From Oceanisphaera profunda (GTDB taxonomy: Bacteria > Pseudomonadota > Gammaproteobacteria > Enterobacterales > Aeromonadaceae): 64,000 nt of DNA. A program made the translations under genes and the position numbers. Numbering within the stretch: position 1 is the stretch's first letter; the number at the start of each line of letters is the position of its first letter. Under the pieces are notes generated by a model. It did no database searches. It was given only the letters and a program-made list of their open reading frames with translations, and had not been told where the DNA came from. The DNA is taken from NCBI RefSeq assembly GCF_002157895.1, contig NZ_CP021377.1, forward strand, positions 2,170,001-2,234,000, read 5' to 3'. Below, one piece after another: positions 1 through 64,000 of the stretch.

Positions 1-224
1 CTGTTTTGGCTTATCCGTAAACCGCTTTGCTCCCTGCAATCCTTGACGTGCGCTTTCCTTGTTCGCTTCCCTTTCCTGATCCTTCAGGCAGTCCTGTCTA
101 TCATCCTGATGCTCAGTGTTCCTCACCGAGTCTGCCTCTTATCCTTGAGGTGTCCGCATCACTGACTGTGAAGTCCTTGCCATCCTGGCCGCCTGTCTTC
201 CTGACGGGCGCTTTGCTCCTTGCC
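1..224 (-). ncRNA. csrB: CsrB-family CsrA-sequestering small RNA (5' part; 3' end lies beyond the window)
   Basis: The minus strand carries the hallmark of CsrB/RsmZ RNAs: twelve AGGA motifs within about 180 nt (TCCT on the plus strand at 40, 56, 74, 80, 92, 104, 120, 142, 174, 183, 199 and 217), plus two GGGA motifs near 31 and 69. Several sit in small hairpin contexts, such as CAGGATG at about 102-108 and GGCCAGGATGGC at 181-192. Known CsrB RNAs bind many CsrA dimers through GGA loops and relieve CsrA repression of translation. The plus-strand ORF and the antisense ORF here are artefacts of the repeated motif. A TATTAT -10 at 230-235 (minus) would start the RNA near 224. The 3' half and terminator are outside the window, so length is unknown. 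Identification rests on motif density, not on alignment. Confidence 0.8.
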
Positions 225-229
225 CAAAC

Positions 230-321
230 ATAATAACCCGCTTATCGACGCTAAGGCGGCGAGTTGCGTACTTAAATCTAACGCTACGTTAAAGTGACTT
301 TTGTTAAGGTGTTGATTTACA
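230..321 (-). promoter_or_regulatory. Putative csrB promoter with a UvrY/GacA-like upstream box
   Basis: Read on the minus strand, TATTAT at 235-230 is a plausible -10 and the corresponding -35 position is poor, as expected for an activator-dependent promoter. About 80-95 bp upstream, at 321-302, the minus strand reads TGTAAATCAACACCTTAACA, an imperfect form of the GacA/UvrY palindrome TGTAAG-N6-CTTACA with one extra base. The BarA/UvrY (GacS/GacA) system is the known activator of csrB genes. Positions 241-410 otherwise contain no gene. Confidence 0.45.
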
Positions 322-410
322 ATGAGTAATAGATAATTGGTGGCGTTAATCTGGGGTAAGAAAGGGACTATGCTGCTTTTTCTTTGCGAGATCTCGCACA
401 CATAAACCAG

Positions 411-941
411 CTAAAGACTGGGCTTTTTCGACATTGGCTGTATTGAGGCTTCGTGATTGAGTAGCCACGCCTTGCGCGTTATGCCGCCTGCGTAGCCGAC
501 TAACTTACCGCTGGCGCCAATTACCCTATGACAAGGAATGATCAGTGCAATGGGATTACGGCTATTGGCCAGCCCCACGGCCCGCATCGCCTTGGGGTTA
601 TTAATACTCAGGGCTATGTCTTTATAACTGCGATGCTCACCATGAGCAATGGTCAGCAGTGCTTGCCACACCTGTTGCTGAAACGCGGTACCTTGCGGAG
701 CCAGCGGTAAATTAAATTGCTGGCGAGAACCGGCAAAGTATTCATCCAACTGCTGACACGCCTCTTGCTGCAAGGGCGTGCTGGGGGCGATCATGGCGGC
801 AACCTCATCACTAAAATGCAGCGCCGTGATCACTTCTTGCTGATTGGCATCAGTGCGGGTTGCGAGCGTGATCCAACCCAATGGGCAGGCTTGAGTGTAA
901 CTGGCTTCAGTATCATTGGCTTGGGAGGAAGAGGTCGACAT
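411..941 (-). CDS. ogt: Methylated-DNA--protein-cysteine S-methyltransferase (Ogt/MGMT type)
   Basis: A suicide DNA-repair protein that transfers the methyl group of O6-methylguanine (and O4-methylthymine) to its own cysteine. The 176-residue protein has the diagnostic active site IIPCHRVI with the acceptor Cys at residue 137, preceded by the helix-turn-helix part (about residues 86-126) containing the NPKAMRAVG and SRNP segments that hold the DNA. The length fits single-domain Ogt (about 170 aa) rather than two-domain Ada. The ATG at 941 has an AGGA ribosome site upstream. Its 3' end faces the csrB promoter region; the gene upstream on the same strand is the NIF3-like ORF, separated by 84 bp of purine-rich repeat, so co-transcription is possible but not shown. 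Confidence 0.93.
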   Translation of the reverse strand: MSTSSSQANDTEASYTQACPLGWITLATRTDANQQEVITALHFSDEVAAMIAPSTPLQQEACQQLDEYFAGSRQQFNLPLAPQGTAFQQQVWQALLTIAHGEHRSYKDIALSINNPKAMRAVGLANSRNPIALIIPCHRVIGASGKLVGYAGGITRKAWLLNHEASIQPMSKKPSL

Positions 942-952
942 AGTGGGTTCCT

Positions 953-1037
953 ATATAGAGTGAGAAGTGAAGGGTGAGGCGTCAAGGCAGGCCGTCTTTG
1001 GCTGGTTCCCTGCACGCTTAACACCTTACTCCTCACT
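953..1037. repeat. Purine-rich GTGAGGAGTGAAG dispersed repeat, inverted pair
   Basis: The left arm (about 957-980) is AGTGAG/AGTGAAGGGTGAGGCG-like and the right arm (about 1022-1036) is its pyrimidine-rich inverse CACCTTACTCCTCAC. The same word family recurs near 1368, 7615, 23505, 23680, 29675-29818, 41368 and 55847-55895. The right arm runs into the stop codon and last codons of the next gene (ending Ser-Glu-Glu). Confidence 0.6.
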
Positions 1038-1352
1038 GAGTATAAGATCACTCAGCTGCCAAACGTCGAAGGCGGGTTCTTCATAAGGGTGGGCGGTTCT
1101 TAGAGCACTAATGGCGGTGCGGATCAGAGCATCATCACACACTAACTCTACTCGTACCTCTGCTACTTGTTCAACAATGCCAGCTTGGCCGATAAAAGGG
1201 TTAGCAGAGGCTAAAGGCTTAAATTGCCCGGTGCCACGGGTTTCAAAGCAGCACTGTTCGTAGTCGCCAATTTTTCCCGCGCCGGTAGCAAACACCGCTG
1301 ATTTTACTTGTTCCAGATGCGACTCAGGTACGAAAAATACTAATTTATACAT
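1026..1352 (-). CDS. NIF3/YqfO-like (CutA-fold) small protein
   Basis: A 108-residue protein resembling the stand-alone form of the insert domain found in YqfO/NIF3 proteins. It opens with YKLVFFVPESHLEQVKSA, has a central GAGKIGDYEQCCFETRGTG segment typical of this family, and ends with RTAHPYEEPAFDVW. The domain has a CutA/PII-like ferredoxin fold; its biochemical role is not established, so no reaction is assigned. No signal peptide or membrane segment is present. The final codons and stop lie inside a purine-rich dispersed repeat, so the last few residues may be repeat-derived. Genomic context (ogt downstream, PhnA-domain gene upstream) does not explain its job. Confidence 0.8.
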   Translation of the reverse strand: MYKLVFFVPESHLEQVKSAVFATGAGKIGDYEQCCFETRGTGQFKPLASANPFIGQAGIVEQVAEVRVELVCDDALIRTAISALRTAHPYEEPAFDVWQLSDLILSEE

Positions 1353-1490
1353 TAGAGACCTGCTTAAAGAATGTGAGGTGTAAGGGGTTAAGCGTAAGAT
1401 AGGCCAGCGCTAAGCTAAAGATAACCTTAAAGGCGGGTTCGCCACTGTATTCTAAAAAATGTATAGGTGAGGGGCAAACGCCAAATTTAT

Positions 1491-1522
1491 AATAGTGAGG
1501 TGTTTGACAACACCTCACTATT
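1491..1522. other. Perfect 14-bp stem-loop in the gap after the PhnA-domain gene
   Basis: AATAGTGAGGTGTT (1491-1504) pairs perfectly with AACACCTCACTATT (1509-1522) around a TGAC loop. No T-run follows on either strand, so it is not a clear intrinsic terminator; the stem sequence belongs to the GTGAGG repeat family. It could act as an RNA-stabilising hairpin downstream of the PhnA-domain gene. Confidence 0.6.
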
Positions 1523-1538
1523 CACCCCTCACTGGTTT

Positions 1539-2111
1539 TTAGACTTTCTTCAAGAACTGCACGGCCAATTGAATTTGTACACCGTTAACGCGGCCACCAA
1601 TGTGGCCTGCTAAACTGGCGTTAAGGCTGATATTTTTCACCGTGGTGCCACGTTTAGCGGTAAAGCCGGCGCCTTTCACGTCTAAGTCTTTAATAATGGT
1701 GACTGAATCACCGGTCTGTAAGCGTACGCCATTGCTATCGAATAAGGCCTCGCCTTCATCTTCTTCGGGCTCGGAAAAACCAATTTCAGCCCATTCTTGT
1801 ACTTCTGGCGGCAGATATAGCATATCCAACAAGTCTTGTGCCCAGCCTTCACCGGACAGCTTTTTTAGGGTGCGCCAAGCCAAAACCTGTACCGCTGGCT
1901 CTGTGCTCCACATGCTATCGTTCAAGCAACGCCAGTGATTTTGATCTTGTGGCGCATCCAATTCTTGCTGGCAAGTTGTGCATAACAGCGCGCAATGTTC
2001 GGCACTGTCTGCCTCATAAGGAGCCACGGCGTGCAGGTCTAAGTTAGCTGTCGCTTTACATAATTCGCAGCTGTGCTCGCTACGGGCCAATAATTGTTGT
2101 TCTATGGACAT
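1539..2111 (-). CDS. PhnA-domain protein (YjdM-like, with N-terminal zinc-ribbon)
   Basis: A 190-residue protein with two parts. The N-terminus (residues 14-50) has two Cys pairs, CELCKA and CTTC, giving a zinc-ribbon/HNH-like motif. The C-terminus (about residues 122-190) is the PhnA domain, an SH3-like barrel with DSNGVRLQTGDSVTIIKDLDVKG and KRGTTVKNI. E. coli YjdM/PhnA is about 110 aa, so this is the longer version common in marine gammaproteobacteria. Despite the name the family is not the phosphonoacetate hydrolase and its function is unknown. The gene is monocistronic: 128 bp of non-coding sequence separate it from the divergent MCE operon, which may share the promoter region. Confidence 0.88.
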   Translation of the reverse strand: MSIEQQLLARSEHSCELCKATANLDLHAVAPYEADSAEHCALLCTTCQQELDAPQDQNHWRCLNDSMWSTEPAVQVLAWRTLKKLSGEGWAQDLLDMLYLPPEVQEWAEIGFSEPEEDEGEALFDSNGVRLQTGDSVTIIKDLDVKGAGFTAKRGTTVKNISLNASLAGHIGGRVNGVQIQLAVQFLKKV

Positions 2112-2239
2112 GATTTATTTTCTCATCTCATGACTAAAAGTGGCAAGATCCTAGCATAAAACCGCCTACTTGTTGTGGTTATAGCCATGATGCCAGACAA
2201 TGTGTAATTGGTAGTAGATGCGTAATAGAGGCCGATTCT

Positions 2240-3364
2240 ATGGAAACCGACAGCTCACCCAGCATAAAGGTACAAGCAGGCTGTGTGCAGATAATAGGCA
2301 GTTGGACTTTAGCCCATTACAGCGAACTCACTCAACGGCTACGCCCCTTGGCAAGCGCGGCGCAAGATGAGCTAACTCAGCTGGATGCCAGCGACTTGAA
2401 TGCCCTGGATACCGCGGGCGCCGCTTTGTTGATTGACCAGCTAGGCATTAGTACTTTTCGGCGGCTATTACCTGAGGCCGAGGCCCTCTCATCGGAGCGG
2501 CAGGCCTTATTATTAGCCGTGCTAGAGGCCATGGATCAAGAGGAACCCACACCTCAAGCACCTAACCGCTGGGCAGATAGTGTGGCTCGCTTAGGGGAGA
2601 ACATGGTGAGCGGCTGGCAGCAGTTTGTGATGTTGCTGGGTTTTATGGGGCTCACGTTAAGCACGCTAGCCCGCACTCTATTTATCCCCGCGCGCTGGCG
2701 CATTACCGCTTTGGTGGCACAGATACAGCAGTGCGGTCTGAATGCGGTGCCCATCGTCGCCTTGCTCACTTTTTTAGTGGGTGCGGTGGTGGCATTTCTG
2801 GGGGCCACCGTATTAGAAAATTTTGGCGCCACTATATATACGGTCGATTTAGTGGCTTATTCGTTTTTACGAGAATTTGGTGTCTTGTTGAGCGCCATTT
2901 TATTGGCTGGGCGCACCGCCAGTGCTTTTACTGCGCAACTGGGCGCCATGAAAGTGAATGAAGAGCTGGATGCACTGCGCACGCAGGGCCTAGATCCCAT
3001 GGAATTACTGGTGTTGCCGCGGATGTTGGCGCTGGTGATCACGCTGCCGCTGCTGACTTTTATCGGCATGTTATCGGGCTTATTTGGTGGCGCCTTAGTG
3101 TGTTTACTGGCGCTGGATATTTCGTTTGCGCAATATATGACAATCTTGCAGCAAGTACCTGTGCAGCATTTATTAGTCGGCTTGGGCAAGGCACCGATTT
3201 TTGCCTTCTTGATAGCGCTAATCGGCTGCTTAGAAGGCTTTAAAGTGCAAGGCAGCGCTCAATCTGTGGGCGAGCACACCACCTCGAGCGTGGTACAGTC
3301 TATTTTCGTGGTAATTTTGCTCGATGCCATTGCGGCACTGTTTCTGATGGAGATGGGATGGTAA
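2240..3364 (+). CDS. MlaE-family lipid ABC permease fused to an N-terminal STAS domain
   Basis: First gene of a four-gene MCE operon. Residues 1 to about 95 form a STAS-like domain (LTQLDASDLNALDTAGAALL resembles MlaB). Residues from about 130 to 374 are an MlaE permease, with the typical VLENFGATIYTVDLVAYSFLR, LLAGRTASAFTAQLGAMKVNEE and DALRTQGLDPMELLVLPR stretches and five or so hydrophobic segments. Canonical Mla has separate MlaB and MlaE; here they are one polypeptide. The predicted role is to move phospholipid or related hydrophobic substrates across the inner membrane together with the ATPase and the MCE protein encoded next. The ATG follows a gap of 128 bp from the divergent PhnA-domain gene. 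Substrate and direction are unknown. Confidence 0.92.
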   Translation: METDSSPSIKVQAGCVQIIGSWTLAHYSELTQRLRPLASAAQDELTQLDASDLNALDTAGAALLIDQLGISTFRRLLPEAEALSSERQALLLAVLEAMDQEEPTPQAPNRWADSVARLGENMVSGWQQFVMLLGFMGLTLSTLARTLFIPARWRITALVAQIQQCGLNAVPIVALLTFLVGAVVAFLGATVLENFGATIYTVDLVAYSFLREFGVLLSAILLAGRTASAFTAQLGAMKVNEELDALRTQGLDPMELLVLPRMLALVITLPLLTFIGMLSGLFGGALVCLLALDISFAQYMTILQQVPVQHLLVGLGKAPIFAFLIALIGCLEGFKVQGSAQSVGEHTTSSVVQSIFVVILLDAIAALFLMEMGW

Positions 3365-4236
3365 ACGAGGCGGCAAAACCTGAGACAGTCAGCTCTCTGC
3401 CTGTGATCACTGAGGAAACTAAAACGGTGATTAAGGTGCAGAACTTGGCCAACCGTTTTGGCAGCCATGCGGTGCACGAACAGCTGGATTTGGCTGTGCG
3501 TGCGGGCGAAATCTTAGGTGTAGTGGGTGGCTCTGGCACCGGCAAGTCGGTGTTGCTGCGCTCTATCGTGGGCTTGCGCCAACCCGATGAAGGCTCGGTG
3601 CAGGTGTTTGGCCAAGACTTATTGGCCTTATCAGATGCCGAGCGCGAGCCACTGCAACAACGCATGGGCGTGTTGTTTCAAAAGGGTGCGCTGTATTCGT
3701 CGTTAACCTTGGCGGAAAATGTGGCCTTGGCGTTAATTGAGCAAGCCGGTCTGTCGCGCAGTGAGGCCAAGCGGTTAGCTGAGCTTAAGCTGGCGCTGGT
3801 GGGCTTGCCGCGATCGGCAGTGGATAAGTATCCGTCTGAGTTGTCTGGCGGCATGATCAAACGGGCGGCGCTGGCTCGTGCTCTGGCGCTGGATCCAGAT
3901 ATTTTATTTTTGGATGAACCTACCGCCGGCCTGGATCCTATTTCGGCGGCGGCCTTCGATCGACTTCTGCTCACCTTGCGTGATGCCCTTAAATTAACGG
4001 TATTTTTGGTGACTCACGATTTGGACACCTTATATGCCTGTTGTGACCGCGTGGCGGTATTGTCGCAAAAACGGGTACTAGTGGTGGATACACTAGCGGC
4101 GGTGGCGGACACCGATGACGCTTGGATCCGCGATTACTTTCACGGGCCTCGTGGGCGTGCCGCGCAACAAGCAGCAGCACCCGCAGCTAAATCCGCAACC
4201 ACACAAGCAACCGAACTTGAGTCGAGGATCAAATAA
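3358..4236 (+). CDS. ABC transporter ATP-binding protein of MCE system (MlaF-like)
   Basis: A 292-residue ATPase that energises the MlaE-type permease encoded just upstream, overlapping it by 7 nt. Walker A GGSGTGKS lies near residue 58, the signature LSGGMIKRAALARA near 161 and Walker B DILFLDEPTAGLDP near 182, followed by the H-loop VTHD. The LSGGMIKR form with Met is characteristic of the MlaF/MceG group. A C-terminal tail of about 30 Ala/Gln-rich residues is longer than in MlaF and likely flexible. Its ATG at 3358 lies within the end of the permease gene, so translation is coupled. The operon continues with an MCE protein and a lipoprotein. Confidence 0.93.
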   Translation: MVNEAAKPETVSSLPVITEETKTVIKVQNLANRFGSHAVHEQLDLAVRAGEILGVVGGSGTGKSVLLRSIVGLRQPDEGSVQVFGQDLLALSDAEREPLQQRMGVLFQKGALYSSLTLAENVALALIEQAGLSRSEAKRLAELKLALVGLPRSAVDKYPSELSGGMIKRAALARALALDPDILFLDEPTAGLDPISAAAFDRLLLTLRDALKLTVFLVTHDLDTLYACCDRVAVLSQKRVLVVDTLAAVADTDDAWIRDYFHGPRGRAAQQAAAPAAKSATTQATELESRIK

Positions 4237-5174
4237 TGGAAACCCGCGCCCATCATGTGTTGATTGGTTTTTTTACGCTCGCGGTTGCCGCCAGTATCTT
4301 ATTATTTAGCTTATGGCTGGTTAAATCTGGCAGCCAACAAGACTCTCGGCTTTATGACATTGTTTTTCGCGAGGCGGTGAGCGGTCTAAACGTAGGCAGT
4401 GCCGTGGAATACAGTGGCATTCGCGTCGGTGAAGTAGAACGCTTATCGCTGGATGCAGACGATCCGCGCCAAGTATGGGCGAGAGTACGTATTACCAAGC
4501 GCACGCCGATTAAAACCGATACCAAAGCGCGTCTAGCATTGGCCAATATTACAGGTGCTTCTAATATCCAGCTCAGTGAAGGCTCGCCAGATAGCCCAGA
4601 CTTAGCGACCGACGAAGATGAAATACCTGTGATAGTGGCTGAGCCTTCGCCCTTCGCTCAGTTACGCTTAAACAGCGAAGAGCTAGTGGCGGGCTTTAAA
4701 ACCTTAATTGAAAATGCCAATGCACTTTTTTCAGAAGAAAATAATCAGCACTTTAGCCAAGTGTTGATTAATCTGGAAGCCACGACTGGCGTGATAGCCG
4801 AGCAAAAAAACGATCTGGGCCAAGGTATTCAAGATTTAGCCACCGCCAGTCAGCAGATGAAAATTACCATGGAACGGGCTGCAAGTTTGCTTGGTCAATT
4901 AGAGGGCCAGTTTAATGCAAAAGGAGAGCGATTATTTCGCAATGCAGATACTGGCATGGCGGCACTGTCGCGCAGCAGTCAGCAATTAGAGTCGTTACTA
5001 AAGGATAATCAGCCTGCATTAGCGTCAGGCTTACACAGCCTAGGCGAGCTGGAGCCCACCTTGTTGGAGCTGCGTGCGACCTTACAAAGTTTAGGCGTGG
5101 TGTCGCGAAAATTAGAGCAAGACCCGAGCGACTTCTTGCTGGGCGGCGAACGCATTAAGGAGTTTAAACCATGA
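4236..5174 (+). CDS. MCE-domain substrate-binding protein (MlaD-like, long form)
   Basis: A 312-residue protein anchored by one N-terminal membrane helix (about residues 7-29). One MCE domain follows (about 38-118: YDIVFREAVSGLNVGSAVEYSGIRVGEV), then a long helical region (about 150-310) rich in Gln and Leu with coiled-coil character. Canonical MlaD is about 180 aa and lacks the long tail, so this resembles the MceD/LetB-like class in which the helical extension may build a bridge or needle across the periplasm. It overlaps the ATPase gene by 1 nt and the lipoprotein gene by 4 nt, so the four genes form one translationally coupled unit. Confidence 0.92.
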   Translation: METRAHHVLIGFFTLAVAASILLFSLWLVKSGSQQDSRLYDIVFREAVSGLNVGSAVEYSGIRVGEVERLSLDADDPRQVWARVRITKRTPIKTDTKARLALANITGASNIQLSEGSPDSPDLATDEDEIPVIVAEPSPFAQLRLNSEELVAGFKTLIENANALFSEENNQHFSQVLINLEATTGVIAEQKNDLGQGIQDLATASQQMKITMERAASLLGQLEGQFNAKGERLFRNADTGMAALSRSSQQLESLLKDNQPALASGLHSLGELEPTLLELRATLQSLGVVSRKLEQDPSDFLLGGERIKEFKP

Positions 5175-5869
5175 GCACAGCTCTATTTCACTGTTTACCG
5201 CGCATTTTTTCGGGCTTGAATCGGCGTCTTAACTCTGTTTTCGGCTCTGCCAGCGCCGTTATGCTAGTGGGCTTAAGTGTCACGGGCTTAAGCGGCTGCT
5301 CTATTTTGCCTAAAACGGAGCCGGTGGTTTTTTATCGCCTACCGCCGGTACAGACTGCTCACTCAAACGTTACTACCCCGCCAGCATTGGCGCTGACGGT
5401 GCGCATTAAACAGCCGGATAGCAGTGGCTTACTGGTCAGCAATCGCATTGCCGTGATCCCTGCCGATAACCAACTGAGTGCTTACCAAGGTGCGCGTTGG
5501 GCAAGCAGCGTGCCGATCTTATTTCGTGACCAAGTGACGGATGCGTGGCTACAAAGCGGGCGCATTCAGCACGTTATTAATGACAGTAAACCGCTGGCAG
5601 CGGATCGCGAGTTGGCGGGCAGTTTGCGCGCTTTTCAAACTGAATATATTAACGGTCAGCCCACTGTGGTTATCCATTTTGACGCCCAGTGGATAGACCC
5701 TAATAGCCGCACCTTGTTAGCCAGCCGCCGTTTTAGCGTGACCGAGCCCACGGCAACTGCAGAGGTGCCCGCCGTGGTGGCCGCCTTTGCTGTGGCGCAG
5801 GCACGTTTAAGTCAAGCGCTGCTGGAGTGGGTACTTGCGCAGCCCACAGTGCAGCAGGAGGCCCGTTAA
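5171..5869 (+). CDS. ABC-type transport auxiliary lipoprotein (PqiC/MCE-associated)
   Basis: A 232-residue predicted outer-membrane lipoprotein that ends the MCE operon. The lipobox LSGC places the acylated Cys at residue 43 after a hydrophobic stretch (29-40); the signal region is longer than usual, so a start nearer Met31 is possible. The mature part matches the auxiliary-lipoprotein family (PqiC-like): YRLPPVQTA near the start, RIAVIPADNQLSAYQGARWASSVP in the middle and a GSLRAFQTEY segment. Such proteins dock MCE machines at the outer membrane. The residue after Cys is Ser, not Asp, compatible with Lol export to the outer membrane. Confidence 0.9.
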   Translation: MSTALFHCLPRIFSGLNRRLNSVFGSASAVMLVGLSVTGLSGCSILPKTEPVVFYRLPPVQTAHSNVTTPPALALTVRIKQPDSSGLLVSNRIAVIPADNQLSAYQGARWASSVPILFRDQVTDAWLQSGRIQHVINDSKPLAADRELAGSLRAFQTEYINGQPTVVIHFDAQWIDPNSRTLLASRRFSVTEPTATAEVPAVVAAFAVAQARLSQALLEWVLAQPTVQQEAR

Positions 5870-5872
5870 CCG

Positions 5873-7611
5873 ATGAGCCATGCCAAGCACACCTTGCGTC
5901 GGCTGTTTAGCCGACCTTCACACAGCCTGCTGCCGCTAGTGCTGCTGGGCTGTGTAATAGGAGTGCTGGCAGGCTTAGTGATGGCGAGCTTTATTGGCTT
6001 GCTGAATTTGGTGTTAAGTTGGCTTAATGGCAACTCATTAGAAGATTTTGAGTCTTTATCAATGGCGTGGCGCTTTGGTTTACCGATACTGGGCAGCCTA
6101 CTATTAATTTTGCTGTATCGCATCACGCCAGCCTCGGCTCAGACGGTGGGCTTAGCCTATGTGTTGGAACGTTTACAGTTTGGTGGCGGCCGCTTGCCGC
6201 TGGCCAATACGCTGTTTCAGTTTGTAGCAGCGTTAATCTCACTGGGCTCGGGGCACAGTGTGGGGCGAGAAGGGCCAGCAGTACAAATGGGGGCCGGCCT
6301 TGCCAGTTGGCTGGGCCAAATGACCCGCAGGCCACCCAGTCAGTTACGTTTGTTGGTGGGTTGCGGCACGGCGGCGGCAATTTCAGCGGCATTTGACACA
6401 CCCTTAGCGGGCGTGCTGTTTGCCATGGAAGTGGTGCTGATGGAATACAGCATTCTTGGCTTTGCCCCCATTATTGCCTCTGCGGTGAGTGCTTCCGCCT
6501 TTACTCATCTTCTGCTTGGCCCCATGCGGTGTTAGCGCCGGCCAATTTATCCTTAGCCGATTATGGCGATATGCCGGGCCTATTAGCGACTGGCTTGTGG
6601 ATGGGCTTAGTGGCGGTGTTGTTTCATTATTTAGTGCGATTATTTTTGCGTTTTCCACTTCAATCTCGCGCGCTTAAATTATTGCTGGCGGGATTAATTA
6701 CCGGCAGCTTAGCGGTGTGGGTGCCAGAAATATTAGGCTCAGGTTATGACACTATTAATCTTGCCTTAAGCGACCAAGTACCCATCAAGCTGTTGTTTAT
6801 TATCTTGCTCGCTAAGTTGCTGGCCACCGCCGGCGCCATTGGACTCGGCGTGCCCGGCGGCCAAATTGCCCCCATGTTGATGCTGGGCGTGTGTGCCGGT
6901 GGCGTGGCTGGCGCTATTCTGCCCGGTAACTCAGAGCCTGGTTTGTATGCATTGTTAGGCATGGCCGCCATGATGGGTGCCGTGTTAAATGCCCCTTTGG
7001 CGGCGATTGCTGCGGTTTTGGAACTATCGCTAAGTGCCGAGGCGATGTTTCCCGCCATGACGGTGGTGCTGACCGCTAATCTAGTGTGTCAGCATGGCTT
7101 TGGTCAGCCGTCGTTAATTCTTACTTTGCTAAAGAAGCGAGGCCGCTTACTGCATACGGACCCACTGCGCACCGCCTTGGCCCAGCGTTATTTATCTGAG
7201 TTAGCGAGCTTTAATTTTGCAGAGTTAGATATGGCTGTCGATAGTAGTGTTAGCGGCGTATTAGCACCGCCTCAACCGTGGGTAGTGGTACGCGATGGCG
7301 AGCACAGTTATTTATTAAAACAAGAGTCGCTGCGCCACGCTTATCAGCAATATCAAAGCGCGCTGGATGAAGACGAGCATGAACATGAAGATAAAAAGCC
7401 CAATGACGATCTGGCGTGGATCACCCCGCTGTTAACCATTAATCGACGACTGCGTGACTTAACAGAAGATGCATCTTTGCTGATGGCCTTACAAACACTG
7501 CAGCAAGAAGACAGTGCTGGCTTTCTTTTACCCGTAGGCCGCCAAGGCTTAGGACTAGTGACTCGCCGCAGGCTGGTAAAGCGACTGACCTCCGATGAAG
7601 TCGTGCATTGA
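5873..7611 (+). pseudogene. ClC-family chloride channel, reading frame broken by an apparent 1-nt deletion
   Basis: Two adjacent ORFs are the halves of one ClC protein of about 580 residues. The first (5873-6535, 220 aa) has the helix-E/F motif VGREGPAVQ with the gating Glu and ends abruptly as LLLGPMRC-stop. The second (GTG 6529 to 7611, 360 aa) continues with VPGGQIAP, the second anion-binding motif, and a C-terminal CBS-like region containing a very acidic DEDEHEHED loop. One extra C in the CCCC run at 6520-6523 joins them as LLLGPHAVLAPAN with no missing residues. This could be a real inactivating mutation, a sequencing error in a homopolymer, or -1 slippage of a Pro tRNA on C-CCC. It lies 3 nt after the MCE operon and may be co-transcribed. 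ClC proteins are Cl-/H+ antiporters or channels of the inner membrane. Confidence 0.78.
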
Positions 7612-7761
7612 TGTGGTGTGAGGCGTAAATTGTGAGGAGTAAAGCCTAATATGAGCCTTGTTTATCTTTTGTAGCTGCCAACTTGTTCGGCAGTCCTGCG
7701 AAGCAGGATAATATGATCAGTTATATTTCCAGAATGGTATAAAACACGCTCTGGCCCACCC

Positions 7762-7799
7762 AAAAAAAGACACCGCCGGTGCAGGCGGTGTCTTTTTTA
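7762..7799. terminator. Bidirectional intrinsic terminator
   Basis: GACACCGCC (7769-7777) pairs with GGCGGTGTC (7784-7792), flanked by seven A on the left and six T on the right, so it can stop transcription from the ClC side and from the convergent C39-peptidase gene. The rest of 7612-7844 holds only repeat-like sequence (GCGAAGCAGGA near 7697, similar to 32175). Confidence 0.9.
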
Positions 7800-7844
7800 T
7801 TATCTTTTATTGCTGAGTACTATTTGCTTTCGATAAGCTTTGCG

Positions 7845-8801
7845 CTATCGCTGGCTGTCTGCGAACGCCTGCTGGGCTTGGGCTTGCCACTTGCCGGGGA
7901 GAGCGGCGGCTTTTTGTAAGCTGGCGCGGGCGGCTTGCTTATCGCCTAAACCTTGCTGCGTTAGCCCAAGGTTCAACCATGCGGCGGCCAAAGTGGCATC
8001 CACTTGGGTGGCCTGCTTAAAAGCTGCAGTGGCGGCCACTGGATCTTGATTGGCATGTAACGTATTACCCAGTGCAAACCAGCCCAAGGCGTAGTTTGGC
8101 CAGCGTGTCGTAACTGCTTGCCAAGCGGGCAGGGCGGCGCGGGCACCGGCTACGGCTTCAAAGGCGGTGATGCTGTCGGCGGCTACCTGAGGCGTAATGC
8201 TCTGCGGTAATTGGCCAGGAGCAAGGGCAACCATGGCCCAGTGTTGGCTGCGTGCCCAAGTAGCGTTGAAGCGACTCATGCTCATGACTTGGCGCGACTG
8301 TTCGCCGCTGTGCAGCAGTAATTGCTGTGGCGTTTGGTTGTAACCGATCACCACCGCGTAGTGCCACATAGGCGCAAAAGACAGGCCGAGGTTTTGTAAT
8401 ACCACTACTGGATGGCCCGCATCCACTTCTGTTAATAGCGCATCAAAGTTGCCATCGAGCGCATAACTAATACGCTGATGACGGCGTACCGTGGCCAGCA
8501 TTTCCGGCTGCACACTGCCTTCGCGTCCAGGCAAAAACACCTGCGGGATCAAGGTGTCTACGCTGACCTCTTGACCGCTGGCGGCTAAGGACATGGCTAA
8601 TGCCGCAGGACCACATTGATAGTCGCGCTGGCTGTAAAAGGGCACGCCGGTAACAAAGGATTGGCTAGGCAATTGCGCTTTTACCGCAGCGGATAACTGT
8701 GGTTGGGCGGCACAGCCGGTGAGCAATAATAATGAGCCTAAGGCTAATAATGAAAAAACGCCCGCAGGGCGGACGTTTTTTAACAGGCTAAAGTGAGTCA
8801 T
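7845..8801 (-). CDS. C39-like cysteine peptidase lipoprotein with TPR repeats (PA2778 family)
   Basis: A 318-residue lipoprotein. The signal peptide ends at lipobox LTGC (Cys30). Residues 52 to about 190 form a papain-like C39 peptidase domain: FYSQRDYQCGPAALAMS carries the catalytic Cys63 and the preceding Gln, and MWHYAVVIGY carries His147. From about residue 215 to 315 there are TPR repeats (ALGWFALGNTLHANQDPVAA and AAWLNLGLTQQGLGDKQAA). C39 peptidases usually sit at the N-terminus of bacteriocin ABC exporters and cut double-glycine leaders. This stand-alone, lipid-anchored periplasmic version pairs with the small membrane-protein gene just upstream, with stop and start overlapping as TAATG. 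Substrate unknown. Confidence 0.88.
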   Translation of the reverse strand: MTHFSLLKNVRPAGVFSLLALGSLLLLTGCAAQPQLSAAVKAQLPSQSFVTGVPFYSQRDYQCGPAALAMSLAASGQEVSVDTLIPQVFLPGREGSVQPEMLATVRRHQRISYALDGNFDALLTEVDAGHPVVVLQNLGLSFAPMWHYAVVIGYNQTPQQLLLHSGEQSRQVMSMSRFNATWARSQHWAMVALAPGQLPQSITPQVAADSITAFEAVAGARAALPAWQAVTTRWPNYALGWFALGNTLHANQDPVAATAAFKQATQVDATLAAAWLNLGLTQQGLGDKQAARASLQKAAALPGKWQAQAQQAFADSQR

Positions 8802-9193
8802 TAGCGAGTGAAGGGGAATACGTTGGTTAAGCCCAGCAGGTCTGTGATCAATAACACAATGAATACAGTGAGCAAGGCACCGATAACGGCGTTAGCACCG
8901 GCAGGCATATTGTCTAACTGATCAGCCATTTGCAGCACTTCTTGGTCGGTCATGGCAGCAACACGGGCTTCAACTTCGCTCATCTCTACGCCGTAGCTGA
9001 CCAATTGCTCTTGTACGTCGTTGCGTGCCAATAAATCATTGATGCGCGTACGCTCAGCACTAATTTGTACTGCATCCAGTGCACTCTGGGTGGAGACTAA
9101 CTGGCTAGGCTGCGCCTGTACCATGACCGGCATGGTGCCCATCAATAATGACAAAACCAGCAAAGGGTTAAGGAATTTAAATAGCTTCTTCAT
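8801..9193 (-). CDS. PA2779-family small membrane protein
   Basis: A 130-residue protein with an N-terminal Sec signal (about 1-27, cut after VQAQ), a soluble helical part (about 35-95) and a C-terminal hydrophobic helix (about 100-122) ending TNVFPFTR. The helix is preceded by a short Pro-Ala-Gly-Ala segment. It is the fixed partner of the C39 peptidase gene, which overlaps its stop codon, and the pair matches PA2779-PA2778 of Pseudomonas. Function is unknown. The acidic helical region followed by a small-residue motif and a hydrophobic peptide loosely resembles a double-glycine leader, so it may be a substrate of the peptidase (inference). A clear AGGAGC ribosome site precedes the ATG. Confidence 0.85.
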   Translation of the reverse strand: MKKLFKFLNPLLVLSLLMGTMPVMVQAQPSQLVSTQSALDAVQISAERTRINDLLARNDVQEQLVSYGVEMSEVEARVAAMTDQEVLQMADQLDNMPAGANAVIGALLTVFIVLLITDLLGLTNVFPFTR

Positions 9194-9490
9194 ATTATGC
9201 TCCTGAATATATATTAGTGCGTTAGGCTCCCGAGAGCGGTAGCTAGCGCTTTAGATGACTTATTATTAGCTTTTGGTTGGCTTACTGTTAAGCGTGCCAT
9301 TAGATAGCATTATCATACTAAATTCCCATTTAAATGAGTGAGATAACAAGTAGGCTTTCTACTTTTAAGTTAGCTTGTGACGGCGATTGCAGTTTGCTAG
9401 TCCTTATTCATCAATAGCTTAGCTCCATTTGGGGCGTTATTAAGTTGCAGCAGGGTTGCGACAACAACCGACATTCAAGGCCCCACAGTT

Positions 9491-10354
9491 ATGCGTAAAC
9501 AGAAAAGTGAGCTGCAACGCACGCAGATTCAGGCTCGCTACAGAGATAAACAACCGAGTGTCATTTGCCAATGGCTGACGGCGGTGGGCAGCAAGCAGTG
9601 GCTGCTCGCGATTGTGCTGTGCCTGAGCAGTGTCGAGGTATCGGCTAATAGTTCGGTTGAGCAATTAGGCATAAAGATACTTGCAGAGTTACCGCACGAC
9701 CCAGCAGCGTTTACCCAAGGGCTCTTGCTCTATAAAGGGCACTTTTATGAGAGTACCGGTTTATATGGCCACAGTAGCCTGCGTAAAGTGCAGCCAACTA
9801 CTGGCGAGGTAGTGGCGAAACGTAAGCTGGAATCTGGATATTTTGGTGAAGGATTGGCGCGGGTTGGCCAACAGCTAATCCAGCTCACTTGGCGAGAAGG
9901 CCAAGCGCTGGTATATGACCTGGCAGACTTGAGTTTGCAGCAAGTGTTTCACTATCAAGGCGAGGGCTGGGGCCTATGCTTTGATGGCGAGCAGTTGTGG
10001 ATGAGTGATGGCTCAAGCACTTTGCAGCAACGCAATCCTCAGGATTTTTCATTACATAGTCAGGTGAGCGTAACGCTACACGGCGAGCCGCTAAACCTGC
10101 TAAATGAATTGGCCTGCGTCGGTGAGTATATCTATGCCAATATTTGGCAGGATCACAGGCTAGTGCGCATCAATAAAACCACGGGACGAGTAGAGGCCGA
10201 AATAGACGCCAGTGCAGTGATAGCCGCTAGCGGGCGCGGTCGAGACCCAGAAGCCGTACTCAATGGCATTGCTTATGATGAGCAAGAACAGGTGTTTTAT
10301 CTCACCGGCAAGCTGTGGCCAAAGATGTTTAAAGTGCAGTTGCAGGAGAAATAG
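9491..10354 (+). CDS. Glutaminyl-peptide cyclotransferase (glutamine cyclotransferase family)
   Basis: A 287-residue enzyme of the bacterial/plant-type glutaminyl cyclase family, which turns N-terminal glutamine into pyroglutamate with loss of ammonia. Residues 34-52 form a signal anchor (KQWLLAIVLCLSSVEVSA); the enzyme part is a five-bladed propeller with family markers FTQGLLLYKGHFYESTG, YFGEGLARVGQQLIQLTW, LWMSDGSSTL and LNELACV, ending NGIAYDEQEQVFYLTGKLWPK. Location is the periplasm. The N-terminal 30 residues before the signal are charged and longer than usual, so an internal start is possible. It stands alone: 297 bp of non-coding DNA upstream, repeats downstream. The stop codon TAG supplies the first base of a 9-bp hairpin. 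Confidence 0.9.
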   Translation: MRKQKSELQRTQIQARYRDKQPSVICQWLTAVGSKQWLLAIVLCLSSVEVSANSSVEQLGIKILAELPHDPAAFTQGLLLYKGHFYESTGLYGHSSLRKVQPTTGEVVAKRKLESGYFGEGLARVGQQLIQLTWREGQALVYDLADLSLQQVFHYQGEGWGLCFDGEQLWMSDGSSTLQQRNPQDFSLHSQVSVTLHGEPLNLLNELACVGEYIYANIWQDHRLVRINKTTGRVEAEIDASAVIAASGRGRDPEAVLNGIAYDEQEQVFYLTGKLWPKMFKVQLQEK

Positions 10355-10378
10355 CGCTCGGCACCAAGCGCCGAGCGC
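10354..10378. repeat. GC-rich dispersed repeat forming a hairpin (left end of an intergenic cassette)
   Basis: GCGCTCGGC (10354-10362) pairs with GCCGAGCGC (10370-10378) around ACCAAGC. The block continues CCAGCTAAACACAAA. An inverted copy of the same block lies at 10853-10875, so the two bound the whole 10354-10875 interval. It lacks a T-run. Confidence 0.7.
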
Positions 10379-10412
10379 CCAGCTAAACACAAACGGTAAA
10401 GGACTGTGTTAA

Positions 10413-10835
10413 GCCGTCATCCTGACGGACGTCAGGATCTCGTTTTGGTGTCTTGAAAAGCCCAAACAAGATACCGGAGCAAGTCCGGTATGGCGGTATA
10501 AGAGCGGGATGTTTTGTGGTTTGGCCGTCATCCTGACGAAGGTCAGGATCTCGTTTTGGTGTCTTGAAAGCGCAAACAAGATACCGGAGCAAGTCCGGTA
10601 TGGCGGTATAAGAGCGGGATGTTTTGTGGTTTGGCCGTCTTCCTGACGGACGTCAGGATCTCGTTCTTGGTGTATTGAAAAGCCAAAACAAGATACCGGA
10701 GCAAGTCCGGTACGGCGGTATAAGAGCGGGATGTTTTGTGGTTTGGCCGTCTTCCTGACGGACGTCAGGATCTCGTTCTTGGTGTCTTGAAAAGCCCAAA
10801 CAAGATACCGGAGCAAGTCCGGTACGACGGCATAG
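10413..10835. repeat. Tandem array of about 3.8 copies of a 110-112 bp repeat
   Basis: Units start with GCCGTC at 10413, 10524, 10634 and 10746. Each has two hairpins: TCCTGAC-GGAC-GTCAGGA and ATACCGGA-GCAAG-TCCGGTAT, joined by CTCGTT(T/C)TTGGTGTCTTGAAAAGC and followed by GGCGGTATAAGAGCGGGATG. Copies differ by a few substitutions; the fourth is truncated after its second hairpin. ORFs crossing the array are repeat-encoded and not genes. The array fills the gap between the convergent cyclase gene and uvrA. Confidence 0.92.
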
Positions 10836-10850
10836 GAAAAGTGCCTGTTT

Positions 10851-13709
10851 TTAGCTCGGCGCTTGGTGCTGGGCGTTGGACGCTGCTTTCTCCAACATCG
10901 GCCGTAAGAAGCGGGCCGTGTGGGATTCGGGGTGAGCGGCCACTTGCTCCGGAGTGCCGGCTACCAAAATTTGACCGCCGCCGCTGCCGCCTTCTGGACC
11001 CATATCGATTATCCAGTCTGCGGTTTTCACCACATCCAAGTTGTGTTCGATAATCACCACCGTATTGCCGTGATCCCGCAGGCGATGCAATACCGTAAGC
11101 AATAGCTGAATATCTTGAAAGTGCAGGCCTGTGGTTGGCTCATCCAAGATATACAGGGTTTGGCCGGTATCGCGTTTCGACAACTCTTTAGCTAGCTTCA
11201 CCCGCTGGGCTTCACCACCGGATAAAGTCGTGGCGGACTGGCCGAGGCGAATATAAGACAAACCTACGTCCATCAGCGTTTGCAGCTTGCGATGAATGGC
11301 GGGCACAGGTGCAAAAAACTCACAGGCTTCTTCCACTGTCATATCCAGCACTTCGTGAATGCTTAAGCCTTTGTACTTAATCTCCAGCGTTTCACGGTTA
11401 TAACGTTTGCGCTTACACACATCACAAGGCACATACACGTCCGGCAAGAAGTGCATTTCCACCTTGATCAAGCCATCGCCTTGGCAGGCCTCACAGCGGC
11501 CGCCTTTTACGTTAAACGAGAACCGGCCCGGCTTATAACCGCGAGAGCGAGACTCTTGAGTGGCAGCAAACAGCTCACGAATCGGTGTGAAAATACCGGT
11601 ATAAGTGGCGGGGTTAGAACGCGGGGTACGACCAATCGGGCTTTGGTCGATATCCACTACCTTATCTAACTTGTCCATGCCTTCTATGGTGCGATAGGGC
11701 GCGGGCTGGCTAACCGTGGCTTTATTGAGCTCACGATGGGCAATGGGGAATAAGGTGTTGTTGATCAGCGTAGATTTACCTGAGCCAGACACGCCGGTGA
11801 CGCAGGTCATTAAGCCCAGCGGTATGGTTAAATCGACATTTTGTAAGTTGTTGCCAGTGGCACCTTTCAAGGTTAGCCAGTGCTCACCCGTTGGCGTGCG
11901 CTGCTCAGGAATGGCAATGCACTTTCTGCCAGACAAATAAGCACCAGTTAAAGAGTTGGGGTTAGCCATTACCTCGGCAGGCGTGCCCTCTGCCACTATA
12001 TAACCGCCGTGCACCCCGGCACCGGGGCCAATATCCAATACATAGTCGGCGGCGAGAATGGCATCTTCGTCATGCTCTACCACGATTACCGTATTGCCGA
12101 TATCGCGCAGGTGCACCAAGGTAGTCAGTAAGCGTTCATTATCCCGCTGATGCAAGCCAATACTGGGTTCGTCTAAGACATACATCACGCCTACTAGCCC
12201 GGCGCCAATTTGGCTGGCCAAGCGAATGCGCTGGGCTTCACCGCCGGATAAAGTATCGGCACTGCGCGATAAGGTCAGGTAATTAAGGCCGACGTTAACC
12301 AAGAAGCCGAGGCGGGCGCAAATTTCCTTGAAAATCTTATCGGCAATTTGCGCCTTTTGGCCGGTGAGCTCCATATTACTAAAGAAGGCGTGGGCGTCGC
12401 CGATGGCCATGTTCGCCACTTGCGGCAAAGTATGATCCGCCACAAACACGTTGCGAGGGCCTTCTTTTAAACGGGCACCGCTGCAAGTGGGGCAAGCGCG
12501 GTTACTTTGGTATTTACCCAGTTCTTCACGTACCGAGTTAGACTCGGTTTCGCGATAGCGACGCTCCATATTGTGCAATATGCCCTCAAAGGGGTGTTTG
12601 CGTACCAGTACATCGCCGCGGTCGTTCATGTATTTGAAGTCGATGCTGGTGCGCCCCGAACCATAAAGTACGGCTTGTTGGATCTCTGGTGCCAAGTCTT
12701 GGTAGGGCACTTCTAAGTCGAAGTGATAATGGGCGGCTAAAGAGGTCAGCATCTGGTAATAGTAATAGCTGCGCTTATCCCAGCCTCTAATGGCGCCGCC
12801 TGATAAACTCAACTCCGGATTACTGATCACCTTTTCAGGATCAACGATCTGCTGCACCCCTAAGCCATCACAGCTATCACAGGCACCGGCTGGGTTATTA
12901 AAGGAAAAGATGCGCGGCTCTAGCTCGGCAATGGAATAACCACATTGCGGACAAGCGAAGTTGGCAGAAAACACCAGCTCGGTATCGCAGTCGTCGTCCA
13001 TGGCCACTACCGAGGCGATACCACCGGACAGCTCAAGCGCGTTTTCAAAGGATTCGGCCAAACGCAGTTGCAGATCGTCGCGCACCTTAAAGCGATCCAC
13101 TACTACTTCTATGGTGTGCTTTTTTTGCAGCTCAAGAGTAGGCGGATCTGAAAGATCACAGACTTCACCGTCGATCCGCGCGCGAATATAGCCTTGTGCC
13201 GCTAGGCTTTCTAGCAGCTTAATGTGCTCACCTTTACGATCCCGCACTACGGGTGCCAACAGCATTAATTTTTCGCCTTCCGGCTGCTCCAAGACCTTAT
13301 CAACCATCTGGCTGACGGTTTGGGCAGTCAGCGGCAGCGAGTGTGTGGGGCAGCGCGGCTCACCCACGCGGGCAAACAACAGACGCAGGTAATCGTAAAT
13401 CTCGGTAATGGTGCCCACTGTGGATCGCGGGTTATGGGAAGTGGACTTTTGCTCGATGGAAATCGCCGGCGATAAGCCTTCGATATGATCCACATCGGGC
13501 TTTTCCATCAAAGAAAGAAACTGGCGGGCATAGGCCGACAACGACTCCACATAGCGGCGTTGGCCTTCTGCATAGAGAGTATCGAAGGCGAGGGAAGACT
13601 TGCCCGAACCCGATAAGCCAGTGATCACTATCAGTTTATCTCGGGGTAAATCCAGACTGATATTTTTCAGGTTATGGGTGCGGGCCCCGCGTACTTCGAT
13701 TTTCTTCAT
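10851..13709 (-). CDS. uvrA: Excinuclease ABC subunit A
   Basis: Damage-recognition ATPase of nucleotide excision repair; UvrA dimers load UvrB on lesions. It has two ABC modules: Walker [10 protein letters not shown] near residue 31 and GVSGSGKST near 640, signature [12 protein letters not shown] and [12 protein letters not shown], and zinc fingers (CPQCGYSI...[14 protein letters not shown]...CDVCKRKR). I chose the ATG at 13709 ([16 protein letters not shown]) because it has AGGTGAAG upstream and matches the usual start; a GTG at 13721 would add four residues. From the ATG it is 952 aa; E. coli UvrA is 940. The extra tail (about 13 residues after RPML) is encoded largely by a dispersed repeat at 10853-10875. 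No clear LexA box (CTGT-N8-ACAG) is visible upstream. Confidence 0.97.
10853..10875. repeat. GC-rich dispersed repeat overprinting the uvrA 3' end
   Basis: AGCTCGGCGCTTGGTGCTGGGCG is the inverse of the block at 10354-10385 and of copies after tldD, pmbA and degQ. It supplies the uvrA stop codon and its last seven or eight codons. Confidence 0.75.
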
Positions 13710-13858
13710 CTGCAACTTCACCTAGCTGTAAATTCGATCGGCTAGTATGGCATTGGATCAATAGCCCGCCAAGTATGAATAAGGATTAATCTTGACAGGC
13801 CCCCCGTGCTAAACTAGGTCTCTTTCTATTTGTATTATTTGACGTCACAAGAGGACTC

Positions 13859-15232
13859 ATGAGCGACGAGCAAGGTTTTAGCCCCCGTGAACGGCGGGCA
13901 TCCTTTACCCTGGCGGGTATCTTTGGCATGCGAATGCTCGGCTTGTTTATGATAATGCCGGTGTTTGCCTTATACGGTAAAGACTTGATCGGCTTCTCGC
14001 CCTTATGGGTTGGTATCGTAATCGGTGTCTATGGCCTCACCCAAGCGGTGTTACAAATTCCCGCCGGCTGGTTGTCGGATCGCATCGGTCGCAAACCGGT
14101 AATCTATGCGGGCTTAACCTTATTTGCGTTAGGCTCTGTGGTGGCGGCTATGGCAGATTCTGTCTATGGCGTGGCGATTGGTCGGGTACTGCAAGGCTCA
14201 GGTGCCATTGCCGGTGCCATTTTGGCGTTGGCTGCCGACATTACGCGTGAAGAAAACCGCACCAAGGCGATGGCCATTATTGGTGTCTGCATCGGTTTAT
14301 CGTTCGCCGTGGCCATGGTGTTGGGCCCAGTGTTGGCTTCTTGGTTTGGTTTGTCCGGCGTGTTTTGGGCCACGGCTATCTTGGCGATGATTGGCATTAT
14401 TATGGTGCGTTTTATGCTGCCGGATCCGGTGCATAAGGGCCAAATTCGCGATGTAACCGCAGCGCCAGAATTGTTTGGCCGCCTGCTAAAAGATAAACAG
14501 CTACTGCGGCTCGATTTTGGCATTATGTTGCTGCACTTAACGCTCACCGCCGTGTTTGTGGCGTTTCCGCTGACCTTGCTCGATGCTGGATTGGCCGCCG
14601 AAAAACATTGGTGGCTGTATCTGCCAGTGTTGTTACTGTCGTTTGTACTGATAGTGCCGGTGCTGATTATTGGCGCCCGCCGCAATTTGAATAAACAGCT
14701 GTTTCAAGCTTCTATCTTAGTCATGATGCTGGCGCTGATTTTAATGGCGCTCGGTAACGGTCATATCACGCTGCTAGCACTGGCCATGTTGCTGTATTTT
14801 ACCGCCTTTAATTTTATGGAAGCTTCTTTGCCGGCATTTTTATCGATGCTGGCACCGGCAGGCGCTAAAGGCACGGCCATGGGCATTTATTCTACCAGCC
14901 AGTTTTTTGGTGCCTTCTTGGGTGGCGTGCTGGGCGGGCTCTTGTTTCAGACGCTGGGCGGCACGGCGGTGTTTTTGCTGGTCGCCCTGAGCATGCTGGT
15001 GTGGTTTTGGTTGGCGATGGGCATGAGTAATGTGAGCAAGGTTAGATCTCATATTCTGCCCATCGGTGTTAGTATAGAAAACACGGAACGTCGCGAGCAC
15101 CTTGTGGCCCAGCTGTTAGCTTTGCCCGGCGTGCTTGAAGCCTTAATTATCCCAGAAGAGGGATCGGCTTACCTCAAGGTTGACGGTAATACCTTTGAAT
15201 TAGAACAAGCAAAAATTGTGATTAATCTGTAA
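13859..15232 (+). CDS. MFS transporter, YajR-like
   Basis: A 457-residue major-facilitator transporter with 12 predicted membrane helices. Motif [13 protein letters not shown], lies in the loop between helices 2 and 3 (about residue 71), and [14 protein letters not shown] is motif B. After the last helix there is a soluble C-terminal domain (about 395-457: [44 protein letters not shown]) with a ferredoxin-like pattern, the YAM domain that marks YajR. Substrate is unknown; family members are annotated as drug-type exporters. The gene is divergent from uvrA and lies 14 bp before ssb. A TTGACA at 13792 could be its -35, but no good -10 follows at the right spacing. Confidence 0.9.
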
Positions 15233-15246
15233 GTGCGGAGCGAGTT

Positions 15247-15897
15247 ATGGCCAATAGAGGCATCAATAAAGTTATCCTGATCGGCCATTTGGGTCAGGAT
15301 CCTGAAATACGTTATATGCCGAATGGAAATGCGGTAGCCAACATTACCTTGGCCACCAGTGAAACCTGGCGTGACAAGCAGTCTGGCGAGCAGAAAGAAA
15401 GAACCGAGTGGCACCGCGTGGTTTTCTTTGGCAAGTTGGCAGAGATCGTCGGCGAATATCTGCGTAAAGGCTCACAAGTCTACGTAGAAGGCCGCTTACA
15501 GACTCGTAAATGGCAAGGCCAAGACGGCCAAGACAAATACACTACCGAAATCGTGGTCGATATTGGCGGCACCATGCAAATGCTTGGTGGTCGTCCGCAA
15601 GGCGGCGGTGGTCAAGGTGGTGGCGGTCAGCAAGGCGGCTGGGGTGGCCAGCAACAAGGCGGCCAACAGCAGCAACAGGGCGGAGGCCAGTCTTACGGCG
15701 GCCAGCAAGGCAGCCCGCAACAAGGTGGCCAAGGCAACTGGGGTGGCCAACAAGGCAGCCCACAGCAGTCTGCGCCCCAAGGTCAGCCCGCTTACGGCCA
15801 GCAGCAGAATAAACCTGCCGCACCACAAAGCCAGCCAGCCCCTGCGCCCACTTATAACGAACCCCCAATGGATTTCGACGACGATATCCCGTTCTAG
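15247..15897 (+). CDS. ssb: Single-stranded DNA-binding protein
   Basis: Binds ssDNA as a tetramer and recruits replication and repair enzymes. The OB fold occupies residues 1 to about 112 ([20 protein letters not shown], then [13 protein letters not shown]). The acidic tip MDFDDDIPF at the C-terminus is the partner-binding peptide. Between them is a linker of about 95 residues made almost only of Gly, Gln, Pro and Ser, longer than the E. coli linker (total 216 versus 178 aa) and with a duplicated GGQQGSPQQ unit. The start at 15247 is the conserved MANRG. The pairing uvrA/ssb across a divergent gap is an old gammaproteobacterial arrangement; here an MFS gene is inserted. Confidence 0.97.
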
Positions 15898-15945
15898 GAC
15901 TCGCTTGAGTTTGATTGTGTTAATAAGCTTAGCTTATTTGCCAAT

Positions 15946-15976
15946 AAGGCCTCGCGAAAGCGAGGCCTTTATTTTT
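15946..15976 (+). terminator. Intrinsic terminator after ssb
   Basis: AAGGCCTCGC (15946-15955) pairs with GCGAGGCCTT (15960-15969) around a GAAA tetraloop, followed by TATTTTT. The remainder of the 310-bp gap 15898-16207 is AT-rich and shows no gene. Confidence 0.92.
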
Positions 15977-16161
15977 AGTGAATAGTTAAATAATTAGATG
16001 AGAATTGCTGAGGTCGGTTAGTCGTTTATTTACGGTAAATATCGGACAAAAGGTTAGCATCACCGACGCGTTAAACCACATCCTTGTGACGTTCAGCACA
16101 TGGCATCCCTGTCATAAACTTGATCTAGCTCAGTATAAAGTTAGCCGTTATCAATACTATG

Positions 16162-16179
16162 GCCCGCAATAATGCGGGC
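16162..16179. terminator. Hairpin downstream of the DAACS symporter gene
   Basis: GCCCGCA (16162-16168) pairs with TGCGGGC (16173-16179) around ATAA. On the minus strand it follows the symporter stop by about 28 bp but lacks a T-run, so it may be a weak or Rho-assisted 3' end. Confidence 0.4.
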
Positions 16180-16207
16180 TCGGCTATTTTACGATGCACA
16201 GTCAAAG

Positions 16208-17431
16208 CTAAGCGCTGGGCGTGGGTGCTTTTTCATCGATCACGGCGGCGGCTATGATATCGCCGGTTACGTTAGACGCTGTGCCCCCCATGTTGAGGAT
16301 GGCATCAACGCCTGCGATTAAGGCCACGATTTCTAGCGGTAAACCAAACAGGCTCAAGACGGCAGATAAGGTGACCAAGCCGGCGGCGGGGACGCCAGCG
16401 GTGCCGATAGACAGCAAAGTGCCGATCACCACTATGGCCATAAAATCGGTCCAAGCTAGGTCTAACCCCATGATATTGGCGGCAAACACTAACGACACGC
16501 CCATGCGCAGCGCGCCGCCATCTGAATTAAAGATGGCGCCTAAGGGCAAGGCGAAGTTGGCGGTTTTTTCTGATACGCCGGCTTTTTGCGCCGCTTGAAT
16601 GGCGATGGGTAAGCTAGCTAGGCTACTGGTGGTAAAAAATGCAGTGGCATACGCCTCTTTAATATTGGCAAAAAAGCGCCATACCTTAAATCCTGCCAGC
16701 CTTAAGAACGAGGTGTATACCAAGGCCCATAACAGGACTAGGCCTAAATAAAAGGTGCCGGTAAACACCAGCAAGGATTGCAGGGTGGCCCAACCTTGGC
16801 TACCGAAGGTGGCGGCGCTAATGGCAAATACGCCAATCGGCGCATAAAGCAAAATACCGGCCAGTATTTTATAAAACAACTCATTAAAGGCGCTAAATAA
16901 CCGCTCCAAAAATAGCCCATGTGCTTGCATTTTTGCATCAATCGAGTAACGCATGCCGGAGATGGCCATGCCCATAATGATGGCAATAAATAAGATGCCC
17001 ATCAGATCGCCGGCGGCAAAGGCGGCAAATACATTGTCCGGTACTATTTTCAGTAGCATATCGGAAGCGTGAGGAATGTTGGGCTGTTGCACCAAGGTGT
17101 TAGGTAAAGATAGGTGCTGTCCTGGGCTAAAAAACAATGCCAGCGATACGCCAATGCACACCGCCAGAGCTGTGGTGACGGCATAATAGAGGATTAATTT
17201 ACCGCTGAGTCGGCCCATCTGGCGTAAGTTCATGCTACCAATGGCCAGCGCTACCGTTAAGAAGATTACCGGCGTAGCAATGAGACTTAACAAGCGGATA
17301 AATAATGTGCCCAGCGGGCTGAGAACGGCGGCCTGTTCGCGAAATATCAGCGCCACCATAATGCCTAATAAAAAGCCTGCTGACATTTTGATCACCAAAG
17401 AGGTGTCGTTATAGATTTTCCATATCTTCAT
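16208..17431 (-). CDS. Dicarboxylate/amino acid:cation symporter (DAACS), atypical substrate site
   Basis: A 407-residue secondary transporter of the GltP/DctA family in the inner membrane. HP1 is seen as TTSSLASLPIAI, TM7 as PLGAIFNSDGGALRMG, HP2 as GTAGVPAAGLVTLS and TM8 as DAILNMGGTASNVTGD. Against archaeal GltPh the NMDGT motif is NSDGG (302-306), and the substrate Arg (GltPh R397, in DMGRTMVN) is Gly383 with GltPh D394 as Asn380, while D390, T398 and N401 equivalents are kept (376, 384, 387). Loss of the Arg that pairs with the substrate side-chain carboxylate argues against glutamate, aspartate or C4-dicarboxylates and for a neutral or other substrate. It is divergent from csrD across a 372-bp gap. 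Confidence 0.9.
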   Translation of the reverse strand: MKIWKIYNDTSLVIKMSAGFLLGIMVALIFREQAAVLSPLGTLFIRLLSLIATPVIFLTVALAIGSMNLRQMGRLSGKLILYYAVTTALAVCIGVSLALFFSPGQHLSLPNTLVQQPNIPHASDMLLKIVPDNVFAAFAAGDLMGILFIAIIMGMAISGMRYSIDAKMQAHGLFLERLFSAFNELFYKILAGILLYAPIGVFAISAATFGSQGWATLQSLLVFTGTFYLGLVLLWALVYTSFLRLAGFKVWRFFANIKEAYATAFFTTSSLASLPIAIQAAQKAGVSEKTANFALPLGAIFNSDGGALRMGVSLVFAANIMGLDLAWTDFMAIVVIGTLLSIGTAGVPAAGLVTLSAVLSLFGLPLEIVALIAGVDAILNMGGTASNVTGDIIAAAVIDEKAPTPSA

Positions 17432-17677
17432 TAGGGTTTATTCTGGCCTCATTAAGGATGTTGTGAGCTGCATGATTATTGTGGTTCATGGTACAGGAAA
17501 AGCCGTGGCAGCGTAAAAGTTGGGCCAGTAAAGCGTGCTTAGCGTGCCGGTATTATGAGCAAGGCTGGGCATCACTCTTGATTGAATGGTATTCAAATGA
17601 CACGTATGGTCGCAGTTAAGGACCTAAACTTCGTTTTTTACCACTCATTCATCATCTTGGGCGCACAAATGAAAGAA

Positions 17678-17707
17678 TTGCTATTTTAGCCACTAGGCTA
17701 GGATAAT
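17678..17707 (+). promoter_or_regulatory. Candidate csrD promoter
   Basis: TTGCTA (17678-17683), an 18-bp spacer and GATAAT (17702-17707) form a reasonable sigma70 pair, giving a leader of about 95 nt. The rest of the 17432-17803 gap shows no ORF or RNA gene that I can support. Confidence 0.4.
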
Positions 17708-17795
17708 GCGCCTTGTCAGGCTAGGGCACTGTGTGGTGCTCAGACCCGTGTTTGATAGTGGCAAGTCAGGGAAGTTAGCTTACGCCAACGGCGTA

Positions 17796-17808
17796 TTGCA
17801 AGGATGGG
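17796..17808 (+). promoter_or_regulatory. CsrA-like binding site on the csrD ribosome-binding site
   Basis: TTGCAAGGATGG around 17796-17807 contains the CARGGAUG core of the CsrA SELEX consensus (RUACARGGAUGU; 9 of 12 positions). Its AAGG is also the Shine-Dalgarno for the ATG at 17810. CsrA binding here would block csrD translation. Confidence 0.5.
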
Positions 17809-17809
17809 T

Positions 17810-19798
17810 ATGAAATTTACAAACCAGCTTATTACTACCATTAGCTTATGTATGTTGACAGCAGTGGTTATTGTGTTGATTGGCGCCGGCATCAGTTTTT
17901 ATCAGGTGGGGGCTTTGTATCAGCAGCGCCAAGTCGACACTGTGTTACGACTGGTTGACGAGGGCTGGCAGCCAGGCGCCAAGCCTGAAGTGATTGACGT
18001 CTGGCTACCAAAAATACTGGAAGTAGGCGGTATTATCGACTTTACCCTGCTGCGTGATGATATTCCTGTCTATCATTCTACCCGCGTTGATGCGGCGGCC
18101 ACGGCCGGTGATGTGTTTACCATGGAATATGTAGCGCCGTTGGCAGCGGAGGCAAACTTGTCTGCGCGTGTGGTGCTGCGGCCGCCTTTTTATAATATCG
18201 ATCATTCACTTATCGATCTTGCGGGTATTTTAAGCGCTATCGGCTTAGTGTTTGTGGGCTCGTTACTGATGTTGCGCTGGTTTCGCCGCCAGCTCCGCGG
18301 CTTAGAATTATTAGATTTACGTGGTAAATACATACTGCAAGATCAGCTAAATTTATTAGTGCATGACACGCACCTTGAGTGGCCTCATCAAGCTAGCCAA
18401 GCGCTCGATAAGTTATTACTGGATCTTAATAATGCCAGTAAAGAGCGCAGTCGTTTTGACTCTTTTATTCGCGCCAATGTGTTTGTTGATAAAAGAATCG
18501 GTATCGGTAATCGGGTATTTTTTGATAATCGTCTAGAAGCGGCGCTTAATGACTCTACCGATCATGGCGGCGCGCTCTTATTAGTGGAAATTCAAGATTT
18601 AGAGCAAATTAATTATCATTTTGGCTATGAACGTGGCGATGAAATACTCACGGCTGCGGCTATTTATATGGGCCATTTTGTACGCGGTATCTCCGGCGCC
18701 TTACAAGCGCGTTATACGGGCACGACCTTCGCCTTGCTATTACCCAATACCGTGGAAAGTGAGGCCCAAGAGGCGGCGCGCCAAGTGATGAAATTATTAC
18801 GCCGTCTTAACTGGCCAGATGAAATTACGGATCCGGCTATTTATATTGGTGGCGTCTGTTTTCGTTTTGGTGAGTCGATGTTACAAATACGTGAAGAAGC
18901 CGAGCTGGCGCTACGCAGTGCCGAGCTGCAGGGCGGCGACGGCTACTTTATGTATTACAAAGGCGTCACCGAAGAAAGCATGGGCAAAGGCACGGTACGT
19001 TGGCGCACTCTGCTCAGCCGAGTGTTAGCCCAAGAAAAAATTCAGCTCGACCGCCAAGGTATTTATCAAGCCCCGGAGCAGGCGCCTGTGATGTATGAAT
19101 TATTGGCGCGGATTCAGGATGAGCAAGGTCGAGAGTTATCGGCGAGACAGTTTTTTCCGATGGCGGAAAAATGTGGACTGCTCCAAGAGTTGGATCGCAA
19201 TATTATCTCTCAAGCGCTAGTACGCTTACCCGATACCGAGCCGGGTATTATGTTGGCGGTTAACCTGTCGGCAACCAGCTTATTACAGCGTAAGTTTTAT
19301 AACTGGCTGCTATTTGAATTAATGCAGCACCCTAAGTCACAACTAAATAAGCTAGTGATTGATTTATCTGAAGCACAGGTGAGTCGCCATTTTCAAGCCT
19401 TGGTGAAACCGCTGAACGCCCTAAAGGCATTAGGGTGTCAGTTGGCGGTAGACCATGCAGGCCAAGATGTAGTGAGTACCCAGTATGTGTCTGACTATCA
19501 ATTGGATTATCTTAAACTGCATCCCAGCTTAGTACATGACATTAATACCAAGCCCATTAGCCAAATGGCGGTTAGCAGCCTCATTGGTAATTGTGCGGGC
19601 AGTAATACTAAGGTGATCGCCATGGGGGTAGAAACCAAAGCCGAATGGCAGTGTTTATCCCAACTGGGCGTTTATGGCGGCCAAGGCTACTTTTTTGCCT
19701 ATCCTGAGTCGGCCACAGCTAAAGATAGGAGCGTTACTCAAGAGCCAGCAGCGACTAATAGGCCCTCAGCCAGGAGCAAGCTGACTGCGAGTAGATAA
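17810..19798 (+). CDS. csrD: RNase E specificity factor CsrD (degenerate GGDEF-EAL protein)
   Basis: CsrD targets the CsrB/C RNAs for RNase E decay and so lowers free-sponge levels; it neither makes nor degrades c-di-GMP. The protein (662 aa) has an N-terminal membrane helix (about 6-30), a periplasmic stretch, a second helix (about 135-155), a HAMP-like coiled segment, a GGDEF-like domain whose catalytic loop is GTTFA, and an EAL-like domain in which EAL is ELL and the metal residues are not conserved. This double degeneracy and its place beside mreB are the signature of CsrD (yhdA). I prefer the ATG at 17810 (MKFTN) over 17804 because of spacing to AAGG. A cognate CsrB-like RNA lies at the left end of the window. 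Confidence 0.92.
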   Translation: MKFTNQLITTISLCMLTAVVIVLIGAGISFYQVGALYQQRQVDTVLRLVDEGWQPGAKPEVIDVWLPKILEVGGIIDFTLLRDDIPVYHSTRVDAAATAGDVFTMEYVAPLAAEANLSARVVLRPPFYNIDHSLIDLAGILSAIGLVFVGSLLMLRWFRRQLRGLELLDLRGKYILQDQLNLLVHDTHLEWPHQASQALDKLLLDLNNASKERSRFDSFIRANVFVDKRIGIGNRVFFDNRLEAALNDSTDHGGALLLVEIQDLEQINYHFGYERGDEILTAAAIYMGHFVRGISGALQARYTGTTFALLLPNTVESEAQEAARQVMKLLRRLNWPDEITDPAIYIGGVCFRFGESMLQIREEAELALRSAELQGGDGYFMYYKGVTEESMGKGTVRWRTLLSRVLAQEKIQLDRQGIYQAPEQAPVMYELLARIQDEQGRELSARQFFPMAEKCGLLQELDRNIISQALVRLPDTEPGIMLAVNLSATSLLQRKFYNWLLFELMQHPKSQLNKLVIDLSEAQVSRHFQALVKPLNALKALGCQLAVDHAGQDVVSTQYVSDYQLDYLKLHPSLVHDINTKPISQMAVSSLIGNCAGSNTKVIAMGVETKAEWQCLSQLGVYGGQGYFFAYPESATAKDRSVTQEPAATNRPSARSKLTASR

Positions 19799-19813
19799 AC
19801 GCTGGCGGTAAAG

Positions 19814-20803
19814 TCACGGCTTGCTGTTTAAGCCACCGCGTTCGTCACCGCGTGCGCCCTGTAGTCCACCTGTGTGTAAAAACACCAGTTGGCTATGGAT
19901 AGGATAGTAACCGGCGGCAATATCACGAAATAGCCCTAAGAGCGCTTTGCCGCTGTAAATGGGCTCAAGTGGCAGCGCTAATTGCTCACTCAATCGTGCT
20001 ATGGCGGCACTATCTTCAATTGAGCTTTTAGCGTAGCCGCCGCCGTGGTGATCTAACCGCAACTGCCAGCCGTTATCTTGTGCCGCGGCTGGATATAGGG
20101 CACAGACTTCTTCTTTAAGCCAAGACGCGCCTTTTAATACCGCATAGCCCGTCAGCTTGCTGGCTGCGGGGCGTGACGATATTAGCCCGGCCAGAGTGCC
20201 GCCACTGGCGACCGGTAAGATCAATTGGTCGATAGTGCTAGGTAACGAAGCGTTAGGTAACGGCCAGGCAGAGGATGACGTTAATTGCGCTGCTAACTCC
20301 GGCCACAGTTCAGCCACGCCCGGCAGTGCCTGTGCGCAGCTGCCGCCTTCAGGTATGAGGTAATAGCCCGGATATTGCGCGCTTAGCTCGGCGAGCCAAT
20401 TGGAGTCTTGGCGCAGGCGATATTGTTGGCGGTCCACAAATTTCAAACTCATGCCCCAGCGGCGGGCATCCGTTAAGGTGGGATTATGCTGGCTGCTGGC
20501 TTCGCCGCGCACGATAGCGAGGGTGGGTAGCGCCAGTTGTTGACCAATAGCGGCCAGCGCATGCAGATGATTTGAATAAGCCCCGCCAAAGCTAAGCAGC
20601 CCTTTGGCTTGGCTTTCAATGGCATGATGTAAGGGGTATTTTAATTTGCGCCATTTATTGCCAGAAATAGCGGCATGCAACCGGTCATCCCGCTTCACCC
20701 AGAGTTTGATTTGATGCTGGCTGAGTAAGGGGTGCGCTAACGGCTGTAAAGGTGAAGGGGTAGCAGGTGAGTACAACTGCTGCCAAGAGCTGAGAGAGGC
20801 CAC
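19814..20803 (-). CDS. PLP-dependent ACC deaminase / D-cysteine desulfhydrase family enzyme
   Basis: A 329-residue fold-type II PLP enzyme. The Schiff-base Lys is in ISGNKWRKLKYPL (residue about 50), followed by the LLSFGGAYSNHLHALAA substrate/phosphate segment; the PLP phosphate loop is the Gly-rich LPVASGGTLAGL. Similar proteins act as D-cysteine desulfhydrases (D-Cys to pyruvate, H2S and ammonia) or, less often, as ACC deaminases. The sequence alone does not decide which. Both E. coli DcyD and plant-associated AcdS are of similar length. It is convergent with csrD (15 bp apart, no terminator seen) and divergent from mreB. Confidence 0.85.
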   Translation of the reverse strand: MASLSSWQQLYSPATPSPLQPLAHPLLSQHQIKLWVKRDDRLHAAISGNKWRKLKYPLHHAIESQAKGLLSFGGAYSNHLHALAAIGQQLALPTLAIVRGEASSQHNPTLTDARRWGMSLKFVDRQQYRLRQDSNWLAELSAQYPGYYLIPEGGSCAQALPGVAELWPELAAQLTSSSAWPLPNASLPSTIDQLILPVASGGTLAGLISSRPAASKLTGYAVLKGASWLKEEVCALYPAAAQDNGWQLRLDHHGGGYAKSSIEDSAAIARLSEQLALPLEPIYSGKALLGLFRDIAAGYYPIHSQLVFLHTGGLQGARGDERGGLNSKP

Positions 20804-20902
20804 AAAATTAAAATTAAAAAGAATGAGAGCCTAAGTTTAGGGAACTTATTGGTTTATTGAAACTCATACCCGCTCCGGTGCGTATTTAGCCATGCATGTT
20901 CC

Positions 20903-20931
20903 TTGCCAGTGATAGGCTGCATTGATAAAGT
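20903..20931 (+). promoter_or_regulatory. Candidate mreB promoter
   Basis: TTGCCA (20903-20908), a 17-bp spacer and TAAAGT (20926-20931) precede mreB, with a predicted leader of about 39 nt. Confidence 0.45.
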
Positions 20932-20934
20932 TAG

Positions 20935-22020
<1,086 letters not shown>

Positions 22021-22070
22021 TCATCAGGCCGAGCTACTCGGCCTATCTCTAACGCCATGAAGTTTGCACC

Positions 22071-23018
22071 ATGAAACCCATTTTTGGTCGAGGCCCCTCA
22101 CTCCCTATCCGCTTGGCGTTAGCCGTGGTGGCCTCCTTGTTGCTGATTATTGCCGACGGCCGTTATCACAGCTTTACCAACGCCAAGCTGTACCTCAATA
22201 CCTTAGTGAGTCCGTTGCAATACCTCGCCAATAGCCCGCGTTGGATGCTGGACTCCGCCTCCAACCAGTTGATGACCAATCAAACCCTGCTTGCTCAGTC
22301 AAAACGACTGGAAAATGAGCTGTTCTTATTGCGTGATGATTTATTACTGTTGAGCCATTTGGAGCAAGAGAATAAACGGTTGCGTGATTTATTAGGTTCG
22401 CCGATACGCAGAGATACGCGGCGTATGGTGGCCGAAATCTTGGCGGTGGATACGGATCCCTTTTCTCACCAAGTGGTGATCGATAAAGGCACCCTAGTGG
22501 GTGTGTTTGAAGGTCAGCCGGTGCTGAATGAGCAAGGCGTAGTGGGACAGGTGATCTCGGTGGGTAAAAATACCAGCCGAGTGTTGCTGATCACGGATAC
22601 CAGTCACGGCATTCCGGTGCGTGTGGCCCGCAACGACATTCGTGCCATTGCTAGCGGCAGTGGTCAGCTTGACCGCTTATTGCTGCACAACATTACCCGC
22701 AATACAGATATCAAAGAAGGCGACGTGCTGCTGAGCTCTGGGCTGGCGGGGCGTTTTCCTGAGGGTTATCCGGTGGGGCGCGTACATCGGGTAGGCTATG
22801 AAGAAGGACAGCCGTTTGCCGATATTCGGGTGCAGCCCTTTGCCGCACTGGATAGAGTGCGTTATGTATTGCTGTTGTGGCCTGAGCCTAAGCTGAGCGA
22901 GTCCGATGAAGAGTTGGCTGATGCAAATGCTGAGCTCGGTACTGAAACCAGTACTGAACCCAAGACTGATGCTAAGCACCAAGGCTCATCAGCCGCAGCT
23001 GAGCAGGTATCCGAATGA
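22071..23018 (+). CDS. mreC: Rod shape-determining protein MreC
   Basis: Bitopic scaffold that activates the RodA-PBP2 synthase. One N-terminal membrane helix (about 13-29, IRLALAVVASLLLIIAD), a coiled coil (about 65-105, LENELFLLRDDLLLLSHLEQENKRLRDLL), then the beta-rich MreC domain (VVIDKGTLVGVFEGQPVLNEQGVVGQV, LLITDTSHGIPV). The C-terminal 45 residues are acidic and repetitive in Glu and Thr and probably disordered. 315 aa; overlaps mreD by 4 nt (ATGA). Confidence 0.97.
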   Translation: MKPIFGRGPSLPIRLALAVVASLLLIIADGRYHSFTNAKLYLNTLVSPLQYLANSPRWMLDSASNQLMTNQTLLAQSKRLENELFLLRDDLLLLSHLEQENKRLRDLLGSPIRRDTRRMVAEILAVDTDPFSHQVVIDKGTLVGVFEGQPVLNEQGVVGQVISVGKNTSRVLLITDTSHGIPVRVARNDIRAIASGSGQLDRLLLHNITRNTDIKEGDVLLSSGLAGRFPEGYPVGRVHRVGYEEGQPFADIRVQPFAALDRVRYVLLLWPEPKLSESDEELADANAELGTETSTEPKTDAKHQGSSAAAEQVSE

Positions 23019-23503
23019 GAAGTTTTTCCTTAAAGAGCCGAGCAATTATAGCGGGTAGCTTATTGCTGGCGCTGATTTTGTCTGTGTTACCGTTACCGGA
23101 TTTAATCATGCCGTTTCGCCCGGACTGGTTGCTACTGACCTTAATTTACTGGTCGATTGCGCTGCCTCATAGGGCTAACGTGGGCACGGCATTTTGTGTC
23201 GGTTTATTGCATGATTTACTGCTCGGCTCTGTATTGGGCGTACACGCCTTGGCCTTGGTGATCCCTGTGTATTTAGCGGCGTCGCAATTTCAGCGCATGC
23301 GCAACTATTCGGTGTGGCAACAGGCGTTTTTGGTGGCAGCCTTAGCCATCTTAAATAAGCTACTGATCTTTTGGGCCGCCTATATGAACCGCGATATACA
23401 GCTGGATTATCATTATTTTTGGTCCATCGTCAGCAGCATGGTGTTTTGGCCTTGGGTGTTTTTGCTACTGCGCAACGTACGCCGCCGCTTCGCGATTACT
23501 TAG
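23015..23503 (+). CDS. mreD: Rod shape-determining protein MreD
   Basis: Integral inner-membrane partner of MreC in the elongasome. 162 residues, five to six hydrophobic segments, with the family pattern MPFRPDWLLLTLIYWSIALPHR and a conserved GLLHDLLLGSVLGVHAL loop. Start is within the end of mreC, so translation is coupled. 218 bp of purine/pyrimidine repeat-like spacer separate it from maf. Confidence 0.96.
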   Translation: MRSFSLKSRAIIAGSLLLALILSVLPLPDLIMPFRPDWLLLTLIYWSIALPHRANVGTAFCVGLLHDLLLGSVLGVHALALVIPVYLAASQFQRMRNYSVWQQAFLVAALAILNKLLIFWAAYMNRDIQLDYHYFWSIVSSMVFWPWVFLLLRNVRRRFAIT

Positions 23504-23720
23504 GTAAATGTGAAGGGGAAAGGGTAAAGGGAGAGAGGCAACTGAGTTTTTCCTTTATCCTGCACATTATTCTTCTCGATGCCCAATGGTGTTTAATTTT
23601 AAAAAATTTCGCCTGAGGCTAAATACGAGAACACTCTTCACATAAGACAAGTCGCCTACAAAACACCGCTTTTGTTGTTCTCTTCACCCATGTCCCTTCA
23701 CACTTCACGGTATAAAAACT

Positions 23721-24308
23721 ATGTCCCCACAGCTTTATCTGGCTTCAGGCTCACCGCGCCGCCGTGAATTACTCGCTCAGTTAGGCGTGACCTTTGACGT
23801 ATTGCGCCCCGACGTTGAAGAGCTGCAGCAACCTAATGAAGATGCGACCCTTTATGTGCAGCGCTTAGCTCGCGATAAGGCGCGCGCCGGTGGCGCACTA
23901 GCGGCGCTGGAACAGCGAGCAGCGCTGCCGGTGTTGGCCGGCGATACCATAGTGGTGCTGGATGGTGAGGTGCTAGAAAAACCCCGCGATCAAGCCGATG
24001 GCATGGACATGTTGCGCCGTTTATCGGGCCGCAGCCATCTGGTGTTAACCGCCATAGCGTTGCTCGCGAATGCTGAGCTCAGCGAAGTGTTAGTCTCGAC
24101 ACAAGTGACCTTTAGCGTCTTAACCGAAGCGGATATTGAAGGTTATTGGCACAGCGGTGAGCCGCTTGATAAAGCGGGCGGTTATGGTATTCAAGGCGTA
24201 GGTGGCAGTTTTGTGGTGTGCATTAATGGCAGTTATAGCTCTGTGGTGGGTTTGCCCTTAGTAGAAACCCGCAGTCTGTTGCAAGTGGCGGGGCTTTTAG
24301 CTGTTTGA
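23721..24308 (+). CDS. maf: Maf-like nucleoside triphosphate pyrophosphatase (YhdE type)
   Basis: Hydrolyses non-canonical and canonical dTTP/UTP to monophosphate plus pyrophosphate, a house-cleaning and division-linked role. The 195-residue protein starts with the nucleotide motif [16 protein letters not shown] and has [14 protein letters not shown] (metal-binding Asp) and the [13 protein letters not shown] segment. Its place between mreD and rng identifies it as the YhdE rather than the YceF paralogue. The start is ATG at 23721. Confidence 0.95.
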
Positions 24309-24372
24309 CTCCTTATCTCGGCGCCAATCTATGTTAGTTTAAGCCTATTCACTTTTTCTATGGACGGTATCC

Positions 24373-25842
24373 ATGTCGGCAGAACTCATTATTAATGTGA
24401 CGCCTGCAGAAACCCGAGTTGCGCTGGTCGAAAACGGGATTTTGCAGGAAGTGCATGTGGAGCGCCAAGCGCGCCGTGGTATTGTCGGCAATATTTACAA
24501 AGGCAAAGTCAGCCGAGTGTTACCCGGTATGCAGGCGGCCTTTATTGATATTGGTGGGGAACGTGCCGCATTTTTACATGCCTCAGATATAGTGCCGCAC
24601 ACCGAATGTGTGGCCAGCAAAGAGCAGGCGCATTTTCAGGTTGGCAATATTGCTGAATTGGTACGTCAAGGCCAAGACATAGTGGTGCAAGTGGTGAAAG
24701 ATCCGCTCGGCACTAAGGGCGCGCGCCTCACTACCGACATTACCTTACCTTCTCGCTACTTGGTGTTTATGCCGGGCAGCGCTTACGTGGGCGTGTCGCA
24801 GCGCATCGACTCAGAGCAAGAGCGCGAGCGACTTAAGTCCATCGTTGGTGCCTATGTGGATGAGCAGGGCGGCTACATTATTCGCACCGCCGCCGAAGGC
24901 GTGGGCGAAGCGGAGCTAGCCCAAGATGCAGCCTTCTTAAATCGCTTGTGGCGCAAGATCCAAGAACGACGGGTTAAATATTCAGCCTGCTCCATTATGT
25001 ATGAAGATTTAGGCCTGAGCTGTCGCATAGTGCGTGATTTTGTTGGCGCCGAGCTGGACCGTATTCGGGTGGACTCTCGTAGTACCTGTGAAGTGTTGCG
25101 CGGTTTTGTGGATGAGTTTGTGCCTGAGCTCTCTGGTAAAATTGAGTACTACCAAGGTGAGTCGCCCATTTTCGATTTATATGATGTAGAAAATGAAATT
25201 CAACGCGCGCTAAATCGTAAAGTGGAGCTGAAATCTGGCGGCTATTTGATCATCGATCAAACCGAGGCCATGACCACAGTTGATATTAATACCGGCGCCT
25301 TTGTTGGCCATCGCAATCTCGAAGAAACCATCTTTAATACCAATACAGAAGCTACCCAAGCCATTGCTCGCCAGTTACGGCTGCGCAACCTTGGCGGTAT
25401 CATCATCATCGACTTTATTGATATGTACGATCAAGACCATAAGCGTCGTGTATTACTCAGCTTGGAGTTGGCGCTGGCGAAAGACAGAGCCAAAACCAAC
25501 GTCAATGGCTTCTCCCAGTTAGGTCTGGTGGAAATGACGCGCAAGCGTACCCGAGAAAGCCTAGAACATATTTTATGTGGCGCTTGCCCTGAGTGTAATG
25601 GTCGCGCGCGGGTGAAAACCGTAGAAAGTGTCTGCTATGAAATTTTGCGCGAAATTACGCGGGTGAATAAAGCTTATGACGCAGACAAGTTCGTGGTATA
25701 TGCGGCGCTGGCGGTGGCGTCTGCCTTGCAAGAGGACGACTCCCATATGTTGGCCGAGTTGGAAGTGTTTATCGGTAAGCAAGTGAAGGTCAACAGCGAG
25801 CCTTTGTATAACCAAGAGCAATTTGATGTGGTGATGATGTAG
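24373..25842 (+). CDS. rng: Ribonuclease G
   Basis: Endoribonuclease for 16S rRNA 5' maturation and decay of some mRNAs. The S1 domain (about 38-120, GIVGNIYKGKVSRVLPGMQAAFIDIG), RNase H-like and DNase I-like parts are followed by catalytic Asp residues in MTTVDINTGAFVG and IIIIDFIDMYD and by the Zn-link CGACPECNG. At 489 aa it is RNase G and not RNase E, because it lacks the long degradosome tail. It ends in TAG at 25842, whose last base starts the YhdP gene (TAGTG). Confidence 0.97.
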   Translation: MSAELIINVTPAETRVALVENGILQEVHVERQARRGIVGNIYKGKVSRVLPGMQAAFIDIGGERAAFLHASDIVPHTECVASKEQAHFQVGNIAELVRQGQDIVVQVVKDPLGTKGARLTTDITLPSRYLVFMPGSAYVGVSQRIDSEQERERLKSIVGAYVDEQGGYIIRTAAEGVGEAELAQDAAFLNRLWRKIQERRVKYSACSIMYEDLGLSCRIVRDFVGAELDRIRVDSRSTCEVLRGFVDEFVPELSGKIEYYQGESPIFDLYDVENEIQRALNRKVELKSGGYLIIDQTEAMTTVDINTGAFVGHRNLEETIFNTNTEATQAIARQLRLRNLGGIIIIDFIDMYDQDHKRRVLLSLELALAKDRAKTNVNGFSQLGLVEMTRKRTRESLEHILCGACPECNGRARVKTVESVCYEILREITRVNKAYDADKFVVYAALAVASALQEDDSHMLAELEVFIGKQVKVNSEPLYNQEQFDVVMM

Positions 25843-28800
25843 TGTCGGTGATGTTCAAACGCAGCTTAAATTGGGCTTGGCTCAGTGTGGCCGCCGTGGC
25901 CGTGCTATTGGCGGTGCTGGTCACGGTATTGCGCTTTGGCGCGCCTTGGTTAGCTAATTGGCAACAGCAATGGTTAGACGGCTGGCTCAGTGAACATCAC
26001 ATCGAATTGCAGATCGGCGGTTTGGGCTTAAGTTGGCACGATTATGGGCCGGTATTGGCACTTAATGAGGTGAGCCTGAGCCGCGCGGATGCGCCCACCA
26101 TCACCCTGCGCCGTGCGCTGGTGGATGTGCAGTTATGGCAAAGCCTACGCCAATGGCGGCCGGTGCTCAATGAGCTGACGCTGGAAGGATTACGGCTGCC
26201 CATAGCGCTGAACGATCCTGCCCCAGATACTCCAGAACCCCCCTTCGACTGGCAAGGGCTGCGCCATTTTGTGCTGGAAGGCGTCGAGCAATTTTCCTTA
26301 CGAGATGCTCAGCTGTTGCTAAGCAATGGCGAGCAGTCACTGTTTGAACTGCATCTGCCGGATTGGCGCTGGCACAATGCCCCAGGCCAACATCAAGGCC
26401 AAGGCTCCTTGGCTTTTAGTGAACAGGCCGAGCAGCAACTGCAAGTGCGCAGTCAGTTTAGCGGCAAGCCCAACAGCCTAAATGGCAAACTGTATGTGCA
26501 CGCTGACGGCGTGAATGCCTCGGATATGTTGGCACAGATTCGCCCAGACGATCCATTAGTGAGCGCCGAGCTTAACTTTGAACTCTGGCTGGAATGGCAG
26601 CAAGGGGCGCTTATTGCCGGCATTTTTGAGCTGGGTGAAAACCGCTTTGGCTGGGGCGAACAGCATCAGGTATCCATCAAAGGTGGGCGGCTGCAATGGC
26701 AACCCACCGGTGATGGCTGGCAGTTGGCCAGTAATAAGGTCGACATCAGCGTTGATGAAGAAGTGTGGCCCAGCTGGCACTTGCAGGTAGACCGCCAAGC
26801 CGACCGGCTGCAGGGCATTTTAGATAGACTGACTTTTACCGATGTGGCGTTATTGGCCGAGTGGGGCGAAAGCTTTTTGCCAAAGACAGCCGAGCAATTG
26901 GCAGGCATAGCGCCGCGCGGCCAATTAACAGATCTGTATTTTAGCGCCGAGCCCAACGGCAAAGATTGGTACTGGCAAGGCAATCTGGACCGCGTTAGCA
27001 CTCAAGCGTTTGGCTGGGCACCGGCCACGCAAGGTATCAGTGGGCACTTTGTACTGGCCCCAGACAGCGGCGAGCTAAGCGTGCAACAGCAGCAGGCCGG
27101 TGATTGGGTGTTTGATAAGGCCTTTCGTGGCCCTTGGCCGCTAGAGCGAGTGGACGCCGAGATCAAATGGCAACAGCAAGCATCCAACAATTGGTTGTTG
27201 TGGAGCGAGCAATTAGCTGTAGACAGTCAAGATTTGACCTTAGAAGGCTGGTTTAGCTTATTGCTACCCGTCGATTCTGCACCGCTGCTCAGTGCTTCGG
27301 CGCGAGTAGATGTATTGCGCGCGGGGCAGGCCTATCGTTATTTTCCTGAACCCTTAATGGGCGCGGCACTAGTGGATTATCTGCAAGGTGCCATTAAAGC
27401 GGGGCAGGCTAAAGGGGCAGAAGTACTCTGGTACGGCCCCTTAAATGGCTTCCCCTATGAGGATCAAAGTGGCATTTTTCTGGCTCGGGTGCCGCTGCGT
27501 AAAGCCGAATTTCGCTTCGATCCCGACTGGTTGCCGTTAACGGATTTAAGCCTGGATCTGTTATTTGAAAACGACGGCCTCTATATGAAAGGCAACCACG
27601 GCCGCTTAGGCAAGGTAAAGGCTACCAGTATTACCGCCGATATAGTGCCGCTACATGAAGACTCTACACTGGTGCTGAGCGCAAAAATCAACGGCGAAGG
27701 CGGAGCGGTAAGTGATTACTTACAAAGCTCACCGCTGGCCTCTTCGGTAGGCGTGATGCTGGAGCAAGTGCAAGTTAGCGGGCCCTTAAATGCCGAGCTG
27801 GCACTTGATATTCCCTTAAGCGGCGATACTGTTGGCGTAAAAGGCCACGTGGACTTTGCCGATAATGGGGTGCGGGTTAAGCCGCTCGACATGCCGTTAA
27901 CCAGTGTAAGCGGTCGCTTACTGTTTGATGAACAGCACACTGAGTTTAATAACTTAAAAGCGCAGTGGCTCGGCCAGCCTTTGCAGTTGTCTTATCAAGG
28001 TAAAGACACAGACGGCGGCTATGAAGTGGAGCTGGGCATTAAAGGAAAATTGCAGCCAGAAAAGCTGCAGCACTTGCATCCTGCGGTGAAACATTTACGC
28101 GGTAGTACCGATTGGCGCGGCCAATTACAACTGAGCTTGCCAAACGAAGGGCCGCTACACTACGTATTTAATGCCGACTCCGCATTAGCGGGCTTAAACA
28201 GCCGTTTACCGGTCCCTTTTAATAAAGCCACTCAGCCGTCGCTTGCCAGCAAGCTCAGCCTGAACGGCGATGTGGATCAAGCCAAATTAACGCTGCAAGT
28301 GGGTGAACAGATCCGTGCACAGTCGCAACTGGCCTTTACATCGCAAGGCCCCAGTGTGGAGCAGTTATGGCTGTCGGCAGGCGCCGGTGTAAATGCGACC
28401 TTACCCAGAGCGCCGCTCGATATTGCGCTGCGCGTGCCTGAACTGGCACTCGATGACTGGTTAGCGCTGCTCAGTGAATTGCCCGCCGACGAGCTTATTG
28501 TTAACCGTAGCGGGCCGGCAAGTGCGGTGTCCGGCATCCGTTGGCCCCAGCCTTATCGAGTGGCGGTGCAAGCCAGTCGCGCGCAATTATGGCAACAACG
28601 GCTGCATCAGTTGAATATGCAGCTTACGCCCGATAAAAACGGCCAGTCTCAATTAGCCATCAATGCCGAACAGGCCGAAGGGACGGTCGTTTTCGGTGGC
28701 AGAGCCCCGATTCAGGCGCACTTTACACGGCTGTGGCTTGGGCAGAAAGGGCAGGGACAAGAACAGCAGCGAAATGCATCGAGCACCGCCGCTGCTAATA

Positions 28801-29669
28801 AACCCAGTTCCGACATCAAGCTCACGCCTGCCGAAGTGCCGGCCGTTAATTTTCAATGTGACGATTGTCGTTGGCAGCAGCTGGCGTTAGGTAAGGTGGC
28901 GTTTAGTTTGCAACCCTTAGCCAATGAAAACGGCGTGCAATTAAGCCAGCTCAGTCTGGATGGTCCCTTATTACAGGCGCAAGCCAGTGGTCAATGGCTA
29001 CAGCAAAAAAGCGTGGATCTGAGTCGTTTAGAATGGCACAGCTCAAGCCCTTCGTTAGAACGGTTATGGCAAGCATTCGGTAAAGAATCCCCTTTTAGCG
29101 AAACTTCGGCTCAGCTGGGTGGTAAATTGCGCTGGTTAAGCGCACCTTGGCAGCCTGAGCTGGCCAGCATGAATGGTGAGTTGGCGGTAAAAACCGGATC
29201 CGGCGTATTGCGAGAGCTGAACGATAAAGGCGCAGGCTTGTTGTCGGTGTTAAGCCTAGAATCGGTGATGCGTCGACTGCGACTGGACTTTAGAGACGTA
29301 TTTGCCCAAGGGTTTTATTTCGATGGCATCAGCGCCAGTGGTCAGCTGCAGGAGGGCGTGTTGCATAATAAAGACTTGTTACTTAAAGGAGCCGCCGGTG
29401 ACTTACGCGGTCAAGGTGAGCTCAATTTTGTTACTGAACAACTTAATTACAATATGGAGCTGACGCCTAATTTAACCGGCAACTTACCGGTATTAGCCGC
29501 CTTTGCTGTGGCCCCCGTCGCAGGCCTGTATGCCTTGGCACTGTCTAAAGTATTAGGGCCAGTGGTGGATGTGTTTACGCGGGTCCGTTATCAGGTAACA
29601 GGATCTATTAGCGATCCGATAGTGACGGAGCAAGGCCGAGATAAAAAACGTATCAAGGTGGCAGAATAA
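25842..29669 (+). CDS. yhdP: YhdP-family AsmA-like protein
   Basis: A very large (1275 aa) inner-membrane-anchored protein of the AsmA/TamB repeating beta-groove group. One N-terminal helix (about 10-32) precedes a long periplasmic part; DUF3971 is near the middle and an AsmA-like C-terminal domain follows. In E. coli YhdP, with TamB and YdbH, moves phospholipids from the inner to the outer membrane. GTG at 25842 overlaps the rng stop; an ATG at 25851 (MFKRSLNW) is an alternative start three codons later. A Gln/Ser/Asn-rich low-complexity insert lies near residue 975. It completes the conserved mreBCD-maf-rng-yhdP block. Confidence 0.93.
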   Translation: MSVMFKRSLNWAWLSVAAVAVLLAVLVTVLRFGAPWLANWQQQWLDGWLSEHHIELQIGGLGLSWHDYGPVLALNEVSLSRADAPTITLRRALVDVQLWQSLRQWRPVLNELTLEGLRLPIALNDPAPDTPEPPFDWQGLRHFVLEGVEQFSLRDAQLLLSNGEQSLFELHLPDWRWHNAPGQHQGQGSLAFSEQAEQQLQVRSQFSGKPNSLNGKLYVHADGVNASDMLAQIRPDDPLVSAELNFELWLEWQQGALIAGIFELGENRFGWGEQHQVSIKGGRLQWQPTGDGWQLASNKVDISVDEEVWPSWHLQVDRQADRLQGILDRLTFTDVALLAEWGESFLPKTAEQLAGIAPRGQLTDLYFSAEPNGKDWYWQGNLDRVSTQAFGWAPATQGISGHFVLAPDSGELSVQQQQAGDWVFDKAFRGPWPLERVDAEIKWQQQASNNWLLWSEQLAVDSQDLTLEGWFSLLLPVDSAPLLSASARVDVLRAGQAYRYFPEPLMGAALVDYLQGAIKAGQAKGAEVLWYGPLNGFPYEDQSGIFLARVPLRKAEFRFDPDWLPLTDLSLDLLFENDGLYMKGNHGRLGKVKATSITADIVPLHEDSTLVLSAKINGEGGAVSDYLQSSPLASSVGVMLEQVQVSGPLNAELALDIPLSGDTVGVKGHVDFADNGVRVKPLDMPLTSVSGRLLFDEQHTEFNNLKAQWLGQPLQLSYQGKDTDGGYEVELGIKGKLQPEKLQHLHPAVKHLRGSTDWRGQLQLSLPNEGPLHYVFNADSALAGLNSRLPVPFNKATQPSLASKLSLNGDVDQAKLTLQVGEQIRAQSQLAFTSQGPSVEQLWLSAGAGVNATLPRAPLDIALRVPELALDDWLALLSELPADELIVNRSGPASAVSGIRWPQPYRVAVQASRAQLWQQRLHQLNMQLTPDKNGQSQLAINAEQAEGTVVFGGRAPIQAHFTRLWLGQKGQGQEQQRNASSTAAANKPSSDIKLTPAEVPAVNFQCDDCRWQQLALGKVAFSLQPLANENGVQLSQLSLDGPLLQAQASGQWLQQKSVDLSRLEWHSSSPSLERLWQAFGKESPFSETSAQLGGKLRWLSAPWQPELASMNGELAVKTGSGVLRELNDKGAGLLSVLSLESVMRRLRLDFRDVFAQGFYFDGISASGQLQEGVLHNKDLLLKGAAGDLRGQGELNFVTEQLNYNMELTPNLTGNLPVLAAFAVAPVAGLYALALSKVLGPVVDVFTRVRYQVTGSISDPIVTEQGRDKKRIKVAE

Positions 29670-29674
29670 GGGCA

Positions 29675-29818
29675 GTGAGGGGGGGAGGCGTGAAGAGTGA
29701 AGGGTTAAATAAGTGAAGCGCTAAAGAGCGCGCAATACTTTTAGTGATGGCCCCAACTAGCAAACGCGAGTCTTTCGCCTTACTCCTTACTCCTCACGCC
29801 TCACTCTTCACTCCTCAC
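29675..29818. repeat. 144-bp element with purine/pyrimidine inverted ends
   Basis: The left arm (29675-29703) is GTGAGGGGGGGAGGCGTGAAG and following; the right arm (29783-29818) is its inverse CTCCTCACGCCTCACTCTTCACTCCTCAC. About 23 of 29 aligned positions pair. The interior contains GCGCTAAAGAGCGCG, a small hairpin. It fills the yhdP-nit gap. Confidence 0.65.
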
Positions 29819-29835
29819 AAAAAAAGGAGCAACCC

Positions 29836-30654
29836 ATGGAATTAGTGGCCCTACAAATGACGGCGACCGACCATTGGCCGACCAATCAGGCGACCATTGG
29901 TCGCTTATTAGCGCAGCTGCCGAGTCAGCGGCCATTATTGGTGTTGCTGCCGGAAAATGCGGTGGTGTTCGGCTGTCGTGATGCAGTACTCAATAATGCA
30001 GAAACCTTAAATGAGGGCCCGATTCAAGCGCAGTTTAGCCAATGGGCGCAAGAGTACGGTATTTGGCTGGTGGTAGGCTCAATGCCGACCCGTATCGCAA
30101 ACAGCGAACGCTTTTATGCCAGCTGCTTGGTTTATAACGAGCAAGGCTTACAGGTGAGCCATTACCATAAACTGCATTTATTTGACGTAGAAGTAGCGGA
30201 TGCGCAGGGCAGTTATCGAGAATCCGATACTTTTGCCCCTGGTGATGAACTCAGCCTCATTGACAGTCCGTTCGGGCGTTTAGGCTTGTCTATCTGTTAT
30301 GATTTGCGCTTTCCACAATTGTACAGCGCGCTTCGTGAAGGCGGCGCCGAAATTTTATTAGTCCCCGCGGCTTTTACTCGGGTGACGGGCCAAGCCCATT
30401 GGCTGCCTTTATTACAGGCCCGGGCCATTGAAAATCAATGTTACGTGGTTGCGGCAGGCCTTTATGGCGAAACTGGGGCGCGTCAAACGTGGGGGCATTC
30501 GGTGATTATCGACCCCTGGGGCGAGATTAAAGCTTGTTTGCCTACGGGCGAAGGGCTGGTTTTTTCACCTGTAGACTCAACACAACTAGCAGCGATTCGT
30601 CGTCAAATGCCGGTGGCACAACACGCCCGCTTAAGCGCGGTTTGGAGAAAGTAA
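29836..30654 (+). CDS. Carbon-nitrogen hydrolase (Nit/deaminated glutathione amidase family)
   Basis: A 272-residue nitrilase-superfamily enzyme. The catalytic triad is visible: Glu in LLPENAV (residue about 40), Lys in HYHKLHLFD (about 113) and Cys in [13 protein letters not shown] (about 154). The sequence is closest to Nit1/YbeM, whose known reaction is removal of ammonia from deaminated glutathione, a metabolite-repair role; other omega-amidase substrates cannot be excluded. A strong AAAAAGGAG ribosome site precedes ATG 29836. The stop overlaps the tldD start (TAATG). Confidence 0.9.
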
Positions 30655-32099
30655 TGAGTATTGAACAGATTAACCGCAGCATATTAGTGCCTAATGAACT
30701 GGATATGGCGCTGCTGGATGCACAATTAGCGCGCTTGAGTCGCCACCAAATTGATTTTGCCGATCTGTATTTTCAAAATAGCGTGCACGAGTCTTGGGTA
30801 CTAGAAGACGGTATTGTAAAAGACGGCAGCTACAACATAGAACAAGGCGTGGGCGTGCGCGCCGTGAGTGGCGAGAAGACGGGCTTTGCCTATTCCGATG
30901 AGCTGACCGCCAGCGCACTAGATCAAGCGGTGAGTGCGGCGCGCGGCATCGCCGAAAAAGGCGGTGATGGCCGTTTTAAAGTGGGCAAGAGCCAGATTAT
31001 TACGCCGCGCTACATGGGTGTTAACCCCCTCGATAGCTTGAGCCGTGAGCAAAAAATTGAATTGCTACAACAGATGGATGCCTTTGGGCGCAGCTTAGAT
31101 TCCGCAGTCAGCCAAGTGATTGTCTCGATTTCCGGCGTCTATGAAGAAATATTAGTACTGGCCACCGATGGCACCTTGGCCACCGATTTGCGGCCCTTAG
31201 TGCGCTTAAACTGCTCGGTATTGGTAGAGCGCAATGGTCGCCGTGAACGCGGTGGCAGCGGCGGCGGTGGCCGTACCGGCTATGAGTATTTCTTAGATAT
31301 CGTCGACGGCCAGCCCAGAGCCATGAGCTACGTGAAAGAAGCGGTGCGCCAAGCGCTGGTAAACTTAGAAGCCATAGACGCCCCCGCCGGTACCATGCCT
31401 GTGGTATTAGGTGCCGGTTGGCCCGGTGTGTTACTGCATGAAGCGGTCGGCCACGGTTTAGAAGGCGATTTTAACCGTAAAGGCTCGTCGGCTTATGCGG
31501 GGCGCATCGGTGAAAAGGTCGCGTCTAGTCTGTGCACCATAGTGGACGATGGCACATTAGCGGATCGTCGCGGCTCGATTTCCGTCGATGATGAAGGCAC
31601 ACCTGGTGCCTATAACGTGCTGATCGAAAACGGCATTCTCAAAGGCTATATGCAAGACAAGTTGAACGCGCGCTTAATGGGCATGGCGCCTACCGGCAAC
31701 GGCCGTCGCGAGTCTTATGCCCACTTACCCATGCCGCGCATGACCAATACTTACATGTTGGCAGGCGAGTCTTCACCGGAAGATATTATTAAAAGCGTAA
31801 AGAAGGGCATTTACGCCCCTAACTTCGGTGGCGGCCAAGTAGACATTACCTCGGGTCGGTTTGTGTTCTCGGCCTCTGAAGCCTACTTAATTGAAGACGG
31901 TAAGATAACCGCTCCTATAAAAGGCGCCACCTTAATCGGCAATGGCCCAGAAGCCATGAGCCAGGTGTCTATGGTAGGCAATGATTTAGCACTGGATGCC
32001 GGTGTGGGCGTATGCGGCAAAGAAGGCCAAAGCGTACCGGTCGGCGTCGGCCAGCCAACCTTGAAGCTAGATCAGCTCACAGTGGGTGGAACGCAGTAA
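30654..32099 (+). CDS. tldD: Metalloprotease TldD
   Basis: Zinc-dependent protease subunit that with TldE/PmbA degrades unfolded peptides and matures peptides such as microcin B17. The 481-residue protein has the [20 protein letters not shown] metal motif (residue about 262, HExxxH) and a C-terminal beta-rich PmbA/TldD domain. I place the start at ATG 30654 (MSIEQINRS); the longer ORF upstream overlaps nit and is not conserved. The overlapping TAATG couples it to nit. pmbA lies nearby but is separated by a convergent gene. Confidence 0.96.
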
Positions 32100-32103
32100 C
32101 TGC

Positions 32104-32131
32104 AGCGCCCAGCGCCTAGCACCAAGCTAAA
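32104..32131. repeat. GC-rich dispersed repeat after tldD
   Basis: AGCGCCCAGCGCCTAGCACCAAGCTAAA is directly after the tldD stop and is inverted at 32269-32288 (GGCTGGGCGCTCGGCGCTGG), just before the yjgA stop. The pair encloses a terminator, giving a 185-bp unit. Confidence 0.7.
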
Positions 32132-32226
32132 GATAAACAGGGTCTTTGTAGCCTTGCGCTTTAGCTGCAAGTTCTGCGAAGCAGAATGGTTGTGAAAGTC
32201 AGCGCGATGCGCTTAGCATCAAACGT

Positions 32227-32265
32227 AAAAAAGGCACCGCATCATCAGATACGGTGCCTTTTTTT
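32227..32265. terminator. Bidirectional terminator between tldD and yjgA
   Basis: AAAAAAGGCACCG (from about 32227) pairs with CGGTGCCTTTTTTT (to 32265) with an ATCATCAGATA loop; A-run left and T-run right serve both convergent genes. Confidence 0.88.
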
Positions 32266-32288
32266 ATGGCTGGGCGCTCGGCGCTGGT

Positions 32289-32846
32289 TTATTCTTCTTC
32301 TTTAATATTCGCTTTCAAATACTGGAACAGTTCGCGAAACGCTGCGGGCGGTAGGCCAGCGGCCATTTCTTTACGGCCGTTGCGGGCTAGCTGGCGCAGT
32401 TTTTGGCGGTCTAGCTGGCGGTATTCGGACATGATGGCATTCACGCCTTTGTCGCCTTCTTTGATCAAACGGTCACGCCATAGCTCCAGTTTATGGAACT
32501 TAACGTTGGCCACAGTGGTCTTGTGCTCAAAGCCGGCCAAGGCCTTTTGAATATCGGTCACATCGCGCAAGCGCAGCAGCTTACCCAGATAAGACATATG
32601 GCGGCGTAAGCCTTCGTGCTTACCACGCAGCCGATGAGCGAGCTCTACGGCTTCTGCCAAGTCTTCATCGAGCGGCACCTTAGCTAACTCATGGGGCTCA
32701 AGTTTGACCAACGTCTCACCCAGCTTGCGCAACGCTAGGCTGTCTCGCTTCATTTCACTCTTACTGACCCATTCGATTTCTTCTTCTATCTCGGGGACAT
32801 CGACTTTGCGGCGCATAGGCTTTTCCGTATTAATGAACATTGACAT
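32289..32846 (-). CDS. darP: Ribosome-associated assembly factor DarP (YjgA/DUF615)
   Basis: A late-stage 50S subunit assembly protein. The predicted 185 residues match YjgA over WVSKSEMKRDSLALRKLGETLVKLEP, the basic RLRGKHEGLRRHMSYLGKLLR and FHKLELWRDRLIKEGD. The ORF can be extended to 32918, but the extra 24 residues overlap the pmbA start region and are not family-like; MSMFINT at 32846 or MFINT at 32840 is preferred. It lies divergent to pmbA, as in E. coli. Confidence 0.92.
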   Translation of the reverse strand: MSMFINTEKPMRRKVDVPEIEEEIEWVSKSEMKRDSLALRKLGETLVKLEPHELAKVPLDEDLAEAVELAHRLRGKHEGLRRHMSYLGKLLRLRDVTDIQKALAGFEHKTTVANVKFHKLELWRDRLIKEGDKGVNAIMSEYRQLDRQKLRQLARNGRKEMAAGLPPAAFRELFQYLKANIKEEE

Positions 32847-32919
32847 ATATATTACCAGCTTCTCCCAAGGCGCGCAGGGGTCTGTTATGCTAACTGCAAA
32901 CTGAGCCAGTGAATTCATT

Positions 32920-34260
32920 ATGACCCCAGCAGATATTCAAACAGAACAGCGCCAGCTTGAGCTGGCGGTAGAACAAGCCTTAGCTAGCGCTAAGCGCCTC
33001 GGCGCCGACACTGCCGAAGTGTCCATTAGCCGCCAAACCGGTTTATCGGTGAACACCCGTAACGGTGAATTAGAAAATATAGAATTTAATAAAGACGGGG
33101 CATTAGGTATTGCCGTGTACCGTGATGGTCGCAAAGGCTCGGCGTCTACTTCTGATTTGCGCCCCGACGCCATAGCGCGCACCGTGGCTGCCGCCCTCGA
33201 TATTTCCCGCTATACCAATCCAGATCCTTTTTCTGGACTTGCGCCTGCAGACGATCTTGCTTGGGATGCGCCTGAGTTAGCACTGTGCTTTCCTGAGCAA
33301 TTAGAGCCCGCCGATGGCATCGCCTTGGCATTGCGCTGCGAGCAGCATGCCCTGAATCGCGACCCGCGCATTAAGCAGTCCGACGGTGCTAGCTTCTCCA
33401 GCAATGTGGGCATTAAGGTCTATGGCAACAGCCATGGCTTTATTAAAGGTTACGCCGGCAGTCGTTTTGGCATCAGTTGCATGCTAATTGGTGAGCAAGA
33501 TGGCGATATGCAGCGCGAATACGGTTACACCTCAGCGCGCAGCCTACAAGATCTATGGACGCCAGAGCAGGTAGCAGACGAAGCCGTAAGCCGTACCTTA
33601 GGCCGTTTGGGTGCCCGTAAAATTGGCACGACTCGGGCACCGGTATTGTTTCATCCCGACGTTGCCGCCAGCTTGTTTGGCCATCTGGTAATGGGCATTA
33701 GCGGTGGCAACTTATATCGCGAGTCGTCTTTCTTGCTTAATTCACTGGGCGAGCAAATTTTCCCAGACTGGTTTGATATTCACGAACAGCCGCATTTAGA
33801 TAAAGGTTTGGCTAGCTCACCCTTTGATAACGAAGGCGTGCGCACCGTTGAGCGTCGCATCATCGAGCAAGGCAAACTGCAAACCTACCTGCTGACCAGC
33901 TATTCGGCGCGCAAGCTCGACATGGCGCTCACCGGACACGCGGGTGGCATCCATAACTGGAACATCGCCAACACCGGTCAAAGCTTCGAGCAGCTATTGA
34001 AGATGATGGGTACTGGCTTACTGGTGACCGAGATGATGGGCCAAGGCGTGAATATCGTCACCGGAGACTATTCACGAGGTGCAGCAGGTTTTTGGGTTGA
34101 AAACGGCGAAATCGCCTATCCGGTGGAAGAAATTACCATCGCCGGTAACCTCAAAGATATGTATCAGGGCATTCAAGCCATAGGTACCGACACCGAACTG
34201 CGCTCTAGCCTCAGAACCGGTTCTATCTTGATCAATGAAATGAAGATTGGTGGGCAGTAG
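32920..34260 (+). CDS. pmbA: Metalloprotease subunit PmbA/TldE
   Basis: Partner of TldD in a heterodimeric protease; PmbA itself lacks the HExxxH metal site and gates the active site of TldD. The 446 residues contain the family segments [33 protein letters not shown] near the N-terminus and [24 protein letters not shown] near the C-terminus. The start ATG 32920 lies 73 bp from the divergent yjgA start. A repeat block begins just after its stop. Confidence 0.96.
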
Positions 34261-34263
34261 TAC

Positions 34264-34298
34264 AGCGCCAAGCACCTAGCGCCCAGCACCAAGCTAAA
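34264..34298. repeat. GC-rich dispersed repeat after pmbA
   Basis: AGCGCCAAGCACCTAGCGCC and the following CAGCACCAAGCTAAA form one end of a 187-bp unit; its inverse lies at 34417-34450 before npr. A terminator sits inside. Confidence 0.7.
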
Positions 34299-34301
34299 AA
34301 C

Positions 34302-34334
34302 AAAAGCCCCGCATCGGAAGATGCGGGGCTTTTG
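34302..34334. terminator. Terminator between pmbA and npr
   Basis: AAAAGCCCCGCATC (34302-34315) pairs with GATGCGGGGCTTTT (34320-34333) around GGAA; bidirectional in form. Confidence 0.92.
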
Positions 34335-34416
34335 TTTGTGTGAAAATAACAAAGATAAAATCGAGATCCTGATTTTCAACCGGAAGAAGGCATCAAGATA
34401 AACACCGTTCTTTGTT

Positions 34417-34450
34417 TAGCTCGGCGCTTGGTGCTGGGCGCTCGGCGCTA
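34417..34450. repeat. GC-rich dispersed repeat, inverted copy before npr
   Basis: TAGCTCGGCGCTTGGTGCTG and the following GGCGCTCGGCGCTA are the inverse of the block at 34264-34298 and match 10853-10875. It ends 3 bp from the npr stop codon. Confidence 0.7.
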
Positions 34451-34452
34451 AG

Positions 34453-34728
34453 TTATTCCGCTTCATTAAAGCGTGCTGCCACCAGCTCAGCCACGGCTTC
34501 CATGGCGGCGGCGGCGTCTTTGCCTTCGGCGACTACGCGAATGGCGTGACCTTGAGCGGTTTCTAGCATTAATAAACCCATCACGCTGTTGGCGGGGGCG
34601 CGCTTGCCTTGGCTACAGACGGTGACGGTGGCAGAAAACTGTTCGGTGACTTGTACTAACTGTACGGCGGCTCTGGCATGTAAGCCGAGCTTATTGACGA
34701 TTTTTAAGTCGCGCTCAATTTTTTGCAT
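34453..34728 (-). CDS. ptsO: Phosphocarrier protein NPr (nitrogen PTS HPr-like)
   Basis: HPr-like carrier of the regulatory PTS-Ntr, passing phosphate from PtsP (EI-Ntr) to PtsN. 91 residues with the phospho-His in [13 protein letters not shown] (His17) and the conserved [11 protein letters not shown] at the regulatory-Ser region. It overlaps the rapZ 3' end by 14 nt and is last in the rpoN operon, matching E. coli npr. Confidence 0.95.
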
Positions 34729-35581
34729 GCTGTTTTTCCAGCGACCGGTGGCGTAGTTGCACGCTCTTGCCCATATTTTTGAATGATGCAGCCAATTGCT
34801 CGACTAAATAAACGGATCTGTGTTTGCCACCGGTACAGCCAATGGCCACTGTGACGTAGCTGCGGTTATTGCGCTCTAGATGCGGCATCCACGTCACCAG
34901 CAGGTTTTCAATTTGCCACAGATACTTGGTGACTTCGAGTTGGCTGTTTAAATACGTGGCCACTGGCTCATCACGACCGTTAAAGGGTCTAAGTTCGTCT
35001 ATCCAGTGAGGATTAGGCAAGAAGCGGGCGTCGAACACAAAGTCCGCATCTTGAGAAATACCAAACTTGTAGCCAAACGACTCGAATACCCAATTTAGCT
35101 CGCGCTCTTTTTTACCCAAGATGCGGGCGCGAATAATTTCACTTAAGTCATGAATGCTTAACTCTGAGGTATCGATGCGCAAGTCCGCTTCTGACGATAG
35201 AGGTGCCAGCAGATGGGTTTCTTCGCGGATAGCTTCATCCAGCGTCAAGCTTAAGCGAGACAAGGGGTGTAAACGGCGGGTGTCCCCAAAGCGACGAATA
35301 AGGGCGGCGTTATCGGCATCAATAAAAATGCTCGATAAGCTCACGCCTGCCATGGCGCGCACTTCGGCTAGGCAGGCTTCCATCTTCTCGGTGCTGTCCG
35401 GGAGGTTGCGCACATCTATGCTAACGGCCACTTCACCTGGCTTATCAAGGCGCATCTTAACCAGACTCGGTAGCAGCTCTACGGGCAGATTATCAACGCA
35501 GTAATAGCCTAAGTCTTCGAGCACCCGTAAGGCCACGGTTTTGCCCGAACCTGAACGACCACTGACGATCACCAGCTGCAT
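34715..35581 (-). CDS. rapZ: RNase adapter protein RapZ
   Basis: RNA-binding adapter that presents sRNA GlmZ to RNase E and controls GlmS levels for cell-envelope precursor supply. 288 residues: Walker [20 protein letters not shown] at 7-25, a kinase-like N-terminal domain, and the C-terminal RNA-binding/sensor domain with [17 protein letters not shown]. The position between ptsN and npr is conserved across gammaproteobacteria. Start ATG 35581. Confidence 0.96.
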
Positions 35582-35591
35582 GGTATGCTCC

Positions 35592-36038
35592 TTAAGAAGA
35601 AATCATAATTTGATAAAGCTCGTCATCGCTGCTGGCTTGACGTAATTGCTTACAAATCTGTTTGTCACTGAGCTTTTCGGCAATCAATGACAGGGTTTTG
35701 AGGTGTTGTTTGCACTCTTGCTCAGGCACCAGCAAAGCAAAAACTAGGCTAACCGGCTGGTTATCGATGGCATCAAACTCTACCGGCTCGGCAAAAGTAA
35801 GCAGCACGGCCGTGGCTTGGTTGTCATTGCTAATGCGGCCATGAGGAATAGCAATACCGTTACCTATACCGGTACTGCCCATTTTCTCCCGTGCCAAAAG
35901 GCAGTCAAACAATTGTTGACTGCTGATATTGAGGTGTTGGGCTGCGAGTTCACTGATAATTTCCAGCGCCCGTTTTTTGCTTGTGCAAGGGATGGCACTG
36001 CGCGTGCAATCTCTGCTTAATATATCGGCGACTTCCAT
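35592..36038 (-). CDS. ptsN: PTS IIA-like nitrogen regulatory protein PtsN
   Basis: Terminal phosphoacceptor of PTS-Ntr, controlling K+ transport and other targets. 148 residues with the phospho-His in [11 protein letters not shown] (His66). N-terminus begins [12 protein letters not shown]; family proteins start similarly but usually run a few residues longer. It follows hpf by 2 bp and precedes rapZ by 10 bp. Confidence 0.95.
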
Positions 36039-36040
36039 AG

Positions 36041-36328
36041 TTATTTTTGCTTCAGCTTCTCTTTGTGTTTAATAACTTGGCGATCGAGTTTGTCAAACAA
36101 ACCGTCGATGGCAGCGTACATGTCATCTTGCTGACAAGTGGCAAAAATCTCACCTCCACTCAGATTAATTTTGGCTTCGGCAATTTGCTGCAGTTTTTCT
36201 AACGTCAGTACCACATGCACTATGGTGATATTATCGAAATGACGTTCCAGCTTGGCGAATTTGTTGTGCACATAGTCACGTAATGAGTCTGTGATATCTA
36301 CATGGTGGCCAGTCAGATTTATTTGCAT
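36041..36328 (-). CDS. hpf: Ribosome hibernation promoting factor (short HPF)
   Basis: Stationary-phase factor that dimerises 70S ribosomes together with RMF. 95 residues, short-HPF type (no long C-terminal extension): MQINLTGHHVDITDSLRDYV, KFAKLERHFDNITIVHVVL. Lies 23 bp after rpoN, as in E. coli (yhbH). Confidence 0.96.
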   Translation of the reverse strand: MQINLTGHHVDITDSLRDYVHNKFAKLERHFDNITIVHVVLTLEKLQQIAEAKINLSGGEIFATCQQDDMYAAIDGLFDKLDRQVIKHKEKLKQK

Positions 36329-36351
36329 AAAGTCTTCCTTCTTGGTTCACC

Positions 36352-37812
36352 TTACAACAGGCGTTTGCGCTGATTGGAAGGGGGGATGGCCAACGACTCA
36401 CGATACTTGGCTATGGTCCGTCTTGCCACCTGTATCCCCTGTTCGGCTAATAATTGTGCGATTTTACTGTCGCTCAACGGCTTAACCGGGTTTTCTGCCC
36501 CGACTAATTTCTTAATGAAGGCACGAATCGCCGTAGAAGAGCATTCTCCGCCACTTTCGGTAGCCACATGGCTAGAGAAAAAATATTTTAACTCAAACAC
36601 ACCCTTGGGCGAATGCAGAAATTTTTGAGTGGTGACGCGGGAAATAGTCGACTCGTGCATCTCAACCACTTCCGCTACTTGATTGAGTACCATGGGTTTC
36701 ATGGCCTCGGCTCCATACTCAAAGAATGCCTGTTGTTGGTCGACAATACAATTAGCAACCTTGAGCAAGGTCTCATTTCTGCTTTCTAAGCTTTTGATAA
36801 ACCACTTCGCATCTTGGGTATGTTGGCGAATAAACTGGCCGTCGCTACCTTGTTTGCTCTGGCCCATGGCTGCATAGGTTTGATTTAACCGCACCTTGGG
36901 CAGCGCCTCCATATTGAGCTCGGCGGTCCACACCCCTTGCTGTTTGGTGACCACCACATCAGGGATCACATATTCAGATTCATGTTGCAGCAGGTTATTA
37001 CCAGGCCTAGGTTCAAGTTGCTGAATTAAGGCCAATACATCTCTAAGCTCATCTTCTTTCAGCTTGGTCAGGCGCTGCAAAGTGCGATAGTCGCGATTGC
37101 CCAGTAAGTCCATGTGCTGTTCAATCAGCAGCTGTGCCTCGGTTAACCAAGGCGTGGTGACGGGCAGGGCTTCCAGCTGAATACGCAAACATTCTTGTAC
37201 GCTGCGCGCCGCCACGCCTAGAGGATCAAAATGCTGAATACGCTTCAGTACCGCCTCTATTTCGTCGGCTTCTATCTGCTGCTCGCCACCGCTGACACTC
37301 GCCAAAATGCCGTCTATATCCAGGCTTAAATAACCGGCTTCATCGATGGCATCGATAATGGCGAGCGCTATGGCTTGGTCGGTTTCGCTAAAGGGCGTGA
37401 GCTGCATCTGCCACAACAGATAATCTTGCAGGGTTTCGGTGGTTTCGCCTTGATAGACGGTGTCTTCTAACCCAGCGGGCAGGCCGCCGGTGCCGCTGGT
37501 GCCCGCCGAGGCGGTATAAATATCATCCCACTGGGTGTCCATGGGCATCTCGTCAGACAAAGTGTGCTGTTCCATGGCTTTGTCGGTGGCCAGCTGCTCA
37601 TCTGGGCTGCTGGGCTGCTGCTCGAGTTCAGCGTCGTCATACTCGAGCGCTTCGGCTTCTTCTTGCTCGAGTAGCGGATTATTTTCTAGCGCCAATTGAA
37701 TTTCTTGCTGCAGCTCTAGCGTTGACAGCTGCAAAAGGCGAATGGCCTGTTGCAGCTGCGGCGTCATGGTCAGCTGCTGACCCATACGTAATTGAAGAGT
37801 TGGCTTTAACAA
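36352..37812 (-). CDS. rpoN: RNA polymerase sigma-54 factor
   Basis: Sigma-54, needed for enhancer-dependent promoters. 486 residues: region I (Gln/Leu-rich, [24 protein letters not shown]), an acidic region II (about 50-105), the core-binding region and the RpoN box [15 protein letters not shown] near the C-terminus. The start is TTG at 37812 with GGGAGG nine bases upstream; the first in-frame ATG lies inside conserved region I (residue 10), so the TTG is well supported. The leader has three AGGACTTTT copies (see below). Lies 186 bp after lptB. Confidence 0.97.
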
Positions 37813-37815
37813 AGA

Positions 37816-37857
37816 AAAAGTCCTCCCAAAAGTCCTTCCATATCCATCAAAAGTCCT
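37816..37857 (-). repeat. Triple AGGACTTTT direct repeat in the rpoN leader
   Basis: On the minus strand AGGACTTTT occurs three times (complement AAAAGTCCT at 37816-37824, 37828-37836, 37849-37857), the first copy overlapping the GGGAGG Shine-Dalgarno of rpoN. With a GATGGATATGGA stretch the leader carries at least four GGA motifs, the CsrA-type recognition core. Confidence 0.6.
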
Positions 37858-37940
37858 TTTATCTCAAGCGCACAGGAGGTTAGCGGCATCGCTATAAACG
37901 CGATTCACCTACAGGCGGAATAACCTTATCCTTAAAAACC

Positions 37941-38015
37941 ATAGGTTTAATAAGTACAGGCTTAATAACCACAGACTTAATAACTCAAAGCTTAATAACT
38001 ACAGGCTGAATTGCT
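37941..38015. repeat. 15-bp minisatellite, five units, derived from the lptB 3' end
   Basis: Five consecutive 15-bp units: ATAGGTTTAATAAGT, ACAGGCTTAATAACC, ACAGACTTAATAACT, CAAAGCTTAATAACT, ACAGGCTGAATTGCT. The last unit encodes the LptB C-terminus and stop (37999-38001), so the array looks like a tandem duplication of the lptB tail into the lptB-rpoN spacer. Confidence 0.8.
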
Positions 38016-38724
38016 CACCCAAATAGACTTTCTTCACCTGCTCATTGGCTAAGATTTCAGCGGGGGTGCCCGCAGCAATACGGTGACCGTGGCTAACGAT
38101 ATAGGCCCGCTCGCATACATCCAGTGTTTCACGCACGTTATGATCGGTGATCAAGACGCCTAAGCCGCGATCCCGCAGATGTAAGATAATTTTTTTGATA
38201 TCTAACACCGAAATGGGGTCGACGCCGGCAAAGGGCTCATCCAAAAGAATAAAGCGCGGATCCGCGGCTAACGCGCGGGCTATTTCGACCCGTCTGCGTT
38301 CACCACCGGATAAGCTCATGCCCATGCTGTCACGAATATGGGTGATATTAAATTCTTCGAGCAACTGCTCCATCTTTTCTTCACGCTCCACGGCGCTTAA
38401 ATTTTTACGAGTTTCGAGCACCGCCATAATATTATTGGCCACGCTTAAGCGGCGAAAAATAGAGGCTTCTTGGGGCAAATAGCCAATGCCGGAGCGGGCG
38501 CGCACGTGCATGGGTTGATGACTGATATCTTGATCATCAATAGTAATGCTGCCCGCATCTCGCTGCACTAAGCCCACTATCATATAAAAAGAGGTGGTTT
38601 TGCCGGCACCATTAGGGCCCAGTAAACCAACGATTTGGCCAGTTTTGACGGTAAGGCTAACATCAGCCACCACTTGGCGGCCTTTATAACTTTTTTGTAA
38701 TCCGCGCGCTTTTAAGGTCGCCAT
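37999..38724 (-). CDS. lptB: LPS export ABC transporter ATP-binding protein LptB
   Basis: Cytoplasmic ATPase of LptB2FGC, which extracts LPS from the inner membrane. 241 residues: Walker [10 protein letters not shown] (about 35), Q-loop, signature [15 protein letters not shown], Walker [15 protein letters not shown]-loop ITDHNVRE. Ends EQFSL, comparable to the E. coli tail. Two bases after lptA, and the 3' end is contained in a minisatellite. Confidence 0.97.
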
Positions 38725-38726
38725 GA

Positions 38727-39257
38727 TCAGGGTTTAGCCTCTTTGTTATTCATATTCTGCAGCTGCTCGGGCAAGAAGATAGTTTTAACCCGCCCCGAGC
38801 TGCCTTGGCCTTCGGCTTCCATCTGTTCTTTATCGATGTAGTAGCGAATGCGATAACCGGTGACTATGTTGTCATTTTGCTTAAGCTCGGCATCTTTGAG
38901 CAGCGTAATAGTGCGGGTCCGAATGTCGTAGGTGATCTGCTTGGCTTTGGCTTGCACCGGCTGGCCGCTGTCCAATACCTGATAATAAGTGGCCGGTGAA
39001 CCGTAGGCGGTCATGGTTTGTAAGCCCTTGTCGTTACGGGTGACCACCAGCTTGCTGGCACGCACATCGAGGGTGCCTTGTTTCACGACCACATTATCGG
39101 TAAAGGTCACTTTATTTGAGGCCAGCTCTACCAGCTGGCTGCCTGAGTCTATGGTGACCGGTTCTTTATAATCAGATTCTTTAGCGCCAGCCACATTGAT
39201 GCCCAGCGCTAATAGGCCAACTAGGCTAAGGAGTCGTGTAGGTTGCCTGAGTATCAT
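38727..39257 (-). CDS. lptA: LPS transport periplasmic protein LptA
   Basis: Periplasmic beta-jellyroll bridge carrying LPS from LptC to LptD. 176 residues from ATG 39257 ([19 protein letters not shown]), a signal peptide ending at VAGA, then an OstA domain with [23 protein letters not shown]. The ORF extends upstream to 39302, but the extra 15 residues lie inside lptC and spoil the signal peptide. The chosen start overlaps the lptC end by 32 nt. Confidence 0.94.
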
Positions 39258-39774
39258 GCAGTAGTTCCACCGTTTGTTGATCAATCTGTCCCAGTAACCC
39301 AAGGCCTGTAGCCTGGTAATTGGGGCTGCTCAGTGTTACCGCTCGATTAGAGCGTAGCTGATTATTTGTAAAATCCAGTTCCAGATATTCGGTATTCAGG
39401 GTCTTGATCACCGCATCTGGCTGCAGACCTTTGCCCACCACGCTGCCATTTAAGATGGCATTGTCATTGGTGTTGATCATGCCCTCGTCACCACTGAGCT
39501 GCCATTGAGGCTTACCATCAGGGGAATAGAGCAAGATAACAGGTTTTTCCATTATGGTCATGGTCAGCGGTTCGTAGTGCTCAGCATACTCGGCGGTTAA
39601 GCCACGATAGGGCAAGCCTAGTTGATTGTATTGCACACTTTGTAGATTTTTAGCAATAAAATCAGGCTGATAGTCTTGTTGATTGGCGGGCTGGTCGCTC
39701 AGCGGCTTAAACCATTGCCAACAAATTAACCCCAGCACAAACAAGGCACCAAAGGCGATCGTCTGGCGGCTCAT
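39226..39774 (-). CDS. lptC: LPS export protein LptC
   Basis: Bitopic inner-membrane protein linking LptBFG to LptA. 182 residues from ATG 39774 (MSRQTIAFGALFVLGLICWQW), one N-terminal helix, then a jellyroll OstA-like domain (GLPYRGLTAEYAEHYEPLTM, DNAILNGSVVGKGLQ). The start shares ATGA with the kdsC stop, which supports it over the longer ORF (39831). Confidence 0.94.
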   Translation of the reverse strand: MSRQTIAFGALFVLGLICWQWFKPLSDQPANQQDYQPDFIAKNLQSVQYNQLGLPYRGLTAEYAEHYEPLTMTIMEKPVILLYSPDGKPQWQLSGDEGMINTNDNAILNGSVVGKGLQPDAVIKTLNTEYLELDFTNNQLRSNRAVTLSSPNYQATGLGLLGQIDQQTVELLHDTQATYTTP

Positions 39775-40322
39775 ACGCTCATGCCTTGGGCGAGATGCAA
39801 AATACCGCGCGCTTCTAGCATAAGGTCGCACAGTTCACGCACACAACCACGGCCACCTGCCAGTTGCGTCACATAATCCGCCCGCTGGCGCACTAAAGGA
39901 TGGGCATCACTAACTGCAACGCCTAAACCACATAGTTCCATCACCGTTAAGTCGACCACGTCGTCGCCAATGTAGGCCACTTGCTCAGCGTTAAGGTTTA
40001 AGTCTGTGAGCAAGGCGTTAAAGCTAAGGCGTTTATCACTTTGGCCTTGATAGACATGCTTAACGCCAAGGGCTGCCATGCGATCCGCGACGATGCGTGA
40101 GTCGCGACCGGTAATAATGGCCACTTCTATGCCCGCATTGATCAGCGCTTTCATGCCAAAACCGTCTTTGGTATTAAAGGTTTTAAATTCTTCGCCTTGA
40201 TTGCCTAAATAAATTAGGCCATCAGATAGCACGCCGTCCACATCACAAATCAGCAACCGGATTTGGCTTAAGCGCAGCCAAACGCTGCGGTCAATGGGGC
40301 CATAAAGGGCAGATTGTTCCAT
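39771..40322 (-). CDS. kdsC: 3-deoxy-D-manno-octulosonate 8-phosphate phosphatase KdsC
   Basis: HAD-family enzyme that removes phosphate from KDO-8-P in LPS inner-core synthesis. 183 residues: ICDVDGVLSDGLIY (nucleophile Asp), IITGRDSRIV and GDDVVDLTVMELCGLGVAVSDA. Its start overlaps the kdsD stop (TAATG) and its end overlaps lptC, so the LPS genes are tightly coupled. Confidence 0.96.
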   Translation of the reverse strand: MEQSALYGPIDRSVWLRLSQIRLLICDVDGVLSDGLIYLGNQGEEFKTFNTKDGFGMKALINAGIEVAIITGRDSRIVADRMAALGVKHVYQGQSDKRLSFNALLTDLNLNAEQVAYIGDDVVDLTVMELCGLGVAVSDAHPLVRQRADYVTQLAGGRGCVRELCDLMLEARGILHLAQGMSV

Positions 40323-41296
40323 TAGATCACTCCTGCCAGTAATAAGTCGTGCATATTAAAGGCGCCTATCGGGTGTTGCTCGTCATCGAGCACTAAGAGG
40401 CCGCTAATTTTCTTTTCTTCCATTAATTGTACCGCTTCTGCGGCCAACATATTGGCATGCACTGTGGTGCACTTAGCACTCATCACTTGATCGATAGTGG
40501 TGGTGTGGACATCAATTTTTTGATCCAGCGTACGACGCAAGTCGCCATCCGTATAGACACCGGCCAACTTTTGTTGGTCATCTACGACCGCAGTAAAGCC
40601 CAAGCCGCTGCGACCAATCTCCAGCAGCGCATCTATGATCAGCGTGCTAAGGCCTACTTTAGGCACCAGATGTTCTTTATGCATTAGGTCGCTCACACGC
40701 AGCAGTAAGCGTTTACCTAAGGCGCCGCCCGGGTGGCTAAGGGCAAAGTCGTTGGCGGTAAAGCCGCGTGCTTCTAATAAAGAGACGGCTAGTGCGTCGC
40801 CCATCACTAAGGCTGCTGTGGTGCTGGCGGTAGGCGCTAAACCTAGTGGGCAAGCTTCTTGCTCGACTCGAGTGCATAAATGCACATTGGCTTCACGGGC
40901 CATGGTGGAGTTGATGTTACCGGTTAGGCAGATCAAGGGAATGGCGCGGCGTTTAAGCACCGGCAGCAGCGAGATAATTTCACTGCTCTCGCCGGAGTTA
41001 GACAAAGCCAGCACCACATCTTGTTTGCCGATCATGCCCAGATCCCCATGACTGGCTTCTCCCGGATGCATAAAAAACGCCGGCGTGCCGGTGCTGGCCA
41101 AGGTGGCGGCAATTTTATGAGCAATGTGCCCCGACTTGCCCATACCGGTGACGATAATTTTACCTGGGCAGTCAAAGATTAATTGGCAGGCCAGAGTAAA
41201 GGTGTGATCTAAATATTGATAAAGGCCGTCTATGGCCGCCTTTTCAATATCCAGCACGCGTCGGGCGGTTTCTTGGTAGTCAAATTCAACAGTCAT
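40322..41296 (-). CDS. kdsD: D-arabinose 5-phosphate isomerase KdsD
   Basis: Converts ribulose-5-P to arabinose-5-P, the first step to KDO. 324 residues: an SIS domain (VTGMGKSGHIAHKIAATLASTGTPA, SNSGESSEI) followed by two CBS domains (about 205-324). First gene of the minus-strand kdsD-kdsC-lptCAB-rpoN-hpf-ptsN-rapZ-npr run; ATG 41296 has GGAGAA upstream. Divergent from the mla operon. Confidence 0.96.
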   Translation of the reverse strand: MTVEFDYQETARRVLDIEKAAIDGLYQYLDHTFTLACQLIFDCPGKIIVTGMGKSGHIAHKIAATLASTGTPAFFMHPGEASHGDLGMIGKQDVVLALSNSGESSEIISLLPVLKRRAIPLICLTGNINSTMAREANVHLCTRVEQEACPLGLAPTASTTAALVMGDALAVSLLEARGFTANDFALSHPGGALGKRLLLRVSDLMHKEHLVPKVGLSTLIIDALLEIGRSGLGFTAVVDDQQKLAGVYTDGDLRRTLDQKIDVHTTTIDQVMSAKCTTVHANMLAAEAVQLMEEKKISGLLVLDDEQHPIGAFNMHDLLLAGVI

Positions 41297-41446
41297 GGCG
41301 TTCTCCGAGCTTAAGGCTGTGCCATTATAGAAAAGCCGGTGGCGATAAGCGACTAAATACCGTTAGGGGAGGCGTGAGGGGGGCGCTATAAAGGCATGCG
41401 AGCGTCAGGGCTGGGCGCTTGGCGCTGGATGTTCAGTGCTTTTGAG

Positions 41447-41475
41447 TTGCCGATCTCACGGGGAAGCCATACAAT
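41447..41475 (+). promoter_or_regulatory. Promoter of the mla operon
   Basis: TTGCCG (41447-41452), 17 bp, TACAAT (41470-41475). Transcription would start near 41482, about 20 nt before the mlaF TTG, and downstream of the alternative ATG at 41396, which argues against that ATG. Confidence 0.6.
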
Positions 41476-41500
41476 TCCTTCTTTTCATTGGGGAATCCGT

Positions 41501-42301
41501 TTGAGCCAGAACCTTGTTGAAATAAAGGATCTCTGCTTTAGCCATGGTGAGCGAACCTTATACGATGGCATCAGTTTGCAGATCCCTAAAGGTAAAATTA
41601 CCGCCATTATGGGCCCCAGCGGCATCGGTAAAACCACCATGCTGCGCCTGATTGGCGGCCAGATTAAACCCAGCAGCGGTGAAATCCTATTTGATGGTCA
41701 GTCCATTCCCAAGATGGGCCGGGCGCGTTTATATGAACAACGCCAGCGCATGGGCATGTTATTTCAAAGTGGCGCGCTGTTTACCGGTATGTCGGTGTTC
41801 GATAACGTGGCTTTTTCGCTGCGCGAGCACAGTGGCTTTCCTGAAGCCATGATCCACACACTAGTGATGATGAAACTAGAAGCGGTGGGCTTGCGCGGTG
41901 CGGCAGATTTAATGCCTGCTGAGTTGTCCGGTGGCATGGCTCGCCGTGTGGCCTTGGCCCGCGCCATTGCCCATGATCCCGAGTTAATCATGTACGATGA
42001 GCCTTTTGCCGGTCAGGATCCAATCAGCATGGCGGTACTGGTAAAGCTTATCGCCGAGCTAAATAAAGCCCAAGGTTTAACCTCGATTGTGGTAACCCAC
42101 GATGTAGACGAGGCGCTGGGCATTGCCGATTATGCCTACGTGATTGCCAATAAAAAGGTGATTGCCGCCGGCACCCCTGATGAGCTGCGCCACAGCACAG
42201 ACGCGCAATTGGTACAGTTTTTAGAAGGTCAGGCGGATGGGCCAGTAGCATTTCATTATCCCGCACCGTCATTTAGGGAGTCGTTAGGCCATGTTAATTA
42301 A
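41501..42301 (+). CDS. mlaF: Phospholipid ABC transporter ATP-binding protein MlaF
   Basis: ATPase of the MlaFEDB complex that keeps the outer-membrane lipid asymmetry. From TTG 41501 ([15 protein letters not shown]) it is 266 aa, near the usual 269; GGGGA sits six bases upstream. The ORF opens earlier at ATG 41396, but that stretch contains a GC-rich dispersed repeat and lies upstream of the promoter. Walker [10 protein letters not shown], signature [14 protein letters not shown], Walker [15 protein letters not shown]. Overlaps mlaE by 11 nt. Confidence 0.94.
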
Positions 42302-43070
42302 TGTTATAGGTCGCCTCGGCCGCCAAGGCGTGGCCAGCCTTACTTCTGGTGGGCGCGCTGGCATCATGTTGGTGCAGGCCCTCATTGGTAAGCCACGACC
42401 GAAGAAACATTTTCCATTGCTGGTTGAGCAATTATACGTAGTGGGTGTGCAGTCGGTGGCCATTATCTTGGTATCCGGTCTGTTTATCGGCATGGTGCTG
42501 GCGCTACAAGGCTACAACGTCTTGGTAGACTTTGGTGCTGAGGGCATGCTGGGGCCATTAGTATCTTTATCTTTACTACGCGAATTAGGCCCTGTGGTGA
42601 CCGGTTTGCTGTTTGCGGGTCGTGCGGGCTCTGCGTTAACGGCTGAGCTTGGCTTAATGAAAAGCACCGAGCAGTTATCTAGCCTGGAAATGATGGGTGT
42701 TGACCCACTGCGTCGCGTCGTCGCGCCGCGTTTTTGGGCTGGCATGATCAGCATGCCGCTGTTAGCGCTGATGTTTAGCCTAGTGGGTATCTGGGGTGCC
42801 AAGCTGGTGGGCGTAGATTGGTTAGGCGTTGATGCCGGCGGTTTTTGGTCGGCCATGCAAGCGGCAGTAGATTTTAAACAAGACATTATGCAAGGCTTTA
42901 TCAAGACGATGGTGTTTGCCTTGGTAGTAACCTGGATTGCTTTGTTTAACGGTTATGATGCTAAGCCCACGGCGGCCGGCATCAGTCAGGCCACGACGCG
43001 TACCGTGGTTCATTCTTCTTTGGCGGTATTGGGGCTAGATTTCGTGCTCACCGTCGTTATGTTTGGATAA
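42291..43070 (+). CDS. mlaE: Phospholipid ABC transporter permease MlaE
   Basis: Inner-membrane permease of the canonical Mla system. 259 residues with five or six hydrophobic segments and the family stretch [43 protein letters not shown]. No STAS domain, unlike the homologue at 2240; MlaB is encoded separately at 44213. Start ATG 42291. Confidence 0.96.
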
Positions 43071-43076
43071 ATAGTG

Positions 43077-43550
43077 ATGAAATACAGCAAACTGGAATTC
43101 AGTGTTGGCTGCTTTATGTTAGCCGGAATTGGCGCCTTACTTTTACTCGCTTTTAAAGTGGCGGGCATTAATGTACAAGGCCAAGGAGAAAGTTATACCC
43201 TCTATGCTAAGTTCGATAATATTGGTGGCTTAAAAGCCCGCTCGCCAGTCAAAGTCGGGGGCGTGGTGGTGGGGCGCGTGAGTAACATTAGCTTGGACGC
43301 CAAAGATCAAACCCCAGTGGTGACCTTAAGCGTGAATAGCAATGCGGGAGAATTCTCACAAAGTAGTACCGCCGCCATTCAAACTTCTGGCCTGTTAGGC
43401 GAGCAGTATCTGGCGTTAAGCCCAGGCTTTATTGATGAAGATATGGGTATTGGCATGCTCAAGGATGGTGATTTTATTGGCGACACTCAATCAGCCTTGG
43501 TACTGGAAGAGTTGATCGGTAAGTTCATATATTCAATTGGTGATAAATAA
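43077..43550 (+). CDS. mlaD: Phospholipid-binding MCE protein MlaD
   Basis: Hexameric MCE ring protein of the Mla system. 157 residues from ATG 43077 (MKYSKLEFSVGCFML); a GTG at 43074 would add one residue. One N-terminal helix (about 9-27), then the MCE domain with YAKFDNIGGLKARSPVKVGGVVVGRV. It lacks the long helical tail of the paralogue at 4236. Confidence 0.95.
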   Translation: MKYSKLEFSVGCFMLAGIGALLLLAFKVAGINVQGQGESYTLYAKFDNIGGLKARSPVKVGGVVVGRVSNISLDAKDQTPVVTLSVNSNAGEFSQSSTAAIQTSGLLGEQYLALSPGFIDEDMGIGMLKDGDFIGDTQSALVLEELIGKFIYSIGDK

Positions 43551-43577
43551 GCCACCACAAATGCTTAGGAGCAATGC

Positions 43578-44216
43578 ATGAAAAAATTATTAATATCAGG
43601 ACTATTAGTCCTAGCAGGTACTTGGGCGCCCTTAGTCAGTGCGTTGACATTGAACGAACCTTACCAGCTGATGACTGAGGTCGCACAAAACACCTTTGAT
43701 CGACTGAACAGCGAACAACGCCAGATCAAAGCCGACCCTAAATACTTACGCACCATAGTGCGTGAAGAAATGCTGCCCGGCGTGGATGTGCGCTTTTCGG
43801 CGTTTCGCGTGATAGGCAAGCAGCTCAACAACACTACACCGGCCCAGCGTGATGCGTTTGTGAATGCTTTTAGTGAGTACTTAGTAGTGACCTATGCGGA
43901 TGCCTTAGCCGCCTATGACCAGCAAACTTTAGATATTGGCAAAGGTAACGTGGGTAAAGACGACCAGTTGGTGTCTATTCCGGTTAGCGTGTTAGAGCCG
44001 AATAAACCGACCATTAACCTTGAATTTAAACTGCGTAAAAACAACCGCACCGGCGAGTGGAAGGTGTTTGATATGATAGCCGAGGGCATTAGTTTGCTGT
44101 CTGCTAAGCAGTCTGAGTTGAGCGGTCTTATCCGTCAAAAAGGCATCGATAACGTTACTCAAGACTTATTGGCGCACACCAATAAGCCGGTGACGGCGCT
44201 GGAACGTAAAGAATGA
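43578..44216 (+). CDS. mlaC: Phospholipid-binding periplasmic protein MlaC
   Basis: Soluble carrier shuttling phospholipids between MlaD and the MlaA-porin complex. 212 residues with a signal peptide (MKKLLISGLLVLAG to VSA) and MlaC-family segments VREEMLPGVDVRFSAFRVIGKQ and DAFVNAFSEYLVVTYADAL. It is 27 bp after mlaD, with AGGAG upstream, and overlaps mlaB by 4 nt. Confidence 0.96.
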   Translation: MKKLLISGLLVLAGTWAPLVSALTLNEPYQLMTEVAQNTFDRLNSEQRQIKADPKYLRTIVREEMLPGVDVRFSAFRVIGKQLNNTTPAQRDAFVNAFSEYLVVTYADALAAYDQQTLDIGKGNVGKDDQLVSIPVSVLEPNKPTINLEFKLRKNNRTGEWKVFDMIAEGISLLSAKQSELSGLIRQKGIDNVTQDLLAHTNKPVTALERKE

Positions 44217-44509
44217 AATTGAGCCAGCCATTAACCCTGCCATTAACTAAAGCGCAATTGCCCACATATTGGGCTCAGCGTGCCGAGCTGTTTAGCCAAA
44301 ATAAAGCAGACTTAAGCGCAGTGCGTGAGATTGACTCAATTGGCTTGGCGTTTTTGGTACAGTGGAGTCAGTCGTTGGCCGCGGATGCGCGGCCATTAAC
44401 GCTGTCTACGCCGCCAGCGAGTTTTTATCCGCTGGCCGATTTATATGGCGTCGGTGAATTTTTTGCGCCGACCGATAACCTTGTCGAGAGCCAAAATGAG
44501 CCTGAATGA
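44213..44509 (+). CDS. mlaB: STAS-domain protein MlaB
   Basis: Cytoplasmic STAS subunit that stabilises MlaF. 98 residues; VREIDSIGLAFLVQW is the STAS helix-forming loop with the conserved Asp-Ser. ATG shares the mlaC stop (ATGA). It overlaps ibaG by 14 nt. Confidence 0.92.
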   Translation: MKLSQPLTLPLTKAQLPTYWAQRAELFSQNKADLSAVREIDSIGLAFLVQWSQSLAADARPLTLSTPPASFYPLADLYGVGEFFAPTDNLVESQNEPE

Positions 44510-44786
44510 ATCCAGTACTACTCAACAAAGTATTAATGAACAAGTAGAACAGTTATTGCGCCAAGCCTTGAGCTTGGACGAAGTGTATATCAAGAGCGAA
44601 GGCAGTCACTTTAACGTGATTGCGGTGTCAGCTGATTTTGCCGACATGAGCCGCCTTAAGCGGCAGCAGTCCATTAATGGTCCATTACGGGAATTGATTG
44701 CCGAAAATACCATTCATGCCCTGACCGTGAAGACCTTTACCCCTGAGCAATGGGCTCGGGAACGAAAATTTATTATGCCTTCCTAA
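44496..44786 (+). CDS. ibaG: BolA-like acid-stress protein IbaG
   Basis: BolA-family partner of monothiol glutaredoxin in iron-sulfur cluster trafficking. 96 residues from ATG 44496 (MSLNESSTTQQS); the ORF can be extended to 44445, but that lies within mlaB. The core LDEVYIKSEGSHFNVIAVS contains the family's conserved His; FVGMSRLKRQQ-type segment is seen as FADMSRLKRQQSI. A conserved gene before murA. Confidence 0.93.
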   Translation: MSLNESSTTQQSINEQVEQLLRQALSLDEVYIKSEGSHFNVIAVSADFADMSRLKRQQSINGPLRELIAENTIHALTVKTFTPEQWARERKFIMPS

Positions 44787-46055
<1,269 letters not shown>

Positions 46056-46084
46056 TACTTAGCTTTAAGCGGTCAGCTAAGATC

Positions 46085-46123
46085 AAAAAAGGGGTTAGGT
46101 GCTTTGCATCTAACCCCTTTTTT
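46085..46123 (+). terminator. Intrinsic terminator after murA
   Basis: GGGGTTAGGTGC (46091-46102) pairs with GCATCTAACCCC (46106-46117) with one G-T wobble and TTT loop, followed by TTTTTTT and preceded by six A. Confidence 0.92.
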
Positions 46124-46130
46124 ATCTTCT

Positions 46131-46198
46131 GTAGGGTCGAATTCATTCGACCTCTTTAATGTCTGGCATCATATTTGGTCGAATAAATTCGACCCTAC
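46131..46198. repeat. REPIN-like inverted repeat of the GTCGAAT family
   Basis: GTAGGGTCGAATTCATTCGA (46131-46150, plus CC) and its inverse ending GAATAAATTCGACCCTAC (46181-46198) form 22-bp arms with 21 matches around a 24-bp centre. Each arm is itself a palindrome (GGTCGAAT-ATTCGACC). It lies between the murA terminator and the degS stop, 5 bp from the latter. Confidence 0.8.
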
Positions 46199-46202
46199 AC
46201 GC

Positions 46203-47321
46203 TCAGCGCAAGCGCTGAAAACGTTTATCTTCTTCAATATTAATGGGTAAGGTCATCAGTTTACCTTGGCGCAGCACGGTGGCGATTATAGTGCTGCCAG
46301 GCTTGGTTTCGGCAATCATATCCATGGCGTGACGAGTATTACGAATCGGCTCACCGTCTAATTTCAGTAACACATCCTCGACCAAGATACCGGCCTTGGC
46401 GGCAGGGCCGGTTTCGTTAATGCCTTCTACAAATAAGCCGGTACGCTCACCCATTTTCAGTAATTGCGCCATTAGCGGCGGTATATCGGCACCGCTTATA
46501 CCTAAGTAACCGCGGATCACGCGGCCGTGGCTGATCAGCTCTTGCATAATGCGCTGGGCTAACGCGTAGGGAATAGCAAAGTTAATACCGTAGCTTTCTT
46601 GATGGGCCAAGCTTTGAAAAGAGGCGGTATTAATACCGACGATTTCCCCGTAGACGTTAATGAGCGCGCCGCCGGAGTTACCGGCATTAATGGCGGCGTC
46701 GGTTTGCAGTAAGTCTTGGCGGCCATTGCTGTCTGGCCCCATGCTCGATAAGCCAGAGCGGCCCGTGGCACTAATAATGCCTTGGGTAATGGTTTGCCCC
46801 ACGTTATAAGGGTTGCCGATAGCCAGTACAATATCGCCCACTTGCGGCGCCAGTTCATTGTCTTGTGGGATCACCGGTAATTGCTCGGCACTAATCTTTA
46901 ACACCGCTAAATCCGTGGGTACATCAAAGCCGGTGACTTCGCCGTTAAGAATGCGGCCATCTTGCAGCGCCACTATTACCTGATCCGCGTCGGCGATCAC
47001 ATGATAATTTGTTAACACATAACCTTGGTCGGTCATGATCACGCCTGAGCCTAAACTGGTGGAGCTTAGCTCGGGTGCGGCATCGCCGCGCTGAAAACTG
47101 CGAGTGTAAATATTGACCACGGCGGGGCCGGCACGGTTGGCCGCATAGGAGAAGCTGGAGACGCCCACCTGTTGGTTGCGCCACCAATGTTCAAAAGGCT
47201 GAGTCTTAAGTTGCGGGAACACCACCAATAGCAATAACGCCATCAGTATCCCGAAGGCAACGGCCTGAACAATAAACTTTAGCGGTGCAAGTAAGCGCAT
47301 AGAGAATTTGGCTGTTAACAA
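46203..47321 (-). CDS. degS: Outer-membrane-stress protease DegS
   Basis: Membrane-anchored periplasmic serine protease that starts RseA cleavage in the sigma-E response. 372 residues: N-terminal helix (about 16-36), trypsin domain with VLTNYHVIAD (His), TDLAVLKI (Asp) and GNSGGALIN (Ser), then one PDZ domain (about 270-360). A single PDZ and the anchor distinguish it from DegQ. It lies downstream of degQ on the same strand. Confidence 0.95.
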   Translation of the reverse strand: MLTAKFSMRLLAPLKFIVQAVAFGILMALLLLVVFPQLKTQPFEHWWRNQQVGVSSFSYAANRAGPAVVNIYTRSFQRGDAAPELSSTSLGSGVIMTDQGYVLTNYHVIADADQVIVALQDGRILNGEVTGFDVPTDLAVLKISAEQLPVIPQDNELAPQVGDIVLAIGNPYNVGQTITQGIISATGRSGLSSMGPDSNGRQDLLQTDAAINAGNSGGALINVYGEIVGINTASFQSLAHQESYGINFAIPYALAQRIMQELISHGRVIRGYLGISGADIPPLMAQLLKMGERTGLFVEGINETGPAAKAGILVEDVLLKLDGEPIRNTRHAMDMIAETKPGSTIIATVLRQGKLMTLPINIEEDKRFQRLR

Positions 47322-47486
47322 AAGAGTTACAGCATAACATAAAGAAATTCATTGGGAGCAAAGCGGGAACTCAAGCTGTCAGCTAAAGATAAAAGCCGTG
47401 CACATCTCAGTGCTGTATAGGGTATCAGATGGTTTTTGTAGGTGCAGCGCCAGTTTTGGTACACAAAGCTAACGCTTAGCGAACAT

Positions 47487-47516
47487 AAAAAAGCAGCGCT
47501 AAACGCTGCTTTTAAT
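47487..47516 (-). terminator. Terminator downstream of degQ
   Basis: CGCTGCTTTT / AAAAGCAGCG arms (47489-47498 and 47504-47513) around CTAAA; on the minus strand the hairpin is followed by six T, so it ends the degQ transcript before degS. Confidence 0.8.
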
Positions 47517-47550
47517 TTTTACCATTATTTAACCGCCGTGGTAGGGATTA

Positions 47551-47575
47551 GCTTGGTTCTGGGCGCTCGGCGCTG
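47551..47575. repeat. GC-rich dispersed repeat at the degQ stop
   Basis: GCTTGGTTCTGGGCGCTCGGCGCT ends 3 bp from the degQ stop codon. A partner CAGCTAAAGATAAA lies at about 47379-47392, making a cassette-like unit with the terminator inside. Confidence 0.6.
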
Positions 47576-47577
47576 TT

Positions 47578-48936
47578 CTATCTCAATACTAAATACAAAG
47601 AAGAGTTACCACGCTGAATATTCAGTGCTATCACGTCAGGTTTTGCTTCTATTATCTTGCGTAATTGGGCGATATTTTTTATCCGCTTACGGTTAACGCC
47701 GATAATAACATCACCTTTTTCCAGCCCAGACATGGCCGCCGGCGAGCGCGGTGCCACCTCGGTCACTTTCACACCTTTCACGCCATCTTTGGTCTCGGCT
47801 TTGGCCAGCGTCGCGCCTTCGAGTGATTCGTTTAAGGTGTTGGCGGCAACATTTTCGTCTTCGGCGCGGGCCAAAGTCACTTCAATTTCTTGCTTTTTAC
47901 CGTCGCGGTATATGCCTAAGTTCACGGTTTTATCGGCGCCCATAGTGGCGACTTTAGCGCGTAACTCGCTAAAAGAGCGCACCGGTTTATTATCTAAGCT
48001 GATAATAATGTCACCGGCTTTTAAGCCCGCTTTATCAGCGGAAGAGTCTTCGATTACCTGACTGACGAAAGCCCCGTGCTGGCTACGATAGCCAAAGGTG
48101 CGTGCCAGTTCAGAAGTTAGCTCGCCGCCCATCACGCCCAGCACGCCACGGCGCACTTCGCCGTATTCAATGATCTGTTCCGTCAGGCTTTTCACCATAT
48201 TGGCAGGAATCGCAAAGCCGATGCCGATATTGCCGCCGTTGGGGCCTAAGATGGCGGTATTAATGCCCACCAGCTTACCTTCCAGATCGAGCAGGGCGCC
48301 GCCTGAGTTGCCGGAGTTAATAGCGGCATCGGTTTGAATAAAGTTTTCAAGATTTTCGACATTTAAGCCAGAGCGGCCCAAGGCGCTGATAATGCCGGAA
48401 GTCACGGTTTGGCCGAGGCCAAAGGGGTTGCCGATGGCAATGGCAAAGTCACCGACTCGCAGCTGATCTGAGTCGGCAAATTCGATTTCGACTAAATCTT
48501 TGGCATCTACCTTTAATAGGGCGATATCGCTTTGTTTATCGCCGCCAATTAATTCGGCTTCGTATTCTTGACCATCCATCAAGGTTATCAGGATTTTATC
48601 TGCATCAGAGATTACGTGATTATTGGTGATTACATAGCCTTTTTTAGCATCAACAATTACGCCTGACCCGAGTGCTTGAAACGGACGTTCTTGTACCTGT
48701 TCACCCTGCATCTCGGGCCCAAAGAAGAAGCGAAACGGCTCGGGCAACACTTGCCGACTGACTTTATTACCAGACACAGAGATATTGACCACCGCAGGGG
48801 TCACTTTTTCCAGCACCGGGGCTAGGCTGCGAATATCGCTACCCGCCGCCAAGGGCAATGCCGCTTGGGCGGCGGGTATGACGGCTAAGCCAATACTCAG
48901 TGCCAAAGCTGACACCAAAGGGAGTCGAGATTTCAT
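47578..48936 (-). CDS. degQ: Periplasmic serine endoprotease DegQ/DegP
   Basis: Periplasmic protease-chaperone of the HtrA family. 452 residues: signal peptide ending AQAALP, trypsin domain with VITNNHVISDAD (His), SDIALLKVD (Asp) and NSGNSGGALLD (Ser), and two PDZ domains (about 260-350 and 370-450). The LA loop (PFRFFFGPEMQGEQVQERPF) is short, which favours DegQ over DegP; location beside degS supports this. Confidence 0.94.
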   Translation of the reverse strand: MKSRLPLVSALALSIGLAVIPAAQAALPLAAGSDIRSLAPVLEKVTPAVVNISVSGNKVSRQVLPEPFRFFFGPEMQGEQVQERPFQALGSGVIVDAKKGYVITNNHVISDADKILITLMDGQEYEAELIGGDKQSDIALLKVDAKDLVEIEFADSDQLRVGDFAIAIGNPFGLGQTVTSGIISALGRSGLNVENLENFIQTDAAINSGNSGGALLDLEGKLVGINTAILGPNGGNIGIGFAIPANMVKSLTEQIIEYGEVRRGVLGVMGGELTSELARTFGYRSQHGAFVSQVIEDSSADKAGLKAGDIIISLDNKPVRSFSELRAKVATMGADKTVNLGIYRDGKKQEIEVTLARAEDENVAANTLNESLEGATLAKAETKDGVKGVKVTEVAPRSPAAMSGLEKGDVIIGVNRKRIKNIAQLRKIIEAKPDVIALNIQRGNSSLYLVLR

Positions 48937-49237
48937 ACAGATGCTCCTAATTGTCTATTAATAAGATCTATAAATACGGTCAAATAATGCGACAAGAAAA
49001 ATGAATATTCAGACTTATGCAGACCTCTGTAGGTCCATAAGAGTTCCGAAGGCTGAGCTAATATTTAAGCTCAACGCTATTAAATGGTGGCATTATTCTT
49101 CAGTTCAAGCCCATATCTTCATAAGATCAAGCACTTGTGCTTAGCTGCCCCTGCTTTGGCTCCCGTTACTTGCTCAAAGCGTAACCTAGCCAGTACACTA
49201 GCCTGCCATGTTCCATGATAGCGGTAATCATTCTGCC

Positions 49238-50338
49238 ATGAGCCCCAGTGAACGATATCAGGCCGATTTGCAGCGTGCCGACTTTGTTGAAGACAGCGCC
49301 CAGCAATTGGCGGTACGCCATTTACAGCGTTTATATGATAAGTTGCTACTCCCAGTGTTGCCTACACCTCGGCCAAGTTTTTGGCAGCAGCTTACCCGTC
49401 AACCCGCTCCGCCTGTTGAGACCATCACTGGCCTGTATTTTTGGGGCGGCGTAGGGCGTGGTAAAACCTACTTGATGGATACCTTTTATGATTGTTTGCC
49501 CTTTGATAATAAACTCAGAGTGCACTTCCATCATTTTATGCAGCGAGTGCATACAGAGCTGCAAAGCTTGAACGGACAAGTGGATCCGCTAAAAGTGGTG
49601 GCCGCCAACTTAGCCAAACAAGCGCGCATTATTTGTTTCGATGAGTTTTTTGTCTCCGACATCACTGACGCCATGATTTTGGGCACCTTGTTTGAGTATT
49701 TGTTTGCTGAGGGCATGATTTTAGTGGCCACCTCTAACATTCCTCCTGACGAGCTCTATCGCAATGGCTTGCAAAGAACGCGCTTCTTACCGGCTATAGC
49801 GCTGATTAAACAGCATTGCAGCGTGGTAAATGTAGACTCAGGTGTTGATTATCGGCTGCGCACCCTGCAACAGGCCAATCTTTATCATTGGCCATTATCG
49901 GCTGAGGCGACGGCTGCGTTGGCGGAGTATTTTGCCAGCCTAAGTTTGGGTGATGCGCGCTGGGAGCAGGAAATTCACGTTAATCACAGACCCTTGATGA
50001 CCATAGCCGAGGGCGCGGGCGTACTCTATATAGATTATGAAGAGTTGTGCTGTACCCCACGCTCTCAGCTTGATTATATTGAGCTGGCGCGGCGTTATCA
50101 CACCATCATAGTGGCTAATGTAAGGGCGATGGGCCCTGAGACCAGCGATGCGGCGCGGCGCTTTATTGCCTTGGTGGATGAGTTTTACGAACGGCGCGTT
50201 AAGTTAATCTTCTCGGCGGCGGTGCCCATGAAGGATCTTTATCACTCCGGGCTGCTCGAATTTGAGTTTCAACGCTGTTTGTCACGACTGATTGAAATGC
50301 AATCCCACGAATATCTAGCCAGAGAGCACTTGCCATAG
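49238..50338 (+). CDS. zapE: Cell-division ATPase ZapE (AFG1-like)
   Basis: Z-ring-associated AAA-type ATPase used under stress or low oxygen. 366 residues from ATG 49238 (MSPSERYQ, which aligns with E. coli); ATG 49208 would add ten residues. Walker A YFWGGVGRGKTYLMD, Walker B IICFDEFFVSDITDAM, sensor SNIPPDELYRNGLQRTRFLPAI, C-terminal RRFIALVDEFYERRVKLIFSA. In E. coli zapG (yhcB) lies between zapE and degQ; it is not here, where 301 bp without an ORF separate the genes. Confidence 0.94.
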   Translation: MSPSERYQADLQRADFVEDSAQQLAVRHLQRLYDKLLLPVLPTPRPSFWQQLTRQPAPPVETITGLYFWGGVGRGKTYLMDTFYDCLPFDNKLRVHFHHFMQRVHTELQSLNGQVDPLKVVAANLAKQARIICFDEFFVSDITDAMILGTLFEYLFAEGMILVATSNIPPDELYRNGLQRTRFLPAIALIKQHCSVVNVDSGVDYRLRTLQQANLYHWPLSAEATAALAEYFASLSLGDARWEQEIHVNHRPLMTIAEGAGVLYIDYEELCCTPRSQLDYIELARRYHTIIVANVRAMGPETSDAARRFIALVDEFYERRVKLIFSAAVPMKDLYHSGLLEFEFQRCLSRLIEMQSHEYLAREHLP

Positions 50339-50349
50339 CCTTAACTAAC

Positions 50350-50616
50350 AACGCCAAGCACCCAGCTTAGACATAAACCCAGATCTGCCACGGAATCCAC
50401 GGAAAAAGATAACAGCGAAAAGTGATTATTTAATGGTAAGGGCTAAAACGGTCCAATATTTTTTACCTAAGATAAGGGTTTCTAGGATTCGAGCTCTTAC
50501 CAATAAAAATCTTTGCTGTGTTGGCCTTATCAGAGCTGCTCCCTATTTTTCCGTGGATTCCGTGTTCTTGCGTGGCAAAAAATCTTCGTTCTCTAGTACT
50601 GGGTGTTAGGCGCTGC
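50350..50616. repeat. Intergenic cassette with GC-rich inverted ends containing a palindromic element
   Basis: The gap 50339-50908 has no gene. ACGCCAAGCACCCAGCTTAG (about 50351-50370) and TACTGGGTGTTAGGCGCTGC (about 50597-50616) are inverted, degenerate members of the GC-rich repeat. Inside is a 192-bp imperfect palindrome (next entry). Confidence 0.55.
50386..50577. repeat. 192-bp palindromic MITE-like element, copy A
   Basis: A perfect 19-bp terminal inverted repeat, CACGGAATCCACGGAAAAA (50389-50407), is inverted at 50546-50564. Inner parts also pair (AATGGTAAGGGCT near 50432 with AGCTCTTACCAAT near 50495). A related copy lies at 62245-62434. No ORF is present, so it would need a transposase in trans. 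Confidence 0.75.
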
Positions 50617-50858
50617 TGTTTTAAGCAGAATTCCCTTTCTTTAGCAGGGGTAGAATGTCAAAATATGCGCCCCCGTATCAGGGCATGATATTGGGAAGGG
50701 GCAGGGCGAACCGATTAATTTTAATGGGCATTGAAATTAGTAGGTGATTATTACGGCAACTTTACCTATAATCGCCTTGCCCACGTTACACCGCTGTCTA
50801 ACGGACGGCATCACTGTAAACAGACTAATACTCGAAGGGGTATGTGTTTGCTCGTGTT

Positions 50859-50883
50859 TTGCGCAAGTGCGCAAGTGTATAAT
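50859..50883 (+). promoter_or_regulatory. rplM promoter region with a 16-bp palindrome
   Basis: TTGCGCA-AG-TGCGCAA (50859-50874) overlaps the -35 side of a perfect TATAAT (50878-50883). The -35 itself is weak. Start would be near 50890, with a leader of about 20 nt. The palindrome may be an operator or bent spacer. Confidence 0.4.
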
Positions 50884-50908
50884 TCATTTAAGTATTTTGG
50901 GTTTATCC

Positions 50909-51337
50909 ATGAAAACTTTTGTTGCTAAGCCAGAAACCGTAAAGCGTGACTGGTATGTTGTTGATGCAGAAGGCAAAACTCTGGGTCGTTTGGCCTCTGA
51001 GATTGCGCTTCGTCTGCGTGGTAAGCATAAGCCGGAATATACTCCGCACGTTGACTGTGGCGATTACATCGTTGTAGTAAATGCTGAGAAAATTCAGGTA
51101 ACCGGTAATAAAGCCGAAGGCAAAATTTACTATTCTCACTCCGGTTTTCCGGGTGGTTTGAAATCAATCACTTTCGAAAAGCTGATTGTACGCAAGCCAG
51201 AGATGGTCATTGAGTCTGCCGTTCGCGGCATGCTGCCTCGTGGCCCACTGGGTCGTGCTATGTTCCGCAAGATGAAAGTCTTTGTGGGCGCGCAGCACAA
51301 CCACGCGGCGCAACAACCTCAAGTACTGGACATCTAA
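50909..51337 (+). CDS. rplM: 50S ribosomal protein L13
   Basis: Early-assembly 50S protein and, in E. coli, translational repressor of its own operon. 142 residues from ATG 50909 ([20 protein letters not shown]), the standard length. The ORF continues upstream to 50744 without conserved sequence. 15 bp separate it from rpsI. Confidence 0.98.
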
Positions 51338-51352
51338 GGCGGGATTAGGCAA

Positions 51353-51745
51353 ATGGCAGAAACTCAATACTACGGTACTGGTCGTCGTAAAAGCTCAACT
51401 GCACGAGTATTCGTGAAGCCGGGTAGCGGCAATATCGTAATTAACAAACGTTCTTTGGATCAGTACTTTGGCCGCGAAACTGCCCGTATGGTAGTTCGTC
51501 AGCCTTTAGAGCTGGTTGAAATGACCGAAAAATTTGATCTATACATCACTGTTTCTGGTGGTGGTATTTCTGGTCAGGCTGGCGCAATTCGTCACGGCAT
51601 TACACGTGCCCTGATGCAATTCGACGAAACCCTGCGCGCTTCTCTGCGTAAAGCGGGCTTCGTTACCCGTGACGCTCGTAAAGTTGAGCGTAAGAAAGTT
51701 GGTCTGCATAAAGCACGTAAGCGTCCTCAGTTCTCCAAGCGTTAA
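51353..51745 (+). CDS. rpsI: 30S ribosomal protein S9
   Basis: 30S head protein whose C-terminal tail reaches the P-site tRNA. 130 residues: [17 protein letters not shown] at the start and the conserved tail [11 protein letters not shown]. Second gene of the rplM-rpsI operon. Confidence 0.99.
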
Positions 51746-51765
51746 TTGGGACGGCGTTTTACAAC

Positions 51766-51795
51766 AAAAGCCCGGGGTTTACCCGGGCTTTTTTA
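51766..51795 (+). terminator. Terminator after rpsI
   Basis: AAGCCCGGG (51768-51776) pairs with CCCGGGCTT (51782-51790) around GTTTA, then TTTTTAT. Confidence 0.93.
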
Positions 51796-51888
51796 TATCT
51801 GCAAAAATAATTTTCTGTTGCTAGTAAAACGTTGTTTTAAATAAAAAATAATATTATAAGAAATCATTTACTGCCACTTCCCCCGACC

Positions 51889-51917
51889 TTGTAAAAGAAG
51901 GCGTTTTTCTTTAGAAT
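51889..51917 (+). promoter_or_regulatory. Promoter of petABC
   Basis: TTGTAA (51889-51894), 17 bp, TAGAAT (51912-51917), giving a leader of about 105 nt. The region 51800-51870 upstream is very AT-rich, like an UP element. Confidence 0.55.
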
Positions 51918-52029
51918 TTCAGGGTTTTTGTGGCAATTGAAACCATAATATCCGCCGCAGTTGTCACAAGCCGTCTCGAAGCATGGAACGAACTATAAAC
52001 GCGCGGAGACCAAATGGGAGAGTTTTTGG

Positions 52030-52620
52030 ATGAGCAATGCGCCAGTTAATACCGGTCGCCGCAGATTTCTAACCTGGTCAACCACAGTCGTGGGTGGGGT
52101 TGGAGCTGCTTTTGCCGCGGTACCTTTTATTGCTTCTTGGAATCCCAGCGCAAAAGCGAAAGCTGCCGGGGCACCTGTAGAAGTAGATGTGAGCAAAGTT
52201 GAACCGGGTCAGTTAATCCGAGTAGAGTGGCGTGGTAAGCCCGTATGGGTGGTCCGTCGTAACCAAGAGACGCTTGATTCGCTGACTAAGCTTGATGATC
52301 AGTTACGGGATCCCGATTCCGCTGAGCCACAACAGCCAGACTATGCACAAAACGCATATCGCTCGATCAAACCTGAATTACTCGTGACCGTAGGGATTTG
52401 TACCCACCTTGGGTGCTCACCTACTTACTTGCAAGATACCTTTGGTGAGCAGGTTCAGGGAGTGACCTCTGGTTTCTTCTGCCCTTGTCACGGTTCCAAG
52501 TTTGATATGGCCGGTCGCGTTTTCAAAAGCGTTCCTGCGCCATTGAACTTGGTGATCCCCCCTTATTATTATGTCAACGACGCCACAATTTTAGTGGGCG
52601 AAGACGGCGAAGGAGCCTAA
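52030..52620 (+). CDS. petA: Ubiquinol-cytochrome c reductase iron-sulfur subunit (Rieske)
   Basis: 2Fe-2S subunit of the bc1 complex. 196 residues from ATG 52030 (MSNAPVNTGRRRFLTW), preceded by GGGAGAG. A Tat-type RRRFL motif and transmembrane segment at the N-terminus are followed by the cluster ligands CTHLGCSP and CPCHGS. The ORF can be extended to 51961 (TTG), which I reject because of the ribosome site and family length. Confidence 0.96.
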   Translation: MSNAPVNTGRRRFLTWSTTVVGGVGAAFAAVPFIASWNPSAKAKAAGAPVEVDVSKVEPGQLIRVEWRGKPVWVVRRNQETLDSLTKLDDQLRDPDSAEPQQPDYAQNAYRSIKPELLVTVGICTHLGCSPTYLQDTFGEQVQGVTSGFFCPCHGSKFDMAGRVFKSVPAPLNLVIPPYYYVNDATILVGEDGEGA

Positions 52621-52622
52621 GC

Positions 52623-53837
52623 ATGTTGGGTAAACTCGTAAACTGGATCGACGAACGGATCCCGATGACGGCGACCTACAACAAGCACGTAGGTCAGTAT
52701 CCGGCACCGAAAAACTTTAACTTTTGGTACTTCTTTGGCTCACTGGCCATGTTGGTGCTGGTAAATCAGCTGCTGACTGGCGTCTGGTTGACCATGAACT
52801 ACAATCCGTCCGGTGACGGCGCTTTTAACTCCATCGAATACATAATGCGTGATGTGGAGTACGGCTGGTTGCTGCGTTATATGCACAGTACCGGTGCCTC
52901 TGCGTTCTTCGTGGTGGTGTATCTGCACATGTTCCGCGGCCTGATCTATGGCTCTTACCAGAAACCACGGGAACTATTGTGGCTGTTCGGTATGCTGATT
53001 TTCTTGGTGCTGATGGCTGAAGCCTTTATGGGCTATCTGTTGCCTTGGGGCCAGATGTCTTATTGGGGCGCGCAGGTTATTATTTCATTGTTCGGTGCCA
53101 TTCCGGTGATCGGCGATGACTTAACACTGTGGATCCGTGGTGACTATGTTATATCGGGCGTCACTTTGACCCGTTTCTTTGCCTTGCACGTGATAGCGCT
53201 GCCGTTGGTGTTAGTGATACTGGTGTTCTTACACATAGTGGCATTGCACGAAGTGGGTTCTAATAACCCAGATGGTATCGACATTAAGAAAGTGAAAGAC
53301 GAAAACGGTTGGCCGAAAGATGCAATTCCATTCCACCCTTACTACACGGTTAAAGACGTAGTCGGCGTGGCAGGCTTCTTGTTTATCTTCGCCTTCTTCA
53401 TCTTCTTTTTGCCAGATGGCGGCGGTTACTTCTTAGAAGCGCCAAACTTTGAAGCGGCCAATAGCCTGAAGACTCCTGAGCACATAGCGCCAGTGTGGTA
53501 CTTCACGCCTTTCTACGCCATTTTGCGTGCGGTTCCTGATAAGTTAACCGGTGTTATCTTGATGGGGCTGTCGATAGCTGTGCTGTTCTTGTTGCCTTGG
53601 CTTGACCGTTGCAACGTGCGCTCGTTCCGCTACCGTAGCAAACTGCACTTGTTGAATATCATTCAGTTTGTGATCTGCTTCATCATCTTGGGTGTGTTGG
53701 GTACTTTGCCTTCTACTCCTGTACTGACGTTGTTGGCACAAATCTGTTCTTTTGGTTATTTCGCCTTCTTTGTACTGTTGTTCTTCTACAGTAAAAACGA
53801 AAGAACCAAGCCGCTGCCAGAGAGGGTGACATTTTAA
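52623..53837 (+). CDS. petB: Cytochrome b subunit of the bc1 complex
   Basis: Diheme quinol-oxidising subunit. 404 residues, eight membrane helices; heme His pairs are in MHSTGASAFFVVVYLHMF and HVIALPLVLVILVFLHIVALH. The Qo-site motif is PVWY rather than PEWY. Two bases after petA, overlaps petC by 1 nt. Confidence 0.97.
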   Translation: MLGKLVNWIDERIPMTATYNKHVGQYPAPKNFNFWYFFGSLAMLVLVNQLLTGVWLTMNYNPSGDGAFNSIEYIMRDVEYGWLLRYMHSTGASAFFVVVYLHMFRGLIYGSYQKPRELLWLFGMLIFLVLMAEAFMGYLLPWGQMSYWGAQVIISLFGAIPVIGDDLTLWIRGDYVISGVTLTRFFALHVIALPLVLVILVFLHIVALHEVGSNNPDGIDIKKVKDENGWPKDAIPFHPYYTVKDVVGVAGFLFIFAFFIFFLPDGGGYFLEAPNFEAANSLKTPEHIAPVWYFTPFYAILRAVPDKLTGVILMGLSIAVLFLLPWLDRCNVRSFRYRSKLHLLNIIQFVICFIILGVLGTLPSTPVLTLLAQICSFGYFAFFVLLFFYSKNERTKPLPERVTF

Positions 53838-54568
53838 TGAAGAAGTTAATCATTGCTGTACTCGCCTTTTTGCCAGCCTTGGCCTTCGCCTCAGGTGCGG
53901 TCAAGCTAGACAAGGCGCATTATGACTTGACCGATAAGGCCTCATTGCAAAATGGCGCTAAATTGTTCATGAACTATTGTGCGGGTTGCCACGGTACTCA
54001 GCACCAGCGTTATAACCGCGTAGCTGAAGACTTAGGCATTCCAGAAGATGTGATGCAGGCTAACCTCAACTTTACCGGTGTACCTATCGGTGAGTTGATG
54101 AAAAACTCCATCCCAGAAAAAGACGCAGCCACTTGGTTTGGCGCCCCACCACCAGATTTAACACTGGTAGCACGGGTGCGTGGCACTGACTGGTTATATA
54201 CCTATTTGCGTTCTTTCTATAAAGATGACGAGCGTCCATTTGGCGTGAACAACCTGGTGTTTCCATCGGTGGGCATGCCCCACGTGTTGGAGCCACTGCA
54301 AGGTAGCGCTAGGTTAAAAACCCAAGTACATACCGTGGATGGTGAAGAAGTCACCACGCCCGTTGGCATCGAAGTGGATGGTAATGGCGAGTTGAGCGGG
54401 GAAGAATACGATGCTGCAGTATTAGATATCGTTAACTTCTTAGCTTACTCCTCAGATCCCATTAAGCTGGAACGTCATCGTATTGGCTATTGGGTACTCG
54501 GTTTCTTAGCTATCTTCTTTGTCTTCGGTTACCTGTTGAAGAAAGAATACTGGCGTGACGTACACTGA
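53837..54568 (+). CDS. petC: Cytochrome c1
   Basis: Heme c subunit of bc1. 243 residues: signal peptide (MKKLIIAVLAFLPALAFASG), heme motif CAGCH near residue 50, C-terminal membrane anchor (about 220-236) ending LKKEYWRDVH. Ends the petABC operon; a CGGCAATG/CATTGCCG hairpin (54598-54627) follows before sspA. Confidence 0.97.
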   Translation: MKKLIIAVLAFLPALAFASGAVKLDKAHYDLTDKASLQNGAKLFMNYCAGCHGTQHQRYNRVAEDLGIPEDVMQANLNFTGVPIGELMKNSIPEKDAATWFGAPPPDLTLVARVRGTDWLYTYLRSFYKDDERPFGVNNLVFPSVGMPHVLEPLQGSARLKTQVHTVDGEEVTTPVGIEVDGNGELSGEEYDAAVLDIVNFLAYSSDPIKLERHRIGYWVLGFLAIFFVFGYLLKKEYWRDVH

Positions 54569-54597
54569 TTAGACATCGTCTAAGCTAACTTTTGGGG

Positions 54598-54627
54598 CGG
54601 CAATGGGGCAAAAATGCTTCATTGCCG
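54598..54627. terminator. Hairpin between petC and sspA
   Basis: CGGCAATG (54598-54605) pairs with CATTGCCG (54620-54627). Only short T runs follow, so it may be a weak terminator or processing hairpin before sspA. Confidence 0.4.
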
Positions 54628-54655
54628 TTCCTGTTTATGATTTGTGGAGGATCTA

Positions 54656-55285
54656 ATGGCAGTTGCGGCTAATAAACGTTCTATCATGACGTTGTTTTCG
54701 GGTGCTGAAGATATTTACAGTCACCAAGTACGTATCGTGTTGGCTGAAAAAGGTGTCAGCGTTGAAATCAGCCAAGTTGAGCTGGATGCGCTCCCTGAAG
54801 AAATGCTGGAACTGAATGCGTACGGCACTTTGCCGACTTTGGTTGACCGTGAGCTGGTGTTGTATGAATCAGACATCATCATGGAATATCTGGATGAACG
54901 TTTTCCTCATCCACCGCTGATGCCGGTTTATCCGGTTGCGCGCGGTAACAGCCGTTTGATGATGCATCGCATCAAACAAGACTGGTATTCCTTAGTTGAG
55001 CGTATTCAGCGTAACGATAAAGCCGATGAAGCCCGCAAAGAATTACGCGAAGCTTTGTTAGCGGTAGCCCCGATATTTGGCGAGTATTCTTACTTTATGA
55101 GTGAAGAGTTCAGCTTGGTGGATTGCTACATGGCACCTTTGTTATGGCGTTTGCCATCTCTGGGTATCGAGCTGTCGGGCCGTGGTGCTAAAGAGCTGAA
55201 AGGCTATATGATCCGCTTGTTTGAGCGTGAGTCGTATCAAGCTTCCATGACCGAAGCTGAGCGCGATATCGGTGGTAAGATTTAA
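54656..55285 (+). CDS. sspA: Stringent starvation protein A
   Basis: RNA-polymerase-associated GST-fold protein of starvation and acid response. 209 residues from ATG 54656 (MAVAANKRSIM) with GTGGAGG upstream; the ORF opens at 54644. GST-like N-domain (FSGAEDIYSHQVRIVLAEKG) and C-domain. Next to sspB by 2 bp. Confidence 0.96.
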   Translation: MAVAANKRSIMTLFSGAEDIYSHQVRIVLAEKGVSVEISQVELDALPEEMLELNAYGTLPTLVDRELVLYESDIIMEYLDERFPHPPLMPVYPVARGNSRLMMHRIKQDWYSLVERIQRNDKADEARKELREALLAVAPIFGEYSYFMSEEFSLVDCYMAPLLWRLPSLGIELSGRGAKELKGYMIRLFERESYQASMTEAERDIGGKI

Positions 55286-55287
55286 CT

Positions 55288-55743
55288 ATGGAAAATCTGA
55301 CACCCAGCCGTCCTTATCTGTTGCGTGCCTTTTATGAGTGGCTGTTAGATAACGAACTAACGCCTCATTTACTGGTGAATGCGAGCTTGCCGCACACCAC
55401 GGTACCACAGCAGTATGTTAAAGATGGCCAGATAGTGCTGAACATAGCACCCACGGCCGTCGTTGGCTTACAGATGGATAACGATGCGGTGAGTTTTAGC
55501 GCGCGTTTTGGTGGTTCGCCATTTCAGGTATATGTACCTATGGCGGCCGTGGTGTCGATTCAGGCCAGGGAAAACGGTGCTGGCACTTTTTTCCCACCTG
55601 AAGTTGCTTATGATGCTTGGCTTGCCAGCTTAGACGCCGAAGGGCCGAAAAGCATTGACTCAAGCACAGAGCCAGATGATCCAACTACGCCGCCAAGTAC
55701 GCCGCCTAAGAAGGGCAGACCCAGCTTACGCGTCGTTAAATAA
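55288..55743 (+). CDS. sspB: ClpXP adaptor SspB
   Basis: Delivers ssrA-tagged proteins to ClpXP. 151 residues: substrate-binding dimer domain (RPYLLRAFYEWLLDNELTPHLLVNA; IVLNIAPTAVVGLQMDNDAVSFSARFGG), an acidic/Pro-rich linker, and the ClpX-binding tail GRPSLRVVK, which matches E. coli (LRVVK). Confidence 0.97.
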   Translation: MENLTPSRPYLLRAFYEWLLDNELTPHLLVNASLPHTTVPQQYVKDGQIVLNIAPTAVVGLQMDNDAVSFSARFGGSPFQVYVPMAAVVSIQARENGAGTFFPPEVAYDAWLASLDAEGPKSIDSSTEPDDPTTPPSTPPKKGRPSLRVVK

Positions 55744-55745
55744 TT

Positions 55746-55779
55746 AAGTAGCTAAGTAGCTAAGTAGCTAGTAGCTAAA
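55746..55779. repeat. Short 8-bp tandem repeat after sspB
   Basis: AGTAGCTA is repeated about four times directly after the sspB stop (AAGTAGCTAAGTAGCTAAGT and so on). Confidence 0.8.
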
Positions 55780-55802
55780 TAATTAATCGGTGACTAGAAG
55801 CA

Positions 55803-55831
55803 AAAACGCAGCCCCAGGGCTGCGTTTTTTT
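55803..55831. terminator. Terminator between sspB and the chemoreceptor gene
   Basis: AAAACGCAGCCC (55803-55814) pairs with GGGCTGCGTTTT (55817-55828), then more T. Bidirectional in form for two convergent genes. Confidence 0.93.
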
Positions 55832-55846
55832 ATGGCTGAAATAGGT

Positions 55847-55895
55847 GGTGAGGAGTGAGGTGTAAAGAGTGGGGATTTTCACGCCTCACGCTTTA
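55847..55895. repeat. Purine/pyrimidine dispersed repeat overprinting the chemoreceptor stop
   Basis: GGTGAGGAGTGAGGTGTAAAG (about 55847-55867) and CACGCCTCACGCTTTAAG (about 55880-55897) are inverted members of the GTGAGG family. The chemoreceptor stop codon (TGA) lies in the second. Confidence 0.6.
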
Positions 55896-57484
55896 AGAGC
55901 GCGCACGCTGAAACTATCAATAATATCCTTCAGCTGTTGGGTGAGCTGGGCCATTTCATAACTGGTTTGCATATTATCTTGGGCGTGGCCCGAGGTGCTT
56001 TCTGCTGACTGGCTGATCAAACGCACCTTGTTGGTGATTTCACCAGATACGTGGGATTGTTGCTCGGCGGCGCTGGCAATCATCATATTCAAATCGTTCA
56101 TCAAACTAATTTGTTGCGCTATCTCCTCAATGGAGCTTTCAGAGGTTTGCGTCTGAGCTACGCCATTATTGGCCAGTGTTAAACATTCGGCCATCACGCT
56201 CACCGCTTGGTGGGTGGTACTTTGCAGCCGCGCTATAGTTTGCTCAATATCGGCAATGGAGCCTTGAGTGCGCCCAGCAAGGCTACGTACTTCATCGGCC
56301 ACTACCGCAAAGCCACGGCCTTGTTCACCGGCGCGGGCGGCTTCAATGGCGGCATTTAAGGCTAATAAGTTAGTCTGTTCGGCAATGTTGCGGATCACGG
56401 TAAGCACGTCGCTTATCTCATGGCTGTCTTTTTCCAATGACGCTATCACAGTGGTGGATTGGCGCACATTTTCGGCCAGCTTAGCCATTTGCTCACTGGT
56501 GTGATGCACGTTAATGCTGCCTTCGCTGGCGACGGTCTTAGCTGTATTGGCGCTGCTTGAGGCATCTGTGGTGTTGCGTGCTATTTCTGCCACCGTAGCC
56601 GTCATTTCATTCATAGCGGCGGCAATTTGCTCTATGTCTAACTCTTGGCGGCTAATTTCCGCCTGAGTTGAGCTAATAGCACGCTCCGCTTGGCTGGCTT
56701 GGCTTACTAGGTCATCGGCCGCATCCCCCACTCGACCCAAGGCAGTTTTAAGCTTGGCCTGCAGTACTTGTATGGTCAGCTGTAACTGGCCGACTTCATC
56801 TTGGCGACCGGTATAAATTAAGGTGGCTAACTGATTATCTATGACTTGGCGTGAGCTCTGCTCTAATTGGCGCAAGCCTTTAGTCAGTGCATAACCGCCC
56901 AACATTAGGCCTAGCCACAACACGGCAAAGGTGGCAGACAGTGTCAGTTCAGCGCCAGGAACGAGGGAGAGCAGCAGAGCCAGCGCACCCGCACACAATA
57001 AGCCGCTTAAGCCCGTAAACTTGCCATGCAGGCTGAGGCCTGACCACCAGTTGCGTAGGCTGAAGCTGGGCTTTTTAGCGTTGGTTAGTTTGGGATATTC
57101 TTTTTTGGCGCGCGCCACACACTCAGGGCTAGGCTGGGTACGAATAGAGTCGATGCCGGCTAATTTATCGCCATCAAACTTAGGAGTGAAATAAACGTCA
57201 GCCCAGTAATGGTCGCCGTTGTGGCAGCGATTTTTTAACACGGCGATATAGGCTTTACCCGCCTGCAGTGAGCTGTAAAGATCGGTGAAAATAGAGCTGG
57301 GCACGCCGCCAGCGCCTAAGTGCATTTGTAGCTCACCGATCACTTGCTCGCTGGAGTAACCGGTAAACTGATACAGCTGCTCATTACAAAAGGTGACTTT
57401 TCCTTCCAGATCAGTGCTGGAGATCAGTACGCCAGTAGGGTCGATGGTTTTTTCTCTGCCGGTAAGCGGCACCTGAGATGTCAT
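55886..57484 (-). CDS. PAS-domain methyl-accepting chemotaxis protein (Aer-like)
   Basis: A 532-residue chemoreceptor. N-terminal PAS (about 15-110, [22 protein letters not shown]), then two hydrophobic helices (about 145-190), a HAMP-like stretch, and the cytoplasmic signalling hairpin with [26 protein letters not shown]. The lack of a periplasmic domain and the N-terminal PAS match Aer (FAD redox/energy taxis). I chose ATG 57484 because GGAG lies seven bases upstream; ATG 57496 would add four residues. Signal is unproven. Confidence 0.9.
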
Positions 57485-57679
57485 ATGAAACTCCATGTCT
57501 TTAACGCTATGTCCTAAGGTAAATGCTCGCGTCTACTCGCGTATGAATACTCACACTAACTACAGTGTTATTAGCTGGTTAAGCAGCATATATCGGCGCT
57601 TGACGAAAAAAAACCTTTAATCTCAGTAAAAATTAATGAGGTTCAGGAAAGGAGGGCTAGGCAGGCATAATCGCGGCCA

Positions 57680-57752
57680 CATTCCTCTATTAGCGTTTGA
57701 AGATTCAGCCAGCTGAGCTCTGAGCCAAAAAAGCTAGGCGAATAGAGGAATG
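57680..57752. other. Long stem-loop between dolP and the chemoreceptor gene
   Basis: CATTCCTCTATT (57680-57691) pairs perfectly with AATAGAGGAATG (57741-57752), with a 49-nt loop that includes AGCCAGCTGAGCT. It could be a 3' end of the dolP transcript. Confidence 0.45.
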
Positions 57753-57781
57753 AAAAGGGCGTGGGTTATCTCTTTGCTTGA

Positions 57782-58360
57782 TTAGGGGGCCGCCTGCACA
57801 AATTCAAATACCGTAATCACCCGTTTTACACCGGCGATATTACGGGCTAATTGCACTGAGATATCCGCTTCTTTTTGCGTAACTAAGCCAATCAAGAATA
57901 CTTCACTATTTTCAGTGACGACTTTGACTTTAGTGCCATCGATGTTCTTTTCGGCCAATAAAGTACTTTTTACCTTAGAGGTGAGCCAAGTGTCCTGACT
58001 GCGTGCCGTGATATCGAGCGGGGCGGTAATGCGCAGCTCATTAAAGACTTCCGTCACGCCGGGCACGCCTTTCACCACGGCTTCTGCTTGTTGACTGTAT
58101 TCTTGGGTGGGTGTTTGGCCAACTAATAAACTCTTGCCATTGGTGGTGATCACCACCACGCGGCTGTCTGCCCACAAAGGATTAGTGGTGCCTAAGCGAT
58201 GTGTGGCGCGCATATCTACCGCTTGGTCGCTGACTTGGGTGGAGACGGCTCTGCGGTCGGTGATGGAGCCGATCCCGGTGCCGGCACCGGCGAGCATCAC
58301 GCCTGCACAGCCTTGTAAAAGTAGGGTTACAGCAAAAATTAGGGGGAGTTTATGGCTCAT
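57782..58360 (-). CDS. dolP: Outer-membrane lipoprotein DolP (YraP, BON domains)
   Basis: Lipoprotein that supports outer-membrane integrity and division-site function. 192 residues: lipobox LLQGC (Cys18), two BON domains (about 45-115 and 120-190; e.g. AEAVVKGVPGVTEVFNEL, VQLARNIAGVKRVITVFEF). Start overlaps the diaA stop (TAATG). Confidence 0.94.
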   Translation of the reverse strand: MSHKLPLIFAVTLLLQGCAGVMLAGAGTGIGSITDRRAVSTQVSDQAVDMRATHRLGTTNPLWADSRVVVITTNGKSLLVGQTPTQEYSQQAEAVVKGVPGVTEVFNELRITAPLDITARSQDTWLTSKVKSTLLAEKNIDGTKVKVVTENSEVFLIGLVTQKEADISVQLARNIAGVKRVITVFEFVQAAP

Positions 58361-58953
58361 TATTCATCTTCCTCTTGCGGGAACAAAGTACGATCAATCA
58401 AGTCACACAAGCAGTGCAGTGTTAATAAATTGACTTCGTGAATGCGCGGCGCACGCAGCGCCGGTACCCGAATCTCTACATCATTGGGGCCTAATAAACC
58501 GGCCAGCTCACCGCCATCTTTGCCGCTCAAGGCCACTATAGTCATATCACGGCTGAGTGCGGCTTCTGCCGCTTTAATAAGATTACGGCTATTGCCACTG
58601 GTGGAGATCACCACTAACACATCACCTTCTTGACCTAAGGCCCGAATTTGGCGGCCATAGGCTTCATCAAAGTGTTGGTCCACGGCAATGGCACTGATGC
58701 TGCAGGTATCTAGGGTTAAACAAATAGCGGGCAGCGCGGGGCGCTCGGTTTCATAGCGGTTAATCAATTCACTGACAAATAATTGTGCCAAGGCATTAGA
58801 GCCGCCATTGCCGCATACCAATAATTTATTACCGTTTAATAAACACATCACCATCATTTGCGCGGCCGCTAAAATATCATCGGGCAGCGCTTCGGCGGCG
58901 GCAATCTTAGTTTGAATACTTTCGGTGAAGCTGGCTTTGATCTCGTCCTGCAT
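58360..58953 (-). CDS. diaA: DnaA initiator-associating protein DiaA (SIS domain)
   Basis: Tetrameric SIS protein that promotes DnaA assembly at oriC. 197 residues: [21 protein letters not shown] and [17 protein letters not shown] sugar-isomerase loops. GmhA is a paralogue; the lpoA-yraN-diaA-dolP context identifies DiaA. Confidence 0.93.
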
Positions 58954-58962
58954 TGCTGTTCC

Positions 58963-59439
58963 TTAAAAGGCGTTCTGTAACCAATGAAGATCCATACCTT
59001 CATAGGCGATTAAATCAAAACGACAGGGCTGTTGTGCTTCGTTTAAGCCCTGTGCTTGTAAATAGTATAAGGCTGCACGGCGCAGCTTCTGTTGCTTAGC
59101 GGGCGTCACCGAGGCGGCTGCGCCACCAAAATAACCATGACTGCGATAACGTACCTCTACAAACACTAAGGTGCAGTCGCTATACATGATTAAATCAATT
59201 TCGCCGAGCTTGCACCAGTAGTTGCGTGCAGCCAAGGTTAACCCTTGGCTCAGTAAAAACTGCTCGGCGCGGCGTTCAAACTGCTCGCCCTTGCTTTGGG
59301 TCGGGGAGCGGGCCGCTTGGGTGGCGGATGACTTACCCTTGCGACTCAAACTCGCGCTCAAGTTCTTGCTCACGCTCGAGATTAAGTTCTTCAGTCGTGT
59401 CAGCTGGGGCTTGGTAGCCTTCGGTTTGCCAGTCGCCAT
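58963..59439 (-). CDS. yraN: YraN-family UPF0102 endonuclease-like protein
   Basis: A restriction-endonuclease-like fold protein of unknown role. The core GEIDLIMYSDCTLVFVEVRYR (GExD/VExR-type) is the family mark. I chose ATG 59439 (MATGKPKATK), which has GGAG seven bases upstream; E. coli YraN also starts MAT. It gives 158 aa, longer than the usual 120-130, and overlaps lpoA by 107 nt, so the first about 35 residues are dual-coded. A shorter non-ATG start cannot be excluded. Confidence 0.9.
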   Translation of the reverse strand: MATGKPKATKPQLTRLKNLISSVSKNLSASLSRKGKSSATQAARSPTQSKGEQFERRAEQFLLSQGLTLAARNYWCKLGEIDLIMYSDCTLVFVEVRYRSHGYFGGAAASVTPAKQQKLRRAALYYLQAQGLNEAQQPCRFDLIAYEGMDLHWLQNAF

Positions 59440-61252
59440 CCTGATACTCCATCCACAACGAGCGGCGCTCGATGAGACCTTGCTCATTGATGCTAATGTC
59501 GCCGGTTAAGCCCGAGGTCGCCATCGTTCCCATGCGCAAATCGTTAAGCTGCGGGATGATATTAACCGCATCATAACCGAGCGCAAATAAGCGTAACCAA
59601 GCGCTGCTGCTATTAGGCCATTGCTGTTCTACCTCAGCCATAAGCTGTGCTTGCTCGCCAAAGATCCACGGCATGTCCCCAAGCTTGACGCCATTCAGCT
59701 CGCTCATGGGCGCTGAACCGCCGGGAATAAAGCTGCGCGACGTAACATAAGTCGGGAAGCGTTGGGCTCGGCTGTCACGCACAAAGTCAAAGTAGGGCAG
59801 GATAAAGCGCGTTTCGGTGGCGTTAGAGGCCATAAATAGCGAATCGATAGCGCCATTGCTGGCCGCCGGCGCATTGTCACCAATGGGCTGGATCACGCCG
59901 GCCGCAAGTGGCTGGCTGATACTGGCGCTGGCTTTGGTATTGAGCGCGCGGCGTACATCGGCTTCTATGGCTTGCTGGCTACTAAAATAGGCAAGGCGCG
60001 CGCCTTGGCCACTAAGCTGTTTCCAAACCCGATTAAACTCGGTGGCACTGCGTTTACCCAGTTCATTGCCCGGTGCAAACACCAAGGGTTGGCGATGACC
60101 TTGCTCCCACATATGCTGTGCGGCATCGGCGGCTTCACTTTCGGGCGATAAAGCAAAGTAATAGCGATGGGCTAAGCCTAGTTTTTGCGGCGGCATATTT
60201 AACGCCAATTGCGGCATCGCCGGATCCAGATTAGCCAAGGCCGCTATATCACCTTTAAGTAGCGGACCAATAATAAAGTCGGCACCGGCGGCTTGCAGTT
60301 GCTGATATACCTTAGCCATGTCACTGGTTTGGGTATCAAAAAAGCTTAAGCGTGAAGCTTGGCCTTGATGAGCACGCTCAATGCCATTACGAATAGCCGC
60401 CGCTTGGGGCGCTAACTGACCCGTTAAGGGCAGTAGCACCGCAATGTGGCTCGGCTGATAGCTGTCGAGGGCCAGCATGCTGCTCTCGGCCAAGCCTTCT
60501 GGCAGGTAATATGCGCCCGGATGCTCGGGGTAGCTGTTACGCCAAGAGTTGAGCTGCCAGTTGCGCTGTTCGTCATTGGTGCTTGGAGCATTTAAAATCG
60601 CCATTAATCGCAACCACGCCTGAGTGGTGGGCTCATATTTCTCAGTGAGTGCGCCGCGCAGCATATCGCTAGAGATGGGCGCAAGTAGTGCATAGATGCG
60701 TTCTAAGTTGGCTTGCTGTGCGGGTCCGGCTAGGTATTGATGGCGTTGTGCCAACATATCCGCCGCCGCAATCGGCTGGCTTTGCTGTTCGAACCGATTC
60801 GCTTGTAACAACAAGTAATAGCCGAGCACATTGGGCGCTAAGCGGTCGGGCTCTATGTTGGTCAGCAGTTGCTCGGCGAGCCCGTCATGGCCAGTCACCA
60901 GCGCCATTTGTGCTTCCAATAAGCTCAATATCGGCTGCTGCTCTGGAGTTGCGGTTTTTTGTAACTGCACCAGCTGATTTTTCGCCGCCAGCACGTTGTT
61001 TTCTTGCAGCCAGGCGCGAATAGCTAACACTTGCCAACTAAAAGCATCGGCGGGGTTAGCGTTGCGCGTTTGTTTTAGATATTGTTCGCCACTTTGTTCG
61101 ATGGTGCTAAACATGTCTGGCGGAGTATCTGGAAACCGCTGCGAAATAGTCCCAGTGCCACAGGCTAGTAGCAAATATGAAAGCACCAAGGTGCATAATA
61201 GCCGTGTTACACTCTTGCTGTGATGTAATGTTGCCAATCCCTTTAATCCCAA
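59333..61252 (-). CDS. lpoA: Penicillin-binding-protein activator LpoA
   Basis: Outer-membrane lipoprotein that activates PBP1A. Lipobox LLAC (Cys31) after a short hydrophobic signal; the N-domain is helical (TPR-like, about 50-250), and the C-domain is a periplasmic-binding-protein fold (IAVLLPLTGQLAPQAAAIRNG; ADFIIGPLLKGDIAAL). 639 aa. No ATG is available; TTG 61252 opens the ORF and internal TTG/GTG starts (e.g. at residue 15) are alternatives. Divergent from rsmI. Confidence 0.93.
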   Translation of the reverse strand: MGLKGLATLHHSKSVTRLLCTLVLSYLLLACGTGTISQRFPDTPPDMFSTIEQSGEQYLKQTRNANPADAFSWQVLAIRAWLQENNVLAAKNQLVQLQKTATPEQQPILSLLEAQMALVTGHDGLAEQLLTNIEPDRLAPNVLGYYLLLQANRFEQQSQPIAAADMLAQRHQYLAGPAQQANLERIYALLAPISSDMLRGALTEKYEPTTQAWLRLMAILNAPSTNDEQRNWQLNSWRNSYPEHPGAYYLPEGLAESSMLALDSYQPSHIAVLLPLTGQLAPQAAAIRNGIERAHQGQASRLSFFDTQTSDMAKVYQQLQAAGADFIIGPLLKGDIAALANLDPAMPQLALNMPPQKLGLAHRYYFALSPESEAADAAQHMWEQGHRQPLVFAPGNELGKRSATEFNRVWKQLSGQGARLAYFSSQQAIEADVRRALNTKASASISQPLAAGVIQPIGDNAPAASNGAIDSLFMASNATETRFILPYFDFVRDSRAQRFPTYVTSRSFIPGGSAPMSELNGVKLGDMPWIFGEQAQLMAEVEQQWPNSSSAWLRLFALGYDAVNIIPQLNDLRMGTMATSGLTGDISINEQGLIERRSLWMEYQDGDWQTEGYQAPADTTEELNLEREQELEREFESQG

Positions 61253-61320
61253 GCTGTGTCATTCTAGTCCTAATTCTAATAGGGCCATGACGGTGAAACA
61301 ATTGCTCGACAGGAGTTCTC

Positions 61321-62163
61321 ATGAGCCAAGCCGCTGCACTTTATATAGTGCCAACCCCCATCGGAAACCTGAATGATATCAGCCAGCGTGCACTGGATAC
61401 ATTACAAGAGGTTGATTTAATAGCTTGTGAAGATACCCGTCATACGGCGAAACTGCTATCTCATTACCAGATTAATACCTCTACCTGGGCGTTACACGAC
61501 CACAATGAGCAATATAAGTCCGAGCAGCTAGTGGCGCGCCTAGTAGGCGGACAAAGTGTAGCCCTAGTCTCGGATGCAGGCACGCCTTTGATCAGCGACC
61601 CCGGTTATCACTTGGTCAATCGCTGTCGTGAGGCGGGCATTCAAGTGATCGCACTGCCCGGCCCTTGTGCCGCTATTACTGCTTTATCCGCCGCAGGCTT
61701 GCCCACGGATCGCTTCGCCTTTGAGGGTTTTTTACCTAGCAAAGAAAAAGCGCGCTTAGATAAAATCGAACAATTAAAAGACGAACCGCGCACCTTAATT
61801 TTTTATGAATCGCCCCGGCGTTTACTACACAGCGTGGCCGCGATAGTGGAAGTGTTAGGCCCAGAGCGTCAATTAGTGGTGGCCCGTGAAATCACCAAGA
61901 CCTTTGAGTCGATTCACAGCCTGCCCGCCGGTGAAATGTTGCAGTGGTTGGGTGAAGATACCAACCGTAGTCGCGGCGAAATTGTATTGATGGTGGCCGG
62001 CTATCGCCCCAGCGTTGAAGATGAATTGTCGGCAGAAGTGCTGCGCACGTTAACTTTGCTGTGTAGCGAGCTGCCACTAAAAAAAGCTGCTGGATTGACC
62101 GCAGAGATCCACGGCTCGAAGAAAAATGCCCTGTACAAGTACGGGTTAGAGAATGGACTTTAG
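61321..62163 (+). CDS. rsmI: 16S rRNA (cytidine(1402)-2'-O)-methyltransferase
   Basis: Methylates the ribose of C1402 in the 30S P site, with RsmH (partly present at the end of the window) adding the N4 methyl to the same base. 280 residues: [60 protein letters not shown]. Confidence 0.97.
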
Positions 62164-62244
62164 CCGCTAGAGATAATGTTGAGTGTTGAATTTTTAATGT
62201 TGAATTTTTAATGTTGAATTAAGGGCTAAGATCAAAAAATTTTG

Positions 62245-62434
62245 CAACGGAACCCACGGAAGAACGCGGAAAAATTAAGCTGAGATAAGAACGACAAGTG
62301 CTTATTCAATGGTAAGAGCTAAAAACTGAGCATCGCATCTACAGATCCGGTTTCTTAACAATAAAAATGTTTTTAATTTTAGCTCTTTCAGATTTAATCG
62401 CTATTTTTCCGTGGGTTCTGCGGATTCCGTTGCG
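62245..62434. repeat. 190-bp palindromic MITE-like element, copy B
   Basis: Homologous to the element at 50386-50577: ends GCAACGGAA / TTCCGTTGC (62245-62253, 62426-62434), shared interior CAATGGTAAGAGCTAAAA and AACAATAAAAATGTTTT. The gap 62164-62530 holds this element, short TTGAATTTTTAATG repeats near 62190, and the rnpB promoter. Confidence 0.75.
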
Positions 62435-62494
62435 AAGATGGTTTGTCTTTAAGTGTTGGTCTTTAACTCATAGTTAAAAATTCAGCATTCAACA

Positions 62495-62530
62495 TTGGTA
62501 TAAAGGCGAGGCTGGTGTACAATCCGCGGC
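62495..62530 (+). promoter_or_regulatory. rnpB promoter with GC-rich discriminator
   Basis: TTGGTA (62495-62500), 17 bp, TACAAT (62518-62523), then CCGCGGC before the start near 62531. A GC-rich discriminator is typical of stringently controlled stable-RNA promoters. Confidence 0.65.
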
Positions 62531-62916
<386 letters not shown>

Positions 62917-62921
62917 ATTTA

Positions 62922-62947
62922 AAAACGCAGCTTCGGCTGCGTTTTTT
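62922..62947 (+). terminator. Terminator after rnpB
   Basis: AAAACGCAGC (62922-62931), TTCG tetraloop, GCTGCGTTTT (62936-62945), then TT. Confidence 0.93.
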
Positions 62948-63087
62948 CGTTGCTGGGCCCATTCGCTTCTTATCAGTGACAGATATAAGTATCCAATTGA
63001 GATGTAAGTGGCAGTCAAAAGTACGGCGTTTAGTCGATTCCGTAATGAAAAACGGTTCTGTGTTGCTTACTGGTTACTACATGTTGC

Positions 63088-63116
63088 TTGAAAAGCAGCC
63101 GCTGGCTCCTTACAAT
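63088..63116 (+). promoter_or_regulatory. mraZ (dcw cluster) promoter
   Basis: TTGAAA (63088-63093), 17 bp, TACAAT (63111-63116); start near 63123. Confidence 0.7.
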
Positions 63117-63125
63117 CAAGCGAAG

Positions 63126-63150
63126 TGGGAAAAAGTGGTTTTTTGTGGAA
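63126..63150 (+). promoter_or_regulatory. MraZ-box triple direct repeat
   Basis: Three GTGG-type repeats every 10 bp: TGGGA (63126), TGGTT (63136), TGGAA (63146), each preceded by G. MraZ binds TGGGN repeats with 5-nt spacers and represses its own operon; the position just after the transcription start fits. Only the first is a perfect match. Confidence 0.65.
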
Positions 63151-63174
63151 CATTTTAGTCGCTAAGGACTCATA

Positions 63175-63633
63175 ATGCTGCGTGGGACACACGCCATCAG
63201 CCTAGATAGCAAGGGGCGTTTGGCAATACCGACTCGGTTTCGAGATAAATGCCGCGATGATGCGGAAGGTATTTTGGTGTGTACTGTGGATATTTTTGAG
63301 CCTTGTTTGCTGTTATATCCGCTGCCTGAATGGGAGCTAATCGAAAAAAAGCTCCGTTTACTTTCACGCATGGACTCCCAAGAGCGTCGTTTACAGCGGG
63401 TGTTATTGGGGCATGCGGCCGAGTGTGAGCTGGACGGCCAAGGGCGGGTGTTATTGCCCAGTACCTTGCGCCAGCACGCCGGTCTTGAGAAAAAAATTAT
63501 GCTAGTGGGCCAACTCAATAAATTTGAAATTTGGGATGAGGCGCGCTGGCAACAACAAATTAACGATGATTTGCAGGCACTTCCTAATGAAGACTGGGCC
63601 TCATCGGCACGACTGCGGGATTTTGGGTTATAA
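63175..63633 (+). CDS. mraZ: Transcriptional regulator MraZ
   Basis: AbrB-like repressor at the head of the division/cell-wall (dcw) cluster. 152 residues with the duplicated SpoVT/AbrB motif: [16 protein letters not shown] near the N-terminus and [19 protein letters not shown] in the second half. Starts MLRGTHAIS. One base separates its stop from the rsmH start. Confidence 0.97.
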
Positions 63634-63634
63634 C

Positions 63635-64000
63635 ATGAGCCAACAGATAAGCGAACATTTGGACCAGCCAAAGGCACACATAACGGTATTGCTGCATGAA
63701 GCAGTAGATGGCTTAAACATTAAACCCGACGGTATTTATGTGGATGGTACTTTTGGTCGCGGTGGCCATTCTCGCCATATTCTCTCCAAGCTTGGCCCAC
63801 AAGGCCGCTTATATGCCATCGACCGCGATCCGCAAGCCATCGCTGAAGCGGCTACCATTACCGACCCGCGCTTTCAGATTTTACACGGCCCCTTTTCTCA
63901 GCTCGCGAACATGATGGCAGAGTTGGGCTTAACACGGCAAATAGACGGCGTGCTGCTGGACTTAGGCGTGTCTTCGCCCCAGCTCGATGAAGCGGAACGC
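63635..64000 (+). CDS. rsmH: 16S rRNA (cytosine(1402)-N4)-methyltransferase RsmH (5' part, cut by the window edge)
   Basis: N4-methylates C1402 together with RsmI. The first 122 codons are present from ATG 63635 ([20 protein letters not shown]), with [20 protein letters not shown], the SAM motif [11 protein letters not shown] and [15 protein letters not shown]. The remainder lies outside. Second gene of the dcw cluster. Confidence 0.97.

Follow-up and report, generated by a model that had tools for sequence, protein, structure and literature searches.

A csrB-type RNA gene beside ogt in an Oceanisphaera-like genome, scoring below the Rfam gathering threshold

The stretch of DNA analysed here, referred to as the window, comprises 64,000 nucleotides (positions 2170001-2234000) of an Oceanisphaera-like genome (Aeromonadaceae) that belongs to a marine-type bacterium and consists of one contig of 3,508,860 bases. 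Apart from the entry of the genome itself, the closest Ogt of a named organism is that of Oceanisphaera pacifica, at 78%. At its left edge, a csrB-type small RNA lies on the minus strand, flanked by ogt and by a convergent, dacA-type D-Ala-D-Ala carboxypeptidase gene located left of the window (Table 1). The RNA has a total length of ~258 nt (G000:C1 2169966-2170223, minus), with its 5' end placed from the -10 box, and its 3'-most ~35 nt (2169966-2170000) fall beyond the window edge. The minus strand of 1-244 carries 16 GGA motifs and, exactly as the initial annotation had counted within ~180 nt, 12 AGGA motifs, which start at 220, 202, 186, 177, 145, 123, 107, 95, 83, 77, 59 and 43 and are spread over 178 nt. 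Dinucleotide shuffles of this region contain 3.5 AGGA on average and 11 at most, with 12 being reached in none of 5000, and elsewhere in the window any 180-nt stretch holds at most 4, both strands counted. RNAs of this kind have reportedly been predicted by motif density, in work of 2006 by Kulkarni. Similar plasmid DNA was sought for the csrB region and none was found; likewise, no publication on this Oceanisphaera csrB appeared among the matches listed in the open-licence literature, as judged by titles and abstract openings.

Table 1. Features of the window that bear on the csrB-type RNA (window coordinates)
Feature	Position	Strand	Remarks
csrB-type sRNA (class B copy)	1..223	minus	~223 nt of RNA inside the window
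-10 box TATTAT	230..235	minus	TA.TAT invariant in 22/22 class B copies, the window's included
IHF-like site AATCAACACCTTA	305..317	minus	pattern WATCARNNNNTTR
likely UvrY/GacA box TGTGCGAGATCTCGCAAA	383..400	minus	perfect 14-nt palindrome at 385-398
ogt-type methylated-DNA-protein-cysteine methyltransferase	411..941	minus	upstream neighbour, same strand as csrB
CsrD-type protein	17804..19798	plus	GAPES4-GGDEF-EAL; best NCBIfam match RNase E specificity factor CsrD; candidate turnover factor

The reading of these motifs as a CsrB-type sponge RNA agrees with its orthologues, with covariation and with the Rfam CsrB model (RF00018), the check that had been recommended for the minus strand. A permissive search of window positions 1-3000 gave 25.4 bits, with the 3' end lost at the window edge, and the whole-genome search gave 42.8 bits (2169959-2170244, minus; E 2.9e-10) over model positions 1-356, which is the full length. 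The latter score lies below the RF00018 gathering score of 71 bits. The ogt-linked csrB is absent from the Rfam search at the gathering threshold and was also missed by a family-wide search with stricter filters, in which the sole match listed for this genome is a second csrB, beside sseA (1550392-1550692, minus), with 89.4 bits and hence above the gathering score. To this extent the claim that the RNA is visible only by motif density nearly holds, but the sub-threshold search and the orthologues show csrB plainly. Because 11 of the 22 copies at the same position (class B below, the window's own counted among the 22) pass the gathering score, the ogt-linked csrB is filed here as a homologue scoring under a curated threshold. 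Among the other ogt-linked copies, those of G002 and G011 score as low as 40.9 and 35.6 bits, compared with 74.2 bits in G012, and that of G021 is unlisted.

A covariance model of the locus itself, termed R1, was built from 21 class B sequences, the window's own copy among them. With R1, the ogt-linked csrB scores 221.8 bits (L112 9965-10224) on a model built partly from that sequence, and its sseA-linked counterpart in the genome, which is outside the training set, scores 190.6 bits. One other match alone was obtained in the window, with 27 bits; this stretch (46086-46238, minus) scores mainly through a strong terminator-like hairpin that comes after an inverted repeat, GTAGGGTCGAAT...ATTCGACCCTAC. 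A weak RF00018 match at G002:C1:183070 was dropped, as its 18.1 bits with R1 are fewer than the 27 bits of that terminator-bearing stretch, and so were the remaining R1 matches that scored no more than 35 bits, many of which are terminators read from either strand. A match to the Rfam family BTnc060 at 1495-1554, far under its gathering score, was taken as chance.

Matches to RF00018 are present in all 23 genus genomes and in all 75 family genomes, those 23 included. Grouped by the genes on either side, the copies in the genus form class A (DUF2007/sseA), class B (ogt/carboxypeptidase gene, the window's) and class C (after thrC). With a floor of 80 bits, R1 retained 61 matches at 81.9 bits or more, namely 22 of class A, 22 of class B and 17 of class C, corresponding to at least 22, at least 22 and at least 17 of the 23 genomes; R1 scored at most 85 candidates per genome (the window's genome, G000, has 398), and absences by R1 are not complete. 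In the R1 search, no class B copy was found in G018. Class C was not found after thrC or with R1 in G021, G012 and G002, and in G000 inspection by eye after thrC and R1 both yielded no third csrB; thrC was not found in G011 and G019, genomes without a class C match. Within G000, the class A and class B RNAs are 55.5% identical.

Two further arrangements were observed in these genomes. After thrC in G000, G021 and G002, repeated palindromic units (GTCATACCGG... and GAGATCCTGA...TCAGGA...) occupy the place where relatives carry class C, in the first 1500 bases of L186 (G000) and at the same place in L187 and L188, and G012 is without such repeats. In other members of the family (G031:C36, G050:C5, G052:C36 and G062:C38), CsrB matches occur in same-strand pairs separated by a few hundred bases, apparently as tandem csrB genes.

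The ogt-linked csrB folds with a z-score of -3.66, and several of its many GGA motifs lie in hairpin loops. Alignment A1 comprises 21 of the 22 class B sequences, the window's own included. That of G012 (L115 2989-3349) was left out because an apparent internal duplication of a GGA-hairpin block (GGACACCTCAAGGATTGAGAG... repeated) brings the RNA to 361 nt. In the consensus structure, which was obtained by RNAalifold on A1 itself and is somewhat favoured for that reason, 96.7% of cells are paired, and double changes with the pair kept occur in 26 of 47 pairs, four invariant long-range pairs being kept out of the count. None of 500 shuffles matches the alignment in pairing, in two double-change measures or in the covariation score, and 22 of 500 match it in further pair types; when the structures are slid by 1-3 columns, 35-45% of cells pair (maximum 45.3%). 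The sequence left of the window edge, to which the initial annotation had looked for further AGGA motifs and a terminator, contains no further AGGA within the RNA, but it does supply a terminator-type hairpin. On the RNA strand this extension reads AAAAAGGGGCAACTTAGGTTGCCCCTTTT and forms a strong hairpin in the fold, GC-rich with A/U flanks, which is kept with covariation in the 21 sequences (helices 9 and 10). A simple terminator scan did not list it, presumably because its T run is taken up in stem pairing.

The promoter upstream of the RNA has a weak -35 region, poor by eye, which fits the activator-type promoter proposed in the initial annotation, and a simple sigma-70 scan called no minus-strand promoters upstream of csrB. 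The site at 305-317 was named from WATCARNNNNTTR, which we take to be the IHF pattern. In its strict form this pattern is found in 10 of the 22 class B copies, the window's included, where its position relative to the -10 end is invariably -86 to -88, and it occurs 6 times on both strands of the 64-kb window. A strict scan of the window for the UvrY consensus, with up to three mismatches, gave no match upstream of the csrB RNA, and the box at 383-400 was found afterwards through orthologue comparison. Counted from the -10 end, its core stands at -163 to -167 in all class B copies but G012 and G002, where no box is recognisable (20 of 22, the pattern being widened for G011), and its palindrome is among 6 perfect even palindromes of at least 14 nt in the window.

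The near GacA/UvrY palindrome of the initial annotation, taken to be 302-321, does exist as sequence, but it overlaps the IHF-like site. It has at best 4 mismatches to TGTAAG-N6-CTTACA, compared with 5 for the box at 383-400, or 4 if its register is moved by two bases, such that mismatch counting alone does not favour 383-400; this box is preferred because of its conservation and of the comparison with E. coli csrB. In the E. coli sequence that was fetched, a box TGTGAGAGATCTCTTACA lies at -191 and an IHF pattern AATCAAAATGTTG at -105, and in the window the box TGTGCGAGATCTCGCAAA lies at -177 and the IHF-like site AATCAACACCTTA at -94, so that box and IHF-pattern site are 83 nt apart, start to start, in the window and 86 nt apart in E. 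coli. Both genes have a far-upstream palindromic box with a GAGATCTC core, but the window's box lacks the full TGTAAG/CTTACA ends of the E. coli one. The UvrY site of the first reading was thus probably placed on what better reads as an IHF-like site, with the likelier box farther upstream.

The other two classes also carry candidate upstream sites. As read by eye from a list, 19 of the 22 class A copies have a TGTNNGAGATC box upstream (20 with a looser scripted pattern), and the scripted pattern gives a box for 14 of the 16 class C copies. Four of the 22 class A regions contain the IHF pattern, which is found three times at -60/-61 and once at -44 from the start of the Rfam match; none of the 16 class C regions scanned has it, the class C copy of G013 being outside the scan. 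The four class A regions weaken the notion that the IHF site is kept at the ogt-linked copy only.

Partners of a CsrB RNA are encoded in the same genome. There is one csrA gene, and a UvrY-family regulator scoring 415.2 bits (cut-off 280) is located directly upstream of uvrC. The protein of 17804-19798 scores 582.5 bits with CsrD (NF008281), by far its best family, which is under the equivalog cut-off of 663, a value passed in none of the 23 genus genomes. Its gene lies 17.6 kb from csrB, in keeping with the earlier statement that CsrD is encoded in the same window within 18 kb, and the distance between class B csrB and csrD is 12.0-30.3 kb in all 19 genomes with both on one contig, a count that leaves out G004, G011 and G019 (different contigs) and G018 (class B not found). 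This linkage is unlike the situation in E. coli, where csrD is far from csrB. By itself it says little on function, since neither product needs to work close to its gene.

Could the ogt-linked csrB be a decaying copy that no longer works, with the sseA-linked copy doing the job? Its lower RF00018 score (42.8 versus 89.4 bits) would suit such a state, and so would the even greater likeness of the sseA-linked RNA between G000 and G021, the closest relative found (99.6% identical), as well as the thrC-linked third csrB that was not found here and is present in at least 17 of the 23 genus genomes. Between the same two genomes, however, the ogt-linked RNA is 97.3% identical, as against 87.1% for ogt, 83.4% for the 187 nt upstream and 55.0% for the 149 nt downstream; the G021 copy likewise has 16 GGA, the -10 box is kept, and low scores are common to the same locus elsewhere, the copy of G012 apart. 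Decay is therefore considered very unlikely. Still less credible, to the point of being nearly dismissed, is a coding sequence in which the AGGA motifs arose by chance. The csrB region is indeed overlapped on the minus strand by open frames of 42, 74 and 80 aa, but A1 contains indels that are not multiples of three, and the covarying base pairs, the AGGA excess and the Rfam match likewise speak against coding.

Given the homology, the conserved position, the covarying structure, the conservation exceeding that of flanking DNA, the conserved upstream sites and the presence of CsrA, UvrY, CsrD and a second CsrB, the csrB gene at the window edge is very likely functional; two csrB genes were found in the genome. 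Judged from its sequence, the ogt-linked csrB very likely belongs to a known RNA family and works by an ordinary mechanism. By analogy, we infer its transcription, its binding of CsrA, the binding of UvrY and IHF, and its route of decay. Phosphorylated UvrY would bind the box, centred at about -168 of csrB, and IHF would bend the DNA between this box and the promoter, the two together switching on a promoter whose -35 is weak. The ~258-nt RNA would fold into short hairpins and linkers displaying 16 GGA motifs and bind several CsrA dimers, by which mRNAs would be freed from CsrA. The terminator-type hairpin would end the RNA, and RNase E, helped by CsrD, may cut just before it, as in E. coli. 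In E. coli CsrB, the cut that is needed falls immediately ahead of the terminator, where the RNA is unstructured and two CsrA sites are adjacent (PMC5027483); here, the consensus fold leaves the bases between the last GGA hairpin and the terminator unpaired, but in the single-sequence minimum-energy fold they are partly paired with bases upstream.

Like CsrB of E. coli K-12 (RF00018), the ogt-linked csrB encodes an sRNA that is rich in GGA, carries GGAs in its hairpin loops and has a terminator hairpin. It differs in length (~258 versus 369 nt), in the number of GGA motifs (16 versus 22, the latter as given in PMC5027483) and in its neighbours, which are ogt and the carboxypeptidase gene here and yqcC and syd in E. 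coli. Vibrio csrB, as described in PMC6262261, likewise occurs in several copies belonging to different synteny groups that were gained and lost among relatives, but the loci here are others (sseA, ogt and thrC), two of the three being found in the window's genome. Pf1 of Pseudoalteromonas, a marine gammaproteobacterium, is likewise a CsrB-family sRNA, with ~21 GGA motifs and GGA-bearing loops (PMC9927453); it is described there as scarcely similar in sequence to E. coli CsrB, whereas the ogt-linked csrB aligns to the full RF00018 model.

As the IHF pattern is commonest at ogt-linked copies, rarer at sseA-linked ones and not found at thrC-linked ones, it is conceivable, though doubtful, that the csrB genes of the genus, up to three and most with a UvrY-type box, divide labour through IHF, and that the csrD linkage is under selection. 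This unevenness recalls the difference between E. coli csrB and csrC, both of which have an 18-nt UvrY palindrome far upstream while IHF is needed at csrB and not at csrC (PMC4682653). The loci with and without an IHF-like site would offer a natural contrast for that reported difference (PMC4682653). A csrB gene can score under the Rfam gathering threshold even though it is conserved more strongly than its neighbours, and since half of the class B copies (11 of 22) are under the cut-off or unlisted, default annotation may undercount csrB copies here.
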